From an uncultured Opitutia bacterium (GTDB lineage Bacteria > Verrucomicrobiota > Verrucomicrobiia > Opitutales > Opitutaceae): a stretch of DNA of 44,113 nt. The notes beneath the pieces were generated by a model. That model ran no database searches. It worked only from the letters and a program-made list of their open reading frames with translations, and was not told where the DNA came from. This document shows positions 1-44,113 of this stretch, in pieces. The position numbers and the translations under genes were made by a program. Where the stretch lies: the NCBI GenBank assembly GCA_903855985.1, contig CAIOAO010000012.1, forward strand, positions 1 through 44,113, in the 5' to 3' direction. Every line of letters starts with the position of its first letter. Position 1 is the stretch's first letter.

Positions 1-1
1 C

Positions 2-1444
2 CGCCCCCGCCCGGCGCTGCTGATCGCGCTCACCGGCGCACCGGGATCGGGCAAGACCCACCTCCTCGCGGAACTCGCCGCCCTGCAGCGGGCGCGCGGC
101 GGGCGGACGGAAGGATTTCTCGCCGCCGCCGGCGTCCGGCCCATACCCGACAAGGGCGCCGGTGAATACCAACTGAAGATGCTGGCCAGCGGGGAGACGC
201 TGCCGTGGGCCGTCCGCGACGAGAGCCTGGATCCACCCTACCGTTTTGACCCGGTCACTTTCTACCGGCTGCAAGACTGGGCCAACCGCCTCACCCCCGG
301 CACCTCCCTCGTGCTGCTGGACGAATTCGCCAAGTTCGAGGCGCGCGGCGCCGGCCTGTTCCCGCTGTGGCCGGTCATCTGCGCCCAGCGTCCGCGCATT
401 GTCGTGATGGCGGTGCGCACCGAGCTGGTGGATGCGATCGAGGCGAAGCTCGGCCAGAAGTTTGACCGGCGGATCGATGCCGGGGACTCGGACGCCCTCG
501 CCCAACTTTCACGGATCTGCGATGAATTTGGCGAATGGACCCGGATCGGCCTGTTCGGCGGGGGCAGCGGCATGACCGAGGCGGGGCGAGGCTCGGCCCT
601 GCACGCCGCGAAAATTCCCCTGCGCAGCACCTTCCTCTCCGCCGTACAGGGCGCCATGATGGTTTTCGCCGGCTTCGGGCTCAAGCAGCCCGGGCGGGTC
701 ATGTGGGTGTCGTTTATCGCTTCCGGCCTCAAGGCCCTCTCCCCGGCCGGCAGCCGCCTCCGCCCGATGCTCGCGATTTTTGTGCAGGGCTTCCTGTTCG
801 GCTCGACCGTGCAGGTGCTGGGCTGGAACGTCCTCGCCATTTCCCTCGGCGGCATGCTCATGGGCCTCTGGGCCGCGCTGCAGGGTTTTCTCCTGGAATA
901 CCTGATGCTGGGTGGCGACCTGTTCAAAGCCTACGACTCCATGGTCGTGTGGATCGCGCAATGGCTGCACCTGCAGGCGCCCACCCTGCCGTGGGTGGTC
1001 GGCGGCTGGGCTATCGTGCACGGCAGTATCTGCGCCGTGTCGTGCGTCATCGCCTGGCGGCTGCAGCAGCCCCCGGCGGCCATCCGCCGCGTCCTGGAGC
1101 AGGAAGCCGCGGGGACCGCGACGCCGGTGGCGGCGGCCCAACCGGCCCACGCCGCCCGCTGGGCGCGCTGGCTGGAGTTCACCCGCTGGAAATTCTGGCT
1201 GCCGCTCGTGATCGTCGCCGGCATCCTCCTCGCCGGCGGCAGTTCGTGGGCGAAAATCGGCTGGCTGACGCTGCGCTTTGCCGCGGTGGGCCTGGTGCTG
1301 ATGGCCCTCGTCTCGCTGCTGCGCCCCGCCCGCTGGTCGGAGCAGCTCCGGCGCCGCGGCTGGTGGGGCCCCGCCCTGGCGTTCAATGATGCCTTTTCCC
1401 GCCGGGAAAAACCGACCGGCGAGATTCCGCCCGCCGCGCCGTGA
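2..1444 (+). CDS. THEP1-like P-loop NTPase fused to a C-terminal membrane domain (5' partial)
   Basis: The frame is open from the window edge, so the true start lies upstream. The visible N-terminus holds a Walker A motif GAPGSGKT at visible residues 12-19. A Walker B-like stretch VLLDEFAKFE near residue 105 resembles the DEIGKME motif of THEP1/NTPase_1 nucleoside triphosphatases. From about residue 205 the protein becomes strongly hydrophobic, with several predicted membrane segments (for example around FLSAVQGAMMVFAGFGL and AIFVQGFLFG), a soluble linker, and two more segments near the C-terminus. I do not recognise the membrane domain; it could be a transport component, but this is inference. 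A hairpin follows the stop directly. Next come a small secreted protein and a ZnuD-like TonB-dependent receptor on the same strand, which suggests a shared role in uptake, possibly of a metal. The NTPase assignment is fairly secure; the transport role is not. Confidence 0.75.
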   Translation, partial: RPRPALLIALTGAPGSGKTHLLAELAALQRARGGRTEGFLAAAGVRPIPDKGAGEYQLKMLASGETLPWAVRDESLDPPYRFDPVTFYRLQDWANRLTPGTSLVLLDEFAKFEARGAGLFPLWPVICAQRPRIVVMAVRTELVDAIEAKLGQKFDRRIDAGDSDALAQLSRICDEFGEWTRIGLFGGGSGMTEAGRGSALHAAKIPLRSTFLSAVQGAMMVFAGFGLKQPGRVMWVSFIASGLKALSPAGSRLRPMLAIFVQGFLFGSTVQVLGWNVLAISLGGMLMGLWAALQGFLLEYLMLGGDLFKAYDSMVVWIAQWLHLQAPTLPWVVGGWAIVHGSICAVSCVIAWRLQQPPAAIRRVLEQEAAGTATPVAAAQPAHAARWARWLEFTRWKFWLPLVIVAGILLAGGSSWAKIGWLTLRFAAVGLVLMALVSLLRPARWSEQLRRRGWWGPALAFNDAFSRREKPTGEIPPAAP

Positions 1445-1471
1445 TCGGTTTCACTTCTTAAGTGAAACCGA
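1445..1471 (+). terminator. 12-bp perfect hairpin just after the NTPase stop
   Basis: TCGGTTTCACTT (1445-1456) and AAGTGAAACCGA (1460-1471) are perfect reverse complements with a 3-base loop. The hairpin begins immediately after the TGA stop. There is no adjacent T-run, so it may be a weak terminator, an mRNA-stabilising structure or a protein-binding operator. It covers a possible GTG start at 1462 for the next gene, which argues for a later start there. Confidence 0.5.
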
Positions 1472-1548
1472 CCCGGCTCCGGGCGGAGGTTCTTTTTCCG
1501 GCCGGGCGCCTTGACGCGGCGGACATTATCGTGACGGTCCTGCGTGTC

Positions 1549-1875
1549 ATGACCGTCCTGCGCCGCCCGAGCTTGCTCGCCCCAGCGCCCCGCCGCCTGC
1601 TCGCGGCGGGTGGCGTTGCCCTCGTGCTGCTGCTGTCGGTGCTGTCCGCCAATCCGGAGTTGCATCGTTTCATCCACGGTGCGGCTGACGCCGGGCATGA
1701 GAATGCCTGCGCTGTCATGCTCTTTGCGCACGGCGTCTCCGCCCCGTTCGACACGGCCGTGCTCACCGCCACACCGGCGGAATGGAGCCCGCTGACCCGG
1801 CCCGTCACCGCGGAGATTTTCCTGGCGTCGTCCCGCTACCTGCATCCGCCGGAGCGGGGGCCGCCGGTAGGCTGA
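1549..1875 (+). CDS. Small secreted or membrane-anchored His/Cys-containing protein, unknown function
   Basis: A 108-residue protein when started at ATG 1549; GTG 1531 and GTG 1462 are in-frame alternatives, the last lying inside a hairpin. The N-terminus is basic and is followed by a hydrophobic stretch (LLAAGGVALVLLLSVLSA), typical of a signal peptide or anchor. After it comes a motif with spaced histidines and one cysteine (LHRFIHG, then AGHENACAVMLFAHG). From memory, short proteins with a similar His-x3-Cys motif sit beside TonB receptors in other Verrucomicrobia; I could not check this. The arrangement would suit metal binding in the periplasm, which is inference. It lies about 95 bases upstream of the TonB-dependent receptor on the same strand. 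Confidence 0.6.
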   Translation: MTVLRRPSLLAPAPRRLLAAGGVALVLLLSVLSANPELHRFIHGAADAGHENACAVMLFAHGVSAPFDTAVLTATPAEWSPLTRPVTAEIFLASSRYLHPPERGPPVG

Positions 1876-1969
1876 GTCAGGTTTCGTCGCCGCGCAGCGC
1901 CCGGTTCGGGCCGCGCGTTCGCGTGCCCGAGTCCGTGCACGCCCAACCGTCCGTCAACCCAGCCTTACC

Positions 1970-4030
1970 ATGCACTTTTATCGAATTGTTCCCGCTCTGT
2001 TCCTCTCCTCGTCGCTGCTGCTTCGCGCGCAGACGACCGTTCCGCCCGTCCCACCGGAAGAAAAGACCATCTCTCTCGACACCTTCGTGGTCACCAGCGG
2101 CCAGGACGCCAAGACTGCGTTCGACCTTGCCCAAGGCACCTCAATCCTCACCGGTCAGGATCTGCTCCTGCGCCAGCAGGGCACGCTCGGTGAGACCCTC
2201 AACGGAACACCCGGCGTCAGCTCAACCTCGTACGGCCCCGGGGCCAGCCGGCCCCTGATTCGCGGACTCGGCGGCGACCGCATCCGGGTGCTGAGCAACA
2301 GTGTCGGCGCCCTCGACGCCTCCAACATCAGCCCCGATCACAACACCTCGCTCGAGCCCTTGTTCGCCTCCCGCATCGAGGTGCTGCGCGGCCCCTCCAC
2401 CCTGCTTTACGGCAGTTCCGCCGTAGGCGGCGTGGTCAATGTGATCGACAATACCATTCCCGCCACCGCCCCGGCGGGGCCCGTGACCGGTACCATTGAG
2501 GCCCGTGCCGGCGGCGCGGCCGGTGAACGAACCGGAGTCATCGCCATGACCGCGGGCAACCCGGACTTCGCGCTGCAAATTGACGGACTGCGCCAGCGAA
2601 GCTCGGACGTGTTCATCCCGGGTGTGGCGCGCATCGATGCGGGCGCCCCGCCCGACCAGCCGCTGGGCACGCTGCCCAACAGTGACATCCGCACCAACAG
2701 CATCTCCGTCGGCGGGACCGTCTTCACCCCCACGAGTCACCTGGGTGCCGCGGTGAGCGCCTACTCGACGCTCTATGGTGTGCCGACGGACGAGCCCATC
2801 AGCATCAATCTGCACCAGCGTCGTGTGGACCTGCAGGGCGAGACGGCCGCGGCCTACGGGATCTTCCAAGGCGTGCGCGCCCGCTTTGGACTCGGGGACT
2901 ACGAACACAGCGAGGTCGCCGATCGCACGGTGGTGAACACCACCTTTAAAAACCATGCTTGGGAAGGCCGGATCGAACTGCCGAATATCCTCACCGACAC
3001 CGTCAGCGGCACCTTCGGTTTCCAGGCAGCCCGCAGCGATTTCTCCGCGGTCGGCGAGGAGGTCGTCACCCCCCAGTCCATCACCACCAGCCAGGCGCTG
3101 TTCGCGCTCGAGGAATGGAAGCTGGGGGCCTGGAACCTGCAGGCCGGCGGCAGGCTCGAACAACAGTCGATCAAGCTCGGGGTCGTCGATCCCGCGCTGC
3201 CCGTGGTCCCGGGTTATTCCGCCACCACTGGTGAAAAAAAGCCGGACACCGGCGCAAGTGGGTCGGTGGGAGCCGTGTATTATCCCGCCAAAGACTGGTC
3301 GATCGGGCTCAATCTCGCCTACACCGAGCGCCTGCCCACCGCCCAGGAGCGATATTCGAACGGGCCGCACGGCGGTACCGGGGCTTACGAGATCGGCACC
3401 AGCGACCTGCGCAACGAACACTCGGTGGGATTGGACCTGAGCATCCGGCATCGAGTCGGGTTCGTGACGGGTTCGGTGAGTGCGTTTGTGAACCGGTTCC
3501 AAGGCTACATCTTTGAACAGGAGCAACCGCCGGGCCTGACCCCCGCGGTCAACAACCCCGACGGCCTGACGCCCTACCAGTTCGTGGCCAAGGATGCGGA
3601 ATTCCACGGCGGTGAAGTCGAGCTCACCTTCCATCTGGTCGACGGCGAGGTCCGCCGGCTCCATCTCGATCTGACTTCCGACTACGTGCGGGCTGAGCAG
3701 ACGACCGATGGCGTACCCCTGCCGCGAATCCCGCCCTTCCGCTTCGGCGCGGCGCTACGTTACGAGGACGGGCGCCTGAGTTTGGGGGCCGGCACGCGCA
3801 GCGTGGCACGCCAGGACCGGATCGCCGACACCGAGACGCCCACCGCGGGTTACACGCTGCTGAACGCGGATCTCACCTACATGCTGCCAGCGGGGCGGGT
3901 CCGCTATGAGTTTTTCGCGCGAGGCAACAATCTCACCAACGAGGCGGCCCGCGTCCACACGTCGTTCCTCAAGGACTTCGCCCCAGTGCCGGGCCGCGGG
4001 GTAACCACAGGGGTGAGGATACACTTCTGA
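1970..4030 (+). CDS. TonB-dependent outer-membrane receptor, ZnuD-like
   Basis: A 686-residue outer-membrane receptor with a signal peptide of about 21 residues (ending near LLLRAQ). A plug domain follows (GETLNGTPGVSSTSYGPGASRP, then IEVLRGPSTLLYGSSAVGGV), then a long beta-barrel region ending in a C-terminal Phe (GVRIHF), as expected for BAM-inserted barrels. The plug sequence around GASRPLIRGLGGDRIRVL and the NVIDN(T)IP ending resemble the zinc/heme receptor ZnuD of Neisseria, so zinc or another metal complex is the best substrate guess. It would take energy from the TonB-ExbBD system, which is not encoded here. The gene is last in a same-strand group with the NTPase-membrane fusion and the small secreted protein, and a strong terminator follows. 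Family assignment is firm; substrate is inferred. Confidence 0.9.
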   Translation: MHFYRIVPALFLSSSLLLRAQTTVPPVPPEEKTISLDTFVVTSGQDAKTAFDLAQGTSILTGQDLLLRQQGTLGETLNGTPGVSSTSYGPGASRPLIRGLGGDRIRVLSNSVGALDASNISPDHNTSLEPLFASRIEVLRGPSTLLYGSSAVGGVVNVIDNTIPATAPAGPVTGTIEARAGGAAGERTGVIAMTAGNPDFALQIDGLRQRSSDVFIPGVARIDAGAPPDQPLGTLPNSDIRTNSISVGGTVFTPTSHLGAAVSAYSTLYGVPTDEPISINLHQRRVDLQGETAAAYGIFQGVRARFGLGDYEHSEVADRTVVNTTFKNHAWEGRIELPNILTDTVSGTFGFQAARSDFSAVGEEVVTPQSITTSQALFALEEWKLGAWNLQAGGRLEQQSIKLGVVDPALPVVPGYSATTGEKKPDTGASGSVGAVYYPAKDWSIGLNLAYTERLPTAQERYSNGPHGGTGAYEIGTSDLRNEHSVGLDLSIRHRVGFVTGSVSAFVNRFQGYIFEQEQPPGLTPAVNNPDGLTPYQFVAKDAEFHGGEVELTFHLVDGEVRRLHLDLTSDYVRAEQTTDGVPLPRIPPFRFGAALRYEDGRLSLGAGTRSVARQDRIADTETPTAGYTLLNADLTYMLPAGRVRYEFFARGNNLTNEAARVHTSFLKDFAPVPGRGVTTGVRIHF

Positions 4031-4040
4031 GCCCCCCCCG

Positions 4041-4090
4041 ATTGTCATTGCGGGCCGTGCCGTCCGCCAGGCCCGCGATGACAATTTTTC
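4041..4090 (+). terminator. Rho-independent terminator after the TonB-dependent receptor
   Basis: A 16-base stem pairs 4041-4056 (starting ATTGTCATTGCGGGCC) with 4070-4085, with a single U-G wobble and a 13-base loop. A run of T follows. It lies ten bases after the receptor stop and before the convergent ftsY. Confidence 0.85.
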
Positions 4091-4129
4091 CTAAATAACC
4101 TCAGGGCAGGTCGAAGAACCCGCCCGACT

Positions 4130-5050
4130 TCAGTCCCCCAGCCCGAACACCGCCTTGGCGTAATTCTCCACGCTGAAGGGCTGCAGGTCCTCGGCCTTTT
4201 CACCCAACCCGAGGAAATAGATCGGAATCTTCAGCTGCCGCCAGATACCCACGAGCGCGCCGCCGCGGCTGGTGCCGTCGAGCTTCGTGACGACGAGTCC
4301 CGTCAGCCCGAAACTCGCGTGGAACACCTTGGCCTGCTCGATGGAATTGGTGCCGAGCGAGCCGTCCACCACCAGCCAGCGGTGCTGCGGCGCGGTGGGG
4401 TCGTTCTTCTGCAGCACCCGGCGGATCTTCGCCAACTCGTCCATCAGGTGGCCCTTCGTGTGCAGCCGCCCCGCGGTGTCGACGATCAGGTAGTCGCGGT
4501 CGCGCGCCTTCGCCGCCTGCCAAGCATCAAACGCCACGGCGGCCGCATCGGCCCCCGGGTGGCTCGCGACCACCTCGATGTCCAGTTTCGTCGCCCAGGA
4601 CTTCAGCTGCTCCACCGCCGCCGCGCGGAACGTGTCGCAGGCGGCGAGCGTGACGGTTTCGCCGTCCTGCTTGAGCCACCACGCGAGCTTGGCTGCGGTG
4701 GTGGTCTTGCCGGAGCCGTTGACGCCGATCATGGCGATGACCGTCGGCTTTTGGTCGGCCGCGGTCAGCGAACCCTCCGCGCCGGACAGGACGCGCTGGA
4801 GCACGGCGGCACCGATCTCCGCGGCCTGCTTGCCTTGGAGAGACTTGTCGGCGGTGTAGGCTTGCTTGATCTCGGCGAGGATTTCCTGGGTCGTTTCGAC
4901 GCCGAAGTCCGCGGTGATGAGGGCTTCCTCGAGTTCGTCGAGCGAGTCCTCGTCAATCCGCTTGCCGAAGAAAATGCCCGCCGTCTGGTCCGAGATTGCC
5001 GCCACCGTCTTGGCGAAGCCGTCTTTGAATTTTTTGAATAAGCCGAACAT
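4130..5050 (-). CDS. ftsY: Signal recognition particle receptor FtsY
   Basis: FtsY is the SRP-receptor GTPase that docks SRP-bound ribosomes at the inner membrane and hands nascent membrane proteins to SecYEG. The 306-residue protein has a short N-terminal region, the helical N domain (around DSLDELEEALITADFGVE) and the G domain. G-domain motifs are GVNGSGKT (109-116), DTFRAAA (139-145), DTAGR (191-195) and TKLDG (255-259). It lacks the long acidic A domain of E. coli FtsY, as many bacterial homologues do. The start ATG at 5050 begins the typical MFGLFKKFK. A large nested palindrome fills the space between it and upstream nusB, so no clear Shine-Dalgarno is seen. Transcription probably comes from nusB or from within the repeat region. 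Confidence 0.97.
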   Translation of the reverse strand: MFGLFKKFKDGFAKTVAAISDQTAGIFFGKRIDEDSLDELEEALITADFGVETTQEILAEIKQAYTADKSLQGKQAAEIGAAVLQRVLSGAEGSLTAADQKPTVIAMIGVNGSGKTTTAAKLAWWLKQDGETVTLAACDTFRAAAVEQLKSWATKLDIEVVASHPGADAAAVAFDAWQAAKARDRDYLIVDTAGRLHTKGHLMDELAKIRRVLQKNDPTAPQHRWLVVDGSLGTNSIEQAKVFHASFGLTGLVVTKLDGTSRGGALVGIWRQLKIPIYFLGLGEKAEDLQPFSVENYAKAVFGLGD

Positions 5051-5060
5051 CGGATTTTCC

Positions 5061-5235
5061 CGCGGATTACGCGGATTTACGCGGATAGAAAAGTGGAACT
5101 CAGATTGTTACAGGAGATGACGCAGCAAACAGAGAGTGATCGATTCTCCATTGCTCTGGTCCCTCCGTTATCTCCTGTAAATTGGGTGTCTGGGATCGGG
5201 GTCTTGTATCCGCGCCCATCCGTGTAATCCGCGGT
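5061..5235. repeat. Nested intergenic palindrome between nusB and ftsY
   Basis: Outer arms 5061-5086 and 5208-5233 are imperfect inverted copies, each built from repeats of the word CGCGGATT/ATCCGCG. Inner arms TTACAGGAGATGACG (5108-5122) and CGTTATCTCCTGTAA (5166-5180) form a second inverted pair. The element almost fills the nusB-ftsY gap and has the same two-tier design as the element at 37537-37725. Confidence 0.8.
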
Positions 5236-5241
5236 AAAAAA

Positions 5242-5685
5242 TCACTCCGCCTTGCGCGCATCGCGGCCGAGCTGGTCCTTCACGCGGTCGAGGATGCCGT
5301 TGATGAAGCGCTTGGCATCGGCGTTGGAAAACTGCTTGGAGAGGTCGATCGCCTCGTTGATCGAGACGACGGGCGGGATGTCCTTGCGGTGGATCATCTC
5401 GAACATCGCGATCCGCATGATGGCCAGGTCGATCTTCGCGATGCGGTCGAACTCCCAGTTCTGGGCGAGTTCCTTGATCTTGGCATCAATCTCCGCCTGG
5501 TGCTCGATCACGCCATGGATGAGCTCCTCGCCAAACGAGTAGTGCTCACGCGGCAGCTCCATGTTGGCGAAGAACACCGTCAGGTCCTCCGGCAGGTGCT
5601 TGGGCTGGTTCAGGCTCCAGGCAAAGAGGTACTGAAGGGCGGCGACCCGGCCGTCGCGCCGCTGGGCGAATTGGGCCTTGCTCAT
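5242..5685 (-). CDS. nusB: Transcription antitermination factor NusB
   Basis: NusB binds boxA RNA together with NusE (ribosomal protein S10) and promotes antitermination of rRNA operons. From ATG 5685 the product is 147 residues (MSKAQFAQRRDGRVAALQYLFAW), close to the normal family length, and all-helical in character. Conserved stretches include IDLAIMRIAMFEM, VSINEAIDLSKQF and FINGILDRV. The frame stays open about 59 codons further upstream, but that extension is Pro/Cys-rich and unlike NusB. GGAGG lies about ten bases before the chosen ATG, which supports this start. It is followed by ftsY on the same strand, separated by a palindromic repeat. Confidence 0.95.
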   Translation of the reverse strand: MSKAQFAQRRDGRVAALQYLFAWSLNQPKHLPEDLTVFFANMELPREHYSFGEELIHGVIEHQAEIDAKIKELAQNWEFDRIAKIDLAIMRIAMFEMIHRKDIPPVVSINEAIDLSKQFSNADAKRFINGILDRVKDQLGRDARKAE

Positions 5686-5887
5686 TGGGCCATCCTCCCT
5701 GCCCGCCAAGGGTTTAGGCCCGCACCCGCCACATCGGCGGGGAAGGCAGTGCCTGAGGAGGCCAGAGACTGGAGGACAAAAGAACGCATATGGGAAAGCA
5801 GCCGGACAAGGGAACCGGGATGAAATCGCTCCGCAACCAAGAAATAAATCGTCCCACCCCACCCGTCGGGTGCGGAAAACGTTCGGG

Positions 5888-7228
5888 TCAGGTGGGTTTC
5901 GACTTCAGCTTCGCCTTCAGTTCCTTCCACCGGGCGAGGCGGTCGGCGACCTTGGCCTCCCAGCCGGCGGTTTTTGGCGTGTAGATCGTGAGCGGTTTCT
6001 CGAGGTAGTCCTGGCCGGAGATGTTCTCGGGAAAGTCGTGCGAGTAGCCGTAGCCCTTGCCCTGGCCGATGCGCTTGTTGGCCTGGCCGCTCTTGCTGCG
6101 CAGGATCGCGGGGATGGTCTGGACCGGCGACTCCTTCAGCACGCGGTGCGCCTCGCCGAGCGCGAGCGTCGCGGAATTGCTCTTCGGCGCAGTCGCGATG
6201 TACAGCGTCGCGTGCGCGAGTGTCAGCTCCGCCTCGGGCAGTCCGATAAAGTCACACGCGTGGTGCGCCGCCACGGTCAGCGGCAGCGCCTGCGGGTCGG
6301 CCAGGCCGACGTCCTCGCTCGCGAGGATGACGAGCCGCCGCGCAATGAACCGCGGGTCTTCCCCGCCCGCCAGCATCTTCGCCAGCCAGTACATCGCCGC
6401 GTCAGGATCGCTGCCGCGGCAGCTTTTGATGAACGCGGAAATCGTGTCGTAGTGCTCATCCTCGTCCGCGTCGTAACGGATCCGGCGCTCGCGCGCGAAG
6501 ATCTCCAGTTCACCGGCCGTGAGCTCCGCGCGTTCGGGCAGGCCCAGGACCAGGACCTCGAGCGCGTTGAGCGCGCGGCGCAGGTCGCCGTCACAGAGCA
6601 CCGCCAGGTCGGCCAGGATCTTGTCGTCGGTCGTGACGCCCCGCGTCCCCAAACCGCGTTCGCGGTCGGTCAGCGCCAGCCGCAGCACGCCGGCGACGGC
6701 GGCAGGTGAGAGCGGCTCGAGGCGGAAGAGATGGCTGCGCGAGAGCAGCGGCGGGTTGACGTAAAAGCCGGGGTTATGCGTGGTCGCGCCGATCAGCCGC
6801 ACGGTGCCCTCCTCCACGTCGGGCAGGAGCAGGTCCTGCTGCGACTTGTTGAAGCGGTGGAGCTCGTCGATAAAGAGGATGGTGCCGGCCGCCGGCAGCC
6901 GGCGCGCGGCGGCGAGGATTTCGCGCAGCTCGGCGACGTTGGACATGACGGCGTTGACGCGCACGAAGCGGCTCTTGGTCTCGTGGGCGATGGCCTCGGC
7001 GATGCTGGTTTTGCCGCTGCCGGGCGGCCCGTAGAAAATCAGCGAGCCAAAGCGGTTCTGGGCCACAAGCCGCGGGAGCAGGCTGCCGGGTTTCAGAAGC
7101 TGATCCTGGCCGACGACCTCGCTGAGCTGGCGCGGACGCATCCGCGCGGCGAGCGGCTGGTGCGCGGACTTCGCGACGGGCGAAGGGGTGGCGTCACCAA
7201 AGAGGTCGGATTGATCGGGGGCGGGCAT
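5888..7228 (-). CDS. rarA: Replication-associated recombination protein A (RarA/MgsA), AAA+ ATPase
   Basis: RarA is a clamp-loader-like AAA+ ATPase acting at stalled replication forks; homologues are bacterial MgsA and eukaryotic WRNIP1/Mgs1. The 446-residue product from ATG 7228 starts MPAPDQSDLFGD. It contains ARMRPRQLSEVVGQD, Walker A GPPGSGKT (67-74), Walker B with the DEXH-like DELHRFNK (121-128) and GATTHNP (sensor 1). The C-terminal tetramerisation region includes DPDAAMYWLAKMLAGGEDPRFIARRL. An open extension upstream to 7327 runs into an intergenic palindrome and is not believed. It is divergent from comEC, with the palindrome at 7241-7339 between them. Confidence 0.95.
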   Translation of the reverse strand: MPAPDQSDLFGDATPSPVAKSAHQPLAARMRPRQLSEVVGQDQLLKPGSLLPRLVAQNRFGSLIFYGPPGSGKTSIAEAIAHETKSRFVRVNAVMSNVAELREILAAARRLPAAGTILFIDELHRFNKSQQDLLLPDVEEGTVRLIGATTHNPGFYVNPPLLSRSHLFRLEPLSPAAVAGVLRLALTDRERGLGTRGVTTDDKILADLAVLCDGDLRRALNALEVLVLGLPERAELTAGELEIFARERRIRYDADEDEHYDTISAFIKSCRGSDPDAAMYWLAKMLAGGEDPRFIARRLVILASEDVGLADPQALPLTVAAHHACDFIGLPEAELTLAHATLYIATAPKSNSATLALGEAHRVLKESPVQTIPAILRSKSGQANKRIGQGKGYGYSHDFPENISGQDYLEKPLTIYTPKTAGWEAKVADRLARWKELKAKLKSKPT

Positions 7229-7240
7229 TACGGAAAATTG

Positions 7241-7339
7241 ACCACGGAATACCCAAAGCAGCACGGATAAAGCAGTCAAACTGCACCCGGCATTGAGTTG
7301 GCTCCCAGCCCAACCGGGTCCGTCCATGAAATCCGTGGT
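7241..7339. repeat. Imperfect intergenic palindrome between rarA and comEC
   Basis: Left arm starts ACCACGGAAT (7241) and continues to GCACGGAT (7268). The right arm runs from about 7319 (TCCGTCCATG) to ATCCGTGGT (7331-7339). The outer ends are exact inverted copies and the interiors are degenerate. The words CACGGAT/ATCCGTG match the other palindromes of this window. It occupies the shared upstream region of two divergent genes, so it may overlap their promoters. Confidence 0.65.
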
Positions 7340-7384
7340 TAAAACAGGCGCCGTTGGCTCCGGAACCCAATCCGGTCATTGCCC

Positions 7385-9022
7385 ATGACCAGCCGCAGCC
7401 TCGGGCACCGGGCGCCGTTGCTGTGGCTGGTCGTGCCCTTCATCGCGGGCATCGCCACGGGCCGCTATGGTCCGGCCGCCCGGCCCGCCTGGCTGCTCGC
7501 CCTCGCGCTAGTGGCCGCCGGACTATCCTACCTGGCCGCATGGCGGACGCCACGGTGGTGGGGTCTGCCGATGGCCATTACGCTGCTGTTGGCCGGGAAC
7601 GCCAGTTACACCCTGCGCCGCGCCCGGCTCGCCGCGTGGGAGCAGTTGCCGGTCCGCGAAGTGCGACTGTCACTGCGCGTGGACCGCGTGTTTCCGCAGG
7701 ACGAGGCCCGGAAGGCGGCGGGTTTGGCCACCGTGGTGCGCAGCGAGCAGCATCTGCCTGATCTGGCCGGTCAGCGGATTTATTTCTCCCTGGCCCTGGG
7801 CCCGCGCGCGGTGGCGCCGGTCCGCTCCATGCTCATCGCGACCGTCGGCGTGCTGGCGCCGTTGCCGGAAAATCCGTCGCCGACCACGTTTGACGGCTAC
7901 CTGGCGGATGCCGGGATGAATTTCCGACTCGCCCGCGGACGCGTACTTGCGGTCGAGCAGCCCCCGACGCGTTACCGGATGTTCTGCGAGCACCTCGGCC
8001 ACCGGCTCAACGCCATCCTCAGCGCTGGGGTTGCCGCCAAGCGGCCGGAGCTGGCGGCGGTGTACCGCGCCATGATGCTGGGTCAGAAATACGAGCTGAG
8101 CCTGGAGCAGGAGCAGCTGTTCATGCACAGCGGCACGATGCACCTGTTTGCGATCAACGGGCTGCACATCGGCGTGGTGGCCATGGCGCTGCATGCGCTG
8201 CTGGTGATCGCCCGGTGCCCGCGGCTGCTGGTGGCGGGGCTGACCCTGCTCCTCCTTTGGCTCGATGTGGACACGACCGGGGCCAGTCCGTCGGCAGTGC
8301 GGGCCTGGATGCTCGTGGCCGCGTATGAGACGGCGTTTATCCTGCGACTGCCCGCCAATGGCATCGCGGCGCTGGCGGCCGCCGCACTGGTGGTGCTGCT
8401 GGCGGACCCGATGGCGCTGTTCAGTGCGAGTTTCCAGATGAGTTACGGGGTCGTGCTGGCCATCCTGAGCTTCGGCCTGCCCCTGGCCGATTGGCTGGCG
8501 GGGCGGTGGCCGCCCTGGCCCAATCTGCCGGAGGTGACATGGACCTGGTGGCAGCACTGGTGGGCCCGCGGCGTGCGCTGGTTCTGGCCGGTGCTCGGAA
8601 TTGGCGTGGCGGCGGCGCTGGTGGGCGCCGTCTCGGGCGCGGCTTTCTACCGGGTATTCACGCCCGGCGGGCTGGTCGCGAACCTCGTGCTGGTTCCGCT
8701 GGCGATGTTGGTGATCATCGCGGGGTTTGCGTCCATCGCACTCGGGCTCGCCGGTTGGGCCGCGGCCAGCCTGTTGCTCAATCACGCGGCCGTGCTGGTG
8801 CTGGCGGTGATCGACGCCCTGATCCGGCTCGGCCAGCAGGTCCCCGGGATCTGGTGGCCCGCCGAATGGCGGGCGCCCTGGCTCGGCACGGCGACCCTCG
8901 CGACCCTGCTCGCCGTGATCGTGACGGGGTATGCGCGGGGCTGGGCGGGCTGGGCCCGCGGATTCTGGCCGCCGTTGGCCGTCGTGCTGGTGGCGCTGAT
9001 CTTCGGGGTGAAGTTCGGCTAA
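7385..9022 (+). CDS. comEC: ComEC/Rec2-family DNA-uptake channel protein, lacking the C-terminal hydrolase domain
   Basis: ComEC forms the inner-membrane channel for single-stranded DNA during natural transformation. The protein (545 residues from ATG 7385; a TTG at 7379 is also in frame) begins with hydrophobic segments and a soluble OB-like (DUF4131-type) region. The Competence domain follows, with the typical core HSGTMHLFAINGLHIG and the motif ASPSAVRAWML, then many membrane segments up to the C-terminus. It ends in a membrane segment (WPPLAVVLVALIFGVKFG), so the metallo-beta-lactamase-like domain found in longer ComEC proteins is absent. It is transcribed away from rarA and is followed 61 bases later by a small coiled-coil gene. 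Confidence 0.9.
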   Translation: MTSRSLGHRAPLLWLVVPFIAGIATGRYGPAARPAWLLALALVAAGLSYLAAWRTPRWWGLPMAITLLLAGNASYTLRRARLAAWEQLPVREVRLSLRVDRVFPQDEARKAAGLATVVRSEQHLPDLAGQRIYFSLALGPRAVAPVRSMLIATVGVLAPLPENPSPTTFDGYLADAGMNFRLARGRVLAVEQPPTRYRMFCEHLGHRLNAILSAGVAAKRPELAAVYRAMMLGQKYELSLEQEQLFMHSGTMHLFAINGLHIGVVAMALHALLVIARCPRLLVAGLTLLLLWLDVDTTGASPSAVRAWMLVAAYETAFILRLPANGIAALAAAALVVLLADPMALFSASFQMSYGVVLAILSFGLPLADWLAGRWPPWPNLPEVTWTWWQHWWARGVRWFWPVLGIGVAAALVGAVSGAAFYRVFTPGGLVANLVLVPLAMLVIIAGFASIALGLAGWAAASLLLNHAAVLVLAVIDALIRLGQQVPGIWWPAEWRAPWLGTATLATLLAVIVTGYARGWAGWARGFWPPLAVVLVALIFGVKFG

Positions 9023-9083
9023 GCCGGCACCCGGGCAAAATACTGGGTTCCACCGCCGGCAAACTTCATTCACGGTTCCTCCC

Positions 9084-9368
9084 ATGAAAAGCGCCTATGA
9101 ACTCGCGATGGAACGCCTGGCCAAGTCCGACCCCGCCAAGGGCAAGCCGCTGACCGCGGCGCAAAAAGCCCGGCTCGCGGAGCTGGACCGCGTTTACCAA
9201 GGCAAGTGGGCGGAGCGGGAGATTTTCCTCAAGAAGCAGCTCGATGAGGCCTATGCCGCGCAGAAGGCCGACGAGGTGCAGAAGATCCAGCAGCAGCTCG
9301 CCCACGAGCGCGCGCGGATCGATGAGGAGCGCGACGAGGAAAAGGAGCGCGTCCGGCGAGGGGAGTAA
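9084..9368 (+). CDS. Small charged coiled-coil protein, hypothetical
   Basis: A 94-residue cytosolic-looking protein made almost entirely of charged residues and alanine (for example FLKKQLDEAYAAQKADEVQK), predicted to be one or two long helices or a coiled coil. I do not recognise a family. GC-rich codon use matches the neighbours. An in-frame opening MKSAYELAMERLAKSDP and a spacing of 61 bases after comEC support a real gene, perhaps co-transcribed with it. It converges on the hypothetical gene at 9403-9873 with only about 34 bases between, where a short 6-bp hairpin (9364-9381) overlaps its stop. Confidence 0.6.
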   Translation: MKSAYELAMERLAKSDPAKGKPLTAAQKARLAELDRVYQGKWAEREIFLKKQLDEAYAAQKADEVQKIQQQLAHERARIDEERDEEKERVRRGE

Positions 9369-9402
9369 GGCTCGACTTACTAACGCCTATTACATTCGGG
9401 AC

Positions 9403-9873
9403 CTAGCTGACCGGGAGGGAATCGTCTTCGACAACTTTTTCCACAATCCAACGGCTGCCCTCACGTCTGAAATAGCAGCGGAGGCTACTACAGCCCAACG
9501 GGCCGCTGTAGATAGTTATGCTACAGCGCCAGCCGTTCTGGAATATCTCAAATCCTTCCGCAGAAAGCTTGTAACCCACTCGATTTCGTTCGCTGCGCAG
9601 CCGATAGATTCCATCGCGTGACATGGCAAACGTATCGGCGGGACGCAGCCAGTCATAGCGACAGGCGGCGCGGACGCGGGCTTCACTCTCCTTCGAAGCG
9701 CTTACAAAGATTAGCGTCGGATCGCCCGGCGACAGCTTGCTGCCGATTTCCTTGAGCCGATAAATGAGCGCCAACTCCATCAATTCTTCTTCTGCAGGTA
9801 CTGGCTTTCCCGTTGTGCCGCCACTGGAAGTATATGCAAACACGAGGCAGAACAGGATTAAGACTGCCTTCAT
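9403..9873 (-). CDS. Hypothetical secreted protein with atypical base composition
   Basis: A 156-residue protein with a clear N-terminal signal peptide (MKAVLILFCLVFAYTSSGG). The mature domain contains LALIYRLKEIGSKLSPGD and a C-terminal part with several aromatic residues and cysteines (NGWRCSITIYSGPLGCSSLRCYF). I recognise no domain. It may be exported, with disulphides among its C-terminal cysteines; that is inference. Codon use is noticeably less GC-rich than its neighbours, a possible sign of recent acquisition. It lies between two convergent or adjacent housekeeping-type genes and has no obvious operon partner. Confidence 0.6.
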   Translation of the reverse strand: MKAVLILFCLVFAYTSSGGTTGKPVPAEEELMELALIYRLKEIGSKLSPGDPTLIFVSASKESEARVRAACRYDWLRPADTFAMSRDGIYRLRSERNRVGYKLSAEGFEIFQNGWRCSITIYSGPLGCSSLRCYFRREGSRWIVEKVVEDDSLPVS

Positions 9874-9894
9874 GGCTGCCTCCCCCGGTCGCTA

Positions 9895-10665
9895 CTAAAC
9901 AAACTCGAAATCCGCCACGATGGCGTGGTGGTCGGAGGCGCGGGTCGGCACCACGCGGCGCGCGACGCAGCGGAGGCCCGCGTTGTAGAAAATATGGTCG
10001 AGGACGAACGGCCGGCGGCGCCAGGTCACCTCGGTCTGCTGCACGGTCGTGAAGCCCCGCTCGGCAAACTGGCTGATCAGGGTCTGGTGGCGGCTGACGT
10101 TGAAATCCCCCGTGAGGATGGTCGGCCCGGACGAGGTGGCGAGCTGCTCGGCGACCAGCTGGCGCTGGAACGGATTCATCGTGCTGCTCGAGCCCAGCAT
10201 GAAAAACGCCAGGAGGTGCGTGTTGAAGAGGCGCAGGTCGCGGCCGAGGAGCGTGGTGTCGGCGCCGATCATCACGCGGTCGGTGGGCGTCATTTTCTTG
10301 CCGAAAAACTCAAACTCGATCGGCGGCGACGGCAGGTCGAGCCGCATGGTCGAGCGCAGCGGGGTGAGCGAAAAGATTGCCAGTCCGACGCCGAACGGCA
10401 GCTCGCGCACATCGGCCTTCGGGTAGGAAAACCAGCTGTCGTAGGCGGAAAGCTCGGCCTGCAGGCGGGTAAAATTCGGCGGCGGCTGGATTTGCACGCC
10501 GCCGGGCGGCGTTTGCTCGACCTCCTGCAGCATGATGAGGTCGGCCTTGTGCCGGCGGATTTCCTCGAGGGTATACTCCAGCCGGATCGGCGCGCGGTCG
10601 GGATAGGTGTCATCCCACATCTGGCCGAACTGCATGTTGAACTGCAGGACCCGGAAGGTGCTCAT
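9895..10665 (-). CDS. Endonuclease/exonuclease/phosphatase (EEP) family protein
   Basis: The EEP fold hydrolyses phosphodiester or phosphomonoester bonds in DNA, lipids or nucleotides with a divalent metal. Motifs in order are FRVLQFNMQFG (metal-binding Asn), IMLQEVEQ (catalytic Glu), LFNTHLLAF, TGDFNVS (Asp/Asn pair) and ASDHHAIVADFE (terminal Asp-His pair). All expected active-site residues are present. ATG 10665 (MSTFRVLQF) is preferred over the in-frame start 15 bases upstream. There is no signal peptide, so it is probably cytosolic. The substrate cannot be read from sequence. It lies downstream of thyX on the same strand but is separated from it by 149 bases. Confidence 0.85.
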   Translation of the reverse strand: MSTFRVLQFNMQFGQMWDDTYPDRAPIRLEYTLEEIRRHKADLIMLQEVEQTPPGGVQIQPPPNFTRLQAELSAYDSWFSYPKADVRELPFGVGLAIFSLTPLRSTMRLDLPSPPIEFEFFGKKMTPTDRVMIGADTTLLGRDLRLFNTHLLAFFMLGSSSTMNPFQRQLVAEQLATSSGPTILTGDFNVSRHQTLISQFAERGFTTVQQTEVTWRRRPFVLDHIFYNAGLRCVARRVVPTRASDHHAIVADFEFV

Positions 10666-10814
10666 CGGGACGGGTGACACAAGGTCACGGGTTGCACATC
10701 AGCGCCAGCGCAGCAGCCATGATCCAACGGGCCTGACACCATGAGGGCAGCACCGGGTAACGTCATCGGGGGTGAGCCGATTGATTGCAGCAGCGGCAGG
10801 GGGTCGCAAATCAT

Positions 10815-12161
10815 TTATTCCGGCTCGGCCGTACCCTCGACCACCCAGGACCGCGCCGCCGGCATCTGGTGAAAAAATTCGCGCAAGGCGGCGCTCAGGT
10901 GCTCGGCATAGCGGAAGTGGGCGCCCATGCCGGTGCGCAATTCCGCCTCGTAGATGAATTTGTCCGCCTGGGTCGAGTGCTCGAAGGGGGTTTGGGCGCC
11001 GAGCAGCAGCGAGTAAACGTAGGCCGGCGAGCCGCGGCGCAGCAGCTCGCGCGTGAGTTCCAGCTGCTGCTTGAGGAGCTCGGCATGGTCGGCGTGCTTG
11101 ATCTCGGGCGGCAGGTAAAAGCCGCCCTGCACCAGCGGGGAGAAACGGTGGCCGGTGCGGTGGCGGTTGAGGTCGCGCAGCTCGGCCAGCGCCATGTTGT
11201 TCCACGCAAAGGTCACGCGCGTGCGGCGCGTTGCGAGGCCCTGGTGGCCGTAACGGTTCGCGCGGTGGCGCAGCGCCTCGGACACCGGCTGGGTCTCCGG
11301 CAGCCACGGCGGCGCCTCGCGGTCCACCTTCACCCAGACCTCGTCATCGAGCGGCTGCGCCGAGAGCCGCTCGAGGCCGAGCTTGAGGCTCGCGGCGAGT
11401 TCCTGGCGTGCCTGTTCCTCGTAGGATTTTTCCGCGGTGCTGTGCCGCATGAGCCGGGGCGACTGCTTGATCAGCTCCTCCCGGATGAGGGCGGCCGCAG
11501 CCCGGGCCTCGGGGTTGGGCAGCGAGTCGAGGTGCTTCACCGTCGTCGCCCACATGCGCGAGGACTGGACGAGCCCGAGGTTGGTGCGCGTGGCGAAGGG
11601 GATGAAGTAGCGCGCGCGGTCGAGCGCGTAATTTTTCCGGAGGCGGGTGACGACGGCCGCCTTGGCGTCGGGCGGCAGGCGCACCAGTTCGGGCTTCGCC
11701 GTCGCGAGCAGGTCGAGCCGCATGTATTCGGCATGATAGGCGGCAAACGCCGCGGCCATCACGTCGGTCCAGCGCGTGGCGAGATCCGCCGGGATGCCGA
11801 TCTCCGCGGGCGACGGGAGGTTCGCCGCGTCCATCGTGATGTAGCGCGTGCTCGACTCCTGGCCGTCGGCCATCGTCGCGATCTCAAAGATTTTCCAGGC
11901 GAGCCACATCGAGACGCCGTCCAGCGCGATGGCCAGGCCGCCGGTGAGGCCGCCGATGGAGGCGTGCCCGTAGTCCACGAACTTCAGGATGCGGTCGATG
12001 GACGCCTCGGGATTGTTGACATCAACCTTGGTGAGGATGGAGGCGAGTCCCTCGTTGCTGCGCGAGTAGCGCGCAAGCACGGAGGCCAGCAGCTCGGGCG
12101 TGACCTTGGGCAGGTCGGCGGCGGTCGGGGGCGGGACGAGGGCGAGGCCGGTTACTTTCAT
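10815..12161 (-). CDS. thyX: Double-length flavin-dependent thymidylate synthase (ThyX) with two ThyX-like repeats
   Basis: ThyX makes dTMP from dUMP using FAD and methylene-tetrahydrofolate. This product has 448 residues from ATG 12161, about twice a normal ThyX, and contains two ThyX-like halves. The N-half keeps the DYGHASIG region, the SSTRY end of the signature (about 104-108) and a downstream RARYFIPFATRTNLG / SSRMW block. The N-half RHR triplet is replaced by IAT. The C-half keeps RHR (about 330) but has lost the S-x-RY end (RHRTGHRFSPLVQGGFY). Signature residues are therefore split between the halves. A fused pseudo-dimer with composite active sites would explain this, but it is inference. 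No thyA is visible in the window. It is divergent from the YXWXG gene. Confidence 0.85.
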   Translation of the reverse strand: MKVTGLALVPPPTAADLPKVTPELLASVLARYSRSNEGLASILTKVDVNNPEASIDRILKFVDYGHASIGGLTGGLAIALDGVSMWLAWKIFEIATMADGQESSTRYITMDAANLPSPAEIGIPADLATRWTDVMAAAFAAYHAEYMRLDLLATAKPELVRLPPDAKAAVVTRLRKNYALDRARYFIPFATRTNLGLVQSSRMWATTVKHLDSLPNPEARAAAALIREELIKQSPRLMRHSTAEKSYEEQARQELAASLKLGLERLSAQPLDDEVWVKVDREAPPWLPETQPVSEALRHRANRYGHQGLATRRTRVTFAWNNMALAELRDLNRHRTGHRFSPLVQGGFYLPPEIKHADHAELLKQQLELTRELLRRGSPAYVYSLLLGAQTPFEHSTQADKFIYEAELRTGMGAHFRYAEHLSAALREFFHQMPAARSWVVEGTAEPE

Positions 12162-12307
12162 GCAGCAACGCCACTGAGGCAGCATTCGCGGCCGGAAACA
12201 AATGTCTTTTCGACCGGTCTGTGCCCACCGTGCCTGCAGCCTTGGTAACCCGGCCCGGACGCAGACGTCTGTTTAGCATGCACCACTCCACCCTCCCCAC
12301 TCCCGCC

Positions 12308-12898
12308 ATGAAGCCCTCCAAGTTTACCCTTCTCGCCGCGGCTTGTGCCGCAGCCCTGGCCGTCACGGCCCGGGCGGAAACCCATGTCAGCATCGATCTG
12401 GGCCTCCGGCTCGGGCCGCCCCCGCCCATCGTCGTGCGCGAGGCGCCGCCGCGCCCGGTCATCGTGGAGCGGCAGTATAGCGCCCCCGGTCCCGGCTTTG
12501 TCTGGATTCCCGGGCACAACTCCTGGGTGAACGGCCGGTGGACCTGGTTCCCGGGCACCTGGGTCCGGCCGCCGCAGCCCAACACCATTTATGTCGCAGG
12601 CCGCTGGGACGAACGCTCCCGCAACTGGATCGAGAGCCATTGGGAACTCGCCCCGCCGCCACCCCCGGCCCCGGTTGTCATCATGGAAGCCCCGCCGTAG
12701 CTGCGCCGCGAGCATCCGGGCTACCGGCCGGGTCGGGACTACGTCTGGATTGAAGGCTACTGGGCCTGGCACGGGCGGCGTTATGAGTGGGTGCCCGGCC
12801 GCTGGGACCGCCCGCCGCATGGTCAGGGCAAGTGGAATGCCCCGCGCTATGAACGCCGCGGCAACTCCTACGTGTTCATCGAGGGCAGCTGGCGCTAA
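12308..12898 (+). pseudogene. YXWXG-repeat exported protein interrupted by an in-frame TAG
   Basis: The frame from ATG 12308 encodes a signal peptide (MKPSKFTLLAAACAAALAVTARA) and then WIPGHNSWVNGRWTWFPGTW and YVAGRWDERSRNW repeats typical of YXWXG/WXXGXW proteins. It meets TAG at 12698-12700. The same frame then continues without a shift for 66 sense codons and stops (DYVWIEGYWAWHGRRYEWVPGRW ... SYVFIEGSWR), matching the family's usual C-terminus. A C-to-T change turning CAG (Gln) into TAG would explain the break. The first part alone (130 residues) could still be secreted. It might be a true nonsense mutation, a sequencing error or amber read-through. A strong terminator follows the second stop, as expected if the full frame was the original gene. 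Confidence 0.8.
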
Positions 12899-12921
12899 GG
12901 CCGGCGAAGCTGATTCTTCCC

Positions 12922-12948
12922 GCCCGGGCCTCTGGCCCGGGCTTTTTT
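12922..12948 (+). terminator. Strong Rho-independent terminator
   Basis: GCCCGGGCC (12922-12930) and GGCCCGGGC (12934-12942) form a perfect 9-bp stem with loop TCT, followed by six T. It ends transcription of the YXWXG gene and lies between it and the convergent nuo operon. The T-run is only on the plus side. Confidence 0.93.
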
Positions 12949-12964
12949 ACGACCGGCAGCCGGC

Positions 12965-14476
12965 TCAGCGGGTGTTCAGCCACTGGCCGAGCACACCCTG
13001 GTACAGTCCCAGCAGCACCGTGCCGAACGCCAGCAGGCCCAGCACAAGGCCTACGGTGAAGCTCACAGGGGTGAGGGCCGGCCGCGCGGTCGCGTCGCCG
13101 TCCGGCAAGGTCGAACTCGAGAAGACGGCCGCCCGGATCCAGCTGAAATAGTAGTAGATCGAGATCACGACGCCGATGATGGCGACCGTCAGCAGGCCGT
13201 AGAGGCCGGCCTTGAAGGCGGCGATGAAGATGAAGAGCTTGCCCATGAACCCCGCCAGCGGCGGGATACCGGCCAGCGAGCCGAGACCGATGGCGAGCAC
13301 CAGCGCGAGGAACGGGCGGTCCTTGGCGAGACCGGCATAGTGGCTGATTTCCTGGTCCGCGTCATCGGGGCCGGCCACCAGCGCCATCACCCCGAACACG
13401 GCAAAGGATGCGAGCAGGTAGGCAAAGAGGTAGAAATAAATCGCGCCGATCGCCATCGACTGCGTGCCGGCGGCGACGACGCCCATCAGCAGGAAACCCG
13501 CGTGCGAGACGCCGGAGAGGCCCATCAGGCGCTTGACGTTGTGCTGGGTTAGCGCGCCCAGGCTGCCGAACAGCAGCGTCGCCGCCGCCATCAGCGTGAG
13601 CACCGGCGCCAGGAGCCAGGCGTAGGGCGAAAACGTCCGGGCGAGCACCAGCAGCACCAGGAATCCCGCGCCCTTGGAGGCCACCGCCAGGAAGGCCGTC
13701 ACCGGCGTGGGCGCACCCTGATAGACATCCGGCACCCAAATCTGGAAGGGAAACGCCGCGATCTTGAAGGCCACGCCCGAGAGCACGAGCACGATGCCGA
13801 CACTGGCGAGGAAGTTGTGGCGGTTGGCCGCGAGGAAGGCATGGAGTGAGTCCAGGTTCATCGCCGAGGCCGTGTGGCCCGTCAGCTCCGGGTTACCGGC
13901 CACGCCGTAGAGCAGCACGATGCCAAACAGCAAAATCGAGGAGCTCAGCGCACCCATGATGAGGTGCTTCAGGCCGGCCTCGAGCGTGAGGGGGCTGCTG
14001 CGGAAGTAACTAACCAGGATATACAGGCCGATCGTCACCGTCTCGAGCGCCACGAACAGCATCACGAAGTGGTTGCTCTGCACGAGGAGCATCATCGCCG
14101 CGGTGACCACGAGCAGGATGTGGTAAAACTCCGTGTGCGGCAGCTTCTGCTTGGCGAGGCTGATGGTGCCGATCACGCCGACCAGCAGCGCGGCCAGCAG
14201 GAAAAACACCCGCATCACCTGGCCCTCGCGCGAGTGGACGAGCAGGCCGTTGAAACTCTCCGACTCCACAAAACCGGCCGTGAAACCGAGCAGCTGGAAC
14301 ACCAGCAGGGCCAGCACTCCCAGCAGCGCCACGGCGGGGAGCCGCGAGTGCAGCTTGGCGGGCAAAATGATCTCGAGGGCCAGCAGCGCCAGCGCGATAC
14401 AGCCGAGCAACAGCTCGGGCATGATGGCCAGCCAGTCGTTGTTCGCGGCGAGGGTTTGGAGGGAAGCGATATCCAT
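12965..14476 (-). CDS. nuoN: NADH-quinone oxidoreductase subunit N
   Basis: A proton-pumping, antiporter-like membrane subunit of complex I. The 503-residue protein has about 14 predicted membrane helices and the Mrp-type core (FKIAAFPFQIWVPDVYQGAPTPVTAFLAVASKGAG, with the key membrane lysines). The broken-helix region around HNVKRLMGLSGVSHAGFLLMG is also present. It is the last gene of the nuo operon, seven bases after nuoM. Downstream it faces the YXWXG gene, with a hairpin in between that carries T only in the other direction. Confidence 0.97.
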   Translation of the reverse strand: MDIASLQTLAANNDWLAIMPELLLGCIALALLALEIILPAKLHSRLPAVALLGVLALLVFQLLGFTAGFVESESFNGLLVHSREGQVMRVFFLLAALLVGVIGTISLAKQKLPHTEFYHILLVVTAAMMLLVQSNHFVMLFVALETVTIGLYILVSYFRSSPLTLEAGLKHLIMGALSSSILLFGIVLLYGVAGNPELTGHTASAMNLDSLHAFLAANRHNFLASVGIVLVLSGVAFKIAAFPFQIWVPDVYQGAPTPVTAFLAVASKGAGFLVLLVLARTFSPYAWLLAPVLTLMAAATLLFGSLGALTQHNVKRLMGLSGVSHAGFLLMGVVAAGTQSMAIGAIYFYLFAYLLASFAVFGVMALVAGPDDADQEISHYAGLAKDRPFLALVLAIGLGSLAGIPPLAGFMGKLFIFIAAFKAGLYGLLTVAIIGVVISIYYYFSWIRAAVFSSSTLPDGDATARPALTPVSFTVGLVLGLLAFGTVLLGLYQGVLGQWLNTR

Positions 14477-14483
14477 GGCGGCA

Positions 14484-16016
14484 TTATTTGCCCGAGACGG
14501 CGGCGGGGGCGGCGTAAACCGCGCGCAGGGTGGCGTCGAGCGGCGTGGACAGGGACTTCGGCCAGAAGCCGATGAAGAGCAGCGCGGCCAGCAGGATCAG
14601 GGCGGGGATTTTCTCCCGCCAGCTCAGGTCGGACGGCGGATGCTGGGCGGCGACGCGGGCGAACGCCTCGGTGGGCGGGCCGAAGAACACCTTCGCGGCA
14701 GCGCGCAGGCCGTAGACCGCCGAGATGACCACGCCGGAGACGGCGATGACCGTGAGGCAGTGCGAGAACTGCCACAGCGCGACGAAGATCGTGAGTTCAC
14801 CCCAGAAGTTCGCGAAGCCCGGCAGGCCGATGCTGGCGAAAGTCGCGGCGACGAAGAAGGCCGCGAGGACCGGCGTCTTCTGGGCGAGTCCGCCCATTTC
14901 CGTGAGCTCAAAGGTGTGCGTGCGGTGAAAGATGCTCGTCGCCAGCAGGAAGAGCAGCGCCACGGACAGGCCGTGCGCGACCATCAGCAGCACGACACCG
15001 CCGGCACCGAGCACCGAGTAGCAGGCGATGCCGAGGAAGGCATAACCCATGTGCATCACCGAGCTGTAACCGATGACCTGCTTGAGGTCGCGCTGGGCCA
15101 TCGTGATGAAGCCGACGATCAGGACGTTGCCCACCGCCGCGAGCGCCGCGAGGGTGTGGCTCCAGTGCGCCGCGCCGTGGGGCAGCAGCGGCAGTGCGAT
15201 CTGGATGAGGCCGTAGAGGCCGAATTTCTTGAGTACGCCGGCGTGGAGCATCGCGGCGGAGCTCGGGGCCTGGCCGTAGCCGAGGGGCGCCCAGGTGTGC
15301 AGCGGCCAGAGCGAGACGAGGATGCCGAAACCGAACATCAGCAGGGCGAAGATGTTGTTCTGCACCGTCTCACCGAGCGGCCGGGCCGCGATGATCTGGC
15401 GGAGCGTGATGAGGTCGAAGGACGGCGCCCCACTCTTCACGTAGAGCGCGATCAGGCCGATCAGCGACAGCATCGCGCCGGCCGTGAGGTAAATGGTCAC
15501 CTTCATCGCCGCGTAGCTGCGGTCGCGTCCACCCCAGATGCCGATCATGATGAAGGTCGGGATCAGCGCGAGTTCGTGGAAGAGGTAGAAAAACACGACG
15601 TCCACGCTGGCGAACACGCCCATCAGGCCGGCCTGCATGACGAGCAGCAGCATGAGGTAGATCTTGAGGCGCTCGGCGGTGGACTGGATCGCGTAGAGGC
15701 CGGCGGCGAGACCGACGAGGCCGGCCAGCACGAAGAGCGGGAGCGAGATGCCGTTGAGGCCGAGCTTCAGGCTGATGCCGAGACCGTCGATGCCATCGAG
15801 TCCGGTCGAATAATTGGTCAGGTAGGCGTAGCCGTGGACCTGCGTCTGCCCGGCAAAATAGAACCAGGTGTGCAGCGCCATCAGCGCCGGGGCGGCGAAG
15901 CCGACGTAGGCGAGGCGGATGGACCAGCGCTTGGGCAGGCCGCAGGCAATGGCGACCGCCACCGCGAGCGGGATCGCGATGGCCAGGAGAAGGGGGTCGA
16001 ATGGCAGGTTGCTCAT
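14484..16016 (-). CDS. nuoM: NADH-quinone oxidoreductase subunit M
   Basis: The second antiporter-like, proton-translocating subunit of the complex I membrane arm. It has 510 residues and about 14 membrane helices. Characteristic motifs are LFHELALIPTFIMIGIWGGRDR (with the essential helix-5 Glu), LWPLHTWAPLGYGQAPSSAAMLHAGVLKKFGLYG (conserved Lys and His) and DLKQVIGYSSVMHMGYAFLG. The start MSNLPFDPLLLAIAIPL lies six bases after the nuoL stop, which indicates tight co-transcription. Confidence 0.97.
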   Translation of the reverse strand: MSNLPFDPLLLAIAIPLAVAVAIACGLPKRWSIRLAYVGFAAPALMALHTWFYFAGQTQVHGYAYLTNYSTGLDGIDGLGISLKLGLNGISLPLFVLAGLVGLAAGLYAIQSTAERLKIYLMLLLVMQAGLMGVFASVDVVFFYLFHELALIPTFIMIGIWGGRDRSYAAMKVTIYLTAGAMLSLIGLIALYVKSGAPSFDLITLRQIIAARPLGETVQNNIFALLMFGFGILVSLWPLHTWAPLGYGQAPSSAAMLHAGVLKKFGLYGLIQIALPLLPHGAAHWSHTLAALAAVGNVLIVGFITMAQRDLKQVIGYSSVMHMGYAFLGIACYSVLGAGGVVLLMVAHGLSVALLFLLATSIFHRTHTFELTEMGGLAQKTPVLAAFFVAATFASIGLPGFANFWGELTIFVALWQFSHCLTVIAVSGVVISAVYGLRAAAKVFFGPPTEAFARVAAQHPPSDLSWREKIPALILLAALLFIGFWPKSLSTPLDATLRAVYAAPAAVSGK

Positions 16017-16022
16017 TGCAGA

Positions 16023-17876
16023 TTAGAGGACACCGGTGGCGAACAGCCAGAGGACGACGACGCCGGCCAGGAACCAGTAGAGGTAGACGTTGAGCTTGCC
16101 CACGTGGAGCGCCCGGGCGCCGAGCCCGAAAAGGCCGACGAGACCCGCGCCACCGCGGACGATAAAGCCCGCGAGGAAGATCTGCTCGAGGAAGTTGAGC
16201 AGCAGGGCGAAACGCTGCTGCACCTTGTCGATGTACCACTGGTAGATCTCATCGAACCAGAGCTTCGAGGCCAGCAGGCGGAACAGACCCGGCGAGCGCT
16301 CCTCGAGCGCATCGGTCGCCGAGGGTTTGTAGAACAGCAACGCGGTGCCTGCACCGAGGATCAGGACCACGAGGCTGGTGATCAGGATGGTGGTGTGATC
16401 GGCGCCATGGGCCTCGGGGATGAGCTCGAACACTCCGGTGAAGACCTTCGGGTAGATTCCGACGTAGCCGCCGATGACCGCGAGCACGGCGAGGACGATG
16501 AGCGGGAGCGTCAGCGTCAGCCCACCCTCATGCGCATGCGCAGCGGACTCGCTGCGCGCAGCCCCGAAGAAGGTGATCCGCCAGACGCGCGTCATGTAGA
16601 GCGCGGTCAGGACGGCGGTGAAGGCGAGGATGGCGAAGACTGCCTTGTTGTTGGCGAAAGCGAGGTAGAGGATCGCGTCCTTCGAGAAAAAACCCGCGAG
16701 GCCCGGCAGGCCGATGATGGCGGCAACGCCGAGCGTGAACGTCCAGAAGGTCAGCGGCATCTTCGTGCGCAGCCCGCCCATCTTGAAGATGTTCTGCTCG
16801 TGATGGCAGCCGTGGATGACCGAGCCGGAGCCGAGGAAGAGCAGCGCCTTGAAGAAGGCGTGCGTCGTCAGGTGGAACATCGCGGCGCCCACGCCGGCGG
16901 CGATGACAACCTTGGCGCCGTTCTCCTCCGTCGCGAGGGAGCCCAACCCAAACGCCGCGACCATGTAGCCGAGCTGCGAAAGCGTGGAGTAAGCCAAAAC
17001 CTTCTTGATGTCGCTCTGCACGATCGCGCAGCAGGCGGCATAGAGCGCCGTGGCGGCGCCGGTCCACATGATAACGGTGAGCGCGTCCGGGACCATCAGC
17101 ACGTGGATGCGGCAAAGCATGTAGATACCGGCGGCGACCATCGTCGCGGCGTGGATCAGGGCGGAGACGGGCGTCGGGCCCTCCATCGCGTCGGGGAGCC
17201 AGACCTGCAGCGGAAGCTGGGCGGACTTGCCGACAGCGCCGCAGAACAGGAGCAGCGCGATCGCGGTGCTGAACACGTGGTGCTCGCCCAGCTGCGTGAG
17301 GTTGACGGTGCCGTTGGCCCAGTAACACCAGATGATGCCGAGCAGGAAACCGAAGTCGCCGACGCGGTTGGTGATGAAGGCCTTCTTCGAGGCGTCGCTC
17401 GCGGACGTCTTCTCGTGCCAGTGGTTGATCAGCACCCAGGAGCTGAAACCGACGAGCTCCCAGAAGATGAAAATCATGAACAGGTTGTCGGCGAGGACGA
17501 TGCCGATCATCGAGAACATGAAGATGGACAGGCCGCCGAAATAACGGGCCTTGGCTCCGTCGTCATGCATGTAGCCGAGCGAGAAAACGTGCACGCACAG
17601 GCCGACGATGCCGACGATCACCAGCATCAGGGCGGCGAGGTCGTCAAACTTGACGCCGAGTGACAGGGTAAACGTGCCGAGCGTCAGCCAGTCCACATGG
17701 TCTTCGCCCCGGCCGCCGTGCAGCGCGAGGATCAGGGCAATGGCCGCAATGGACGCCGCGGTGAGGGTCGAGACGATGGCGGCGATTCCGCCCTGCCGGC
17801 GCAGGAAGAGCGCGATGACCGCGGCGGACAGCAGCGGCAACAGGAGGATGAGGATGGCGTGCTGGAGCATGGACAA
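16023..17876 (-). CDS. nuoL: NADH-quinone oxidoreductase subunit L
   Basis: The largest antiporter-like subunit, at the distal end of complex I. Its C-terminal amphipathic helix HL runs along the membrane arm. The 617-residue protein shows the N-terminal NuoL-type segment, IFWELVGFSSWVLINHWHEK (essential Glu) and QLPLQVWLPDAMEGPTPVSALIHAATMVAAGIYM (conserved Lys and His residues). SDIKKVLAYSTLSQLGYM and a long C-terminal region ending in a membrane anchor follow. Spacing is four bases after nuoK and six bases before nuoM. Confidence 0.97.
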   Translation of the reverse strand: MSMLQHAILILLLPLLSAAVIALFLRRQGGIAAIVSTLTAASIAAIALILALHGGRGEDHVDWLTLGTFTLSLGVKFDDLAALMLVIVGIVGLCVHVFSLGYMHDDGAKARYFGGLSIFMFSMIGIVLADNLFMIFIFWELVGFSSWVLINHWHEKTSASDASKKAFITNRVGDFGFLLGIIWCYWANGTVNLTQLGEHHVFSTAIALLLFCGAVGKSAQLPLQVWLPDAMEGPTPVSALIHAATMVAAGIYMLCRIHVLMVPDALTVIMWTGAATALYAACCAIVQSDIKKVLAYSTLSQLGYMVAAFGLGSLATEENGAKVVIAAGVGAAMFHLTTHAFFKALLFLGSGSVIHGCHHEQNIFKMGGLRTKMPLTFWTFTLGVAAIIGLPGLAGFFSKDAILYLAFANNKAVFAILAFTAVLTALYMTRVWRITFFGAARSESAAHAHEGGLTLTLPLIVLAVLAVIGGYVGIYPKVFTGVFELIPEAHGADHTTILITSLVVLILGAGTALLFYKPSATDALEERSPGLFRLLASKLWFDEIYQWYIDKVQQRFALLLNFLEQIFLAGFIVRGGAGLVGLFGLGARALHVGKLNVYLYWFLAGVVVLWLFATGVL

Positions 17877-17880
17877 CAGG

Positions 17881-18189
17881 TCAGTGTTTCAGCGCGTTGA
17901 GCTCGTCCACCTGCACCGTGCGGCGCGAGCGGAAGAGCGCCACGATGATGGCGAGGCCGACCGCGACCTCGGCGGCGGCGATGGTGAGGATGAAGAACAC
18001 GAAGACGTTGCCATCGAGGGTGCCGTTGAAGCGGGAGAACGCGACCAGCGCGAGGGTCGAGGCGACGAGCATGAGCTCGAGGCCCATGAAGATCACGAGG
18101 GTGTTCTTCCGCAGCAGCACGCCAAAGAAGCCGATGGCGAACAGCAGCGCGCTGAGCAGGACGTAGGTGTTGAGACCGGCGTGGATCAT
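17881..18189 (-). CDS. nuoK: NADH-quinone oxidoreductase subunit K
   Basis: A 102-residue membrane subunit with three helices and the conserved buried glutamates on helices 2 and 3 ([10 protein letters not shown] and [13 protein letters not shown]) that form part of the proton path. I chose ATG 18187-18189 because the product matches NuoK throughout ([20 protein letters not shown]). The frame is open far upstream, but that part is only the shadow of nuoJ and nuoI. The start overlaps the nuoJ stop by four bases (ATGA), a sign of translational coupling. Confidence 0.96.
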
Positions 18190-18701
18190 TTGGCGGCCTC
18201 CGTGGGTTCGACCTTTTTGCTGAGCACGATCACGCCGAGCATGGCGATCAGGAGCAGGAAACCCATGATCTGCACCGGCAGCAGGTAGGTGGTGAAGAGC
18301 TGGTAGGCGTAGGGCTTGAGCGCGGCGCCGACCCCGGAGGCGTAGTTGGGGTTGGGGGCGTCGAGGTGGCCGCGGGTGGCAAAGGAGCAGAGGCCGACCG
18401 CGAGCAGGCCGGCGGCGATGACCGCGGCCACGGTGGAGAGGCGCTTGAAGCTGACCGCCGACTTCCCCTGCACGTCGAGCAGCATGATGATGAAGAGGAA
18501 CAGCGCGACGACCGCGCCCGCGTAGACCAGCAGCAGCAGGAAGGCCAGGAGGTAGGCGTCGAGCTGGACGAAGAGCCCCGCCACGCCGACGAGGCAGAGC
18601 AGGAAGCACATCGCCGCGTTGACGGCGTTCTTGTTCACGACGGTGCCCACGGCGCAGATGACCGTGAAGATCGCGAAGAAATCGAAGAGGAAGGAGCCCA
18701 T
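18186..18701 (-). CDS. nuoJ: NADH-quinone oxidoreductase subunit J
   Basis: A 171-residue membrane subunit with five predicted helices. It contains the conserved [20 protein letters not shown] segment, the NuoJ/ND6 helix 3 with its pi-bulge region. A hydrophobic C-terminal helix ([23 protein letters not shown]) and a short charged tail follow. It starts three bases after nuoI and overlaps nuoK by four bases. Confidence 0.96.
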
Positions 18702-18704
18702 GGG

Positions 18705-19244
<540 letters not shown>

Positions 19245-19263
19245 GGGATGGGGAGCGATCAGC

Positions 19264-20430
19264 TCATTTCTGGATGAACGCGATGGCGAGCGCGTAGAAG
19301 ATGAGGTTGGCGATGGCGAGCGGCAGGAGCTTCTGCCAGCCGAGCTTCATGACCTGGTCGTAGCGGAAACGCGGGACGGTCCAGCGCACCCACATGAAGA
19401 TGAAGATCAGGACGAGGACCTTGCCGAGGAAGAGTGCGATCGAGAGCACGCCGACAAACAGCGGGTGCACCACAAACGCCGCGCCCCCGAGGCTGTGCAG
19501 CCAGGCGACGAAGTCCGCGAGCGGGAGCCACGGCAGCGGATTCCAGCCGCCAAGGAACAGGAGCGTGAACACCCCCGAGCCCACCAGCATGTGCGAGTAC
19601 TCCGCGACGAAGAACAGGGACCACTTGAACGCGCCGTATTCCGTGTGGAAGCCACCGACGAGGTCGGCCTCGGACTCCGGCATGTCGAACGGCTGGCGGT
19701 TCGTCTCGGCGAAGAGCGAGATCAGGAAGATCGCGGCCGAGAGCGGCATCAGGAAAATGAACCAGGTGCCGCCCCAGAAGCCGGGCAGGCTCTGGAACTC
19801 GACCGCCTTCGCGAGGCTCATCGTGCCGGGCGTGCCGGGGGCGTTGATCCAGAGGAACACCGGCACCACGGAGAGCGTCATCGAGAGCTCATACGAGATC
19901 AGCTGCGCCGAGGCGCGGACGCTGCCGAGGAACGGGTACTTCGAATTGGAGGCCCAGCCGGCGAGGATGAGCGAGTAGACGCCGAGCGACGACACCGCGA
20001 AAACCGCGAGCAGGCCGACATCCACGTTGGCGAGGGCCAGCGGGATGACTTGGCCGGCGCCGTCAAAGTACGCGCCGAACGGCACGACCGTGACCGTCGT
20101 GAACGCGGGCATCATCGCGAGCGCGGGCGCGAGGACAAAGTAGAGCTTGTTCACATGGCCGGGCACCGGCTCCTCCTTGAAGAGGAACTTCGCGCCGTCG
20201 GCCATCAGGTGGAACACGCCGAGCCGCTGCAGGAACGTGCCGAGGAAGGGTATGTAGGCGAACCACGGCACGATGGCGCGGTTGGGGCCGGGGCGGCCCT
20301 GCATCCAGGCGGACACCTTGCGCTCGGCGAGCGAGCACGCGCCGGCGAGCGGGAAGATGACCAGGATCACCGCGAGGCCCTTGAGGAGGCCCTGGATGAC
20401 CGGGTGGAGGTTGAAGAAAAAATCGAACAT
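19264..20430 (-). CDS. nuoH: NADH-quinone oxidoreductase subunit H
   Basis: NuoH joins the membrane and peripheral arms and forms much of the quinone chamber. The 388-residue protein has about eight membrane helices. It carries the loop with SLAERKVSAWMQGRPGPNR and the conserved GWASNSKYPFLGSVRASAQLISYELSM. The acidic FAETNRQPFDMPESEADLVGGFHTEYG region follows, all hallmarks of NuoH/ND1. Spacing to nuoG is 13 bases. Confidence 0.97.
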   Translation of the reverse strand: MFDFFFNLHPVIQGLLKGLAVILVIFPLAGACSLAERKVSAWMQGRPGPNRAIVPWFAYIPFLGTFLQRLGVFHLMADGAKFLFKEEPVPGHVNKLYFVLAPALAMMPAFTTVTVVPFGAYFDGAGQVIPLALANVDVGLLAVFAVSSLGVYSLILAGWASNSKYPFLGSVRASAQLISYELSMTLSVVPVFLWINAPGTPGTMSLAKAVEFQSLPGFWGGTWFIFLMPLSAAIFLISLFAETNRQPFDMPESEADLVGGFHTEYGAFKWSLFFVAEYSHMLVGSGVFTLLFLGGWNPLPWLPLADFVAWLHSLGGAAFVVHPLFVGVLSIALFLGKVLVLIFIFMWVRWTVPRFRYDQVMKLGWQKLLPLAIANLIFYALAIAFIQK

Positions 20431-20443
20431 GGCGCGCGTCAGG

Positions 20444-22150
20444 TCAGGCGGTCACGGCGGCCGGCTGGGCCGCGGGTTTGAAGTGCAGGGTCTCGCCCTC
20501 GACGAACGGCAGCGCGGCCCACGGCGTGGCGTCGAGCAGCAGGCCGGTCTCGGGGAGGTTCGCGAAGGTCACCGGGCCCAGGGCCGGGACTTCAGCAGCA
20601 AGGACTTTCCAAAGCGGGTTGAGGTCCGACGGGACGGTGCCGCCGGTGGCCGCGACCAGCTTCGCCAGCACGACCAGGTCGTCCGTCGCGCCGCTGGCGC
20701 CCGGGACGACCTTGAGGAATTTCTGGAGGCGGAACTGCTGGTTCACGAACGTGCCGCTCTTTTCGAAGACCGTCAGCGTGGGCAGCACGACCTTGGCGGC
20801 CTCGCTGGTGGCGTTGGCCTGCGTGCCGAGATAAACGACGGCGACCTTCGCGAGCTGCGTCGCGTTCAGGCCGGCGGCGAAGAGGTCCTCGCCGACGGAG
20901 ATGATCGTCTTGACCTTGCCGGCATCGATGGCGGCGCCGAGGGCGGTGAGCTGGGCCGCGGGGAGGGCCGGGATGAGCCCGGTGACGAGCGCGCCGCGGA
21001 CGTTCGGGTTGCGGTCGGCGGAGACGAGGATCTTGTCACCCGGCCCCACCCGGCTCACGAGGTGCGTCGAGGCGGAAAGCGCGGTGGCGAGTTTCTTGGT
21101 GAGGAACTGTTCCTCGACCGAGCTGCGGCCCGAGCCGACGATGGCGACGGCACCCGCGGCGGACTTGAAGAGTTCGCCCGCGGCGTGGACCGCGATGTCC
21201 AGCGCGCTGTCGGCGCCGTTGACCTTCACGGCGGTGAGCCGGTCGGCGGCCGTGACCGCCTTGTAGAGCACGCGGCCGCTGTCGGCCATCCAGGTGTCGT
21301 TCACCTCATCGTTGCGGCGCGGCGTGAGGCGGTAGATGACGCCCTCGCGGGACCAGGCGACGGTGTTGGCGCCGACGCTGGACTCGGGGTCGATCGAGTT
21401 CGTCTGTTTGAGGAACCAGACGCGCATCTTGAAGCGGAAATCCGTGCTCGTGAGCGCGCCGACGGGGCAGATGTCGACGGTGTTGAGCGAGTAGTTGTTC
21501 TCCAGCTTCTTGCCCGGGTAGCAGGTCAGCGTGGAGTAGCTGCCGCGGTCGATGAAGCCGAGGACGTCGTCCTTCGCGATCTCCTTGGCGAAGCGGATGC
21601 AGCGCGAGCAGAGGATGCAGCGCTCGTCGTCGAGCATGACGCGCGGCCCGAGCAGCGTGCGCTTCGGCTTCACGTTCTTCTGCTCGATGAAGCGCGAGTA
21701 ACCGCGGCCGTAGCCGGTGGACTGCTCCTGCAGCTTGCACTCGCCGGCCTGGTCGCAGATCGGGCAGTCGAGCGGGTGGTTGATGAGGAGGAACTCCATC
21801 ACGCCCTCGCGGCAGTCCTTCACCTGGGGCGTCTGCGTGCGGATGTGCAGGCCGGCGCTGGCGTTGGTCGCGCAGCCGATCTGGGGGCGCGGGATCCAGT
21901 TGATCTTCTGCTTGCCCGTGGCCGGGTCCATCACCGGCGCCTTGGTGGCGGGATCAACGGCGGGCATGCCCATTTCGATCAGGCACATGCGGCAGTTGCC
22001 CACGATCGTGAGCTTCGGGTGGTAGCAATAATGCGGCACGTCCACGCCCACCTGCCGGGCGGCCTCGATCACGTTCATGCCCTTCGGCACGGCGATCTCC
22101 TTGCCGTCGATGTTGACGGTGACGAGCTCAGGTTTGGCGGGGGCGATCAT
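20444..22150 (-). CDS. nuoG: NADH-quinone oxidoreductase subunit G (short form)
   Basis: An iron-sulphur subunit of the NADH-oxidising module. The N-terminus binds a [2Fe-2S] cluster (C42, C53, C56, C93). H125/C129/C132/C138 form the His-ligated cluster site (HPLDCPICDQAGEC), and C178, C181, C184 and C228 bind another [4Fe-4S] cluster. The remaining ~300 residues form a shortened molybdopterin-oxidoreductase-like domain. At 568 residues it is much shorter than E. coli NuoG (about 900), and the extra cluster site N7 is not evident. It lies 37 bases after nuoF, and that gap contains a fragment resembling the palindrome words of this genome (CCACGAAATAAACGG). Confidence 0.95.
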   Translation of the reverse strand: MIAPAKPELVTVNIDGKEIAVPKGMNVIEAARQVGVDVPHYCYHPKLTIVGNCRMCLIEMGMPAVDPATKAPVMDPATGKQKINWIPRPQIGCATNASAGLHIRTQTPQVKDCREGVMEFLLINHPLDCPICDQAGECKLQEQSTGYGRGYSRFIEQKNVKPKRTLLGPRVMLDDERCILCSRCIRFAKEIAKDDVLGFIDRGSYSTLTCYPGKKLENNYSLNTVDICPVGALTSTDFRFKMRVWFLKQTNSIDPESSVGANTVAWSREGVIYRLTPRRNDEVNDTWMADSGRVLYKAVTAADRLTAVKVNGADSALDIAVHAAGELFKSAAGAVAIVGSGRSSVEEQFLTKKLATALSASTHLVSRVGPGDKILVSADRNPNVRGALVTGLIPALPAAQLTALGAAIDAGKVKTIISVGEDLFAAGLNATQLAKVAVVYLGTQANATSEAAKVVLPTLTVFEKSGTFVNQQFRLQKFLKVVPGASGATDDLVVLAKLVAATGGTVPSDLNPLWKVLAAEVPALGPVTFANLPETGLLLDATPWAALPFVEGETLHFKPAAQPAAVTA

Positions 22151-22187
22151 TGCGGAGAGGGATTTAAACCACGAAATAAACGGGAAA

Positions 22188-23546
<1,359 letters not shown>

Positions 23547-23549
23547 GGC

Positions 23550-23581
23550 GGAATTTTCGATTCTCGAATTTCGATTTTCGA
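23550..23581. repeat. TCGATT-type micro-repeat in the nuoE-nuoF gap
   Basis: The nuoE-nuoF spacer contains three closely spaced copies of a TTTCGATT/TTCTCGAATT-like word (CGATTCTCGAATTTCGATTT). It resembles slipped-strand or low-complexity intergenic repeats rather than a regulatory site. It lies within an operon, so any effect would be on spacing or translation of nuoF. Confidence 0.5.
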
Positions 23582-23594
23582 TGGTGGGACCCGG

Positions 23595-24083
23595 TTATTT
23601 GCGCGCCTTGGCCTCGGCTTTGATCTGGTCGCTCAGCTGCTTGGCTTTGGCGGCGTCCACCTTCTCGTGGAGCTCGTCGTCGATCATCACCACCGGCGCG
23701 GTGCCGCAGCTCGCGAGGCACTCGACGAACTCGACGGTGACCTCGCCGTCGGGCGAGACCTCGCCGAGGTGCGTGTTGAATTCCTTTTCGAAACTGGCGC
23801 AGGTCTTGTAGCCGCCCAGCAGCGCGCAGGAGAGCGTGCGGCAGACCTTGATGTGCCGCCGGCCGATCGGCTTCTGGCGGAACATCGGGTAGAAGGTGAC
23901 GACCTCGTACACGTTGATCGGCTGCAGCTCGAGTTTCGCCGCGACCCACTCGATCGCCTCGTTCGAGATGTAACCGACCTCCTCCTGGATGAGGTGCAGC
24001 AGCGGCAGCGTGGCGCTCCGCTTGGTCGGGTAGTGCGGAATGACCTCGTCGATGCGGGAGAGGGTGGCGGGCGTGAGATTCAT
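23595..24083 (-). CDS. nuoE: NADH-quinone oxidoreductase subunit E ([2Fe-2S])
   Basis: A thioredoxin-fold subunit of the NADH module, binding cluster N1a. The 162-residue protein carries the four ligands C81, C86 (CRTLSC), C122 and C126 (ECLASCG) in the expected spacing. The N-terminal helical part contains LPLLHLIQEEVGYISNEAIEWVA. It starts 13 bases after nuoD. Confidence 0.97.
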   Translation of the reverse strand: MNLTPATLSRIDEVIPHYPTKRSATLPLLHLIQEEVGYISNEAIEWVAAKLELQPINVYEVVTFYPMFRQKPIGRRHIKVCRTLSCALLGGYKTCASFEKEFNTHLGEVSPDGEVTVEFVECLASCGTAPVVMIDDELHEKVDAAKAKQLSDQIKAEAKARK

Positions 24084-24096
24084 CGGCGGGGCAAAA

Positions 24097-25323
24097 TCAG
24101 CGGTCGCACTCGCCCATGACGAAGTCGAGCGAGCCGAGGATGGAAACGACGTCGGAGATCAGGCAGCCGACGCAGAGCTTCGGGAGGATGGAAAGGTTGC
24201 AGAACGAGGGGGAACGGATCTTCAGGCGCCACGGGACGCCACCACCCTTGCTGACGACGTAGAAACCGAGCGCGCCCTTCGGGTTTTCCGCCTCGAAGTA
24301 GACCTCGCCGGCCGGCATCTGCGGGCCCTCGGTCACGATCATGAAATTCTGGATCAGCTCCTCCATCGAGGTGAGGATCTTGTCCTTCGGCGGCGCGAAG
24401 ATCCGCCGCGCATCCTGCGCGTACCACGGGCCGCCGGGGAATTTCGCGATGGCCTGCTTGATGATGCGCACCGACTGGCGCATCTCCTCGCCGCGCACGA
24501 GGTAGCGGTCGTAGCTGTCGCCCTTCGTGCCCACCGGCACGTCGAACTCATACTGCTCGTAGCCCGAGTAGGGCTTGTCCTTGCGCAGGTCGAGGCCGAC
24601 GCCCGAGCCGCGGAGGTTCGGACCGGTCACGCCGTACGCAATGGCATCCTCCCGCGAGATCACGCCGACGCCGACCGTGCGGTCCATGAAGATCTTGTTG
24701 CGCGTCAGCAGGCCGAGAATCATCTCCAGGTTCGGCAGGAACTGGTCGCAGAACGCATCCACCCGGCCGGTCCAGCCCTCGGGCACGTCGCGCTGCAGGC
24801 CGCCGATGCGGGAGTAGCTCGTGGTGAAACGCGCGCCGGTGAGCTCCTCGAACAGCTTGTAGAGCTTCTCGCGCTCGGTGAACGCGTACATGAACACCGT
24901 CCAGGCGCCGGTATCGATGCCGAAGGCGCCGAGGCCGAGCAAATGCGACGAAATGCGTGCCATCTCCGCCGTGATCACGCGGATTGCCTGGCAGCGGGCG
25001 GGCACCTCGAGCTTGGCGAGCCGCTCCACCGCGATGGCATAGGCCATGTTGTTGGCGAGCGGGGCGATGTAATCCAGCCGGTCCGTGTACGGCACGAACT
25101 GGTTGTAGGTCATGTTCTCGGCGATCTTCTCGTCGCCGCGGTGCAGGTAGCCGATGACCGGGTCGCACTTCGTCAGGAGCTCGCCATCGAGCTCCATCTG
25201 CAGGCGCAGCACGCCGTGGGTGGACGGGTGGGACGGGCCCATCGAGAGCGACATCTTCTCGGACTCGAACTCGGCCGTGGCGGCCTTCGCCGCGCTGTCA
25301 GGAAAGGAAAATTCAGTGGCCAT
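24097..25323 (-). CDS. nuoD: NADH-quinone oxidoreductase subunit D
   Basis: The 49-kDa-type subunit that forms the quinone site with NuoB. The 408-residue protein starts with a short Ala-rich region. It contains GPSHPSTHGVLRLQMELDGE (quinone-site His), GYLHRGDEKIAE, VRVITAEMARISSHLLG-like text and ends DFVMGECDR, the usual NuoD terminus. It is a separate gene here, not fused to nuoC, with three bases between the two. Confidence 0.97.
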   Translation of the reverse strand: MATEFSFPDSAAKAATAEFESEKMSLSMGPSHPSTHGVLRLQMELDGELLTKCDPVIGYLHRGDEKIAENMTYNQFVPYTDRLDYIAPLANNMAYAIAVERLAKLEVPARCQAIRVITAEMARISSHLLGLGAFGIDTGAWTVFMYAFTEREKLYKLFEELTGARFTTSYSRIGGLQRDVPEGWTGRVDAFCDQFLPNLEMILGLLTRNKIFMDRTVGVGVISREDAIAYGVTGPNLRGSGVGLDLRKDKPYSGYEQYEFDVPVGTKGDSYDRYLVRGEEMRQSVRIIKQAIAKFPGGPWYAQDARRIFAPPKDKILTSMEELIQNFMIVTEGPQMPAGEVYFEAENPKGALGFYVVSKGGGVPWRLKIRSPSFCNLSILPKLCVGCLISDVVSILGSLDFVMGECDR

Positions 25324-25326
25324 GGT

Positions 25327-25953
25327 TCAGGCGTCGGGTTTGGCGCGGCGTTCGTTCCAGCTCTCGTCCTTGGCGCGCGGCTCGGCCTCGGTCAGGTTGA
25401 TCTCGCCCGGCGAGGCCACGAAGGGACCGCCCGCCATCGGGGCGGCGATCACGCGCGCGCCCGTCTCGGCCATGATCTCGGCGTCCGGCAGCGGCGTATC
25501 AATGCCGGCGAGCGGGAACTCCTTGCGCAGCGGGTGATGCGGATAGCCGTCCCACATCAGGATGCGGCGCAGGTCGGGGTGGCCCGTGAAGGTGATGCCG
25601 AACATGTCGTAGACCTCGCGCTCGTGCCAGTTGGCGCCGGCCCACAGGCTGGTCACGCTCGCCACGGCCGGCGTCTCGTCGCTGGGGCAGTCCATGGCGA
25701 CGCGGACGTAGTCGTGCCGCACGGTGGAAAGGAGGTGGTAGACGACCGTAAACCGCGGCGAAACGCCCTCGGCCCAGTCGATGGCGGTGAGATCCACCAG
25801 AAAGTCGAAGCCCTGCTCGTCGCGGAGGAACTTCAACGCCGCCGGGACGTCGGCGGCCGGCAGATTGACCGCCGGGTGGTCGAGACTGGGGCGCGGCGTC
25901 GCCGCGGGGAATTTTTCCTTGAGGACTGCGGGGACGTCGACGGTGGCGGACAT
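25327..25953 (-). CDS. nuoC: NADH-quinone oxidoreductase subunit C
   Basis: The 30-kDa-type subunit of the peripheral arm. The 208-residue protein shows the family signature WHEREVYDMFGITFTGHPDLRRILMWDGYPHHPLRKEFPL near residues 110-150. The divergent Ala/Pro-rich N-terminus precedes a FLRDEQGFDFLVDLTAIDW segment. The C-terminus extends about 50 residues past the signature and is charged. It is placed between nuoB (16 bases) and nuoD (3 bases). Confidence 0.96.
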   Translation of the reverse strand: MSATVDVPAVLKEKFPAATPRPSLDHPAVNLPAADVPAALKFLRDEQGFDFLVDLTAIDWAEGVSPRFTVVYHLLSTVRHDYVRVAMDCPSDETPAVASVTSLWAGANWHEREVYDMFGITFTGHPDLRRILMWDGYPHHPLRKEFPLAGIDTPLPDAEIMAETGARVIAAPMAGGPFVASPGEINLTEAEPRAKDESWNERRAKPDA

Positions 25954-25969
25954 GCGCGGGGAATCCGGG

Positions 25970-26479
25970 TTAGGCGCGGCGGAGGTTGGCGGCCGAGGGT
26001 TCGCGGCGGACCTTGGCCTGCAGTTTCATCAGGGCGTCGAGCAGCGCCTCCGGGCGCGGGGGACAGCCGCTGATATAGACGTCCACCGGCACGATGCGGT
26101 CCACGCCCTGCAGGGTCGCATAGCTGCGGTACATGCCGCCGGTGCTGGCGCAGGCGCCCATGGCGATGACCCACTTCGGCTCGGCCATCTGGTCGTAGAT
26201 GCGGCGGACGGCGGAGGCCATCTTGTAGGTGACGGTGCCGGCGACGATCATGCAGTCGGACTGGCGGGGGGAGAAGCGCATGACCTCGGCGCCGAAGCGC
26301 GCGATGTCGAACCGGGACGACGCCGTGCCCATCAGCTCGATGGCGCAGCAGGCCAGGCCCATGGGCATCGGCCACATCGAGTTGGTCCGGATCCAATTGA
26401 TGACCGAATCCATCCGGGAGACGATGACCTCGCCCTCAATCTTGCTGTTGTAGGCGATCTCGGTGTTGGTCGTGACCAT
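25970..26479 (-). CDS. nuoB: NADH-quinone oxidoreductase subunit B (cluster N2)
   Basis: NuoB holds cluster N2, the electron donor to quinone. The 169-residue protein has the tandem cysteines C44-C45 ([11 protein letters not shown]), C110 ([10 protein letters not shown]) and C139 ([10 protein letters not shown]), a complete ligand set. This is the first visible gene of the operon. nuoA, which usually precedes it, is missing, and upstream lies a 208-base gap and a tRNA on the opposite strand. The promoter for the operon should therefore be in that gap, but I see no convincing -35/-10 pair. Confidence 0.97.
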
Positions 26480-26687
26480 GGTGGCGGTGATGGGTGGAGA
26501 AACGAAAATTCAAGCGCAGGGTTAGGTTGCCCAACCCGTCGCGCAAGGAGCTTTTGGAAAAATTTCTATCCTCCCCAGCATGGCCAATGCCTGCGGAGGA
26601 TTTGCCGTTGACCCGTCCGAAAGCTTCGCCCTTCCTCTACCCTTCGCCCGTCAGACAGGCCATGGAAACATGGCGGTTTGGACACCT
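26480..26687. other. Intergenic region between nuoB and tRNA-Ser, no gene seen
   Basis: The divergent spacer has no credible coding frame on either strand and no NuoA-like sequence. Short peptides that can be read here and over the tRNA (such as one containing GGFEPP on the minus strand) are tRNA shadows. It should contain promoters for nuoB and the tRNA. Confidence 0.6.
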
Positions 26688-26778
<91 letters not shown>

Positions 26779-27007
26779 CCTTCGCCAAGCCTACGGCTGG
26801 CAGGCCCTCCCCCAGAAACACCTGAGGCTGCGGCCATGTCAGGGATTTCATCCCACGAAAGCGAAGGATGCCCGCCGCAGGCTCGGCGGAGGAGGGCCTA
26901 CGTTCCGAAAAAACAGGCTCATTGTCGTTACGGTTTCCTAACGCTGCCTTGTTCGTTGAGTGTTCGGCGAAGGCGAAAAAACAGCCACCAGAGCCCCCGT
27001 TTGCAGC

Positions 27008-27250
27008 ATGCACTACGTCTATCTCTTGGAGAGCTCGCCCAATCCAACCCACCACTACGTTGGCTACACCTCCGACCTGAAAGCACGCTTCGCTCATCAC
27101 AACTCAGGCAAGAATCCTTCGACCGCTGCCAACCGCCCGTGGAATCTGGCAGCTTATGTCAGTTTTCCGAGCGACGGTAAGGCCCGGGCCTTTGAGAAAT
27201 ACCTAAAGAGCGGTTCAGGCCGGACATTCGCCAGGCGGCATCTCTTATAG
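27008..27250 (+). CDS. Small GIY-YIG nuclease-domain protein
   Basis: An 80-residue single-domain protein of the GIY-YIG superfamily (UvrC N-terminal/UPF0213-like). Motifs are YVYLLES (GIY position), HHYVGYTSDLKARFAHHN (YIG position, catalytic Arg and conserved His) and ARAFEKYLKSGSG (catalytic Glu). I start it at ATG 27008 because the domain begins directly there; the frame extends upstream without similarity. Codon use is less GC-rich than its neighbours. It lies about 230 bases downstream of tRNA-Ser, behind GC-rich, partly inverted repeats. Small GIY-YIG genes are often mobile or repair-related; which applies here is open. Confidence 0.85.
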   Translation: MHYVYLLESSPNPTHHYVGYTSDLKARFAHHNSGKNPSTAANRPWNLAAYVSFPSDGKARAFEKYLKSGSGRTFARRHLL

Positions 27251-27385
27251 TTCGCGAATCGCGTTATCGCGTGATCCCGGCCATCCCCCGGGACGAGCGC
27301 CATGCGCCCTAACGCCGGCCGCGTCCGCGGGAAAACGTGGCCGCCTCTTGACCTTTGCCCCGGGCATGGCGATCAGCAGGTACCC

Positions 27386-28780
27386 GTGTCCCTCAAACAA
27401 AAGCTGCCTCCAGTCATCCCTGAACGCCTCGATCTCGTCGTCCGGGGCGGCAAGCTGGTCACGCCGGACGGCGTGGAGCGTGCGGACTTTGGCGTCCTGC
27501 GCGGCAAGATCGTGCAGATCGCACCGGAAATCAGTGAAGACGGCGAAGCCACCCTCGACGCGTCCGGTTGCCATGTTTTCCCCGGCATCATCGACGCCCA
27601 CGTGCAATTCAACGAACCCGGCCGCACCGATTGGGAAGGCCTCGCGTCGGGCTCCGCCGCCCTCGCGGCGGGTGGCGGCACGTGTTTCTTCGATCTGCCG
27701 CTCAACTCCGAGCCACCCGTGCTCGATGCCGCCGGCCTGCGCGTGAAGCGGGCGCTGGCCGAGGAGCGGGCCTGCACGGACTTCGCGCTCTGGGGCGGAC
27801 TCGTCCCGGGCAATCTCAACCAGCTGGCCGGCCTGAAAGCCGCCGGCGCGATAGGCGTAAAGGCGTTCATGTGTGACAGCGGAACGGCCAGTTTTCCCCG
27901 CGTGGACGCCAAGTCGCTCCACGAAGGCATGAAGCGGGCGGCCCAGCTGGGCCTGTTGGTGGCGGTGCACGCGGAAGACGAGGCCCTCGTCGCAAAATTC
28001 ACCGCCGCGCAAAAGGCCCGCGGGGCACACGACGCCAAGGCCTATCTCGCGTCGCGCCCCGTCGAAGTTGAACTCGCCGCCATCACGCAAGCCCTCGAGT
28101 TGGCCGGCGAGACCGGCTGTGCGCTGCACCTTGTGCACGTCAGCAGCCCCGAGGCCGTCGCGCTCATCACGGCGGCGCGGGCCGCGCGTGTCGACGTGAC
28201 CGCGGAGACGTCCCCGCATTATCTGCTGCTGAACGAAAAGGATGTCATTAAAATCGGCGCGCCGGCGAAGTGCGCGCCGCCGATCCGCGACGAGAAACGC
28301 CGGCTCGGCCTGTGGACGGAACTGCGCGCGGGCCACATTCAAACGGTCGCCTCCGGCCACTCCCCCGCCCTGCCCGAAATGAAGGCGGCGGAGGATTTCT
28401 TCGCGAACTGGAGTGGCATTGCCGGCGTGCAGCATGGTTTCGAGCTGCTGTTCAACGCCGGCACCAAGACCGCCGCGCAGGACCTGCCCGTGCTCGCCGC
28501 GGTGCTGGCGCGTAATGTCGCCCGCCGCTTCCGGCTGGACGACCGCAAGGGCCGTCTGGCCGTCGGGTTGGACGCCGATTTCTCCCTGCTGCGCCTCCAC
28601 GAAAAGGAGCAGCCCATCACGGCGGGCGAGTTGTGGACGCGGCATCCGATGAGTGCCTACCTCGGACGCAAGAGCCACGTGCGGGTGACGCACACCTACG
28701 TGCGCGGCGGGACCGTCTGGGCGGATGGCAAGTTGACGAGCCGGGCTCACGCGGGGCAGTTCCTCAAGCCGACGCCCTGA
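27386..28780 (+). CDS. Allantoinase-like cyclic amidohydrolase with altered metal site
   Basis: It closely follows AllB, which opens allantoin to allantoate in purine breakdown (DAHVQFNEPGRTDWEG, then TSPHYLLLNE, AKCAPPIRD and WSGIAGVQ). The product is 464 residues from GTG 27386; ATG 27302 is in frame but adds an unrelated 28 residues. K159 (VKAF, carbamylated Lys), H195 and H251 are kept. The second His of the HxH motif is Gln74 (CAA), and the catalytic/metal Asp of the SDHSP motif is Gly324 (SGHSP). Both missing residues belong to the same (alpha) metal site, so activity may be lost or changed. No other purine-catabolism gene is nearby. A methyltransferase follows. Confidence 0.82.
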   Translation: MSLKQKLPPVIPERLDLVVRGGKLVTPDGVERADFGVLRGKIVQIAPEISEDGEATLDASGCHVFPGIIDAHVQFNEPGRTDWEGLASGSAALAAGGGTCFFDLPLNSEPPVLDAAGLRVKRALAEERACTDFALWGGLVPGNLNQLAGLKAAGAIGVKAFMCDSGTASFPRVDAKSLHEGMKRAAQLGLLVAVHAEDEALVAKFTAAQKARGAHDAKAYLASRPVEVELAAITQALELAGETGCALHLVHVSSPEAVALITAARAARVDVTAETSPHYLLLNEKDVIKIGAPAKCAPPIRDEKRRLGLWTELRAGHIQTVASGHSPALPEMKAAEDFFANWSGIAGVQHGFELLFNAGTKTAAQDLPVLAAVLARNVARRFRLDDRKGRLAVGLDADFSLLRLHEKEQPITAGELWTRHPMSAYLGRKSHVRVTHTYVRGGTVWADGKLTSRAHAGQFLKPTP

Positions 28781-28864
28781 TCCGATGCCAAACCCCATCA
28801 CCCCGATCCTCGCCCTCGCCGGCACTCCCCCGCGCTGCCCGCCAGGGGCGACAGCGGCACTGGC

Positions 28865-29416
28865 ATGAAGGCCCTGGACCGATTCATCCAACGCTGGCGC
28901 ATGCGCCAGGCGATGCGTTTCATCCGCGCCGGGGCCCGGGTGATCGACGTCGGGGCGCACGAAGGGGAGCTGTTCCACGCGCTGGGAAAAAATTTGGGCG
29001 AGGGTTACGGCATCGAGCCGCTGCGCCAAACGCCGCGGGTGGAAACCAACTTCACGGTCGTGCCGGGTTTCTTTCCGGCCGTGCGCCCCGCGGACGCCGG
29101 CTGGGACGCCGTGACGATGCTGGCGGTCCTGGAGCACGTCCCCACCCGCGAGCAACCCGCCCTGGCGGCCGCCTGCCATGCCCTGCTCAAGCCGGGCGGC
29201 CGGGTGATCATCACCGTGCCGGCCAAGGCCGTGGACCACATCCTCGCGACGCTGCGTTTCCTGCGCCTGATCGATGGGATGTCACTCGAGGAACACTACG
29301 GCTTCGAACCGGCGGACACCCTGAAGATTTTCTCCGCACCCGGCTTCAGGCTCCTGCAGCAAAGCCGGTTTCAAGCCGGCCTGAACCACCTGTTTGTCTT
29401 CGAGCGGACCGATTGA
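28865..29416 (+). CDS. Class I SAM-dependent methyltransferase
   Basis: A 183-residue Methyltransf_11/23-type protein. SAM-binding motif I is ARVIDVGAHEGELFHAL (around 24-40), the acidic residue after strand 2 is in GIEP, and motif IV/post-motif is WDAVTMLAVLEHVPTREQ. LKPGGRVIITVPAK then follows. It has no signal peptide and is cytosolic. The acceptor is unknown; the small size and EHV/LKPGG pattern suggest a small-molecule methylase. It follows the allantoinase-like gene by 84 bases on the same strand and converges on the TonB receptor gene. Confidence 0.85.
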   Translation: MKALDRFIQRWRMRQAMRFIRAGARVIDVGAHEGELFHALGKNLGEGYGIEPLRQTPRVETNFTVVPGFFPAVRPADAGWDAVTMLAVLEHVPTREQPALAAACHALLKPGGRVIITVPAKAVDHILATLRFLRLIDGMSLEEHYGFEPADTLKIFSAPGFRLLQQSRFQAGLNHLFVFERTD

Positions 29417-29489
29417 TACGGTGGCCTTGATTCGGATCGGAAGTGGGTCACCACGAAATACCCGTCCTCAGCGTTTCAGGCGGCCGGCC

Positions 29490-31913
29490 TCAGAAGCGGC
29501 GGCGCACGGTGAAGCCAACCGTCAGGGGCTTTTCCTGGTAGATGATCGTGTTCCCGGTGAAGTCCGGGTCGCCGACCGTCCAGTTGTGCTGGTTGGTGAC
29601 GTTGTCCACGTTCACCTGAAAGTCCCAGCTGCGCCGGGTGTAGGCAACGACCGCGTTGAGCTTGTACTGGGTGGGAATCGTGAGCGTGCCCTGCGGGTTG
29701 GCCGTTTGGGCGCCCGTGGCTTGCGGCCCGACGCCGAAGCTGAGCCCGCTGTCGAACCGGTACGAGGCGCGCAGGTTGGCCATCCAATTGGGCGTGCCCG
29801 GATAGCGGCGGTAGTAAGGCATCACCACGGTGCCCGCCCCGGTCGCCGCATAGCTGCCGTTGGGCTGCAGTTTGTAGTAGTCGGTGTTCAACTGGAAGAT
29901 GCCCGTCGCGCCGTTGCGAAAGACATCCTGGTAGGTGAAATTGCCGAGGAGGTTGAAGTGCGGGTTGGGCTGATAAACCGCCTCATACTCGACGCCGCTC
30001 GCAATGCGCCCCCGGATGTGGCCGAACTTGTCCGGGTCGGCGCGCACCTGGCGAAACCACGCGAGGGTGTTATAGAACGTGTGGTCCAGCAGCACGACCT
30101 TGTAGCCCACTTCAAACAGCGTCGCGCGGGACCGAAGCGCGGTCTTGAACCCGGCCTCGGTTTTGTCCGGGGTGGCGATGCCGCCGAAGTTCACGCTCCC
30201 CAGGAGCGCGTTGACGCGGTTGTAGGTCACGTAGGCCGAGCTGGTGTCGTTCAGCTTGTACAGGGTGCTGAGAAACCAGGAGACGTCGTTGACCGTGGTG
30301 CCCAGGTGGTAAATCTCCCCGGCCCGGTGGGCCGTGCCGGGCGACCCGAAGCCGCCGAGGTCAATGAACTCCGGGCTTTGCGATTCCGCGTGGATGTGGT
30401 CGAGGCGCCCGCCGCCGATGAAGGAAAGCTGTGAGGTCGGCCGGACGTCGTGCTGGTAGAACGCGGCCACGTCGCCGATCTTCGAGTCCTGGTTGCCGCC
30501 ATAGTTGCCGAACGGCACGTCCGTCCCGAACCGCGTGTGACCCGGCACCCCGAAGATGTAGATGTTGGTCACGGGATTGGACCAGGTGCTCGAGGGCTGG
30601 GACAGGTCGGTGCGATTATATTGCTCGGCGAAAAACGACTGGTAGCTCACGAGCCGCTCCAGCTTGAGGTCCACGCCGGTGATGACGCTGTGGCCGACGC
30701 CGCCGGTCTCGAACGCCGCGTGATACTCCGTGCGATTCTGCAGATTCCAGTCGGTCGGCACGAATTCGGAGTAGATGATGCTGGGCTGATACTTGCTCGA
30801 ATCACGGCTCTCCAGGTACGTCGAGTTCTTCAAGGACGACGCCGCACTGAACACCTTCTCCAACATCAACTGCGTCTGGTAGCGGTTCGCCTTGGCGATG
30901 TCGTCCGTCCCGACAAAGGAATCATGCGCCGGGATCGTGATCAGGTGCGGATTGGCGATCACGTAGGTGTTGTTGGCCGAATTGTACGTGGACGCACCCG
31001 CGACGTAAGTCCGGTCATCAATGAGGGCCTGGGTGACCCGGTTGATGCCCGCCACCTCGCCGTAGACCTGATGGGAGCCCTGGACCCACCATTGGAGCGT
31101 CAGCGACGGGCTGAATTTGTGCGTCAGCGCCGCGTACAGATCCTGGGTGTCATCTGCCGTGTTTCGATAGTAGGTCTGGCCCGCCCGGCCGAGGTAGCTG
31201 ATGCGGTAGGCCGTGTCCGCGCTCAACGGACCGCCGGTGTCCACCTGCCACTCCACGTTGGAATTCGCGCGGTCGGCAGTGAGGGCGTTGTAACTGAGCG
31301 AGAGTTCGGTGTGCGACCGGTCGAAGAATGGCTGTTTCGTGACCAAGTTGGTGTAACCCGCGGCACCATTGCTCTGCGGGCCGTAGACCGCGGAGCCGGG
31401 GCCCTTGATGATGTCGAGCGCCTCGACGCCGTTGAAGCTGGGCATGACGCTGTTGCGGCTGTACTTGGCGCGCTGGCCGTTGAGGTAGATCTCCGCCAGG
31501 TCGCCGCGCACCATCGGCGTGCTGGCCAGGCCGTAGCGCGCCGCGGTGTAGACGCCGGGCGAGAACTGGGAAAAATCAGTGACCGACTTGATGCGCACCT
31601 GCTCCATCAACTCCTTGCTGATGGACGAAACCGACCGGGGCGTGTCCAGCACGCTGCGCGCATCGCCCAGCACGCTCGAGATCGGCCGGACCGTCGGCAT
31701 GATCTGGTCCTCCGCCGCCACACCCTTCACGATGAACTTGTCGAGCGTGGTGACGCTGGCGTCGGAAGTCGCCGGCGTGGCTAAAGCCGTTGACGCCGCC
31801 TCAGCCCGAACTGATCCGGGCAGGACCAGCCCGGCGACCAGCGCCAAAAAAACGAAACGGGCGATTCGGGCTGCCTCGTGGTTCGAGGGCGGTGAGGGGA
31901 TGTGACCAGGCAT
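29490..31913 (-). CDS. TonB-dependent outer-membrane receptor, siderophore-receptor-like
   Basis: An 807-residue receptor. After a signal peptide (ending near LVLPGSVRAEA) comes TTLDKFIVKG, a short TonB-box-like region. The plug follows, with DTPRSVSSISKELMEQ, SQFSPGVYTAARYG, TPMVRGDLAEIYLNGQRA and VEALDIIKGPGSAVYGPQSNGAAGYTNLVTKQP. The barrel ends in VGFTVRRRF with the terminal Phe. The plug resembles those of siderophore-type receptors, and many Opitutaceae carry large sets of such genes for unknown ligands. It is unrelated in detail to the ZnuD-like receptor at 1970-4030. A small membrane protein gene lies 67 bases upstream on the same strand. Confidence 0.88.
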   Translation of the reverse strand: MPGHIPSPPSNHEAARIARFVFLALVAGLVLPGSVRAEAASTALATPATSDASVTTLDKFIVKGVAAEDQIMPTVRPISSVLGDARSVLDTPRSVSSISKELMEQVRIKSVTDFSQFSPGVYTAARYGLASTPMVRGDLAEIYLNGQRAKYSRNSVMPSFNGVEALDIIKGPGSAVYGPQSNGAAGYTNLVTKQPFFDRSHTELSLSYNALTADRANSNVEWQVDTGGPLSADTAYRISYLGRAGQTYYRNTADDTQDLYAALTHKFSPSLTLQWWVQGSHQVYGEVAGINRVTQALIDDRTYVAGASTYNSANNTYVIANPHLITIPAHDSFVGTDDIAKANRYQTQLMLEKVFSAASSLKNSTYLESRDSSKYQPSIIYSEFVPTDWNLQNRTEYHAAFETGGVGHSVITGVDLKLERLVSYQSFFAEQYNRTDLSQPSSTWSNPVTNIYIFGVPGHTRFGTDVPFGNYGGNQDSKIGDVAAFYQHDVRPTSQLSFIGGGRLDHIHAESQSPEFIDLGGFGSPGTAHRAGEIYHLGTTVNDVSWFLSTLYKLNDTSSAYVTYNRVNALLGSVNFGGIATPDKTEAGFKTALRSRATLFEVGYKVVLLDHTFYNTLAWFRQVRADPDKFGHIRGRIASGVEYEAVYQPNPHFNLLGNFTYQDVFRNGATGIFQLNTDYYKLQPNGSYAATGAGTVVMPYYRRYPGTPNWMANLRASYRFDSGLSFGVGPQATGAQTANPQGTLTIPTQYKLNAVVAYTRRSWDFQVNVDNVTNQHNWTVGDPDFTGNTIIYQEKPLTVGFTVRRRF

Positions 31914-31980
31914 GGACGGCTTCCGATGGAAATGGGGCGCGGCAATAAAGCGCGCTCAAAAGCAGCTTCTGCGCCTAGCT

Positions 31981-32325
31981 TCAACCCTCCAGCGGGGTCT
32001 TTTCATCCGGCGGCGACACCGGTACTCCCGGATGCGTGGCGATGAACCGGAAAACCAGCACGGCACCGACCGTGAACACCGCCACCGTGCCAGCCAGCGC
32101 CTGACCGTGCCATAACCCGGCAAGCCACTCGTTAAACTCCGCCGCGTCCACGTTCCCCTGCCCGCCCAGCGTCCGCATTTCCCGCAGGTACTTCTTCTGG
32201 GCAAAACGGTCACCCAGCAAAGGATCCGCCACCTCCGGCGCAGCCGTCAGGTAAATGGCCAGCGCGCTGCCAAGCCCAAGCAGCAGCCCCATCGCGGTGA
32301 TTCGATTCATTTTTTGCCGGGTCAT
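31981..32325 (-). CDS. Small two-helix membrane protein, hypothetical
   Basis: A 114-residue protein (or 109 from the internal Met at codon 6) with two predicted membrane helices: ITAMGLLLGLGSALAIYLTAA near the N-terminus and ALAGTVAVFTVGAVLVFRFIA near residues 75-95. The soluble stretch between (LGDRFAQKKYLREMRTLGGQGNVDAAEFNEWLAGLW) is probably periplasmic. I do not recognise a family. It is co-directional with the downstream receptor gene and could share its operon. The upstream gene (MetE-like) is divergent, so a promoter region lies at about 32330-32480. Confidence 0.6.
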   Translation of the reverse strand: MTRQKMNRITAMGLLLGLGSALAIYLTAAPEVADPLLGDRFAQKKYLREMRTLGGQGNVDAAEFNEWLAGLWHGQALAGTVAVFTVGAVLVFRFIATHPGVPVSPPDEKTPLEG

Positions 32326-32487
32326 CTGGATCTGGTGGCAAACTGCCGCCCGCCGGGGGGCGCGACAATGGTTTTGTGCCCGGGGCGGCCCCCGGCCGGC
32401 CTGGGCCCCGGTGAAATATCAGGTGTTTCTCCCTCGCCACCCCGAGCCCGGATTTCCCATGCTTCACCCTCTTACCACTTCAACTTC

Positions 32488-33504
32488 ATGTCTAAAATTC
32501 CCTCCAAACCCCGCATCCTCACCACCACCGTCGGTTCCTACCCGGTGCCGGACTGGCTGGCCGCCCTCCCGAGCGAGCAGGCCGTGATCGACGCCACGCG
32601 CGTCGTGTTCGACCTCCAGCGCCAGGCCGGCATCGACCTGCCGACGGACGGCGAGCTCTACCGCTTCGACGTCAACCACCCCGACACGAATGGCATGATC
32701 GAGTACTTCATCCGCCCGATGGCCGGCATCTCGTCCGTCGTCGGCCGCTCCGTCACCGAGGAATTTTCCCAGCACCACCCGATGGGCTTCCGCCGCAAGC
32801 CGGCCGGCGTCGTCACCGGCAAGCTCGGCGAGGGTTCGCTGAACCTGCTCGCCGACTGCCAGCGCGCCGCCGCCGTCGCGGGCGGCCCGTTCAAGTTCAC
32901 CGTCACGAGCCCCTACATGCTCGCCCGCACGCTCCTTGACCACCACTACGGCAGCTTCGCCAAGCTCACCATGGCCCTCGGTGAGGTCCTCGCCGCGCAG
33001 ATGCCCGGCCTGCCCGCGCCCTGCATCCAGGTCGACGAGGCCAATATCCCCGGCAACCCCGCCGACGCCCCACTTGCCGCCGCGTCCATGAACCTCCTCC
33101 TCGACCGCATCGAGGGCGAACGCGCCGTGCACTTCTGCTTCGGCAACTACGGCGGCCAGACCATTCAGAAGGGCAACTGGGCGAAGCTGATTGAGTTCCT
33201 CAACGCGCTCCACTGCGACCACCTCGTCCTCGAGCTCGCCCACCGCCCGAAGAGCGACATCGATGCCCTCAAGCAGATCGACAAGAAGATCTCCCTCGGC
33301 ATCGGCGTGATCGACATCAAGGTGAACCACATCGAGACCGCCGACGAGGTCGCGTCCCGCATCGAGGCCGTCGAGAAGAAGGTCGGTCCCGGCCGCGTGC
33401 GCTGGGTCCACCCCGACTGCGGCTTCTGGATGCTCAAGCGCAGCATCGCCGACCGCAAGGTCGAGGCCCTCGTCGCCGGCCGCGACAAGTACCTCGGGCT
33501 GTAA
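32488..33504 (+). CDS. Cobalamin-independent methionine synthase-like (MetE C-terminal domain) methyltransferase
   Basis: A 338-residue zinc methyltransferase related to the catalytic C-terminal half of MetE, without the N-terminal half. ATG 32488 (MSKIPSKPRILTTTVGSYPVP) matches the family start; the open frame further upstream does not. Zinc ligands are all present: H215 and C217 (VHFCFGN), E249 (VLELAH) and C311 (HPDCGFW). VGSYPVP and the DGELYRFDV segment fit the methyl-donor/homocysteine pocket. The protein probably transfers a methyl group to homocysteine or another thiol. With no methionine genes nearby, the true methyl donor is uncertain. It is followed by a perfect 28-bp palindrome. 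Confidence 0.85.
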   Translation: MSKIPSKPRILTTTVGSYPVPDWLAALPSEQAVIDATRVVFDLQRQAGIDLPTDGELYRFDVNHPDTNGMIEYFIRPMAGISSVVGRSVTEEFSQHHPMGFRRKPAGVVTGKLGEGSLNLLADCQRAAAVAGGPFKFTVTSPYMLARTLLDHHYGSFAKLTMALGEVLAAQMPGLPAPCIQVDEANIPGNPADAPLAAASMNLLLDRIEGERAVHFCFGNYGGQTIQKGNWAKLIEFLNALHCDHLVLELAHRPKSDIDALKQIDKKISLGIGVIDIKVNHIETADEVASRIEAVEKKVGPGRVRWVHPDCGFWMLKRSIADRKVEALVAGRDKYLGL

Positions 33505-33520
33505 AACAACCCGGAGTTTT

Positions 33521-33598
33521 GCCCGCGATTCACGCGAAATGACGCGAAAGGTTCGGAAACCTCTCCGTAATTCGCGTCATTTCGCGTGAATCGCGGGC
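33521..33598. repeat. Perfect 28-bp palindrome between MetE-like and Gfo/Idh genes
   Basis: Arms 33521-33548 (starting GCCCGCGATTCACGCG) and 33571-33598 are exact reverse complements over 28 bases with a 22-base loop. The arms are themselves made of repeated words (CACGCGAAAT, GACGCGAA). It fills most of the gap between two same-strand genes and may act as a terminator or mRNA stabiliser for the upstream one. The downstream ATG is 17 bases away. Confidence 0.85.
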
Positions 33599-33615
33599 AA
33601 CGGATTGGAATTTTT

Positions 33616-34668
33616 ATGCTGAACATCGCGATCATCGGCTGCGGCGTCATTGCCCAGTACCACCTCCGCGCCTTGGCCAAGCTGAAGACCGCCCGCGCCG
33701 CCGCCGTCTGCGACGTGCGCACCGACGTCGCCCAGAAAACCGCTGCGGAGTTTAACATCCCGCGCTGGACCGCCAGCGCCAGCGAGCTGTTCGCCGACCC
33801 GGCGATCGACGCCGTCATCCTCGCCCTGCCCGCCAGTCTCCGCACCGCCCTCGCGCTTGAGGCGTTTCGGCACGGCAAGCATGTCCTCACCGAAAAGCCC
33901 GTCGCCATGAATGCCAACGAGGTGCGCACCATGATCGCCGCCCAGGGCGACCGCGTCGGCGCCGTGTGCTCCTCGCGTTACCGTCACTTCGACTCCGCCC
34001 GCGCCGCCCGGGATTTCCTCCGCAGCGGCGCACTCGGGAAGATCCGCACCATCACCTGCCGCGGCATCAGCCCCGCCGGCGCCCCGCCGCAGAACCCGCC
34101 GCCAGCCTGGCGGCTGCGCAAGGACCTCAACGGCGGCGGCATCTTCGTCAACTGGGGCTGCTACGACCTCGACTACCTCCTCGGCCTGCTCGACTTCAAA
34201 TTGACCCCGCAATCGGCGCTGGCCCGCACCTGGCAGGTCCCCGCGGCCTATGCCGCGTACGCGGCACCGGGCTCCGATGCCGAGACGCACGTCACCGCGC
34301 TCATCACCTTCGCCGAGGGCTGCGTGCTCAATTACGAGCGCGCCGAGTTCACGACGCTGCCGCCGGACAACCGCTGGCAGATCACCGGCGACCGCGGCAC
34401 GCTCACGCTGCAGATGCTCAAGGCCAAGTCCGCCAACATCGTCCTCACCGAGCCCGACGCCGCCAAGGGCACCCGCACCCGCGTACTCTGGGAAGGCGAC
34501 GAGACCGCCTCGTCGTCCGAGCACGACGGCGTCGTCAACGACTTCGCCGACGCCATCCTCCAAAAGCGCAAGCCCGAGACCACGCTCCAGGACGCCCTCC
34601 TCTTCGCGCGCATCGCCGACGCCATCTACGCGTCCTCCGCCAGCGGCAATCCCGTCTCGTTCGACTGA
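33616..34668 (+). CDS. Gfo/Idh/MocA-family NAD(P)-dependent oxidoreductase
   Basis: A 350-residue dehydrogenase. The N-terminal Rossmann fold has NIAIIGCGVIAQYHLRAL (glycine motif near residues 3-15) and the family EKP motif (GKHVLTEKPVAMN, near 80-92). The C-terminal alpha/beta domain has GGGIFVNWGCYDLDYLLGLL with the expected Asp and Tyr region. The family oxidises or reduces sugars, cyclitols and related alcohols. Substrate is unreadable here. ATG 33616 follows a palindrome; the longer frame from 33586 would start inside it. It ends just before a second palindrome and converges on the ceramidase-like gene. Confidence 0.93.
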   Translation: MLNIAIIGCGVIAQYHLRALAKLKTARAAAVCDVRTDVAQKTAAEFNIPRWTASASELFADPAIDAVILALPASLRTALALEAFRHGKHVLTEKPVAMNANEVRTMIAAQGDRVGAVCSSRYRHFDSARAARDFLRSGALGKIRTITCRGISPAGAPPQNPPPAWRLRKDLNGGGIFVNWGCYDLDYLLGLLDFKLTPQSALARTWQVPAAYAAYAAPGSDAETHVTALITFAEGCVLNYERAEFTTLPPDNRWQITGDRGTLTLQMLKAKSANIVLTEPDAAKGTRTRVLWEGDETASSSEHDGVVNDFADAILQKRKPETTLQDALLFARIADAIYASSASGNPVSFD

Positions 34669-34679
34669 AGCCGATTTTT

Positions 34680-34757
34680 ACCACGAAAAACACGAAACAC
34701 ACGAAATCGGAGGTCGGGTTTCCAGGCCGATTTCGTGTGTTTCGTGTTTTTCGTGGT
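34680..34757. repeat. Perfect 31-bp palindrome between two convergent genes
   Basis: Arms 34680-34710 (starting ACCACGAAAAACACG) and 34727-34757 are exact reverse complements over 31 bases with a 16-base loop. The arms repeat the word CACGAAA. It starts 11 bases after the Gfo/Idh stop and ends two bases before the end of the convergent ceramidase-like gene, so it could serve as a bidirectional terminator. Confidence 0.9.
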
Positions 34758-34759
34758 GA

Positions 34760-36121
34760 CTAATCCGCCAACTGCCGGGCCAGCTTGACCAGCTCGCGCG
34801 GCACCTCGGCGTAAATCTTCGCATACGGCCGCTCCCCGAGGATCGCCGGCACGAGGTCATCCGTGTAGCCTTTTTGTGCGCAGGCCCGCGCATCCGGCGC
34901 GTAGCCGATGCCCCCGGCCAGGCTCACCAGCCAGGTGTGCGGATGCGAACTCCCCTCCAGAACCGGTGCCTGCAGGCTGTGAAAAACTTCCAGTCCGACG
35001 CCTAGCAACGCCACGGGCCCGATCCGCAGGCCGTGCACCGTCACCGGGGGATTTGGTCCGCGACCACCCTTGAATTGGGCCAGCACCATGCGCAGGCCCT
35101 CGAGCCGCACCATGTTCAGGCCGTTGGTCTGGAGCGGCTTTTCGCCAACCGTCGTGATGTCCGTGACCCCCGGCGCGCTGAAAATCTTCTCCAGTTGCGC
35201 GATCCGCTTCCGGATCCCCGCCTGCGTCCAGGGCTTCCGCGAAAAGGTCACATCATGCTGCACAATCCGCACGCCGCTGGCGGCCATTGGGTGCGCCGCC
35301 TTGATCCCGCGCCTGATCGCGGCCGCATACTTGCCGGTCAGCACGCGCAGCGCGCGGTGCGTTTCCTTCTTCCCCCGGTGACAGACCGGCGGGTTGATGT
35401 CGCCCATCGCCCCAGGGAGGAAAATCGCCGTCGCGCCGGGAAACGCGCGCTCGATCTGCGCCGAAGCCAGCCCGACAAAATCCCCGTGCACGTCAAAGGT
35501 CTGCTCGCTGCCGAGCACCGCGTGGCAGCCGAAATGATGCAGCAGGCCGACCAGCTTCTTGCCGGCATAGGCCGCGAGCACGCGGAGCGTCGGATCCGTG
35601 TCCTGCGGCCGCGCCGGCCGCCAGTTTGGGGCGAGCCGCACGCCGATCGGGTCAAACATCCATCCGCCCCGGTCCGTCTCGCGGTTGATCGCAATGCCCT
35701 CGCAGGGCACCTCAGCGTAGCGCCACGTCACCGTCTGCTGCGCCGCGCACGCCTTCGCCGCGGCGTCCGCGATCCGCGCCGGCAGGGTCTCGCAATAAAT
35801 CGCATCCGCCTCGCCCCAACCCAGCATGCCGCCCGTGGACGGGCCGCTGTGCGTGTGGGTGGACGTCACAAACACCTCGGCCGGCCGGCAGCCCGTACGC
35901 GCGGCCACTGCGTCCCGGATCTTGATCGCGAGCGGCCGCGGCGTGCCGCAGAGCTCGACGTTGACGAGGATCGCGCGGCGCTTCCCGTCCGTCACCGCCA
36001 GCGCACGGGCACAGAGCGGCGCGAGGATTTTATTCGCCGCCCGGTTCCGATACGGACCGTAACCGGCCAGTTGGAGGCCCAGGCGCGGGGTGATGTCGGC
36101 CGCGGCGAAACCGGCTTTCAT
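34760..36121 (-). CDS. Neutral/alkaline ceramidase-like hydrolase
   Basis: A 453-residue protein similar to the N-terminal domain of neutral/alkaline non-lysosomal ceramidases, zinc amidases that cut ceramide to sphingosine and fatty acid. The zinc site is suggested by STHTHSGPS (87-95) and HHFGCHAV (about 205-213), and GAMGDINP is also typical. There is no signal peptide (MKAGFAAADITPRLGLQLAGYG), so it is probably cytosolic, unlike secreted ceramidases. It also lacks the C-terminal immunoglobulin-like domain. The substrate is therefore unlikely to be ceramide, and an unknown N-acyl or sugar-amide compound is possible. The start overlaps the DegT stop by four bases (ATGA), so it is co-translated with the aminotransferase. 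Confidence 0.85.
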   Translation of the reverse strand: MKAGFAAADITPRLGLQLAGYGPYRNRAANKILAPLCARALAVTDGKRRAILVNVELCGTPRPLAIKIRDAVAARTGCRPAEVFVTSTHTHSGPSTGGMLGWGEADAIYCETLPARIADAAAKACAAQQTVTWRYAEVPCEGIAINRETDRGGWMFDPIGVRLAPNWRPARPQDTDPTLRVLAAYAGKKLVGLLHHFGCHAVLGSEQTFDVHGDFVGLASAQIERAFPGATAIFLPGAMGDINPPVCHRGKKETHRALRVLTGKYAAAIRRGIKAAHPMAASGVRIVQHDVTFSRKPWTQAGIRKRIAQLEKIFSAPGVTDITTVGEKPLQTNGLNMVRLEGLRMVLAQFKGGRGPNPPVTVHGLRIGPVALLGVGLEVFHSLQAPVLEGSSHPHTWLVSLAGGIGYAPDARACAQKGYTDDLVPAILGERPYAKIYAEVPRELVKLARQLAD

Positions 36122-37446
36122 TTCCGAAGGACCGTGGCGGCGGGTCCCGCCGTGCGCTCGTGATCCCGCAGCGCGTCGACGTTTGCCTCCACCTTGAGAA
36201 TGATCTCGGCCATGCGGGCCACCATGGCCTCGTTCGGCGCCACCATGTCAAAGAGCATCTCCACCGCATGGGCGACGCGCCAGCGCGCGTTCGGCAGCGC
36301 CTGGTTGCGGTAGTCCACCTTGGCCGCCTCAAGCGCCGACAGCCAGTTGACGCGCGGGCCCCGGTAATCCTGCCAGTGCAGGCGCTTCCAGTCCGAGATG
36401 ACCGACGGTACATAACCCATGCAGAACAGCCCCTCCGCCTTGATCGCCGCGGCAAACGTGTCGCGCGTGATGCCCGCGGCGTCGGAGTCAAAAGTGAACG
36501 ACATCAGGTGGAACGAGGGCTTTGAGCCCGGCGCGAAGACCGGCATCTTCAGGTATTTGGCCGAGGCGAGGTGCGAGCGCAGGAGATCGGCGTGGCGGCG
36601 GCGCTCGGACAACTCGGCGTCGAGCTTGGCGAACTGCTCGGTGAGCAGCACCACGTTAAACGGCGTGACGCGATAAGTGTAGACGAGCGAATCGAGATAC
36701 GGCTTCAGGTCGTCCGGCATGCCCTCGTCCGTCGAGCGGCCCATGTGCTGGCCGATCATCGCGCCCTTCCAGTAAACCCGCTCGTGCGGCGTGACCATGT
36801 AGCCGGCCTCGGTCGTCGCGAGGACCTTGCCGCCCATGCAGGAGAAGCCCGCGGCGTCGCCGACCGTGCCGACGCGGATGCCCTCGAACTCGGCGCCGTG
36901 CGCCTGGCTGCCGTCCTCGATCAGCATGATCTTGTGCTTGTCCGCGATGGCGCGGAGACGCTTGAGGTTCGCCGGCTGGCCGAACAGGTGCACCGCGAGA
37001 ATCGCCTTGGTGCGGGGCGTGATCGCCGACTCGATTTGCTCGGGATCGATCAGGCCGGTGTCGCGCATGACGTCCACGAACACCGGGATGGCGTTCTGGT
37101 GCAGAATACAGGAAATGGACGCGCCCCAAGTGTACGGCGTCGTGATGACCTCGTCGCCGCAGCAAATCTCAAGACCCGCCAGCGCGGACTGCAAGGCGGC
37201 GTGGCCCGAGCTCGTCGCGAGCACGTGGCGGTTGCCGTGGTACTTCGAGATGACGCCCTCGGCTTCGCCGATCTCCGGCACATGCTTGCGGCCGAGCCCG
37301 TAGAGTTTGCCCTGGCGCAGCATATCGGCGGCGCGCCCGATCGCCTTCTCGGTGAAGGTGGGAAATTTCGGCAAGGTGACCTTCCCGACGGGGGTGCCGC
37401 CCAGCAGGGCGAGTTTCGTGGCAGCGGGGGCAAGGGTAGTGCTCAT
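36118..37446 (-). CDS. DegT/DnrJ/EryC1/StrS-family PLP aminotransferase
   Basis: A 442-residue fold-type I PLP enzyme that typically installs or removes amino groups on sugars or cyclitols. Motifs: SSGHAALQSALAGL (PLP phosphate), TTPYTWGASISCILHQNAIPVFVDV, the EDGSQAHGAEFEG cofactor-binding Asp region and FSCMGGKVLATTEAG, with the Schiff-base Lys at about 207. It starts MSTTLAPAATKLALLGG. It overlaps the downstream ceramidase-like gene by four bases, a two-gene operon. A nested palindrome lies upstream, between it and the divergent PhyH genes. Confidence 0.93.
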   Translation of the reverse strand: MSTTLAPAATKLALLGGTPVGKVTLPKFPTFTEKAIGRAADMLRQGKLYGLGRKHVPEIGEAEGVISKYHGNRHVLATSSGHAALQSALAGLEICCGDEVITTPYTWGASISCILHQNAIPVFVDVMRDTGLIDPEQIESAITPRTKAILAVHLFGQPANLKRLRAIADKHKIMLIEDGSQAHGAEFEGIRVGTVGDAAGFSCMGGKVLATTEAGYMVTPHERVYWKGAMIGQHMGRSTDEGMPDDLKPYLDSLVYTYRVTPFNVVLLTEQFAKLDAELSERRRHADLLRSHLASAKYLKMPVFAPGSKPSFHLMSFTFDSDAAGITRDTFAAAIKAEGLFCMGYVPSVISDWKRLHWQDYRGPRVNWLSALEAAKVDYRNQALPNARWRVAHAVEMLFDMVAPNEAMVARMAEIILKVEANVDALRDHERTAGPAATVLRK

Positions 37447-37536
37447 CCCCTACCCTACCAGTTGCCCCTCATCTGGGCAATGGCCGTCGCTACGAAGCCA
37501 TGTCGAAACTTACGGAAGCCGCCGGACCTGATTTGA

Positions 37537-37725
37537 CCACGGATTGCACGGATTTACACGGATGCAGAGCTCCGATCCACAAACCCGGATTTCTTACAGG
37601 AGGTAACAAAGGGAACGAACAACGAAGCTGACCAGCGTCGCTTCGTTTCCACCGTTACCTCCTGTGCAAATTCAGCTTCCGAAGGTTCGGAAGATAGATC
37701 CGTGTGCATCCGTGTTATCCGCGGT
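37537..37725. repeat. Nested palindrome in the 387-base gap between DegT and PhyH genes
   Basis: This gap (37447-37833) holds no gene. Outer arms 37537-37564 (ACCACGGATTGCACGG) and 37698-37725 are inverted near-copies made of CACGGATT/ATCCGTGT words. Inner arms TTACAGGAGGTAAC (37594-37607) and a GTTACCTCCTGTGCAA stretch (37654-37669) form a second inverted pair, and a GAACGAAGC/GCTTCGTT pair is innermost. The two-tier design equals that of 5061-5235. The rest of the gap runs to a 15-C tract at the PhyH start. Confidence 0.8.
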
Positions 37726-37818
37726 GAAAATTCAGGAAGTTTGGCACCAAAATGACCCCGCAACCCGAATCCGCTTTCTGTCCCCGGCAATTTCCCGCAA
37801 CGTCCCGCAGCTTTCCCT

Positions 37819-37833
37819 CCCCCCCCCCCCCCC
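37819..37833 (+). repeat. 15-base poly-C tract abutting a start codon
   Basis: Fifteen consecutive C end directly before ATG 37834 of the first PhyH gene. There is no Shine-Dalgarno sequence between them. Such tracts change length by slippage and could affect translation start or reading frame. An upstream ATG at 37752 opens a stop-free stretch that is out of frame by one base at this tract length and would be in frame with 14 C. Confidence 0.75.
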
Positions 37834-38673
37834 ATGGCTGAAACCGCTCCCCGCCCCGCCCCGGTCGAAGCCGCCGTCCCCACGGCCGCCGAGAAATTCA
37901 CCTTCGACAACCAGGGCTACCTCGTCCTCGAGAATTTCCTGACGCCCGATCACGTCGCCCGCCTCACCGCCGCCATCCACCGGGCTGTCGCGCGCCGCCG
38001 TGAACTCGTCCGCACTGGCGCGCCGCAGACCGGATTCACCCAGACCAAGAGCGAGAAGAGCACGCGCTTCTTCTACATCCTCGACGACGATCCCCTCTTT
38101 CTCGAACTGCTGGACTGGCCCGCGCTGATGCCCTACGTGCACGCGCTGATCAACCCGAAGCCGCACCACCACGGCTCCGACGTGATCGTTGAACACGGCG
38201 GCGACTTCATGAACCGCCAGGGCGAATGGCACCTGGACGGCCATGACAACGGCTACCGCAACCTCGGGTACCCGATTCCGCTCCTGCAGCTCAAGGTCGG
38301 CTTTTATATCTCGGACATGACCGCGCCGTGGCAGGGCAACCTCACCGTCGTGCCCGGCAGCCACAAGGCCCGGCTCGAGCCCACCGAGGCGGACCGCCAG
38401 CGCCGTGACTTCTTCCCCGGCGCCGTGCAGGTCTGCGCCCCCGCCGGCACCGCGATCCTGTTCCACAACGCCCTCTGGCACACCGCCGCGCCCTATTCCG
38501 GTCCGGAGCGCGGACGCACGATGATCTATACTGCCTACGAGCACCCGTGGATGGTCGGCTCGCAGGAGCACTGGGGCTACACCAAGGAATTCTACAACCA
38601 GCGCCTCTCCCCCGCGCAGCGGAAACTTTTTCACGGCTTCGTCTTCGACCCGCCGGAACAGCGCTGGGGTTGA
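37834..38673 (+). CDS. Phytanoyl-CoA dioxygenase (PhyH) family oxygenase, copy 1
   Basis: A 279-residue Fe(II)/2-oxoglutarate-dependent oxygenase. The iron triad is H133 and D135 (EWHLDGHDNG) and H216 (LWHTAAPYSG); the 2-oxoglutarate Arg lies near residue 228 (ERGRTMIY). TVVPGSHK (around 170) is the family's substrate-loop landmark. The N-terminal FLTPDHVARL is typical. Substrate is unknown; family members hydroxylate lipids, ectoine or small metabolites. It is a tandem paralogue of the gene 34 bases downstream, with about four in five residues shared over the C-terminal part. Its start sits directly on a 15-C tract. Confidence 0.88.
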   Translation: MAETAPRPAPVEAAVPTAAEKFTFDNQGYLVLENFLTPDHVARLTAAIHRAVARRRELVRTGAPQTGFTQTKSEKSTRFFYILDDDPLFLELLDWPALMPYVHALINPKPHHHGSDVIVEHGGDFMNRQGEWHLDGHDNGYRNLGYPIPLLQLKVGFYISDMTAPWQGNLTVVPGSHKARLEPTEADRQRRDFFPGAVQVCAPAGTAILFHNALWHTAAPYSGPERGRTMIYTAYEHPWMVGSQEHWGYTKEFYNQRLSPAQRKLFHGFVFDPPEQRWG

Positions 38674-38707
38674 GTACTCCCCACCTCCAGTCCCTGACCC
38701 CACCCCC

Positions 38708-39544
38708 ATGGTTGTCTCCGCTACACCCACCCCCTCCGCGGCGCCGGCTCTGACCGACGCGCAGCGTTTCGCCTTTGAGACAGACGGCTTTCTCGTCGTC
38801 GAAAACTTCCTCACGCCGGACCACGTCGCCCGCCTGACCGACGCCACCCACCGCGCCATCGCCCGTCGCCGTGAACTGGTCCGCACCAACCAAAAGCAGA
38901 CCGGATTCACCCACGCGAAGAGCGAGAAGAGCACGCGGCTGTTCTACATCCTCGACGACGACCCCGCCTTCCTCGAACTCCTCGATTGGCCCGCCATCAT
39001 GCCGTACGTCCACGGCCTGCTAAACAAGATGCCGCACCATTGCGCCTCCGACGTGATCGTCGAGCACGGGGCCGACTTCATGGACCGCAAGGGCGAGTGG
39101 CACATCGACGGGCACGACGACGGCTTCCGCAACCTCGGGGTCCCCATCCCGCTCCTCCAGCTCAAGGTCGGCTACTACCTCTCCGACATGACCGCGCCCT
39201 GGCAGGGCAACCTCGCGGTCCTGCCCGGCAGTCACAAAAGCCGGCTCGCCCCGACCGAGGCTGACCGCCAGCGCCGCGATTTCTTCCCCGGTGTCCACCA
39301 GGTCTGCGCACCGGCCGGCACGATGGTGCTGTTTCACAACGCCCTCTGGCACACCGCCGCGCCCTACTCCGGCCCCGAGCGCGGCCGCACGATGCTCTAT
39401 TACTGCTACGAGCATCCCTGGATGGTTGCGTCCCAGGAACACTGGGGCTACTCGAAGGAATTCTACAACCAGCGCCTCTCCCCCGCGCGCCGGAAATTAT
39501 TCCACGGCTTCGTCTTCGACCCGCCCGAACAGCGCTGGGGCTGA
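38708..39544 (+). CDS. Phytanoyl-CoA dioxygenase (PhyH) family oxygenase, copy 2
   Basis: A 278-residue paralogue of the preceding gene with the same iron triad: H132 and D134 (EWHIDGHDDG) and H215 (LWHTAAPYSG). It shares the ends, including the closing VFDPPEQRWG. Differences cluster in the loop around NKMPHHCASD (NPKPHHHGSD in copy 1) and in the N-terminus, which may mark different substrate specificity. It begins 34 bases after copy 1, so the two are probably co-transcribed. The gene converges on the third PhyH gene, with a palindrome between. Confidence 0.88.
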   Translation: MVVSATPTPSAAPALTDAQRFAFETDGFLVVENFLTPDHVARLTDATHRAIARRRELVRTNQKQTGFTHAKSEKSTRLFYILDDDPAFLELLDWPAIMPYVHGLLNKMPHHCASDVIVEHGADFMDRKGEWHIDGHDDGFRNLGVPIPLLQLKVGYYLSDMTAPWQGNLAVLPGSHKSRLAPTEADRQRRDFFPGVHQVCAPAGTMVLFHNALWHTAAPYSGPERGRTMLYYCYEHPWMVASQEHWGYSKEFYNQRLSPARRKLFHGFVFDPPEQRWG

Positions 39545-39552
39545 AAAATCTA

Positions 39553-39600
39553 CCCGCGGTTGACGGATTGGAATCCGCGCCTATCCGCGCAATCCGCGGG
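39553..39600. repeat. Imperfect palindrome between convergent PhyH genes
   Basis: Left arm 39553-39568 (CCCGCGGTTGACGGAT) and right arm 39583-39600 (ATCCGCGCAATCCGCGGG) are inverted near-copies of the same words seen at 5061-5235. Possibly a terminator for copy 2. Confidence 0.65.
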
Positions 39601-39635
39601 AAGGTATCCCGAGGTTCGGCAGCCCTGCCCTGAAC

Positions 39636-40565
39636 CTACTTTTTCTTCTTCGCCTTCGCCGCCTTTGCCTTCTTCGGCTGCCAGGCATCCCCGAGCGTGA
39701 ATTTCCGCGGATCCACCGGCTCCACCAGCGTGCGGTACTTCGGCGCGCGCGTCCAATGTGCCTTGCCGTAGAAAAGCGTCTGCAGGTGTTCCGGGATCTG
39801 CGCCTTGAACTCCGGGCTCAGATCGCCGCCATCCCAGTACGGGAACTGCCGGGTGCCATAGCCGCACACGATGATGGCCCGCTCGCGGTCGCTTTTGATC
39901 CGACCCGTCGCATGCATCAGCGTCTCGGCAAACAGCAGCGTCGATCCCGCCGGCGCGATCACCTGGTGGATCAGCGAGCGGTCCGCGTACGCGCACGCAA
40001 TCATGTCGTCGTGCGGGATATCCAGCTTGTGGCTGCCCGCGATGACCACCGTGCCGCCGTCGTCCGGCCCGAGCTCGGTCAGATTCGTCAGCGTCTTCAC
40101 AAAGCTGCAGTGAAACAGCCCGTTCTTCGTGTGCGTGCCGTACGGCACGTCCATGCCGAGGTGCAGGTCAAACTTGGGGTTGGCCTCGAACTTGTCGTCG
40201 GGGTTCCGGCTGTTGATGTGCGCGTTGAGCTCCACCATCCGCGCCTCGCCGCCGATGACCTCCTCCGCCATGCCCACCAGCCGCGGATGCGCCGCGTAGG
40301 CCGCGATGACGGGATCCGCCTCGCGGATCGTCGCCATGAAAACGTGGTGCGGCTTGTCGATGAGGAAATAGGGCTCGGACGGACTCGGCTGGTAGCCCTT
40401 GGGCCGCGCCCGCAGGTCGCGCTTCAGCTGCTGCAGCGCGGACTTGATCGTCTCGCACTCATCGTGGCTCAGCACGCCGGGCACGACCACGTAGCCAAAC
40501 ACTTCAAAGTGATAGCGCTGGGCCGGGGTCAGGGCGGGAAAAGGGCGTTCGAAGACGGGGGGCAT
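39636..40565 (-). CDS. PhyH-family oxygenase-like protein with HxG in place of HxD
   Basis: A 309-residue PhyH-fold protein started at ATG 40565 (MPPVFERPFPALTPAQRYHFE). The landmark VVIAGSHKLDI is present near residue 174. Aligning this landmark with the tandem PhyH copies puts H135 where HxD starts (KFDLHLGMDV), but residue 137 is Gly, not Asp; an Asp follows only at 139. The distal H218 (LMHATGRI) and the Arg at about 227-229 are kept. HxG/HxA sites occur in Fe/2-oxoglutarate halogenases, so unusual chemistry or loss of normal hydroxylation is possible. From memory, related environmental PhyH proteins also carry LHGG here. The C-terminus is Lys/Ala-rich (KKAKAAKAKKKK). It lies 32 bases after the AraC gene on the same strand. 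Confidence 0.8.
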   Translation of the reverse strand: MPPVFERPFPALTPAQRYHFEVFGYVVVPGVLSHDECETIKSALQQLKRDLRARPKGYQPSPSEPYFLIDKPHHVFMATIREADPVIAAYAAHPRLVGMAEEVIGGEARMVELNAHINSRNPDDKFEANPKFDLHLGMDVPYGTHTKNGLFHCSFVKTLTNLTELGPDDGGTVVIAGSHKLDIPHDDMIACAYADRSLIHQVIAPAGSTLLFAETLMHATGRIKSDRERAIIVCGYGTRQFPYWDGGDLSPEFKAQIPEHLQTLFYGKAHWTRAPKYRTLVEPVDPRKFTLGDAWQPKKAKAAKAKKKK

Positions 40566-40597
40566 AAAAATGGATTTGGGCGGGTGCCGGGTGCAGC

Positions 40598-41482
40598 TCA
40601 AGGGGATTTCGCCAGCCACGCCCGCGGCGAGCGGCCTGTCACCCGCTTGAACGCCCGGCTGAACGTGAACGGATCCGCAAACCCCAGCTCCAACGCCACC
40701 GCCTTCACGCTCGCCTCCGGCTGACGCAGCCGGCGCTGGGCCAGCGCGACGCGCTCCACGAGGATAAAGCGCCCGAGCGGCGTACCCGTCTCGGCGCGAA
40801 ACAGGCTCGTGAGATAATTCGGCGACACGTGCACCGCCTGCGCCACCTCCGCGAGCGTGAGCGCCCGGCCGGTGTTTGCCCGCACATGGTCCGCCGCGCG
40901 CCGCACGAGCTGTGCCCGTGTGTCGAGCTGGGCCTCACCGCCGTCCAGCACGCGGCGGTACAACGCCAGCGTGAGTGAGAGCATCGCCTCGCGCAGCACC
41001 TCCGGGTCCGGCCGGCGGGGCGACGCCGCCAGTCCGCGCAGCACCGCCAGTTTTTCCCGCGCATCCGCCGGCAGGAGCGCCAAATTCATCAGGTGCTCCA
41101 TCGCGAAGCCGCCGCGACGGGCGTAGCGGGTGACGTGCAGCCGCGGTTCCGCCTCGTTGAGGCTCCACCACGCCAGCCGGTAGCCCTCGCCGGGCCGGAC
41201 GTAGGCCTCGGCGTGCGGCAGTCCCGCCGGCAGCACGACCAGGTCACCCGCCTGCAGCACGCAGCCCGTGTGCTCGAAACTGAACCGGCAGCGTCCCTCG
41301 AGCAGCAGGCAGAGCTCGGCGTGGTCGTGCGCGTGGTCCTCGCCGTAGAGCACCGGTGAAAACCGCATCTTGTGCCGCCGGTCCTGCGGCCGGGTCCCGC
41401 GCCACGGGCCCAAGACGCGGCCGGCGTCGAGTTTCCCCAACGCCACCACCAGGTCCTGCCCAAGAAAGCGCGCCAATGCCAC
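40598..41482 (-). CDS. AraC-family transcriptional regulator with N-terminal cupin sensor
   Basis: A DNA-binding regulator with an N-terminal cupin-like ligand domain (LYGEDHAHDHAELCLLLEG, then AGDLVVLPAGLPHAEAYV). The C-terminal half has a double helix-turn-helix: TLAEVAQAVHVSPNYLTSLFRAETG and VKAVALELGFADPFTFSRAFKRVTGRSP. The start is uncertain: GTG 41482 gives 294 residues, while TTG 41551 or GTG 41449 are alternatives. It lies immediately upstream of the HxG PhyH gene and probably controls it, and perhaps the nearby PhyH pair. Its ligand is unknown. Its upstream region borders the composition break. Confidence 0.9.
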   Translation of the reverse strand: MALARFLGQDLVVALGKLDAGRVLGPWRGTRPQDRRHKMRFSPVLYGEDHAHDHAELCLLLEGRCRFSFEHTGCVLQAGDLVVLPAGLPHAEAYVRPGEGYRLAWWSLNEAEPRLHVTRYARRGGFAMEHLMNLALLPADAREKLAVLRGLAASPRRPDPEVLREAMLSLTLALYRRVLDGGEAQLDTRAQLVRRAADHVRANTGRALTLAEVAQAVHVSPNYLTSLFRAETGTPLGRFILVERVALAQRRLRQPEASVKAVALELGFADPFTFSRAFKRVTGRSPRAWLAKSP

Positions 41483-41597
41483 GACAGCGCGATACGGCCC
41501 ACCCCTGAGACAGGCAAAGGCATTTTTACTAACCAAGGTGCGCCCAACCAAACCGGTGCCCGCGAATCACGCGAAAGGACGCGAATCCGAACCCGGT

Positions 41598-41626
41598 GAT
41601 TGAAGATTGAAGATTGAAGATTGAAG
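41598..41626. repeat. Four tandem GATTGAA heptamers at the composition break
   Basis: GATTGAA is repeated four times without interruption (41598-41625) and followed by GG. All sequence before it is GC-rich and all sequence after is AT-rich. Fragments of the palindrome words (CCCGCGAATCACGCG at about 41560-41580) lie just before it, and none occurs after it. Confidence 0.85.
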
Positions 41627-41642
41627 GAAAATAGTGTGGGTC

Positions 41643-42137
41643 TTATTTGTTAATTAAAATATTTTTTGCTAAATTTATTTTTGACGCTAAATAATCAGAC
41701 CCGCCTCGGTCTGGATGATTTTTTTGTATTAATTTACGATGAGCAGCTATGATGCTATCTTTTGAAGCGCCAGGTTTTAAGCCTAATACTTCATAAGCCT
41801 CTTCGACTGACATTTTTCCTTTATTGCTATTATTTTCTTTGCGTTGTGATGAGCTCTTTTTAGAGCCGGAAAAAGAGTGCCACAACCTTTGTATGTGCGG
41901 TGCATAATTTAGCAGCATCGGTATGAGTCGCATTAGAAAAGCGACAGCTAAACCAATGAGCGCAAACAACCAATTTAAGCGTCCAGTGGCCGTTAAAAGG
42001 AGAACCAAAAAGCCAATAATGCTGAAGATTATGATTTTTGTATATTTTGCGAATAGTGCCGGAGATGTTTTTAGAAATGTTCTACCAGCAAAGTAGATAA
42101 TGATAAGCAAAAATAAAATTAAATAAATTTGAATCAA
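41643..42137 (-). CDS. Membrane-anchored J-domain (DnaJ-like) protein
   Basis: A 164-residue protein with an N-terminal membrane helix (MIQIYLILFLLIIIYFAGRTF) and two further hydrophobic segments (KIIIFSIIGFLVLLLTA; LIGLAVAFLMRLIPML). A Ser/Lys linker leads to a C-terminal J domain with the HPD motif (IQKNHPDRGGSD). The J domain stimulates Hsp70/DnaK ATPase; the topology resembles TIM14-type co-chaperones, putting it at the membrane. It is AT-rich and differs sharply in codon use from the rest of the window. It is divergent from mobB, with about 84 bases between. Family assignment is secure; the role is not. Confidence 0.85.
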   Translation of the reverse strand: MIQIYLILFLLIIIYFAGRTFLKTSPALFAKYTKIIIFSIIGFLVLLLTATGRLNWLFALIGLAVAFLMRLIPMLLNYAPHIQRLWHSFSGSKKSSSQRKENNSNKGKMSVEEAYEVLGLKPGASKDSIIAAHRKLIQKNHPDRGGSDYLASKINLAKNILINK

Positions 42138-42221
42138 TACTTTCTCCAGAATTGATGATCTTGAAACAATAATACCTTAGAATAAGGAAACTCACGATAA
42201 CGGTTATATGATTCGCTTATT

Positions 42222-42746
42222 ATGCAACATGCTCTTGTCCCAATATTAGGGTTCTCTGCTTTTAGCGGCACCGGTAAAACTACCTTATTGATACGGTTAA
42301 TTCCAATTTTAAAGCATCATGATTTGCGTATTGGTTTAATCAAGCATAGTCATCATGAATTCCAAATAGACCATCCAGGCAAAGATAGTTTTCGCTTGCG
42401 TGAGGCAGGGGCAGCAACGGTCATGCTCATCTCATCTCATCGTCGTGCCATTATTAGCGAGATTTCACCAACAAGAGAACCCAATCTTGATAATGAATTG
42501 AAGTTGTTAGATCAATCCGGACTTGATTTGATTTTAGTCGAAGGATTCAAAACAGAGCAATTTCCAAAAATTGAATTACACCGTTCTTCACTTAACAAAC
42601 CTTTGCTTTATCCCAATGATCAAAACATCATTGCCATTGCAACTGATACTGTTATGACACTACCAGACAATCTTATTTTATTAGATATAAATGATCCTGA
42701 AATGATAGCAAAATTTATTTTAAAGCAAATGATGGGGCGCCTATGA
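42222..42746 (+). CDS. mobB: Molybdopterin-guanine dinucleotide biosynthesis adaptor protein MobB
   Basis: A GTP-binding accessory protein for MobA in bis-MGD cofactor assembly. The 174-residue product has the P-loop GFSAFSGTGKTTLL near residue 10-24 and the family HSHHEFQIDHPGKDSFRLREAGA region. VEGFKTEQFPKIELHR (Walker B-like VEGFK) follows. It overlaps moeA by four bases (ATGA), so the two are co-translated. AT-rich codon use matches the neighbouring J-domain gene and not the upstream 41 kb. Confidence 0.95.
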   Translation: MQHALVPILGFSAFSGTGKTTLLIRLIPILKHHDLRIGLIKHSHHEFQIDHPGKDSFRLREAGAATVMLISSHRRAIISEISPTREPNLDNELKLLDQSGLDLILVEGFKTEQFPKIELHRSSLNKPLLYPNDQNIIAIATDTVMTLPDNLILLDINDPEMIAKFILKQMMGRL

Positions 42747-43993
42747 TTGATTTGTGTAGCCAAGAATCTAGCCCAATGTTACCTATAGAGGATGCACTGG
42801 CAAGAATTAAAAACACTATACATCCGCTTAAAGCCTCAGAAACAGTTCTTTTAAAAGATGCCTTGGGAAGGATATTATCAGAAGCAGTATATGCGCCAAT
42901 TAATAGCCCTAATGAAACAAATTCTGCTATGGATGGATATGCTTTTTCCAGTGCAGAGATCACTAAAGGACGCGAGTTTAGTCTTAATTTAATTGGCACT
43001 TCTTGGGCGGGCAGGCCATTCAAAGGGGTACTGCAAGCTGGGCAATGCATTCGAGTTTTTACTGGCGCAGTAGTGCCGTCTGAAGCCGACTCCATTATTA
43101 TGCAGGAACACGTTGAGAGCGATGGACAATGGATTCATTTTCCAATTGATACCATCGGAGGCCAACATATTCGAGAAGTAGGTGAAGATATGCGGCAAGG
43201 TTGTTTATTACTTGCTTCACCTAAAAAACTGAATGCCATTGATCTGGGTTTATTAGCCTCTGCCGGTGTTTGTGAAGTGTCGGTTAATAGGCCGGTAAAA
43301 ATAGCCTTTTTTTCAACAGGTGATGAATTAACTGAATTAGGCAAGCCTTTGTTCTCTGGACAAATATATGACAGTAATCGATATGCTTTGCATGGATTAT
43401 TGAATGATATCAATTATATAGCAACAGATATGGGAGTAATTGGAGATGACAAGCAATTACTAGAAGAAAGGTTTATTGAGGCTGCAAAAAATCATGATGT
43501 GTTCATTACAACTGGTGGAGTATCGGTAGGTGAGGCTGATTATGTTAAAGAAATACTTAGTCGTTGTGGTGAAGTCAATTTTTGGAAAATTGCAATTAAA
43601 CCGGGAAAACCATTAGCTTTTGGAAAAATAGGAGACTGTTATTTTTTTGGCTTGCCGGGTAATCCTGTTGCTGTAATAGTGACTTTTCAGTATATAGTTT
43701 CTCCAGCTCTTAAGCACTTATTGGGTGCGACAGAGACAAAAACTATAAAACTCGCTGCGATTTGTACATCAACACTTAAAAAAGCACCCGGCAGACAAGA
43801 ATACCAACGTGGCATACTGACGCAAGATGCCGTCGGTAATTTTTTTGTCGCGTCATCAGGCAAGCAAGGTTCAAATATCATGAAATCATTAAGCGAAGCG
43901 AATTGTTATATCGTTTTGCCAGTTGCTTGTGAAGGTATACAGGCGGGAGAGAGAGTTATGATTGATCTTATCCCCAGTGATGAGTGGATATAA
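42743..43993 (+). CDS. moeA: Molybdopterin molybdenumtransferase MoeA
   Basis: MoeA inserts molybdate into adenylylated molybdopterin to form active Moco. The 416-residue protein has the full domain set: N-terminal MDGYAFSS, the domain around MQEHVESDG, the MoCF_biosynth (MogA-like) core with FFSTGDELTELG, FSGQIYDSNRYAL, TTGGVSVGEADYVKE and GLPGNPVAV, and a C-terminal beta-barrel. It is translationally coupled to mobB. Together with mobB it supports molybdenum cofactor synthesis in whatever organism this AT-rich segment belongs to. Confidence 0.97.
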   Translation: MIDLCSQESSPMLPIEDALARIKNTIHPLKASETVLLKDALGRILSEAVYAPINSPNETNSAMDGYAFSSAEITKGREFSLNLIGTSWAGRPFKGVLQAGQCIRVFTGAVVPSEADSIIMQEHVESDGQWIHFPIDTIGGQHIREVGEDMRQGCLLLASPKKLNAIDLGLLASAGVCEVSVNRPVKIAFFSTGDELTELGKPLFSGQIYDSNRYALHGLLNDINYIATDMGVIGDDKQLLEERFIEAAKNHDVFITTGGVSVGEADYVKEILSRCGEVNFWKIAIKPGKPLAFGKIGDCYFFGLPGNPVAVIVTFQYIVSPALKHLLGATETKTIKLAAICTSTLKKAPGRQEYQRGILTQDAVGNFFVASSGKQGSNIMKSLSEANCYIVLPVACEGIQAGERVMIDLIPSDEWI

Positions 43994-44113
43994 GTAAAGT
44001 AAAGTCAACTCATGATTTGTCTATGGATAGCACCAAAGTTATACTTGTTTTTATAATACGGAAAGCATTGCTTTTGTTGTTTTGTGAAAGTTTTAATTAA
44101 ACTGTGGAGATAA
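43994..44113 (+). other. AT-rich tail without a gene, ending in a ribosome-binding-site-like motif
   Basis: About 120 bases after the moeA stop hold no coding frame of note. The window ends ...CTGTGGAGATAA, where GGAG may be a Shine-Dalgarno sequence for a plus-strand gene starting just beyond the window. Confidence 0.35.

Follow-up and report, generated by a model that had tools for sequence, protein, structure and literature searches.

By its sequence, the 44,113-base contig C12 is almost certainly a metagenome assembly chimera, in which a GC-rich host genome is joined to a 2.5 kb Methylococcaceae fragment, and thus an artefact rather than a case of gene transfer. The window, i.e. the whole stretch of DNA analysed, is identical with this contig. 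The host genome, presumably verrucomicrobial and Opitutaceae-like, comprises 2.94 Mb in 110 contigs and has an estimated contamination of 0.69%. The meaning of the finding is one of data hygiene only: MobB, MoeA and the J-domain protein encoded in the window are not creditable to the host, and removal of bases 41,598-44,113 is advisable, as the untrimmed segment would mimic transfer between distant bacterial groups.

Composition along the contig

GC content amounts to 0.661 in positions 1-41,597 and to 0.374 in positions 41,628-44,113. In windows of 150 bases, it drops from 0.607 (41,450-41,599) to 0.300 (41,600-41,749). The tetranucleotide distance between the right part and the host is 0.475, while 79 equally sized host windows reach at most 0.128. 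Starts of other contigs of the same genome (starts only) were used as a further reference. From 109 starts requested, 17 consisted only of N and were dropped; the 92 readable ones display a mean GC content of 0.658 and a maximum tetranucleotide distance of 0.222. Since the lowest GC content among them is 0.542, the right part lies well below the values observed in this genome. A preliminary description of this DNA, made from the letters alone, had reported an abrupt composition break near 41.63 kb and had proposed this comparison of GC and tetranucleotide profiles on its two sides; both profiles bear the break out. The foreign segment (41,628-44,113) extends to the contig end without return to host sequence.

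A Markov likelihood scan placed the change point at 41,505. An AT-rich intergenic stretch blurs this estimate, and the junction was placed without it. The start of contig C19 of the host genome (G000; L162:1-3000) is a composition outlier among the contig starts, with GC content of 0.542 and tetranucleotide distance of 0.222. Rfam search of three low-GC contig starts, this one included, returned no match.

The right part and its methanotroph relatives

Three genes are found right of the break: a J-domain protein gene (41,643-42,137, minus strand; Pfam DnaJ and Pam16), mobB (42,222-42,746, plus strand; Pfam MobB, 4e-49) and moeA (42,743-43,993, plus strand; NCBIfam PRK10680 equivalog, above cut-off). 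Pfam thus agrees with the gene names given in the preliminary description. The closest of 80 loci listed, L009, is a contig from the MAG of an uncultured member of Methylococcaceae (isolate Loc090907-8m_bin-840). Over the last 1,568 bp of the window, starting at 42,546, its nucleotide identity is 98.2%, and its MoeA is 97% identical in amino acids. A second locus, L010, aligns from 41,642 through moeA, with 81% identity over 2,354 aligned bases.

The order of J-domain gene (minus), mobB (plus) and moeA (plus) recurs in all four methanotroph relatives that were read (L010, L012, L013 and L014), the J-domain gene being colinear in each of them. Other methanotroph genes lie beyond the J-domain gene in these loci, and moeA is followed by an isocitrate dehydrogenase-like gene, the product of which contains MHNVTLIKGDGIGPSI. 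In L009, the gene after moeA likewise encodes an isocitrate/isopropylmalate dehydrogenase according to Pfam; when its likely start codon is placed from L009, the window ends 2 bases before it. The window therefore shares genes, order and orientation with this Methylococcaceae neighbourhood, but its block breaks off immediately ahead of the dehydrogenase gene and is joined to a GC-rich genome at the other side. By gene content and order, the right part is an ordinary J-domain/mobB/moeA block of a Methylococcaceae chromosome. The L009 bin lacks the J-domain gene and the junction side (only 55 bp matched there), so that the left neighbour in the donor is not readable at near identity.

The preliminary description had also proposed to examine the taxonomy of MoeA relatives; the closest of these belongs to Methylococcaceae, and the window protein lies away from the MoeA-like proteins of host type. 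In a phylogenetic tree of 93 rows, the window MoeA is sister to that of L009 (support 100/99) within a clade of 41 rows, mostly Methylococcales. The MoeA-like protein of the host genome, encoded on contig C74, clusters with proteins of congeners. Those of G001 and G002 form long branches, neither of them near the window row, that of G001 being basal on the proteobacterial side; for joined long branches, the tree tool gives a general warning. The window MoeA type was detected in none of the 11 other congeners, the best other match having 36% identity. Search for additional methanotroph contigs with PF02461 (methane monooxygenase) gave no match, and the control genomes were without match too.

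The AraC gene, its usual continuation and the junction

The last host gene before the break encodes an AraC-family regulator (40,598-41,551, minus strand; Pfam HTH_18, HTH_AraC and AraC_binding). Ten of the 11 other congeneric genomes contain a match to it, with 77-95% nucleotide identity; G006 yielded only a repeat match. The sequence that usually continues from this gene is found on another contig of the host genome, C93, which starts inside an AraC gene. Its first complete genes encode a NifU-like scaffold and a class-V aminotransferase, which we take to be sufU and sufS. In six of the ten congeners (G002, G004, G005, G008, G009 and G011), AraC is followed by the sequence of the C93 start within about 0.3 kb. 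In three others, AraC and sufU-sufS are separated by extra DNA, namely 1.35 kb in G001 (GC content 0.756), 6.29 kb in G010 (0.714) and 5.94 kb in G007 (0.706). The AraC-sufU-sufS order also occurs in another genus (G028), with 1.5 kb in between. Positions 395 to about 2,094 of C93 are 94-99% identical to G005, as determined in steps of 100 bases.

The first 257 bases of C93 (L107:1-257) are 84% identical to positions 41,272-41,527 of the window (minus strand), which cover the 5' end of AraC and a few upstream bases. Comparison of the two sequences indicates that the bin contains two alleles of this 5' end, and the copy on C93 is the one that continues into sufU-sufS. Because identity is only 84%, the gene order on C93 is typical of the bin, not strict proof for the strain of C12. 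In the remaining congener of the ten, G003, the contig ends inside AraC, i.e. it also stops in the gene that has two alleles in the host bin.

The interval between AraC and sufU is a variable spot, with extra genes at L109:8543-14832, L115:9959-15897 and L114:1681-3032. Those of G010, G007 and G001 presumably resemble histidine-utilisation genes.

The last recognisable host sequence is an intergenic repeat of the CGCGAATCACGCGAA type (41,548-41,596), which recurs at 15 further sites of the host genome and the alignment of which reaches 41,596. A host-type intergenic repeat is present at a similar position after AraC in the congener G009. Since methanotroph homology starts at 41,642 in the nearest loci, the switch falls inside 41,597-41,641, in accordance with the earlier estimate of a few dozen bases. 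In BLAST alignments, three distant methanotroph loci reach further left, L026 from 41,639, L024 from 41,636 and L033 from 41,614. The last of these (64% identity) runs into the heptamer array described below and was taken as an edge extension.

A perfect tandem repeat, (GATTGAA)4.1, is located at the junction (41,598-41,626, plus strand) and is not assigned to either side. No other strong repeat is present at the join; the far edge of the segment is outside the contig. The preliminary description had stated that no transposase, integrase, tRNA or direct repeat marks a natural insertion edge. This holds for mobile genes (none of the three segment genes is mobile according to Pfam) and for tRNAs (none within 14 kb of the break), but not for direct repeats, given the GATTGAA array. 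A 15-mer of the array was found only in the host genome among 18 genomes searched, that is, in none of 10 congeners and none of 7 methanotroph genomes; any bridging role of the array is therefore only putative. A host repeat was rejected as its source, as a 22-mer has no occurrence elsewhere in the genome with up to 2 mismatches and no exact occurrence in the other 37 relatives.

Explanations for the join

The contig unites two segments that differ in taxonomic origin and meet abruptly, and the usual continuation of each side is found elsewhere (sufU-sufS for the left part, the dehydrogenase gene for the right one). As both usual continuations are known and no genome examined joins the two sides, a chimera is by far the simplest explanation. 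Assembly of the host would have broken at the 5' end of AraC, a break which the presence of two alleles in the bin would explain. The loose host end may then have been joined via, or beside, the short (GATTGAA)n tandem repeat to the 2.5 kb methanotroph fragment, both organisms presumably having shared one sample. The starting k-mers of the assembler MEGAHIT would be short enough for confusion by a repeat of 29 bases.

The isolate name of L009 suggests Lake Loclat, which belongs to a stratified-lake dataset (PMC8121793). MEGAHIT was used for assembly of that dataset, and binning was applied to contigs of 1,500 bases or more (Metabat -m 1500). Among the host contigs, the shortest has 1,518 bases, which is compatible with this pipeline and no proof of the same origin. 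The GUNC paper describes misassembly as relatively rare beside misbinning (PMC8201837), a point against the present reading. Like the chimeric contigs treated there, C12 unites two unrelated lineages in one contig at low estimated contamination; it differs from them in that the usual neighbours are nameable on both sides and that a tandem heptamer is located at the junction.

The preliminary description had preferred a chimeric join, with recent horizontal transfer as the alternative, and had named an independent genome with the same junction among the findings that would speak against it. The junction was found in none of 56 other related genomes, and the 98.2% identity to L009, the methanotroph gene order and sufU-sufS on C93 support its preference. 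A very recent transfer, which would have brought the molybdenum-cofactor locus of a gammaproteobacterial methanotroph into an unrelated host at a variable site upstream of AraC, is very unlikely. Variation of the gap between AraC and sufU among relatives would suit it, and the AraC allele of the window differs from that of C93, so the strain of positions 1-41,597 could differ there. However, the extra segments of the three congeners are all GC-rich, unlike that of the window, and the J-domain protein, MobB and MoeA genes stand in native methanotroph order. Near identity to L009 with unmodified composition argues against transfer as well, as do the second AraC end leading into sufU-sufS in the same bin, the lack of a tRNA near the break (the nearest is located at position 26.7-26.8 kb) and the absence of the other insertion edge from the contig.

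The abrupt GC drop taken by itself would also fit a composition island native to the host lineage, which we regard as practically excluded. When positions 40,550-42,400 were used as query, the right part found no convincing match in the 56 other related genomes; only G044 matched it, with two hits of 28-33 bp (E about 9e-4). Placement of the window MoeA among Methylococcales, apart from MoeA-like proteins of the host genome and congeners, and its absence from the latter are likewise contrary to a native island.

Phage and plasmid origin were rejected. No phage match was obtained, and DNA matches in the plasmid collection were confined to short stretches of moeA in 3 records (69.0-70.5%). At the protein level, MoeA matches occurred in 190 plasmid-collection records, all below 60% identity (best 48.6%).

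Two features of the left part may be added. Three PhyH (phytanoyl-CoA dioxygenase-family) genes are clustered at 37,834-40,619, beside the AraC gene; the first two are similar to one another, and matches to this pair vary in number and position between congeners. At 26,688-26,795, ARAGORN predicts overlapping tRNA-Ser (plus strand) and tRNA-Arg (minus strand), of which one is probably a genuine gene and the other its antisense.
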